A DNA stretch of 33,884 bases. Source: Cochliopodium minus (lineage: Eukaryota; Discosea; Himatismenida; Cochliopodiidae). The stretch is from the NCBI GenBank assembly GCA_024220525.1, contig JAMYWO010000150.1, positions 4,732 through 38,615 of the forward strand, read 5' to 3'. Shown one piece after another: positions 1 to 33,884 of this stretch; position 1 is the stretch's first letter; every line of letters starts with the position of its first letter. The position numbers were made by a program, and so were the translations under genes. A model generated the notes under the pieces. It was not told the DNA's origin. It saw only the letters and a program-made list of their open reading frames with translations, and did no database searches.

Positions 1-264
1 TAGGAAATAATTTCAATTGAAAGCACTTACAATTGTTTGATACAAAGTTGAATTTTTGTTTCTAGAATTTTAACTCCTAATTATTTGAAATCATTTTATT
101 CAAATAAACAAAAAACAGATTGAAGTGAATACAAAGATTTTTTCTAAAGGGATATTTCTAAAGATCTTTCTAAAATCTTAAATCTTTTCAATCATTTTGA
201 AATCAGTTTAAAAATATTTAAAAAAAAAAAGAGGAACTTCTCCTTGTACAAAATTAAAGGTTAA

Positions 265-2686
265 ATGGATAAATTAAATCCAATTAGAAAAATTAGACAA
301 ATGGTTTCCCAAGGTTAAATTTTCTCGCTTCCATAAAGGAAATAGAAATAAATTTTTAATTTATTTTTTGAATAGATAGAACACGTTATATAAGTGGAAA
401 TGTTGATTTAGATCTCACTTATATAACAGATAATATAATAGGTAATGAAATTTTCAATAGAAGATTCTTTCTCTCTTAAATTCTCATAATTTTTCTTTTC
501 ATAAAGCGATGGGATTGCCTGCTTCTGGATTACAAACGATATGGAGAAATAATATAGATTCCGTGGCTAAATTTTTGAAAACAAATCACAAAAATCATTT
601 TATGATATGGAATTTGTCAGAAAAAGAATATGACTACAGTAAATTTGATAATCAAGTAATATTTGAAAACAATATAATACTTTATTATAAATATTTCGAA
701 AAATTCCTCTTATTTATGTTAGAATTCATCAAAATATTAATTCACAATACTATAATATAGCTTTTAGAATTTGGATTTCCAGATCATCATTCTCCACCAT
801 TGAATATGTTGTTTCAAATAATCGTAAGTATGGAAAAATGGTTATCCACTCATAACAAGAATGTTTCGATCGTTCAGTAAAACAATTAATACAAGATCAA
901 AAAATATAAAAGTTTATAAATTCGAATTATAATAGTTGTGTAGGTGGAAAAGGAAGAACTGGGACAGTGATAGCATGTTATTTGTTATATTCTGGGGTTT
1001 GTGCAACAGCGAAAGAATCATTAGAATATTTTGCACAAAAAAGATCGTCGAAACAAAAAGGAGTAACACAACCATCACAATTGAGGTAAATATAATAAAA
1101 GAATGATCAAGATTATCTCAATATCCTTTCTAATCATCCACCACTAAAAAAAGATATGTGAGATATTTTGCAGAGATATTAACGAGCCAAATCAAACCAT
1201 TGCCTGTGAGATTGATGCTCCGAAAGATCAGGATGACATCTCTTCCTCATTTTTCCAAAAGAAGAGTGGGATGCAAACCCATCTTGAAAATATACAGCAT
1301 GATAGAGCTTCCTAGGAAATTACTATTTGCAAGTTCCACCAAAGAAGATGTGGAGTAAAAATTTTCTTTCATATTTTTAAAAATATTCAAAATTAATCAA
1401 CAAAAAGATTCATTTCTAAATCGGATGGTGATATATTTTGGTATCCTAATTGCTTGATGAAGGGAGATATCATTGTGATATGCAAGCATATGGGAAATCA
1501 TACAAAGAGATTAATGTTCAGATTTTCATTTCACACCGCATTCGTCAAAGAGAAATTCATCCTTACCAAGAATCAGTTGGATGGTCTTCCGAAAGGACCA
1601 AAAGGTGCCAGAAACTTCTATGATGATGATTTCGCCATAGAATTGACCTTCCAACATTTACCACAAGAAGATCAAGAGACATTGAGTGAGGATCAATTGG
1701 AAACGTACGAACAATCATTTAAAAGATCGAAATCCATACTAAGAAAACAAAGCTCATCAGAATATGATAGCACTCCTGTCAACAAGCCTGTTGGTGTTCC
1801 TCCCATAAATAATTTTCCCCAGGGGTTAGGTGGTAAAAGCAGATCATCTGGAGATTTGTTGAACAATCCTTACGAAACAGGATCTCCTTTGATCCTTAAG
1901 AAGAATGGTAGCTCTTCTGATAGTGTTGGTATCTATAGGACTGATTCCCCAAAGGGAACTTCATCTCCTAAAGGTACTTACTCTCCCAAATCTTCTCCCA
2001 AGACACCTTCACCCAAAGGATCATCATCTCCTATAGGATCCTCACCCACAAATTCTCCTAAAAAAGTTATAACATCGGCTCCCCCTTTACCTCCCAAAAG
2101 AGGAACTGTCACTTCTAAAGATTTTGAGAATATGCAAGAGTTGAATCCAAAGAACTTGGAAAAAAGTGAAAGTGTTGGTACAGAAATCCCTCAAAAACCT
2201 CCCAAACCAACTAAAATTAAATTGTCTCCTCTGAAAGAACCAAAGCTTTTGCACAAGAAAGTTAACTCTGAAACTTCTTTTAACATTGAGCCAAGCAACA
2301 ATAAAAACACCAATATTAGTTTCTTAAAGGAGGAAAAAGATGAAAGCAATTCACAAACTAACAACAACTATCTTTACACTCCGAGAAATTTTAATAAAGA
2401 TACCAACATTGATCTATTGGAAAAGAAAAGCATCAACTATTTCGCTTCTAGATCCAAGTTAAAAGATGAAGATCCTATTGAAAGCAGAACTAGAAGTAAC
2501 ACAACTCTTGGTATTAGACCAAATGATAATTCTAACACTGGAATTAACAGTCCTATGATGGGAAACAGTCGCCAAAATATCGTTCTTTCTGAATCTACCA
2601 TCAGACTTGGTGGCAACAGGAGAAATGAGAAGAAGAGGGAGGTGAGAAAGGTTGGTACTCCTCCCGTTAAAAAAGAAGATAAATGA
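265..2686 (+). CDS. PTEN: PTEN-family phosphatase with C2 domain and Ser/Pro-rich tail (7 exons)
   Basis: PTEN removes the 3-phosphate of PI(3,4,5)P3 at membranes and opposes PI3-kinase. Exons read 265-313, 376-441, 507-655, 761-876, 936-1085, 1154-1354 and 1408-2686, giving 669 residues. The first ATG precedes a basic stretch like the PIP2-binding N-terminus, followed by DLDLTYITDNIIAMG as in PTEN. The catalytic P-loop is HCVGGKGRTG (from residue 127), formed by joining exons 4 and 5. The general-acid loop reads DHHSPP, and the later KGVTQPSQ corresponds to KGVTIPSQ of human PTEN. A C2 domain follows, to about residue 324 (FILTKNQLD, then NFYDDDFAIELTF). The remaining 345 residues are low-complexity, with SPK repeats, PPLPPKR and PQKPPKP motifs, and are longer than the human tail. 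Oddity: the P-loop has V where human PTEN has K125. The family call is very secure; substrate preference is inferred. Confidence 0.95.
1945..2066 (+). repeat. Degenerate SPK/SP repeat in the PTEN tail
   Basis: The tail codes for a run of SPKGT, SSPKGT, YSPKS, SPKTP and SPKGS-type units. This is a degenerate Ser-Pro-Lys repeat that would be disordered and rich in proline-directed kinase sites. Phosphorylation is inferred from the S-P and T-P dipeptides only. Confidence 0.7.
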
Positions 2687-2859
2687 TTCTGTTTCTTTTT
2701 TTTTTGTAATTTTATCTTTTTAAATTGTTGTTTGATCAAACAAGTTTCACTTTAAATAAAAAATATATATTAAAATGTTTTTTGCCGCCAAAAAAAATTT
2801 TCTATTTCGAATTTTTAACGGTTAGAAAATAAAAATAAAAAAATTGCTGTTAAATAAAA

Positions 2860-5800
2860 ATGTCTAAACTCAATATTACTTCAAATAATAACATTAATGG
2901 GTTATATTTAGTTGTAATTGGTATTGGTAGTGCAATAGATTTGAAGAGAGATTCCAAAGAAGAATGCTTTTTCATCAGATGCTCTTTCAATGATGAAATA
3001 AGAGACACCAAATGCATCCAATCTTCTACTCCCATGTGGAAAGAGCACATGATATGGCAGTTAACTGGATGTGAACTCAAAAAATTAAAATTTTCAAAAC
3101 ATATAAGGATCCAATGTGTATCTGTATACAAGGGAAAAAATAGGAATAGAGGATATTTGATTATAAATTTAAAAGATTTGTCTCTCAACGATAATAGGTA
3201 AAAATATTATCGTTATTTTCTTTTTTTCTGTGAAATATAAATTTATAAAAATAAAAAAAATTGAATAGAAAAACTTGGGAGAAATTGTTAGATCCAAAAA
3301 TGGGATGCAGCCCAAAATTATCAATCTGCAAAAAATTGGTATTGGCAGATCTCTACTTTAATAATTTGAGCATGCAGCTGACAGTTGGGAAGAATCTGAC
3401 ATTTTGCAAAGATGGAGAAGAATATACCTTGGAATCAGTAAGAAAGGAATCTGAATCTTCAAATTCAACACAATTAGATATCCCATTATCACTGATAAAG
3501 ATTGTAAATAATGGATATAATTTGAAGGAAAAAAAGATTGAGGATAAAGAAAAAGAAGATGAAGAAGAAGTTGAAACGGACTTGCAAGTGTTAACAACTC
3601 CACCACTTCAACCGTCCGTGTGTGTAAGCGTAGAGGCACCACTATTGAGCTCGGCACCTCCCAAAGAAGAGACCACACCAACAAAAGAAAACAAGAAGGA
3701 TTCATTTGATGACTGCAACTCCTCGATCCTCCAAGAAATCAAAAACAAAAGCAACATGAGCATGAAAAAAACAGACAACAAACAAAAGATAATCGAAAAC
3801 AAAAACCAAACACCTATTTCTTTCTCAGAAAGCATTCATTCACCAAAGTCTTTCATGTACTTTGACCAATCTTCCCCAAACTACAAACAAAAGGTGAAGA
3901 GAAGCCTCACAGGAAACACAAGGCTCTTCGAGTTCACCATCAATTTGGTTTTAAAGAAAACAAGTGACTCCTTGGTCGAGAAAATCAACAAATCAAATGA
4001 AGAAGATTTCTTTTCGTTCAAGTTTAGATTTTTGAACAAAGAATACTCAACAGAAACATTCCACAAGAACCAGTTTTCTTTTCCTTTCACATTACTCGAA
4101 ACAACCTCTTTCTCTGTCGTTGGTGATACAGAAAAGTTCGAAAAGATCCTCGGACAAGATATTCAATTGCAACTCCTTTTGAATTCTGTCCCTGTCTTGG
4201 GCTGCAGCCTCCCTGTCAGTGATATGGTCGACTATTTGCATCCTCTTGGTCCTTATCTTTCCGAACAAACTGAATCACGAGGAGAAGATGAGAAAGAAAA
4301 AGAAAAAGATAAAGAAAACCAAAATTACAATAAGTTTGAAACTGTTAAAATAACACCCGGGTAAATATAATAAAAATTCTTTTTTTATTTTTATTATTTA
4401 TACACCATCATTATTTCATTTTATAAATTAATTTTTTTTAAAAAAATTAGTTTGAACAAATCTGAAAACAACATAAAGTTGTTGGAAGATTCAGTCCAAA
4501 ATGGATCGTTAAGAATCCACAAAGTAAAGAAAAGTAACACCCGCAAAAGTATTTTCACGATATTCGCCACCTCCGAAAACAAACTCAACTCACCCAAACA
4601 GAACTCACCAAAAAACTCTCTCTTCACAAGAAACATGTCCAAAGATCTCCTCACAAGAAACATCTCCAAAAATCTCCTCACAAGAAACATGTCCAAAGAT
4701 CTCCTTACAAGAAACGTCTCCAAAGAATATGTCAAGAAATATTCCAAAGAGATTATCTCAAGGACCCTTTCCAAGGATTTCATTTCCAAAGAAAAAAAAG
4801 ACAAAGAAAATCCTTTGCCCGAACTTTCCAAGCAAACAAACTTGCCTTCTTTAAACTCAACTTCCATTCAAAACAATTCCAATGTAGGACTTCCCACCCC
4901 TTCTTTTTTCAGTCAGACTCCTCATGTCGGCGTTGAATCTCCTGCTTCGATTAATAACGCTGTGGAGGACGACGATGACAGTGACGAGGAACTCGAGAGC
5001 GAAGTAGAGAACAACACCAGAGGTGATTCTGATTTGTCCCATTTCAGGTTTGATCTCCAATTTGTAGAAATCAAAAAACTCACTTTAATTGAGAGTTGGT
5101 TTGACAAAGTAAAAAAAAAAAATTTTTTTTTTATTGTTAATCAAATGAAGGATTTATTTTGTTTATTTTTTATTTTATTAACCAACTTTTTTTTTCCATT
5201 ATTTTTTATTATTAATTTTGTTTTTTATTGAACTAATTTTTTTTTAAATCTTATTTTTAATTTTATTATTAAACTCATTTTATTAATTTTTTAAAATATA
5301 AAATTAGTTTTCTGTTTAATTTTATGACTTATTTTAAACAATTTTTTTTAATATTTAAAATTAAATTAATTTTGTTTATTTTATTAATTTGTTATTATTG
5401 AACTTATTTCAAACAATTTTTTTTATTTTTTATTTAATTAATTTTTTTTTTTCATTTTATTTATTTTTCTTCTAGCCTCTCCCAGATGAATACTACCTTT
5501 ACACAAAATACAAGTACCAAAGCATTTTCGGCCACCACTATCTCTACTCTTCTCCATCCCCTTACAGAGAACAAGACCTTACCTGCAACTTGGAAGGAGG
5601 CTTCAATTCTTTTGAGTTTGTCATGACTCCAAATGACGTAGTCACAGCTGTATCTGAGTAATATTTTTTCAATTATTTTTTTTTCATCTTGTTTATCTTT
5701 TTTTTTTCATTTTTATTCATTTTATTTGTATTTGTATTTGTATTTTTTATCTTACATTTTATTTTTTATTTTTTCTTAAATTTTATTTTTATTTTTTATT

Positions 5801-7238
5801 AAATTATTATTGAATTTTTATTGAATTTTTTATTTTATTATCATAAATTTTTGTTAATTAATTTTGTTTTTTTTTGAAAAAAATTTTTATTTTATTGTTT
5901 ATTTTCATTACATTTTCAATAATTTATTTTAATCTTTTATTCATTTTTTCTTAATCGTATTTTTTTGTTAAATTTTTTTTTTTTTTTATTGAATTATAAT
6001 TTATTTTTCAAAATAATAGCGCTAATTTCAAAGTTGAAATCTGGATGTCGAACAGACAAATGTTAGGAGAAGAAGAAGACGAGGAAGGAATAGAAGATAG
6101 TTATATTGGTAATCAAAAAAATATTGTCTGTTGTTTATTTATTTATTTTTTTTTAAATTTTTTTTGTAATTTTTTTTTTTATTATTCAATTAATTTGTAA
6201 ATTTTTTATTTATCTTCATTATAGTTTATTTTTTTAACTTTTTTTAAATTTATCATTGTTTATTATTTTTTTTAATTTCTCATTTCACTTTTTTAAATTT
6301 ATCATTATTTATTATTTTTTTTAATTTCTTTTTTATCTTCAATTTATCATTATAATTTATTATTATTTTTTTTTTTAAAAAAATCATTTTTTTTTTATTT
6401 TAGCCACCATTGATTTCAAACCAAACACCATCCTTAAAACAGAGAACAGAACAAAGTCGTACGACACAGTCACTTACTCTTGCACAGAAATGTACCCCAC
6501 TGACCGTTTGGTGAACAACGAAGTTGTTTCTCAGGCTCCTCCTTGCTACATCGTCATTAGCGCTAGTCTCACCAACTTGGGAAAGTACATTCATCCAAAC
6601 AAGAATGTAAGAAAGGTTTGTTTTAAATTTTTTTCAATTTTTTTGGATTTTTTAAACAAATTTTTTTTTTTTTAATTCTAAAATATATCTTTGATATTTT
6701 TTAACTTTTTTAATTTCTCAAAAATTTTTTTTTTACATTCTGAAACTAGATTTTTAATATTTTTTATTTTTACTTTTCAATTTTTTCAAAAAAAATTTAT
6801 TAGTTTTTTTCATTGATTCTTTTTCTTTATTCCATTATTATATGAATTATTTCGAAAGTTTTTCAATTTTAATTTGAAATACTTTTATTAAAACAATTTC
6901 TCTTAAAATAAAAGGCTTCCCCATACCGAGACAACTTGCGTCGTAGACAATACATCAGCAAGATAAACAGCCTCTACACCCAAAACAACACCCTGAGACA
7001 AAAGTTCGACCAAAAAATCTTGAAGAGAGATCTCGTCATCAACAACCTCATCGAAACTGAAGAGAAGAACAAAGTGTACAAACTTAGAATCAAAAAACTT
7101 TTGGAGGAAAAAGAAAAACACCTTCGTAAGATTCAGTTACTTGAAGAACAACTTCTTTCCTTCCAAAATAATGAAAAGATTTCTCTTTTTGATGATCTCA
7201 CTTATGAGCTTCAAGATCTTCAACAGTACAAGCATTGA
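2860..7238 (+). CDS. CEP120: CEP120-like centriole protein: three C2-like domains and C-terminal coiled coil (7 exons)
   Basis: CEP120 promotes centriole elongation and basal-body maturation. Exons are 2860-3197, 3269-4360, 4451-5108, 5476-5657, 6020-6108, 6404-6615 and 6915-7238, giving 964 residues against 986 in human. The first C2-like domain (about 10-135) aligns well with human CEP120, including IRIQCVSVYKG and RGYLIINLKDL before the KTWEKLL segment. A second C2-like domain (about 330-445) contains FFSFKFRFLNKEYSTETF. A third (about 674-850) is spread over exons 3-6. The C-terminal 108 residues are a charged coiled coil (KINSLYTQNNTLRQKF onward), as in the family. Between the second and third C2-like domains lie an acidic DDDDSDEELESE stretch and a 9-residue repeat. 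Introns 3-6 are 295-367 bp and very T-rich. The order of domains and the length support the call; the individual C2 boundaries are approximate. Confidence 0.85.
4624..4731 (+). repeat. 27-bp in-frame tandem repeat (4 units) in the CEP120-like gene
   Basis: Four consecutive 27-bp units (4624, 4651, 4678, 4705) encode a 9-residue repeat close to TRNMSKDLL. Units 1 and 3 are identical in DNA; units 2 and 4 differ at a few positions. The following residues (VKKYSKEIISRTLSKDFISK) look like more decayed copies. Confidence 0.9.
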
Positions 7239-7513
7239 GACCAGTTTTAAAATAGGGGGGTTTTTTGAGCCTTTCCTTTTTTTTGTTTAAAAGAATAGAA
7301 TTAGAAATTTCCAAATTAATTTTTGGAATTCTTTTTTTAAAATTAAAAAATTAAAAAATTATTATAAATTAAAATTATTATAAATAAATGTTCTTTTTTA
7401 AAAATGAAATAAAATCATTGTAAAAAAACTTTCACTTTTGTTTTTAATTAAATTTTTATTTTGAAACAATTTTCTCAACATTTTTTTTTTTTGAAATAAA
7501 TAATTTTTTTTTT

Positions 7514-8790
7514 TTAACAAAGTTTATTGGAAAGCTCCTTCCACTCTGTATAAACACCTCTACAACAAGGTCTGATACCCTGAAACCAAGGTTTAGGACC
7601 AGTAAAGTGATAAGCAACAACTTTGTCCCATTCAGCATCAGACATGTTAAACTCGTCAATCAAAGAAGTTAAAACAGCGTATTCTCTTGGCAGGACTTTA
7701 ATTGTCTTAATGATGTCTTCAATGTACCTTTCAAATTTTAAATTTAATAAAATGAAATTAAAAAAAAAATTTTCTTATTTTTCAATTTTTCAATTTCTTT
7801 TTTCTTACAAATCATTAACTGCGTCCATGTCTTCGTATTTGATTTTGGTTTTCAGAATTTCTTCTAATTTTGCGGAAATGGCGTGGTTTGGTGTTGCAGC
7901 TAACAAAAGTGATGTCAGGAAAGGTTTTCCATTTGTAGTTTTTCTAAAATAAAAAATAGAAAAAAAATATTCAACAGAATAAAGAACAAAAGAATAAATG
8001 ATTTTTGTTTTTGTTTTTTTTACAACCAATAAGCATTTGGGATGATTAACTCTTCGGGCATATCAAATAAATGAGATATTTTGTTTTTAATTCGAACATC
8101 TATTTTTTGTAAAAAAAGTAAAAAATTAATTGATAATAAAAAGAAAAAAAAAAGGAAATTTAAAAATGAATAATCAAAATGAAAATAAAAATATATTTTC
8201 TTATTACCAGTATCAATTATCATAATTTTTTTGTACTCAGTATGATTAAAAGCATAAAGTTTGACATTAGTATCCAAGTAATAATGAATTTTATTTTGCC
8301 TGTGGCCATTGTAATAAATGATTTGGTAATGGTTGGTGTACTTCTCGATTTTTTCGTACTCCAACCTGATCCCGCTCCTCACGTATACCGAAACAGTTAT
8401 TCCCTCTAAACTGTTTGTACGGTTGAGATCATCCAAAACAATGTAAAATGGACAGATGTACTCGTTTTTGTTGATGTAAAAAAAATAGGAGTAGTCAGTA
8501 TCTACTTCGCTTTTGTAATTTTCCAGTATGAATTTATCTTTATGTTCTTTTTTTTCTTTAAATTTTGGCGGCAAATTTATTATTTTATTTTCACTTTTCT
8601 TTGGATTTTCGATTCCTTGTGATCCTATTTCCATCGAGATTTCTTCATCCCTTCTCTTTGCATTTTCCAATGCCATTTTTGGATTGATTATGGTTGAAAC
8701 ATTTGAATCTGTTGTGCTTGTTTGGTAGATATAAAAACATATCACCCATACTATAGTTGTCAATATTAGTATTCTGTATGTTATCTTCAT
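7514..8790 (-). CDS. GT8-like type II membrane glycosyltransferase (4 exons)
   Basis: Exons on the minus strand are 8790-8208, 8099-8024, 7943-7809 and 7727-7514, giving 335 residues. A short basic N-terminus is followed by a hydrophobic segment (about residues 6-22, ILILTTIVWVICFYIY), a typical Golgi or ER signal anchor. A charged stem follows. The catalytic part shows the glycogenin/GT8 pattern: FNHTEYKKIMIIDTD (like WNLTEYDKVIYIDAD in GT8 enzymes), with the metal-binding D-x-D read as DTD across the first intron. Further on come ISHLFDMPE, LPREYAVLT and HFTGPKPW (305-312). GT8 enzymes transfer sugars from nucleotide sugars with retention of configuration; the substrate is not predictable here. 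The region before the DxD is less family-like. The gene converges on the CEP120-like gene. Confidence 0.8.
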
Positions 8791-9447
8791 ATTTGACCTT
8801 TATATTTTGAATAAATTGATTTATAAAAGAGATATTCGAATGTTATATTCTATTTGAAGTTGATATTATCTTATCTTACAAGTTTGTGGTACTGGGAGAA
8901 GAATTATCCATTTTTTTTTTTATTGAGTAAATTTTATTCAATGAAATAAAATCTTCATTTTACTTCTATTTTTTTCTTTGATCCTTAGCTGAATCGTCTC
9001 AAAGATTATTGATGATTTTTTCAAATCGAAAATAGTGATTTTGGGTTACATTATATAGAAAATTCCTAGTTAAATTTTAAATTAATTTATTATTTATTAC
9101 AAATTTAAATTGATCTCCATTTGAACTTCCTTTGAAATTAGGTCATACAAATTTACAAACCTCTTTTGACTTGTTATTGTTCAAGAGTTCTAAATGAAAT
9201 AAGGAGATTTTTTTTTACAAACTCAAAATCTAGATCAATAAAAAGAAGTTTATTGTCAAAATTTAATGAACATCTATTTTTCTGATAAATGAAACAAAAA
9301 AATCGTTATAATAATGAATTGTAATTCAAAATAAATTATAAAATTATAAATTAATAAAAAAAAATTTGGAATAAAATTGTTTTTAAACATAATATTTGAT
9401 TGCACAAACTGCAAAACCATTAATCACACAAAGAAGTGTAAATAAAG
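8791..9447. other. Intergenic, between two divergent genes
   Basis: This is 657 bp of AT-rich sequence between the glycosyltransferase (minus) and the first tSH2-like gene (plus). It presumably holds both promoters. I see no coding exon, RNA gene or convincing repeat in it. Confidence 0.6.
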
Positions 9448-11103
9448 ATGAATAAATTCAATTATAATAAAGATAAAAAACATTTGAATACAAAAATGGT
9501 GAGGATAAATGAGAAAGTGATATTTGGGTTGAAGAAATATAAAGAAAAATTCTTCCCATCAATAGAAGAGAATCTATATTTTTTATATATAGCAAAATAT
9601 AACGTTACCAAGCAAAATGTACTGAAAAATATGAACGAATTACAAATAAAAGTATTAGATGTGGGAAATAAAAAATATATGATACTATCCATCCTAAGAT
9701 TGGATGCAATGAAGAAGAAATTTAATATATTGGAGCAGGATTTCCAGAAGATGGGAAAAGAGTTTACATCTTTAAAAGGATGGTATACATATGTGAGAGA
9801 TAAGCTGGAAAATCAAATAGAATATACCAAAACATACTCATCAAATAATACATTCAAAAGCTGCTTCGTATCAAGAGATCTCAATATACTAAAAGAGAAC
9901 AACATTATGAATTTCTCCAATAATTTGACAAAAGATGATTATTTCGTGTATGGATCAAGGGACGATCAAAGGCTCATTAAATTCACCAAATTCAAAGAAG
10001 AAAGATATAAAATGTTCTTGAACAATATCAATCATAAAGAATGCATCAAATCTCCCGTCAAGATCAATTATGTCTCAGAAGAGAAAAGTGAAGTAGAACA
10101 AAAAATTTCTCCCAAAGAAATCCACTCCGATAAAAAAAGGACTATTAATTTGATTAATAGCAATAATGCGATCAATAAAAAGCCTAAAATCATATTATTG
10201 GATCCATTTCGTAAAATCCTTCCTATATCTGACAATGAATCTCATAAAGATAATAATATAAAACAAGTAAAACCTGTGGAGAATAAAAATGTCTTTGATT
10301 TCGATGAACCACTGCCTTACATCCCTGAATTGGAAGAAATATATCCCAAAATTGAAAATGGAATTAAAGAAGAAAAACTTCCATCTGATAATAATGTCAA
10401 TATCTCACAAGAAGTAGAAGAATGCGATGATATTTTCACATCAAACAAAAATGAAGAAAAAAAGAACAAGAAAAGTGAAGAAAATGCAAATAATATGGAT
10501 CCCATTGATCATGATAAACAGATACAGAAATGGAAACATAAAAACACTCCCAAGCCTCCTCCTCCTCAAATCGAGTCGATTTTGGTGGAATCATCTCGTG
10601 TATGCAAGTTCAACAAGACAGATCACAAAGCCATCTTCGATTTCGTCTTGAAGCAAAACAAGATCGCCATCCAAACACACAGCACCTCCCCCATAATAGA
10701 CATTTACTGGCAATGTAGAGGCCTTCCCATGTACTACAAGATCAAAAAAGAAAAAGAGTGTCTTATCATAGAGAACAAGAAGTTCCAATCCCTAGATCAA
10801 GTTATAGACAAACATATTGAGCCTATCAACACAAGAATCAATGAAGTTTTCAATCATTGTTACTTTGTCAACTCTAAAGAAGAGAAAGATGTAAACAGTT
10901 TCCTTTTGAACAACCCTTATGCTTTGTCCCTTGATGTCAAGAAGGGATATTTTCGAATCTGGCTCAAAGACAAAGATTCTCTCAATCTCAATTTTTGCAG
11001 GATCTCTGTTGATTCTTCCTCTTTTTATTTAAAGTTGGAAGATAACTTTCTCAAATTCGATAAGCTTTATTCTTTGATTTGTCATTTTTATAAACAAAAA
11101 TGA
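9448..11103 (+). CDS. tSH2-like protein A: unknown N-terminal domain, charged linker, Spt6-like tandem SH2 (intronless)
   Basis: Single-exon gene of 551 residues; a second ATG at 9496 is a possible alternative start. Three parts are visible. Residues about 20-195 form an N-terminal domain shared with the paralogues (FFPSIEENLYFLYI, GKEFTSLKGWYTYV, YFVYGSRDDQRL). Residues about 195-380 are a charged, Ser/Lys/Glu-rich linker. Residues about 384-551 resemble the tandem SH2 of Spt6: KKFQSLDQVIDKHIEPI plus NEVFNHCYF match Spt6 EEFEDLDEIVARYVQP plus DLLNHKYY, and CRISVDSSSFYLKLEDN matches the second SH2. In Spt6 this module binds the phosphorylated RNA polymerase II linker. Here the rest of Spt6 is absent. 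The first-SH2 position expected to hold the phosphate-binding Arg reads Q (AIQTHS). Function is unknown; a transcription-related scaffold role is only inference. Confidence 0.7.
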   Translation: MNKFNYNKDKKHLNTKMVRINEKVIFGLKKYKEKFFPSIEENLYFLYIAKYNVTKQNVLKNMNELQIKVLDVGNKKYMILSILRLDAMKKKFNILEQDFQKMGKEFTSLKGWYTYVRDKLENQIEYTKTYSSNNTFKSCFVSRDLNILKENNIMNFSNNLTKDDYFVYGSRDDQRLIKFTKFKEERYKMFLNNINHKECIKSPVKINYVSEEKSEVEQKISPKEIHSDKKRTINLINSNNAINKKPKIILLDPFRKILPISDNESHKDNNIKQVKPVENKNVFDFDEPLPYIPELEEIYPKIENGIKEEKLPSDNNVNISQEVEECDDIFTSNKNEEKKNKKSEENANNMDPIDHDKQIQKWKHKNTPKPPPPQIESILVESSRVCKFNKTDHKAIFDFVLKQNKIAIQTHSTSPIIDIYWQCRGLPMYYKIKKEKECLIIENKKFQSLDQVIDKHIEPINTRINEVFNHCYFVNSKEEKDVNSFLLNNPYALSLDVKKGYFRIWLKDKDSLNLNFCRISVDSSSFYLKLEDNFLKFDKLYSLICHFYKQK

Positions 11104-11339
11104 TTTTTTTTTTTTTTTCTTGTAAATTATTTTCAAAAAAAAAATCAATCAATAAAAATTTGAAAAAAAAAAATAAATATGTTTGTTTATTTTCAACATC
11201 TTTAATTATCATCACTCCAAAGAGGAATTCAAACTTTCTTTTTTTTTTTTATTTTACAATCTAATAATTTATAAAAAAAAAAATTCAAAACATCAAAACC
11301 CAAAGAACAATAATAAAAAATAAAAAAAAAATTCACAAA

Positions 11340-13163
11340 ATGAATGAAAAAAATTTGATTGAGGAAAATCTTTTTTGTTTGAAGCCATATAAGAATATAA
11401 CCTTCCCTGAGCTAAAATATACCACATATCTTTTGTTTATGATATCGGGGATTGGAATTAATTTTGATCTTTCCCAAATCAAAGAATTGGACATCAAAAG
11501 AATTTTTTATGATATTAACGACAAATCTTTTTATTATTTAATCTCATGCCTTGTAATACATCCGAAACAGAGAAAATTCAAGATGCTTGAAAATGATTAC
11601 AAAAAAGAAGGCAAAGAATTCAAAAGTATAAAGAATTGGATCGAACATTTGGAGAATATAACTAAAGAATTTCAAATGATCAAGTCTCACAATAGATCAA
11701 GCAAATTGAAAAACGTATTTGTTAATTATAATGAAAGAAAATTCGATATAACAAAAGTTTATGAAAGCTGTGCTGGATCAAGATTGAATCAAAATAACTT
11801 CTACTATGGATTGGAATCTGAGGACAAATTGGTTAATTTTAAAATCTTCAAAACAGAAAGGAAGAAGGAATTTAAAGAGATGATTGATAAAGGAAATATA
11901 CGTCAACTAAATATGATTCAGCTTCGAAAAAAGGTCAATCCCAAACTGAAAAAGCTAAATATTGGAAATGATTTGAAGAAAGAATCTGAAACAAAATTAA
12001 TTAATTCTAAAAAGAGAAAGAATGAACAGATTCAATCAGAAACTTTAACTTACCCCAGTGTAAAAAAGTACGTTTCGAAGAAGCCCAAGATACCCTCCCC
12101 AAACAAAGTTAAAGTACCTCCAATGATCTGTAAGTATATAGCTCCCCATGAGAAACAAATAGATTTCTGTCCAAAAGATAATCATGAAGTTGACGATAAA
12201 AGTGAAGATATGAAGATCCCTCAAAGTGTTGATCCCCTTTCCCTAAAAACATCTTTTGAAAGAATCTACGATGAGAACAAAAAAAAAGTGGAAGTAGAAG
12301 AAGATTTGGAGAAAATTTTAGAAGAAGAGGAGGATGAAGAAGAGAAAGAAGATCAGAAAGAAAACTTTCCACCTCTTTCCCAAATTGACGATGATAATCT
12401 TGATGAATCTACTTGGTCTTCTCAGAATTTTCAGGTCTTAACTGCTGATAAACAAGAATCTCCTTCCAGAATAGAGACCCCAAATATTGCTACAAGTCTT
12501 TCAGTCGAAATGGATGTACCTGAAGATCTAATTCCTCTTGGAGCAAACGATTCTAACACACTAAACAATGATCTCCCCATAAATGAAGAAATTCTTTTTC
12601 CTTTTGACTCTGAGAATGTTGTATTTTATGATCACAAAGCAAACCTAGAAATATTTGAAGATAAAATCAATGAAGGAAAGTTGGTGATTACATCTGATCA
12701 AGGAGGAAATGAATTTGATCTTTTTTGGAAAATCATGATTATTGTAAAAAACTTACCCAAAGTGTTTAGTTTCAACAGAAAGATCAAAATGGAAAACAAC
12801 AAGCTCACCATTGGATTAGACACAAATATTTATGATACCATAGATGATCTTATTTTGGGACATGTCACCAAAATAAACAATCTTGTAAATGATTTAAACA
12901 GAAAATTCATTGATAAAAGTGATCTCAAAGAAAAAATGAGCTTATTGGATGATCGAAAGTTGAATTTAAATTTCTTCATCTGCCCTCATCAAGATCACAT
13001 TGACAAGTTTGAAATTTGGGAAAAGAAAAATGGTGAATACTTCCACAAATCTTTTTACATCTCAAATGATTGCTATGTTTTTGAAGATCAAACTAATTTC
13101 CATGGATCCATGGTCTCTTTAGTTAGAGATTTTATGATTTCCAACAAAAATAATCTTTTTTAG
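11340..13163 (+). CDS. tSH2-like protein B: paralogue of A (intronless)
   Basis: Single-exon gene of 607 residues starting 236 bp after protein A on the same strand. The N-terminal domain (about 1-185) shares the A pattern: TFPELKYTTYLLFM, GKEFKSIKNWIEHL, NVFVNYN and FYYGLESEDKLVNF. The linker (about 190-420) has a basic part, then a strongly acidic Glu-rich part, then LSQIDDDNLDESTW. The tSH2-like module (about 423-607) includes [62 protein letters not shown] and VSLVRDF. From the LSQ...DLDE-TW linker to the C-terminus it is clearly homologous to the tail of the kinesin gene just downstream. By eye, about two thirds of the residues in the tSH2 part are identical. It was probably the source, or a sister copy, of that tail. 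Confidence 0.7.
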   Translation: MNEKNLIEENLFCLKPYKNITFPELKYTTYLLFMISGIGINFDLSQIKELDIKRIFYDINDKSFYYLISCLVIHPKQRKFKMLENDYKKEGKEFKSIKNWIEHLENITKEFQMIKSHNRSSKLKNVFVNYNERKFDITKVYESCAGSRLNQNNFYYGLESEDKLVNFKIFKTERKKEFKEMIDKGNIRQLNMIQLRKKVNPKLKKLNIGNDLKKESETKLINSKKRKNEQIQSETLTYPSVKKYVSKKPKIPSPNKVKVPPMICKYIAPHEKQIDFCPKDNHEVDDKSEDMKIPQSVDPLSLKTSFERIYDENKKKVEVEEDLEKILEEEEDEEEKEDQKENFPPLSQIDDDNLDESTWSSQNFQVLTADKQESPSRIETPNIATSLSVEMDVPEDLIPLGANDSNTLNNDLPINEEILFPFDSENVVFYDHKANLEIFEDKINEGKLVITSDQGGNEFDLFWKIMIIVKNLPKVFSFNRKIKMENNKLTIGLDTNIYDTIDDLILGHVTKINNLVNDLNRKFIDKSDLKEKMSLLDDRKLNLNFFICPHQDHIDKFEIWEKKNGEYFHKSFYISNDCYVFEDQTNFHGSMVSLVRDFMISNKNNLF

Positions 13164-13331
13164 ATCTTTTTTATTTGATTAGAGTGTTTTTTTCTTTTAT
13201 TTCTGAAACTAAAGTTTCTCTGAAAAAAAAATCATTTTCTAAAATCCAAAAATAAAATAAATAAAAAAAGAATATTCAAAAAAAATTGATTCAATTCTAA
13301 AAATTAGATTAAAATTTTGAAGTGAATTATC

Positions 13332-16308
13332 ATGTCTGATTGCAATGTGAGGTATTTTTAAGAGTAATATATCAATGGAAATCCAATAATTCTTTCAAAG
13401 GGTTATTTGCAGATTCAGACCTACAAATGAAAGGGAATTGAGGGAGGGATCTGATAAAAATCTTAAAATAGAATTTCCAGATCAAAGCACTGTTAATATA
13501 ATTGAAGAATCAAATAAACAACCTCAATCATTTACATTCGATAGGGTATTCAAATCAGATACCAAGCAGGTAAAAAAAATATATGAATAATAATCGTTAT
13601 TTTTCTCTGAAATAAAATTTTCATTTCTATTTGTAAAGAGAGACATATATAATTTGGCGGCAAGAGATAATATAAATGATGTGATAGAAGGATTCAATTC
13701 AACAATATTTGCTTATGGGCAAACAGGAACAGGTAAAAATTATTTTGAGAATAAATCGACCTATAATCGAATGAAATATAGTTTCATGATGATATGAAAT
13801 CAATCGTAATCATTTCTCATTCGATAAACTTTAAATTAAGGAAAATCATTCACTATGTTCGGTCCTAGCATCGATGAAGATGAATTATGCGGAATCATTC
13901 CGAGAGCCTGCAAACATATCTTTGAATATATCCAAACGGAAAAATCAGAGACAGAATTCATCATTAAATGTTCCTTCTTGGAGATCTATAAAGAAGAAAT
14001 CAAAGATCTTTTGAATCCATCTCCCAAAAAACTTAAGATAAGAGAATCATCATCCAACGGAGTTTGGGTAGAGGGATTAAAAGAATTGTTTGTCAAAAAC
14101 ATAGAGGAAATATTGGATATTATAAAATTTGGCGAAAAGTTCCGCTCAGTAACAAGCACCAACATGAACGAAGCTAGTTCTCGTTCTCACACTTTGTTTG
14201 TGCTTACACTCATTCAAAAATTGAAAGATGGTACTGTGAAAACAGGAAAGTTGAATTTTGCTGATTTAGCTGGATCAGAAAAAGTAAAAAAAATACAAAA
14301 CCAAAAAAAACAAAAAAAGAAAACAAAAAGAAAACAAATCAAACTAATTTTTTTTATTTCTTCACACTAATCTCACTATTTGATGCACATTATAATGTTC
14401 TTCAGACATATTTGATAGAATTTAAAAAACATAACTTTATGATTATAAAATCATTTTAAAGTCACACTTGGAGTAATAAAAATAAAAATCTTGTGGATGT
14501 TCAAATAAATGAACGTACACACATAGTCTTATCACCAAACAATATAAAATTTAAATAATATTGTAAAAATCAATGATTATGCTTTCAAAATAGATTTGTG
14601 CCCTTAAAATTTGTAAAAGAACGCAAGTATAATAATGAGTAATGTGGGAAATGATTGCGGATCAATAAAAATGAGATCATAAATATCAATTTTTTAAAAA
14701 ATATTTTTTAGGTTGGAAAAACAGGTTTGAAATTTAATTAAAAAAAAACAAAATCATATCCATTTTACTTAAAAAAATTTTTATTTAAAGGTGCTGTTGG
14801 TAATACTCTTGAAGAAACAAAGAAAATCAATCAATCTTTGTCTGCTTTGGGAAATTGTATCAATAGTCTTACCAAAGATTCAAAGTCTCACATTCCCTAC
14901 AGAGATTCAAAACTAACATTGTAAATAAAATTTTTGTATATTTTTATTGTTTTTTATTTTTTTGAAATATTTTTCATTCATTTATTTCATTTATTTTAAT
15001 TGTTTTTATTATTTTATTTTTGAAATGTTTATCATTTTTATTTTAATTTTTTGATTATAATTGTTTTTGTTATTTTTTTTTAAAAAACATCATATTTTTA
15101 ATAAAAATAGTATTTTGCGTGATAGTTTGGGTGGTAACACAAAAACTACTTTGTTGGTTGCTTGCTCTCCTCATCCATTCAATTTACAAGAAACTATTTC
15201 TACGTTGAGGTTTGCTTCGAGAGCGAAATCAATAAAAAACACCGTGATTGTAAATTCGAAAAAGAGTACAGAGGATTTGGAGGATACCATCAAAATTCTT
15301 TTGGAGGAAATGGATCAGCTTAAGTCATATATTAAACACCTTGAAAAAGGTGCTACTAAAGAAAAACCAGAAGAACTCTTTTCATGTGAGACAAACGGAG
15401 TTAAAAAAGCTTTGGATGAAAAAACAATGGAATCCTTTGACTTTTCTCCTGTTCTTTTAACTCTAAGAAAAAAAATAATTGAGGAAATGAATGAAGAATC
15501 CAAAGAAGATTCTGACAAAATTTTGGAAGGAGGAATTGTAAAAGATAAAAATAATCATGATTGTCCACTTCTTTCTCAAACTTATGATAGTGATCTTGAT
15601 GAAACAACTTGGTTTTTTCATGATTTTATAGTCAAAACAGCTAAGAAACAACAATCTCTTTCACATAAAGAATCTTCCTGTACAATGGAAAGCTTTTCTG
15701 TGGAAACGTATGTACCTGAGGATTTCACAACTCTTGAAATGGATTCCAACCTACCAAAAGAAATGAATTCTCCTTTTGATTCTGAGAATGTAGTTTTTTA
15801 TGATTATAAAGCTAATTTTGAGATATTTGAAGATATTATCAATCAAGGAAAGTTAGTAATTACATCTGATAAAGGAAGAAAGGATTTTGATCTTTTTTGG
15901 AAATTCAAAGAAATTAATTTCAACAGAAAATTTAATTTGGAGAATGATCAGCTTACCATTGGTCTTGACTCCCAAATCTACTACAACATTGATGATTTAA
16001 TTGATGGACATGTCATCAAAATCAACGATCTTATCAAGAATGCAGGTGAAAATTTCAAAATTACAAGTGATCTCAACGAAAAAAGGGAATTGTTGGACAA
16101 TCGCAAGAAAAGAATTTATTTAATCTGCCCTCATCAAGATCATATTGATAAATATCAAATTTGGGAAAAGATTAATGGACAATACATCCACAAATCTTTT
16201 TATATCTCAAATGAATGCTATGTATTCGAAGATCAATCAAGTTCTTATGATTCAATGGTCTCTTTAGTTAGAGATTTTAAGAATTCAAATAAAACAAATG
16301 TATTTTGA
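13332..16308 (+). CDS. Kinesin motor fused to an Spt6-like tandem SH2 tail (7 exons)
   Basis: Exons are 13332-13351, 13413-13569, 13639-13732, 13841-14283, 14712-14724, 14791-14920 and 15111-16308, giving 684 residues. The motor (about 1-330) has RFRPTNERE, the P-loop GQTGTGKS split by an intron, NEASSRSHT (switch I), [12 protein letters not shown] (switch II region, completed by a 13-nt exon), [10 protein letters not shown] and YRDSKLT...ILRDSLGGN. It resembles kinesin-1-type motors, and TIKNTV-like IKNTVIVN leads into a short coiled coil ([19 protein letters not shown]). After a charged linker, residues about 510-684 are a tSH2-like module close to that of protein B ([48 protein letters not shown]). 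Linker and module all lie in the last exon, so exon 7 alone spans the fusion; the frame from motor to tail is continuous. Cargo or partner is unknown. I know of no described kinesin with this tail. Confidence 0.8.
14284..14711 (+). other. Long kinesin intron with composition unlike neighbouring introns
   Basis: At 428 bp this is the longest intron in the kinesin gene. Its middle part (about 14360-14690) is mixed sequence rather than T homopolymers. It has no open frame of note. I looked for C/D or H/ACA snoRNA boxes and found no convincing set. Confidence 0.5.
14712..14724 (+). other. 13-nt microexon of the kinesin gene
   Basis: The flanking exon ends in ...GSEK and the next begins in ...AVGNTLEE. 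Kinesins require a V-(S/G)-K-T-G segment between them. The 13 bases flanked by AG and GT supply exactly V-G-K-T and the first base of G, restoring phase. The match to family sequence makes it secure. Confidence 0.9.
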
Positions 16309-16503
16309 AATAAGAATTAAATTTTTATTTGTTTTTGTTTGATTTCAAAATTACAAATTGATATTCTCAGAAAAAAAGAAATTATAAATAAATTAAAAAA
16401 TAATTAAATAAATAAAATAAAATAAAATAAAAAAAATTTAAAAAATTCAAAACATTTTTGAAAAGAAATAAAAAAAAAAGAAAATTATTCATTTTTATTT
16501 TGA

Positions 16504-17853
16504 ATGAATCAATCTAAATTTTGCGTCATTAATCCACAATGGGTAAATCAGAAACAAATAATGGAACAGAAAACATTCAAAGGAAAAAGATTCCCAGAAA
16601 ATGAAAGAGCAATCTACTTTTTTTATCTTTGTTCAAAAAATCAAAAGGATAAACTAGTATTATCAAACAAGGATCTAGATCCAATTGCAATCGGAAAACA
16701 TTTTTTAATGTCCTCTTTATGTTTTGATTATGTGAAAAAAGAATATATCTTGATAAAAGAAGGAAAGATTTATGAAAGCACCAAATTTATAACATTGACA
16801 AAATGGTTCAGATATATAAATCCACAAAATGATAATTTGCACAACATGGCAAAAACATGTTTTTATGGATATGATCTTGCTGTTCTAGATCACGAAGAAC
16901 TTTCCTTTGACAACAAGTTAAGTTCTAGTAAATATGTCTTTGGAACAAAAGAAAATGAGAGGTTGGGATCATGGTTTTCTTTCAAAAGAGAAAGGATAGA
17001 AATTTACAATATGATGGTTGATTTGGATCCTAGTCTCGGTTCATTAAAAGAAAAGAGTGAGAGAAAAAAAAAACAAATAGAGGAAAAAGAATACATTGAG
17101 GAGGAAACAAAAGAGGAAAGCAAAAAAAGATTAAGAGAAGCAATNNNNNNNNNNNNNNNNNNNNNNNNNNNNNNNNNNNNNNNNNNNNNNNNNNNNNNNN
17201 NNNNNNNNNNNNNNNNNNNNNNNNNNNNNNNNNNNNNNNNNNNNGAAAAAGAAGAACAAGAACAAGAAAAGAAGAGGAAAATTACAAGGACAGATTCCTT
17301 TTATTGTTTCTCCGAAAAGAATTTCCCTCCTTCAAATCTTTCAAACAGAATTTTCCGCGTTGATCAAAATACTCATTCCAAAGATGTTTTCAACTTGATC
17401 AAAGATACCACCAATAAAATAGGAGTCAAAGAGATAGGCAACCATTATGAGATTTTTTGGCTCTATGACAATCCACTCATTGGGTTTCCATTGAAATATT
17501 TCAGAGAAATAATTTTGAAGGATGGTTTGTTTACTGTCGGAGGAGCAAAATACAAAGATTTTGATCACTTATTGGATTATTTCGTCTTTCCAATCAAAAA
17601 AAAAATCGATGAGATTGTCAACCATAAACATTTTAGTCTTTCAAGTGAAGAAGGACACATCAAAAACTTGCTTAGTGGGGAAGAAGATTTACAATTCATT
17701 GTCACCATTTTTGAACCAGACTTTAAGATATGGACCCTGGACAAGAAAAAAAACTTAAAATGGAAGAAATTCAAAGTCACACCACATCATTTCTACTACA
17801 ACAGAAAAACCTACCCGAACTTAACCTGTGTTTACATTGGATCGAAAGATTAA
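16504..17853 (+). CDS. tSH2-like protein C: paralogue of A and B, interrupted by an assembly gap
   Basis: Open frame from the ATG at 16504 to a stop at 17853, with 100 Ns inside the linker. The N-terminal domain matches A and B (RFPENERAIYFFYL, then FITLTKWFRYI, then YVFGTKENERLGSWFSFKRER). The linker is Lys/Glu-rich on both sides of the gap. The tSH2-like module at the end reads KDFDHLLDYFVFPIKKKI plus DEIVNHKHF and FKVTPHHFYYNRKTYPNL, the closest of the three to Spt6 (DLDEIVARYVQP, LLNHKYY, VTVTPEGFRYRGQIFP). The gap length is a placeholder, so the apparent continuity of frame is not proof, and the true length may differ from the nominal 449 residues. It converges on the methyltransferase gene, 88 bp away. 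Confidence 0.65.
   Translation: MNQSKFCVINPQWVNQKQIMEQKTFKGKRFPENERAIYFFYLCSKNQKDKLVLSNKDLDPIAIGKHFLMSSLCFDYVKKEYILIKEGKIYESTKFITLTKWFRYINPQNDNLHNMAKTCFYGYDLAVLDHEELSFDNKLSSSKYVFGTKENERLGSWFSFKRERIEIYNMMVDLDPSLGSLKEKSERKKKQIEEKEYIEEETKEESKKRLREAXXXXXXXXXXXXXXXXXXXXXXXXXXXXXXXXXXEKEEQEQEKKRKITRTDSFYCFSEKNFPPSNLSNRIFRVDQNTHSKDVFNLIKDTTNKIGVKEIGNHYEIFWLYDNPLIGFPLKYFREIILKDGLFTVGGAKYKDFDHLLDYFVFPIKKKIDEIVNHKHFSLSSEEGHIKNLLSGEEDLQFIVTIFEPDFKIWTLDKKKNLKWKKFKVTPHHFYYNRKTYPNLTCVYIGSKD
17145..17244. other. Assembly gap of exactly 100 N
   Basis: One hundred Ns lie within a purine-rich Lys/Glu-coding tract. The round number suggests a fixed scaffold placeholder. The tract is repetitive on both sides, which probably broke the assembly. 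Confidence 0.95.
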
Positions 17854-17941
17854 AATATAAAAAAAAAATTAATTTCAATTAAAAATTAAATTTTTGACTA
17901 GAAAATTAAAATTAATGTTAATTAAAATTAAAATAAATTTT

Positions 17942-19132
17942 TTAAATTCTTTTTGCATGAATCAAAACAATTTTGTCGTTAAATTCGAGAATGTTAGTAT
18001 TGGCGTATTTCTCCTTCAACTCTTGTATTCCGCTTTCGATTTGCTTGTCACTGAAAAAGCTGAAACAAGACCAAAACTTGTTTCTCACCATCTCGAACCA
18101 TTTTTCTTTCTCCAACTTTACGATGAAATCCACCAAGTGCACTTCTGTTTTAAATCCTGACTTTTCTATTCTTGAACAAATTGTTTCGTATGGTTCTTGG
18201 TTGTCTTTCCAAACTTGTCTAACAAAAAAATTTAAAGATAAATAATATTAAAAAAAAAAAAAGATTATTAAAAAAAAAGTGAAATAGAATGAAAATAATT
18301 TAAAAAAATAAAAATTTAAACATAAAATTTCACAAAAAATAAAACTTTATCGAGAAATATTAAATGAAGAAAAAAAAATCAAGAAATTATTAAATTTTTC
18401 TGAACAATTAAAAAAAAATACCTTGCTTCATTAAAAAAAGGATAATCAGGGTCATGTAATCTAGTTTGAATCACAATGTCCCCATTATCTAAAAGTTGCT
18501 TGTGAAAATTGGAGAAGATCTCTTGAAAAGTGTCCAATGAAAAATGATGGACAACTCCGATGAGGATCATCTTGTTGTATCTCCTTTGGAGCTTTGAAAA
18601 TGAAAGTCCGTCCATTTCTACGAGTTCCAAGTGTTCTGTCTTGGGAGCGTGTTCCAATAACTTTTTTTCTGGCTCTACACATACATATGGCTTTGTTGTT
18701 GGATATTTTTTGTAGAAATCATATGTTTGTCCACATTTCCTTTTTAAATAATTTAATAGGATCAAATTATAAGGAAATTTTATAAAAAATAATAAAATAC
18801 TTTATTAAGCTCTCTATATCTTTCTTCATTAATTATTATTTCCATTTATTCAAATGATTTTGGTATATCAATTCGTTTATATTATATTAAAGTACGTATA
18901 TTTTTAGAATATATTTTTTAATCTTGTACATAACAATATTTGCTTTTATTTATTTCTTGAAGAATTGAATTTACCCACTCCCCATATCAACTAAGACATC
19001 ATCCTTGTTGATTTTCAATAATTCTCCCATTTTATTGAAGATATTGTTTCTGAATTCATCAGAATGTGCCCAATCATTTCCATAGGTTTCAGAGGTGGTA
19101 GAATAATGATCTTTTACAACATGATCACTCAT
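17942..19132 (-). CDS. Class I SAM-dependent methyltransferase (3 exons)
   Basis: Minus-strand exons 19132-18975, 18739-18422 and 18218-17942 give 250 residues. Motif I is LVDMGSGKCG, created by joining exons 1 and 2 at about residue 53. It is followed by YVCVEPEKKLL (residues 71-81, the acidic residue expected to bind the SAM ribose), then ELVEMDGLSF and MILIGVVHHF (post-I/motif II and IV region), and LLDNGDIVIQTRLHD. This order is that of Methyltransf_11/UbiE-type enzymes. The N-terminus (HYSTTSETYGNDW) resembles the short helix that precedes the fold in small-molecule methyltransferases. The C-terminal third (IVKLEKEKWFEMVRNKFWS) is typical of such enzymes but gives no substrate. Start chosen as the only ATG ahead of motif I in frame. 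Confidence 0.85.
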
Positions 19133-19397
19133 TTTTTTTTTTTAATAATTATTCTTTGCCAAAATAATGTGAAGATTAACTTCAATTAAAAAAACATCCC
19201 AAAAGATCCTCATCAAAATGATAATTGTTAGAAAACAATGATAGATACAATAACCGAAATTACATTTTAAACTTTGATCGAACAAACCAAGAATTGAATA
19301 GTGAGAAAAAAAGTATTTTTTATTTACAAAAACATTCAAAGTTTATTGACAAAAAACATAAAATGTATTTTTTTCTTTTTTTTTTTTTGTGAATTGA

Positions 19398-21860
19398 TTA
19401 TTCGGTCTCAAGTCTTTCTTTTTCAGCAATAAACTTGGAAAGAATATTATCCAACTTGATATATTTAGGTAAAAGCTTTGATTTTCTCTGATACAAATCG
19501 ATGTTAGTCTTTAAAAAAGTTTTGGAATCTTGTCTCAACTTTTTGATCATCTATATTAAAAAAAAAGGAGATAAATAAAAAAATATAAAAAAAATTTTAG
19601 GAGAAATTTCGATTATTAAAAAAAAAAAATTATAAAAAAATATTTTTTTACCTCTACAACCAAAGTTTTTTGGCGCCTTGCTTTTTCCAAAGTTAAATTA
19701 AGAAGAACTTCATCAAAATGTCTAATGGGAAAAAATAAAAAATGTAAAAAAAAAAATGTCAAAAAAAAAACTTTAATATTAATAAAATTAAAAAAAAATT
19801 AAAAAAAAATAACAAATAAAAATAAAAAATGAAAAAAAAAATTTACCTGTAACACATTACTAACTCCTTTAATATAATTTGTTTACAAGCCTTTCCGTCT
19901 CCTTTTTCCTTGAAATAAGGACACTTACACTTTCCGTGCAGAGTGTTTTTGTCTTCTTCAATATGTTCGGCGCAGTAGAGAGGACGCGGCCCGATGTACT
20001 CCAATAAAGCTGCGTTCTTACATTGGGTTCCTTTCTTTTTGCTGCTTCCAAGACATTGAATCTTTTCAGGAACTTCTTTTTTTTCTTTAACACGGCTATT
20101 TAAATATTAATTCGAAAATAAAATAAAAATAAAATAATAATTAAAATGATCAAAATATTATATTTTTAAAATTTAAAATTAAGTTTTTTTTTTTACTTTT
20201 TCAAGTGTCCATCGTCTGTGAAAGTTGGAGATTTGAGCTCTTGTGTTCTCTTGATGTGTATGTTTTCCAAGGCGGTAGGAGTGAGCTCGGTGGTAAACTT
20301 GGGTTTGATATTCTTGTTCTTGGAGCAAACCAGGTTCTCCTTCTCCAATGAATTTTTCTTGTTCTTGATCTTTTTGTTAGGAGGTTGTTTATTATCGTTG
20401 TTGGAGTTGTCAGAAGGAAGTTGGTTCTTAGAACGTGGCTAGAAAAATGAAATAGAAAAGATTAATAAGAAATGAAAAATTAAAAAGAAATTAAATTTAA
20501 CAAAAAAAAAGAAAAAAAAATAAAAAATAATTGAAAAAATTAATTACACTTTGGGATGGAACTTGGTTGTTGACGAGAGAAGATGGAGGAAGGTTGGTAA
20601 AGTTTGGAAAAGAAGTGACACTCTCGAATTTGACGAAGGGGCTGTTGTTATTGTTAGGGATGTTTTGGAAGTTTGGATGGGTGTTTTGGGAGTTGAGGAG
20701 GGACTGGTTGTAGAGAGGGAGGTTTTCGTACTTGAAAGGAATGATAGGGTTGGGATTGTTGGTTTTTGGAAGGTTTTGTTGTTGAAAGTTGTTGTTAAAG
20801 TTGAAGTTATGTTGTTGATTATTGTTATTTAAGTTGTTTAACATCGTATTGTTGATATTATTTAAATTATTGTTATTAATGTTAATATTTACATTCATGG
20901 GATTCATATTGTTCATAGTATTCATATTATTATTATTTACAATAGGAAAATTCCCGTTGATTGGTTTGTTATTTAGTATCATATTTGGTTGATTATGGCT
21001 ATTTACATTGAATTTGGAGAAAGCAGTGTTACCTCCCCCAATGAATGGAGCATTTGTTTGATTCATATTGTTACTCATGCAATTCATATTGTTATTCATG
21101 TTGTTATTTGTCTCAAAATTTGAAAATGCACCTCCCATCTTCATATTATTGTTTGGATTGTTATATTGGATGTTATTATTGTAATTCATATTTACATTAG
21201 GACCAAAATTGTTATTTTTTTGTAAGTTATTATTATTTAGGCTAATATTATTGGTAATATTTTCTAATTTTGTGAATGAGTTGTTCAATTGATGTCCTAT
21301 CATCTGATTCTGGCTATTGAAGATTGATTGTGTAGAATGTGTTCCATTATTATCATTTGAAGGATTATTAAACTTTTCGAATGCACCTCCCTTATATTCA
21401 ATCTGTATGCTATTAGTCGGATTCTGATTTATCTCTCCCACCTTTTTTTCATCTCCTTCATAATTCTCTAATTTTAAAACTTGTGGCTTGAATGGTATCA
21501 ATCCATTTGGTTGTATATTATCTACAAAACAGTTGAATGTTGGACTTTCAGTTGTCAATAATGATTTTGTTGGGCTTTCTGTTTGCAAATTTTTTGTTGG
21601 TGACCATAATGGAGGGGTGGTTGTGAAAAATCTTGATGGTGAGATATTCACATCTGTTTTGAAATCATCAAAGAATAATGGAGATTCTATTCTTGTTGTA
21701 TCTTTAAACTGGGAAAAAAAAAAAAAATGATTTAATCAAATCAATATTTTACTGAATTTATTTACCATTGGTGATGGTACTCTAAAATTGAAGAAATTAT
21801 CCTAATTAAATCAAATTTAAAAAAAAAATTTAATATTTTTTGTTTTGAAGGGTTTACCAT
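19398..21860 (-). CDS. Asn-rich protein with C-terminal zinc-finger-like Cys/His region (7 exons)
   Basis: Exons on the minus strand are 21860-21858, 21801-21766, 21708-20548, 20438-20197, 20095-19847, 19721-19652 and 19550-19398, giving 637 residues. Exon 1 contributes only the ATG; exon 2 is 36 nt. The N-terminal part has SPTK/ESPT motifs and a long Asn-rich, prion-like region with some Met and Gln. The C-terminal part has C495, C506, C522, H525, C537, C539 and C551 within QCLGSSKKKGTQC, YCAEHIEEDKN and KCKCPYF. The YC-x-x-H-(I)-x-EDKN segment followed by C and C resembles the C3Hc3H-type finger of KANSL2/INO80D proteins, which act in chromatin complexes. This match is by memory and moderate. 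A helical tail follows. Likely a nuclear protein, by inference. Confidence 0.7.
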
Positions 21861-22404
21861 TCTAAAAAATTTCGATTATTTGTTTTTATCGTTTGGAGTT
21901 TTTTTGTGTTGGTTGTTGTTTCAATTTTTATAAAAGTATTGGAATGAAAGAATTTTTTTTATATTTTTTTTTTATTATCTTCAAAAAGGAAAGGGAAATG
22001 AAAAATAAATTATAAAATCAATAAGGCTAAAATATTAAAAATAATTTTCAGCTTTTTATCGCATTCCATAAAAAAAAAAATTTAAAAATCAGAAATTCAG
22101 GAAATTTTTAAAAGTTCATCTAAAGAAGAGGAGCTTTTGAGAAAAAGGTAACACAAAAACTGAGGGTAATTTTTTCTTTTAAAACATACATTTAATGATC
22201 CTCAAATTTTATAAATTACAAAAATGATTATTATTGACCATTATTTATCCTAATTTGACTTTAAATTTAATGTTTATTAAAAAGAGGAATTAAAAGAAAC
22301 AAATATCTGATTTTGTTTCGTACAAGATTGAAATTATAATGTTAAATTGGCTAAATATTTACTCAAATGATTAATCAAAAAGAAATTAATTTAATCATTC
22401 CCTT
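21861..22404. other. Intergenic, tandem minus-strand genes
   Basis: This 544 bp lies between the end of the CTF18 gene and the start of the Asn-rich gene, both on the minus strand. It should include the promoter and 5' leader of the latter and the 3' end of the former. I see no further coding exon or RNA gene. Confidence 0.55.
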
Positions 22405-25350
22405 TTAAAGAAAATAAGAGATTTTAACAGGTCTTTTCACTGCATTTGCGAAACCTTCAGCATATTTAAATCTCACACAAGCGATAGCAACTTTAGAACT
22501 GGAAGAATCATCTTTCTTTGCTTTGTCAACGATAGGTCTACCAAAAAAGTCTTTCTTTTGAGGAGAAGGTAAAGAGTTTTGAGAAGGAGAAGGCAAAGAA
22601 CTTTGAGTAAAAGTCTTAACAGGGGTCTTTGGAGTGCTTTTAAACGAAAAATAAATTTTAAAGTATAAAAAATAAAATTCAAAAAGAATAATTTACCTTT
22701 TAACTTCGATTTGTTTCACTTTTGGTTTGTTATTTTCATTACTGTTGAATGACAATTTACGGATGAGTAAATTCAGTTGTTGTTTGATGGTGTAGCTCAA
22801 GTTGACTCCGAAACGTGAAAAGTCCGTGTTTTGAGGGTTAGAACTGTCCAAAGAGGGAAAAGAAACTAAAGACTGTATGGAAGGGCTGAGGTAGTAATTG
22901 TCCGACTCGGTTTCGATTTTTTTTGGAGGAAAATTCTTCTTTTTAAAGTTTTTTTCGTAAACATTATTAAATTCTCTTCTTTGCTCGAAAGAAAGACCAA
23001 AATGAAAGTAAATGTTCGCCAAATTCTCCAAAATGGACTGTTGATTCTCGGATACACTAACGAGTTGATTGGGAGAAGGAGAAATGATGTTCAGCAAATG
23101 TGTTAACAACTCCAAGTTGACAGAAGCAAAGCTGAAACCAAGGGAAGAGATAACATTAGGGTTCATGCCACACATGAAACTACGCAACAAAGATTTTGAA
23201 GCATTAGTTTCGGATCTAACTTTGAAAAACTGACTTGGAAACTTTAGATTTTTAGGTTTCATGTGAGAAGCCATGTTCAAGTGAACGGATCCCACAACAG
23301 AGGAAATGTAGTGCCCCAAATCTTCACCATTGACTTTGTTGTTCATCGAATCGAAAAACTCGAACCACTCGAGAGTTTTGCTTGCTTTTTCAAGGACGAT
23401 TCTTTCGTTGAGAAAAGTTTTTATGGACAAGTAGTTCTCGAAACAACCTTCCACGATGAGATCTCTATCAGAATGGTGATTAATGGTGTTGGCAAGTTTA
23501 ATGAAATCAAAGTTGTGTTTCCTTTCAAAATTGGCGTTTTGGCTTGGCTCGTAACCGTAGAAATCGTATGGATCAAGAGATACTTGAGGATTGATAACGT
23601 TGGTGAAATCGTACTCTTTCTTTTTCCTGATAGGCTCTTCTTTCTCGTACTCCATCAACACTGTTTTCTTTTTGGTAGCGTTTGCATCGAATTTAAAAGA
23701 GTTTTCTGTGAAGATGTTTTCCCATATCGCAAACAAAGAAGAGTGCATGTCTTTGTATCCCATAGAAATCTTCTTCAACATCTGTGTGTTCACTCTAAGT
23801 TTCTCCGACTTCTTTCCTGAGCTCTCTTCTTGAATTGAATTATCGCTCAAAAAGGTAGGATCATTCATTTGCATTTGAAAAGCAGTGTTTGCAAACTGGA
23901 GGGTGTTGAGGCATGCTCTGATATCATTTCCGTTCCACTTGCACAGATCCATGAGAGCTTGTTTTTCTACTTCGAGCTTTTCTTGCTTGCAAATGTTCTC
24001 TAGTCTTGTCACGAGCAAGCTTGAATCGAACGATTGAAACCTGAATATCTTTGCTACTTTTCTCAAATTCTTCAAGGCTGGTGCATACAAATCATTACAA
24101 ATGCAGATGATAGGTCTTTGTATTACATCATAATCTTAAAAAATAATTAATTTAAATGAAAAATAATTAATTTAAATGGAAAATATTGATAACTTTATTT
24201 TTTTTACTTTTTTATTTATTTTTTTTTTTGATGTATTTTATTTCTAATTTTAATTTAATTGATTTAAATTGTTTTTAAAAAAATGAAAAAAATAAGATTT
24301 TATCCATTATTTTTACCTTTATTTTTTTCATCTTTTTTTTTGTGACACAGTTTGACAAGGAATTCGATCGAGTTTTTGGCTTCTGAATTTACAATACCAT
24401 CTATTTCATCGATGATCAAACATTTTGGTTTGTCGTCACTCACGCTTCCTGTGTTGATGATGCTCTTCACTTTGTCTGGCAACGTCTTGATGGATCTGTC
24501 TTCTGATGCATTTATTTCAAATGTAGAATAACCTGCCATTTGTCCAATCAAATGTGAGATCGTAGTTTTACCTAATCTGATGATTTTTTTTTTTCAAAAA
24601 AATTTTTATTTGAAATTTCAAAGAAAATTGATTTTTAAAAAATATCAAATTAATTCATACCCTGGTGGTCCTATATTTTATATTTTTTTTATGTGAAATT
24701 TGATTAATTATTTAAAGTTATTATTCATTCTTTATATAATACCTGATAACAATGCTATCTTATTGAATGGTCTTGAATCATTTGGATCTTCCTTTTTTTG
24801 GAATACATTTTTATCTTTGAAATCATTGGATTTCTTTGGAACTTCTTTTTTGAATACATATGCATCCCATTGTTTCAACCATGTCAGTAATTCTCTGTTT
24901 GTTTTCTGATTATTTATTATTTGGGTTAAAAAAAATAGGTTCAATTTGTATTCTTGAAAAATCTATTACCTCATCAGATAACAATTCTGTATATAATGTT
25001 GGTTTATATTTTTCCACCCATAATTTTTTATCGTTAATTATTGTTATATTGTTGATTTTCTTTTTCAATTGATCATTGTGCATCTTTATCCTTTCTTTTT
25101 GTTCCAAGGATTCCATCAATTGAGAGATGGGTGTTTCTAATAAACTAACTGATCCTTTAAATTCCTTTTTATCCTTCTCGGTGAATGTAGAGGAGAAGTT
25201 TATCCCTATCTTCATCCCATCTTTGTTTAATAATGTCCATTTTGTTAAAGATGATAAATCTTTATCCTCTTTTGTCTTTGATTTCTTGGTATTTGAATCT
25301 ATAGTATTTGATTCATCTCCACAATCCTCTCCTATTCTTCTCTTATTCAT
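22405..25350 (-). CDS. CTF18: CTF18, large subunit of the alternative RFC clamp loader (6 exons)
   Basis: Minus-strand exons 25350-24970, 24905-24743, 24670-24661, 24576-24317, 24134-22697 and 22636-22405 give 827 residues. CTF18-RFC loads PCNA at forks and serves sister-chromatid cohesion. Distinguishing it from RFC1: LWVEKYKPTLYTELLSDE then NRELLTWLKQWD match CHTF18, and there is no BRCT domain. Walker A GPPGLGKTT (about 181-189) is assembled from three exons; Walker B is CLIIDEIDG (about 236-244); RPIICICND is sensor 1; NDIRACLNTLQF follows. The C-terminus has the family's DFFGR box (about 780) and the final FKYAEGFANAVKRPVKISYFL, matching the human tail that joins CTF8-DCC1. The N-terminal extension before the AAA+ module is about 110 residues, shorter than in human. 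Confidence 0.92.
24661..24670 (-). other. 10-nt microexon encoding part of the CTF18 Walker A motif
   Basis: Between exons ending in ...ALLS-G and beginning ...LGKTT, ten bases flanked by AG and GT supply the central P-P plus parts of both neighbouring glycine codons. Without it the Walker A motif and the reading frame are lost. It is the smallest coding exon I see here apart from the single ATG codon of the Asn-rich gene. Confidence 0.9.
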
Positions 25351-25680
25351 GATATATCAATTGAAAAGAAAGGATTCTTTCAAATTTTTTAATTTCATTT
25401 TCACCTAAATAAAAAATTTATAAATTTTGGCGCTCAAAAATCAATTCAATCAAATATATTGAAACAAAAAATGGATTCTTTTAAGAGAATTAAAATGCGA
25501 GTTTAATGTCTCAAATATCTCATAATCAAAATCATTTAATAATTTAAAACATTAATTTTAAAAGGAAATTAAAAGTGAAAGAATTCTTTTATTCAAAAAA
25601 ATTAAAAGGCACATCATTCACTTTCATTTTTTGATTTTTCATGACATTATTTGATAAATTTTTAAAAATTAAAAAAAAAA
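25351..25680. promoter_or_regulatory. Shared divergent promoter region of CTF18 and MTMR14 genes
   Basis: This 330 bp separates the two start codons of divergently transcribed genes, so it must contain both promoters and leaders. It is AT-rich. I cannot identify a specific element. Confidence 0.5.
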
Positions 25681-28600
25681 ATGAAAAAGGGTTCATTTGA
25701 GACTGAGATAATTGAACTCTTTCAATATTTCCCAAAATATGGAACAATGCCAAATAACGAGATGGTATAAAAAGAAAAATATTTAAAAAAACAAAATTAT
25801 ATCGTCAAATTTATAAGTAAAAAGAATCAATTGGAACATAATTGGATTACATCTTAACCAATATTATTTCTCTTTTAAAATTCAATAAATAATTCATCTC
25901 TTTGCAGAATATACAAATAAATGAACGGTTGAAGTCATTATTAAAGAGAGATTATAAAATAGAAATGATAGAGAACATAGACAAATCGATCTGTCCAACA
26001 TATCCTGACATAATCTTCATTATACAGTCTGAAAATAGTAAGGAGAAAAAAAATGGGGTGAATGGCGACTTGGAAGAAAATGTACAAGAGAATAAATACA
26101 ATGTGAGCAAATTGAAGGAATTATTGCAGAAGAGCAACTTAGCAAGAGCAAGGCAAAGAGCACCAGTGCCAGTAATTTACATAGATGGAAAAAATATATC
26201 CAGATCTGCAACATTAAGCCAAAAAATGGTAAGAATATTATTTATATATAATTATGAATATCCTTTTCAAATGATCAATATATCACCATCATGAAAATTG
26301 GGGATTAAATCATTAATTATAATATTAATTTTATTGAAATTTCACAACATTTAAAATTTAAATTAATTTTTTTATTGTTAGGAACAAATTTACAGGCAAA
26401 CTCAGTCTTCCTTCTATTCCAAAGTGTCAAGTTACATGTCGAAAGGAGAAGAAGGTTTGCCAAACCAACCTCCTGCCTTTGACACGAGCATTGATCTCGA
26501 AATAGAAGAAGGTAAAATCCAAAATTATTTCAACAAAATATATTTTATACAATTTTTACTATTTATTTTTTGTTGATAGTTTATTTTTTTAATTAATATT
26601 TTTCTTTTATTTTTTGATTGTCATTTAAATAAATTGTTTCAAATTTCTCTAGAATTTTGTTTGTTTTTAAACCTTTTTTTTAAAAAAAAATTGTTAAAAA
26701 AATTATTTTTATTTTTTATTTTTCATTTAATTTTTTAATTTTTACAGAGGAAATAATCGAAGAAGGAGAGATTTCTCCGTCGATAGTCTCGAAGAACAGA
26801 CAAGAGGATATCAAGCTTCTGAAAGAGTTGGGCATCTACTTCATCATAGATCTCATGGTGGAGAAGAAGAAAACCTTCTATGGCTTGCCTGTCGCCTCTT
26901 CCGAGAAGAACGACAGTTTGAATCGTTACAAAGACTTTAATGTCAACTCTATGCCTTGTAATTTTAAAATAAAAAATTATTTTATATATTTTATTTTTAT
27001 TTTTATTTTATCTTTGTTTTATTTTTAATTTTATTATTTTTCATTTTATTATTAATTTTATTTTATTTTTTTAATTTTTTATTTATTTTTTATTTATATA
27101 TTAAATTAATCTTAATTTTTAATTTTTAATTTCTTTTTCTTTTATTTTTTATTTATATTTATTTTATTTATTAATATTTTATATTTTTTATTCAAAAATT
27201 CCCTTTATTATTTATTTTTGAAAAAAAGATCCTGGTTGTGAATTTTTTAAAGTGTGGATAGACAAAAACCAAGATGGTATTTTTTTTTGTTTTTGAATTA
27301 GTTTCTTATTTTCTTATTTTTTTAATTTTTAAAATTGTATTTGCTTTATTTTTGTATTATTTTATTAAATCATTTAATTAATTTTAAATTATTTCTTTGA
27401 TTTGATTTTTTTATTTTTTTGATTTGAATTTATTTTTTAAATTATTTTTAAATTATTTTTTTAATTTCTAAATTTTTAATTATTTCTAAAATTTTATTAA
27501 TTGTAAGGAAAAAATCTTTATTTTGATTGGGAAAGCGAGAAAGTGAGTGCTAGATTGGACCTAAAGTTTGACTGCGGGGTTCTCAAACTGAATTGGAAAG
27601 ACTACAAAAGTTGGAACTTAATCACTTTGACTCAAAACTATCTCCTCTCTTTCTTGTCTCTCATCGCTCGTCCTAATTCCGACCAAAGCCTTTTGGTTCA
27701 TTGTATTTCTGGTGTAAACTCTTTAATAATAATTTTTATTACTAAATTATTTTTAGTAAACAATTTAACTAAATTATTTTATTTTTTAAAATTATTTTAT
27801 AAAAAAATTTTATTTCTTTTGATTGATTTTTTAAATTAGAATTTTTATTTTTTATTTTTTAAATCATTTTTACATTCAAATTTTGGGATTTTTTATTTTA
27901 ATCATTTTTATTTTTATTTTTATTTTTTATTTTTATTTTTATTTTTATTTTTGAATAGTGGGATAGAACACCTTTGTTTATTTCTTTATTGAGACTTTCT
28001 TTGTGGGCAGACGGATTGTAAATATTTTTTTTTTATTTTTTTTTTATTTTTTTTATTTTTTATTTTTTTATTTTTTTTTATTTTAACATTTCGAAATATT
28101 AGAATCCACAATTCTTTGAACGAAGAGGAGATTTTATTTTTCACAGTGGCTTACGATTGGGTCTTTTTCAACCACAACGTCAACGACAGAATGAGAAAGG
28201 GTGAAGAAATTCTCCGCTTCTCTTTTTGCTTCTTGGAATACATCACTGACAACTCCTTCTCTTACCTCTTCCTTTCCAATCTTTATATTCAAGTAAATTT
28301 TAAATATTTTAATATTTAATTAAAATTTTGACTTTTTTTTTTTTCAAATAAAATTTTTTTTATTTTTTTTATTTTTTTAATAACAAAATAATTTTTATTT
28401 CACTTTTATTATTATTAGGAAAAGGAATCGTCATTTTTCGAATCAGATGGAGGAGATAACTCTTGGCTACTCGTCGACACACCCAACACCGAAATACCAT
28501 GCCTCAACAACAAAATGAGCAGCAGGAACAACAGTAGGGATAACAGTCTCAACACGGACAACGACAAAAGAAAGGAGAGGTTGTTGAAAGTGAAGGACTT

Positions 28601-28694
28601 GTTTCTCAAATACTTTGACTCTTATTTTTTACCTTCTTTTGAGGAGATCAGCAAAAAGAAGAGCGGTTGGAATAATTTGTTTGGGTTGATTTAA
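25681..28694 (+). CDS. MTMR14: MTMR14/Jumpy-type phosphoinositide 3-phosphatase (9 exons)
   Basis: Exons are 25681-25764, 25908-26228, 26382-26511, 26748-26957, 27229-27276, 27508-27713, 27959-28017, 28103-28292 and 28419-28694, giving 507 residues. MTMR14 hydrolyses PI3P and PI(3,5)P2 and restrains autophagy. Matches to the human protein run through the whole length: ARQRAPVPVIYIDGKNISRS, IIDLMVEKKKTFYG, SMPYPGCEFFK, WNLITLTQNYLL, then the catalytic VHCISGWDRTPLFISLL (Cys330 to Arg336, C-x5-R, split by an intron) and SLWADGLIHNSL, VAYDWVFF and RMRKGEEI. The myotubularin PH-GRAM domain is not evident, as expected for this subgroup. The tail after the catalytic domain is short and charged. Introns are very T-rich. 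Confidence 0.95.
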
Positions 28695-28806
28695 AGGAGA
28701 AGAAGGGAAAAAAAAAAATATTTGTTATTTTTGTTTTTGTTATTTTGTTTATTAATAATTATTATAAAAAAAGTTTGAAATAAAAGAAATATTCTTTGTG
28801 AAATTT

Positions 28807-30833
<2,027 letters not shown>

Positions 30834-31291
30834 GTTTTAATCTCACTCAAAATTTTTTTCTTTATTTTTTAAAGGTCAAATAAGGTATAGCAATCTTATT
30901 CATTTTAATGCAAGATTAGTCCATTTCTTATCATTAATCTCTTTATTTATTTAACAGATTTTGAGCATATTTCTCCAATATTTTACCTTAATTTTATGTG
31001 AACTTGAATTGTCTTAACGATTAAGCTAAATTTTTCTTCAATTATATGAAGAATATTTCTTTCTCCAAAAAGTAAGTTCAATTTGAGAACTGAGCTCTTG
31101 ATAACATTTTTTTTTTTTAATAGAGGAAAAGATCCTTTTTTCGGACTAGTATGTTTTTTCGGACAAATTTTTCAAGATCAATAAATATTTAAAATTAAAA
31201 GTTTTTTATTAAAAATGATATCATTTTTTTGATTAAACACTACTAATAAACCATAATAGTGATTGAATTTTATTGAGATTGTGTTTTTNAG
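30834..31291. other. Region upstream of the macro-domain fragment, no gene seen
   Basis: These 458 bp should hold the UGP promoter. They would also have to hold the first half of the macro domain if that gene were intact, but I find no matching exon in any forward frame. A single undetermined base lies at 31289, immediately before the apparent splice acceptor. Confidence 0.6.
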
Positions 31292-31616
31292 TTCATTGGA
31301 ATTTATCCCAAAAAATAATTTGAAAAGTATTGCTCTTTGTGGAATTTCTACAGGTAAAATAAAAAAAAATATTTAAATTTATAATAACAATAATCCTTTT
31401 TCAATTTAAATTTTTTATTACTTTATAATTTTTTTTACTTCAAAAACAGGAATTTATGGTTACCCTTTGGTCAATGCAAGTATTGTTGCTGTACAAACTG
31501 TGAGAGAATGGCTTACTGAGAATAGAAATACTGATTGTGTCATCATCTTTTGTACCTTTTTGCCCGAAGAGTTGTTTGTGTACGAGACTTTGTTGAGAAA
31601 ATATTTCCCTAAATAA
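31292..31616 (+). pseudogene. C-terminal part of a macro domain (ADP-ribose-binding), 5' half missing
   Basis: Two exons (31292-31353, 31450-31616) read LEFIPKNNLKSIALCGISTG then IYGYPLVNASIVAVQTVREW, ending ETLLRKYFPK. This is the second half of a macro domain; the ISTG-IYGYP loop that cradles the distal ribose is intact. The N-terminal half, with the D-x-I-V-N-A-A-N and GGG-V-D-G-A-I type motifs that bind adenine and phosphate, is not in the 458 bp upstream. So either the gene is a truncated remnant, or sequence was lost or misjoined at the N at 31289. The remaining exons look undamaged, which favours an assembly fault or a very recent truncation. Macro domains bind or hydrolyse ADP-ribose derivatives. 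Confidence 0.7.
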
Positions 31617-31926
31617 TTTCTTTGAATTAAAAAGTCAACTAGTTTCAGTTTTAATGGAAATTAAAGAATTTTGAAACAAAATTTGATTGTTCAATCTTTA
31701 ATCTAAATTTCTCTTTTGGACTAAAAACTATCTTTTGTTTTTTTTATTTTATTTGACAAATAATTTGTTTATCAAAAATAAAAAATTGATCAGATATAAC
31801 ACCAACAATTTTTTATAAACACATATAATACAATTATCAGTTTAATATAAGGTATAATATGAATATAACTTGTGATTGAAGTAACATATCATTATTTATC
31901 TCAATTTCCCTTTGACAATAGAGAAA
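31617..31926. other. Intergenic
   Basis: This 310 bp of AT-rich sequence lies between the macro-domain fragment and the LRR gene. It presumably includes the promoter of the latter. No coding or RNA feature is seen. Confidence 0.55.
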
Positions 31927-33278
31927 ATGAATATATTTGAAACATCTATAAAGAAATTGAGATCATTAGAAGAATTATGTCAGAAAGTAATATTGAAAAA
32001 TCAGCATAAATATGAAACATTCAGCAACAATAAAATTCCTTGCCACATATCATCAGAATTACAACAATATTTTTCGGAAAGATTCCATCTCAATGAAGAA
32101 ATCCTTCTCAAATTTCTCAGCATTAACAGAAAAAGCATGATATTGCAGGAATCGTTCATCAATGACAATTATATCGAAATTATAATTGAAAAGATAAAAA
32201 ATGTGGAGAATTTACATCTCTTATTCGATTTGAAATTAACTGAAAAGGTAACTTTTTAAAAATTATAATATTTAAAATATAAAATTAATATAAAAAATTG
32301 TAAATTGTAAAAAAAATAAAATTTAAAAATTAAACTGAAATTAAAATTTTTCTTCTAGTCATATTCCAAATTATCCAATTTAAGAAATTTGAAAAGATTG
32401 GTTGTAGATATAAATATAGAAAATAAAGATTTTGTGGTCTTGATGGACAACGTAAACCCAAAACTCAAAAAAATAAAGTTCACAAAATGCGAGAAAATAT
32501 GCCCTGAATCATACAAATCCTTGTGTCGTTTTGATAAACTGAAGATTTTGAAACTTCATGAGGTTGCAGATATTCCGGAGGATGTTTGCGAAACAATTTC
32601 AAAAACACTCAACGAAAATTTAATCAATTTATCTTTTTACAATGCTGTATCTCTAAGAGATAGACATCTTTCTCATTTTTCCAAAAATTGTCCAAATCTG
32701 GAGAAAAGTAAAAAAATTTTGTTGAAATTTTTCATATTTTTTTTAAATTAAATTTAATAATAACTAAATTTATTTTTATTTTATTTTATTATTTTAAAAC
32801 TATTTTAGTTGATTTTTCTTATTGCAGAGTTGGGGATGCGAGTGTTAAAGCTATGGTTAAAAACTGCGAAAATCTTTCAAAGATAGTTTTGACAGGAACT
32901 CAAATCACAGAAAAAGTTCTCCAAAAACTAACAGAAAGCAGTGAAGAAATAGAACATCTTGATTTGTCGGAGATAAGAAACCTTGATACAGAAGAAATAG
33001 ATGATCTTATCTTAAACTGTTCTAATTTGAGATATTTGAACCTTTCTTCTAATAGAGACATTGATGATTACAATTTGAAAATGTTCACTACTTCTTGTGA
33101 AGAACTAGAAACGGTGGTTCTGAATCAATGTCTTTCCATCACTGATGAAGGTGTCATAAACATCCTTTCTCAATGTCCCAATTTGAGGAAACTCAAAATA
33201 ATGCAGTGTGATAAGATTGACAAGAAGAAAGTAGAGTTGTTGAGATTCACATTTCCACTTGTCAGAATTTACATTTAA
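31927..33278 (+). CDS. Leucine-rich-repeat protein, AMN1/F-box-LRR type (3 exons)
   Basis: Exons 31927-32247, 32359-32707 and 32830-33278 give 372 residues. The second and third exons carry about eight cysteine-containing LRRs of roughly 25-27 residues, with units such as HLDLSEIRNLDTEEIDDLI, CSNLRYLNLSSNRDID and CPNLRKLKIMQCDKID. This is the pattern of F-box/LRR and AMN1 proteins, which select ubiquitin-ligase substrates. The N-terminal 100 residues are charged and helical. I cannot recognise an F-box there (KIPCHISSELQQYF is only vaguely similar), so ligase membership is unproven. The third exon uses the second of two tandem acceptors (CAG-AG); only that one keeps the LRR frame. The start is the first in-frame ATG; an upstream exon is possible. 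Confidence 0.8.
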
Positions 33279-33332
33279 TAAAATATTTATCAAAACAAAA
33301 TTTTTTTTATTTATTTCTTTTTTTCTTTTTTA

Positions 33333-33884
33333 TCAATTGAATTCTTGCAATAAATTCAATACTTTGGTCTCCAAATGTTTGAGGGAAACAGCTTTCTCGT
33401 CAAGAGTGACTTTCTCAGTAGAAATGAAAGAAATGTTCGTTTCTTCTTGAAAAATTTCTTTTATTTTCAGATCAGGGACATCCAATACTCTCGTTTGAAC
33501 AAATTGTGAAAGATTTTCTCTCCTTTGAAAAAAAAAAAATATTCAACATAATAAAAAAAATATTTATTCTAAATTTGTTTTTCTTACAAAGGTTCAACAA
33601 AAAATTGATAAAGTTTTAATGTAACATTTTCTATGATGACATCTCTCATTTCCCCCAACAAATCAGTAGAACTAGATCCAATCTTGTCCAAAATATCATC
33701 TAATAAATAAAAAAATAAAAAATAATATCAAAAAAATGAAAATAAAAAATAAAAAATAAAAAAATAAAAAATCAAAAATAAAAAAATAAAAAAATAAAAA
33801 ATCAAAAATAAAAAAATAAAAATAAAAAATAAAAAATAAAAAATAAAAAATAAAAAATAAAAAATAAAAAATAAAAAATAAAAA
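33333..33884 (-). CDS. Unrecognised protein, C-terminal two exons only (runs off the window)
   Basis: Minus-strand exons 33699-33588 and 33522-33333 join in phase and end at a TGA. They encode about 100 residues: DDILDKIGSSSTDLLGEM, then IENVTLKLYQFFVEPL and LSQFVQTRVLDVPDLKIKEI, finishing with HLETKVLNLLQEFN. The segment looks helical with amphipathic patterns. I do not recognise the family. The preceding intron contains the repeat at the window edge, so the upstream exons are outside the window. The gene converges on the LRR gene, with about 54 bp between the stop codons. Confidence 0.6.
33705..33884. repeat. A-rich (AAAAAAT)n-type microsatellite at the window edge
   Basis: The last 180 bp consist of runs of A broken by single T or TC at intervals of about 4 to 8 bases, becoming almost perfect 7-bp units at the end. 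It lies in an intron of the minus-strand gene. A scaffold end in such sequence is what one expects of a broken assembly. Confidence 0.85.

Follow-up and report, generated by a model that had tools for sequence, protein, structure and literature searches.

A predicted kinesin of Cochliopodium minus in which a kinesin-1-like motor is joined in frame to a tail remotely related to the Spt6 tandem SH2 module

The window analyzed here, the whole stretch of 33,884 nucleotides, is AT-rich, contains spliceosomal introns and corresponds to bases 4732-38615 of contig C150 in the draft genome of Cochliopodium minus (44.65 Mb in 598 contigs). Positions 13332-16308 of its plus strand contain a predicted fusion kinesin gene that runs from ATG to stop through 7 exons and 6 GT..AG introns (61, 69, 108, 428, 66 and 190 nt, in order) and encodes 684 amino acids, in agreement with the extent given in the first-pass annotation of this DNA. 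The exons were first placed by motif (splice signals), and a separate spliced alignment with an N. crassa kinesin heavy-chain query placed the five introns from exon 2 to exon 7 at identical boundaries. This alignment starts just inside exon 2, leaving exon 1 and intron 1 outside its cover; these two are based on the splice signals and on a first exon of equal length (20 nt) in another kinesin of the same genome, C517. The features of the gene are the following.

13332..13351, plus strand: exon 1 of the fusion kinesin, with the ATG (GT..AG model; 20-nt first exon also in C517)
13413..13569, plus strand: exon 2 (motif model and N. crassa spliced alignment)
13639..13732, plus strand: exon 3, the end of which falls within the P-loop, split as GQTGTG/KS (motif model and N. 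crassa spliced alignment)
13841..14283, plus strand: exon 4, with switch I SSRSH and switch II DLAGSE (motif model and N. crassa spliced alignment)
14284..14711, plus strand: intron 4, 428 nt, compared with 53 nt in the parent C517 (gene model and comparison with C517)
14712..14724, plus strand: exon 5, a micro-exon of 13 nt common to C517 (motif model and N. crassa spliced alignment)
14791..14920, plus strand: exon 6 (motif model and N. crassa spliced alignment)
15111..16308, plus strand: exon 7, with the motor end, neck linker, neck coil, acidic linker, SH2_2-like tail and stop (single open frame)
15277..15348, plus strand: short neck coiled coil, amino acids 342-365 (heptad layout; final stretch common to the C517 kinesin)
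15351..15502, plus strand: interval with the fusion junction (P0002 protein match from 15415, DNA match from 15503)
15415..16305, plus strand: region from the 3' half of the neighbor gene P0002 (amino acids 290-607 of P0002; tblastn, 57% identity, E 3.5e-80)
15877..16284, plus strand: SH2_2 (Spt6 tandem SH2)-like stretch, amino acids 542-677; in the aligned segment, shortly before this stretch, Thr stands in place of the beta-B5 Arg of Spt6

The predicted protein consists of a complete kinesin motor, a short neck coil, a linker and an SH2_2-like tail, all in one frame over the join. The last exon is free of stops for 398 codons, from the motor into the tail, compared with a maximum of 126 in 2000 base shuffles of exon 7, so that the earlier observation that the motor reads in frame into the tail is upheld. 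At the level of the gene model, the joining of a kinesin motor in frame to an SH2_2-like tail is confirmed.

The motor matches PF00225 over amino acids 7-327 (Pfam; 377.6 bits, E 5.8e-113), and the GQTGTGKS, SSRSH and DLAGSE motifs are all found, which bears out the first description of an intact motor; the complete domain, P-loop, switch I and switch II that characterize a motor of the kinesin superfamily are all present. Of 60 motor columns on which 13 or more of 15 other kinesin sequences concur, the fusion protein matches 59 and departs at one, with S90T in the P-loop. The neck includes the stretch KNTVIVN, which we take to be neck-linker-like, and a coil with seven hydrophobic positions at regular spacing (amino acids 342-363). 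Among solved structures, the best matches of the motor are kinesin-1 heavy chains (KHC; N. crassa 1goj, E 4.3e-104). Kinesin matches are found on at least 15 contigs of the genome, and 14 kinesin loci besides the fusion were modeled; the models of distant loci are rough, with some doubtful end exons, and one further weak place, on C145, was left out. In the resulting tree, which includes one outside reference and these rough gene models, the fusion, C517 and a further kinesin, C99, group with KHC and the C87 kinesin (local support 0.993), C87 being the closer KHC match in this genome (863 vs 789 for the fusion, with the same N. crassa query). Kinesin-1 heavy chains possess a long coiled-coil stalk and a conserved KHC tail. 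The fusion resembles the fungal and animal KHC in its complete motor, neck-linker-like stretch and short neck coil but lacks the long stalk and the KHC tail, in place of which it has the linker and the SH2_2-like module; beyond 15350 it is no longer homologous to its coiled-coil parent and is P0002-like.

The nearest relative of the motor is the C517 kinesin (87.1% amino acid identity over 365 codons, dS 0.547, dN 0.072, dN/dS 0.132). All six introns of the fusion gene, at coding positions 20, 177, 271, 714, 727 and 857, are also present in C517, which has one extra intron, at coding position 208. Past the neck, C517 continues in a long last exon that looks coiled-coil by eye, and C99, which is 75% identical to the fusion across motor and neck, likewise goes into coiled-coil-looking sequence, unlike the fusion; neither C517 nor C99 is among the six SH2_2 matches in the genome. 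At 270 codons with an equal residue in all three genes, silent states are shared by the fusion and C517 in 77 cases, by the fusion and C99 in 29, and by C517 and C99 in 21. The pairing of the fusion with C517 is backed by these silent sites and by the introns, though the protein tree alone leaves it unsettled (FastTree local support just 0.008). A BLAST match to C517 upstream of the ATG was dropped because it barely exceeds the shuffles (47 vs 44 for the best shuffle), and homology is claimed only from the start codon onward. This comparison of sequences identifies the predicted motor and neck as a DNA-level duplicate, with introns kept, of the coiled-coil, kinesin-1-like C517 kinesin.

A tandem cluster of four SH2_2-like genes occupies positions 9448-17853 of the window, with the following members besides the fusion.

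9448..11103, plus strand: P0001, cluster member, 551 amino acids (SH2_2, 37.8 bits)
11340..13163, plus strand: P0002, single-frame paralogue of the tail, 607 amino acids, with an N-terminal region and an SH2_2-like C-terminus
16504..17853, plus strand: P0003, cluster member (SH2_2, 28.6 bits; model crosses a 100-N gap)

An assembly gap of exactly 100 N (17145-17244) lies within P0003, so that the model of this gene over the gap is provisional. The homology of the tail to its neighbors, proposed in the first-pass annotation, is substantiated by the match to the 3' half of P0002 listed above, and at the DNA level the tail and P0002 are 70% identical from 15503 to beyond the stop. The SH2-like part is the more conserved (67% amino acid identity, dN/dS 0.21, vs 44% and 0.49 for the linker). 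The overall dS between tail and P0002 is 0.93, above the 0.55 of the motor vs C517, suggesting that the tail duplication may predate the fusion and that some of the constraint on the tail was perhaps already in place before the motor was joined to it. The genome yielded no other tail copy. The downstream flanks of the fusion and P0002 show no excess similarity (66 vs 67 for the best shuffle); the upstream regions score 58 vs 45 for the best shuffle but are AT-rich, and this similarity is not relied on. P0001, P0002 and P0003 have in common an N-terminal region that has no Pfam match and was found nowhere else in the genome; the region of P0001 matches those of both P0002 and P0003, and that of P0003 matches P0001 but yields no match to P0002 at E values up to 1. 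The presence of this region in P0001-P0003 and its absence from the fusion suggest that the kinesin part replaced it and that the fusion is the derived form; the reverse derivation, of P0002 from the fusion, is ruled out on the same grounds.

At the DNA level, the fusion is homologous to C517 as far as 15350 (after ...YIKHLEK), and the P0002 DNA match starts at 15503, which places the junction between these positions; the DNA at 15330-15520 scores 26 against P0002, compared with 31 for shuffles. What had been noted as a fusion can be traced to two genes, namely the C517 motor and the 3' half of P0002, and both putative parents are still present in the same genome as the fusion.

PF14633 (SH2_2) scores 18.9 bits on the whole fusion protein and 23.7 bits (E 3.6e-5) on the tail segment, so that the tail falls below the Pfam curated cut-off of 27 bits. 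Two of the three neighbors, P0001 and P0003, exceed this cut-off; full-length P0002 has no SH2_2 match in the Pfam scan. When segments are used, all four cluster members match PF14633 at E values up to 10, the best being 9.8e-11. A profile of the four members, built without Spt6, retrieves 13 distinct Spt6 sequences first among PDB sequences (E 2.5e-5 to 0.076), followed by five others at E values of 0.8 or more. The tail itself scores 12.1 against a profile of Spt6 only, 29.0 against Spt6 with P0001 and P0003, and 9.1 against P0001 and P0003 alone, compared with 8.4, 12.2 and 8.7, respectively, for the best of 2000 shuffles, the last being a narrow excess. The Spt6-type assignment is weak on the tail alone and is backed by the scores of the neighbors and by the four-member profile. 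Together, these comparisons indicate that the predicted tail and the tandem SH2 of Spt6 have a common ancestry that is real but remote, and the Spt6-type, tandem-SH2-like origin first suggested for the tail stands, given that the four-member profile retrieves Spt6 ahead of all else. In Spt6, the tandem SH2 is preceded by the YqgF, HhH and S1 core domains. The likeness of the fusion to Spt6 is in the tail, a remote homologue of the C-terminal tandem SH2 of that protein; YqgF, HhH and S1 have no Pfam match in the fusion at E values up to 10. A separate Spt6-type match is found elsewhere in the genome (C233, 213.3 bits).

The fusion and C517 differ in the pace of change of their motors. With C99 as the outgroup and at sites where two of the three sequences agree, 27 residue changes are assigned to the fusion branch and 2 to the C517 branch, compared with 21 and 29 silent codon changes (Fisher p 3.8e-6). 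Counted by nucleotide, the contrast is milder (replacement 33 vs 13, silent 31 vs 35; Fisher p 0.012), with 36 differences that cannot be polarised. At the 27 residue sites of the fusion branch, the commoner residue among 13 other sequences is that of the fusion in 9 cases and that of the parent in 17, with 1 tied. The uncorrected replacement-to-silent ratio is about 0.28 on the fusion motor branch and 0.10 on the C517 branch. The fusion motor is evolving more quickly than that of C517, to an extent that varies with the way of counting, yet under constraint.

This acceleration, together with the loose linker (dN/dS 0.49), is what would be expected if duplication had left behind a fusion gene that is dispensable or in decay and serves no selected function. 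We consider such a history unlikely: the gene has no stop or frameshift, GT..AG ends at 6 of 6 introns and nearly all conserved motor columns (59/60), and the fusion-branch ratio is well under 1. Under simulated neutral change at 0.27 substitutions per site for the motor and 0.45 for the tail (approximately half of the pairwise dS), no copy out of 2000 kept an open frame in either case, and even at 0.1 per site no motor and only 6 tails, out of 2000 each, stayed open. Neutral change leaves no open frames at the observed divergence, which argues against an unconstrained history, even though the simulations are compatible with selection prior to the fusion or with a recent loss of function. On the present alignments, the predicted motor and tail each read open, and most of their differences from the parent genes are silent.

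The first-pass annotation had suggested that the tail is a fold of the phosphopeptide-binding type, and here the sequence of the phosphate pockets is informative. In yeast Spt6, the phosphate bound by the N-terminal SH2 is coordinated by R1282 (beta-B5), and the phosphoserine-binding residues of the C-terminal SH2 are K1355, Y1381 and K1435 (PMC5599234). By alignment, the beta-B5 position is Thr in the tail and P0002, Gln in P0001 and Gly in P0003, whereas the Arg is kept in the genome's own Spt6 (C233, IRPSS) and in human Spt6. The phosphate-binding Arg is absent from four of the four cluster members, so that canonical phosphopeptide binding by the tail is unlikely; the suggested property is not supported for the tail in its canonical form, and the tail as a canonical phosphopeptide reader is ruled out. 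A phosphorylation-gated switch for cargo or autoinhibition could nevertheless operate through the second, phosphoserine pocket of the C-terminal SH2. In that pocket, which was located by residue numbering with an offset of two for the Tyr and none for the Lys, the tail aligns Tyr at Y1381 and Arg at K1435, and the 34 matches to the canonical SH2 family in the genome indicate that phosphotyrosine signaling is probably present. Apart from the loss of the beta-B5 Arg to Thr, this proposal has to contend with Glu or Asn aligned near K1355, where the tail has no basic residue, albeit in a loop of uncertain alignment, and with Phe at the Y1381 position in P0002. Its probability is low, slightly below that of decay. 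The 34 canonical SH2 domain (PF00017) matches are all above the cut-off, although an intron-split domain may count twice, and suggest substantial phosphotyrosine signaling in this protist; one of them, in C104, lies downstream of an exon that resembles a protein kinase by eye.

An equally improbable alternative is that the locus makes no fused protein, with motor and tail on separate transcripts or with a truncated motor resulting from retention of intron 4 or early polyadenylation. Intron 4 is much longer than its counterpart in C517 (428 vs 53 nt) and, if retained, would truncate the motor; translation of the tail by itself could begin at the in-frame ATG at 15310, and the neighboring SH2_2-like genes are single open frames of their own (P0003 over the gap). 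Such a tail-only product, however, would carry the kinesin neck coil at its N-terminus, the last exon is stop-free for 398 codons from motor to tail, and the exon ends of five introns are recovered by an outside query. A chimera of the assembly is conceivable in a draft genome of 598 contigs with a 100-N gap in the window (17145-17244) but is highly improbable: the frame is intact over the join, the gap lies elsewhere, and the blocks differ from their nearest relatives in the assembly by 16-24% (motor) and 30% (tail), which, in the absence of a further tail copy, would require two genes not seen elsewhere.

The interpretation we favor, with a probability of roughly 0.58, is that the gene encodes a young chimeric kinesin, a dimeric motor in which the parental stalk was swapped for an SH2-like protein-docking tail. 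In the sequence, the duplicated C517 motor and neck continue in frame into a copy of the 3' half of P0002, so that an acidic linker and a degenerate Spt6-type tandem-SH2 module stand where the parent has its coiled-coil stretch. The fusion protein would dimerize via its short neck coil and move on microtubules as its parent does. The SH2-like tail could provide a docking surface for whatever P0002-type proteins bind, in a contact that would not need the canonical phosphate-binding arginine, and the fusion would carry or anchor the docked partner along microtubules. Kinesin tails decide cargo. It may be, although we propose this with considerably less confidence than the chimeric origin, that the kinesin gained a cargo or anchoring specificity by exchanging a coiled-coil tail for a former Spt6-type tandem SH2 that has ceased to read phosphate at its canonical site, after which the motor changed faster to suit.

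In a survey of 1624 kinesins from 45 eukaryotes, 105 architectures are described, most of them in one organism only and 28 of the 105 in two or more genomes, and in 1300 of the 1624 kinesins no domain is recognised besides the motor (Wickstead et al. 2010, PMC2867816). Because most of the surveyed kinesins have no recognisable non-motor domain, the rise of new tails is rarely seen directly. In the present case, the motor parent, the tail parent and the putative chimera are found in one genome, with the junction, the introns and the branch-specific changes all readable; given that both parents persist, the steps by which a new motor arose can be retraced one at a time. The fusion is also an apparent case of an Spt6-type tandem SH2 reused outside Spt6 and, within the small cluster to which it belongs, of this module declining in its role of reading phosphate.

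Since one-organism architectures are common in that survey, the fusion is taken as an architecture of a known kind; 'SH2' has no occurrences in the main text of the survey (PMC2867816). In the text of PMC13289920, 'kinesin' does not occur and 'SH2' occurs once, in the references. Among titles and the beginnings of abstracts in the open-access literature, we found no described kinesin with an Spt6-type SH2 tail, which agrees with the first-pass annotation, to which no described kinesin of this form was known. The related claim of a new kinesin architecture holds to the extent that no such kinesin was found there and is tempered by the commonness of one-organism architectures in the survey (PMC2867816). 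Searches for relatives gave 196, 9 and 3 pattern matches among viral contigs (viral_contigs), none confirmed, and 23, none confirmed, in genome_contigs, which covers bacteria and archaea only; neither set has much bearing on other protists.

Other genes in the window include an ORF at 1457-2686; it opens with a C2 domain of the PTEN type (48.1 bits), after which comes a long stretch rich in Ser, Pro and Lys. At 28990-30833, on the minus strand, two ORFs match the two ends of UTP-glucose-1-phosphate uridylyltransferase and are probably exons of one gene.
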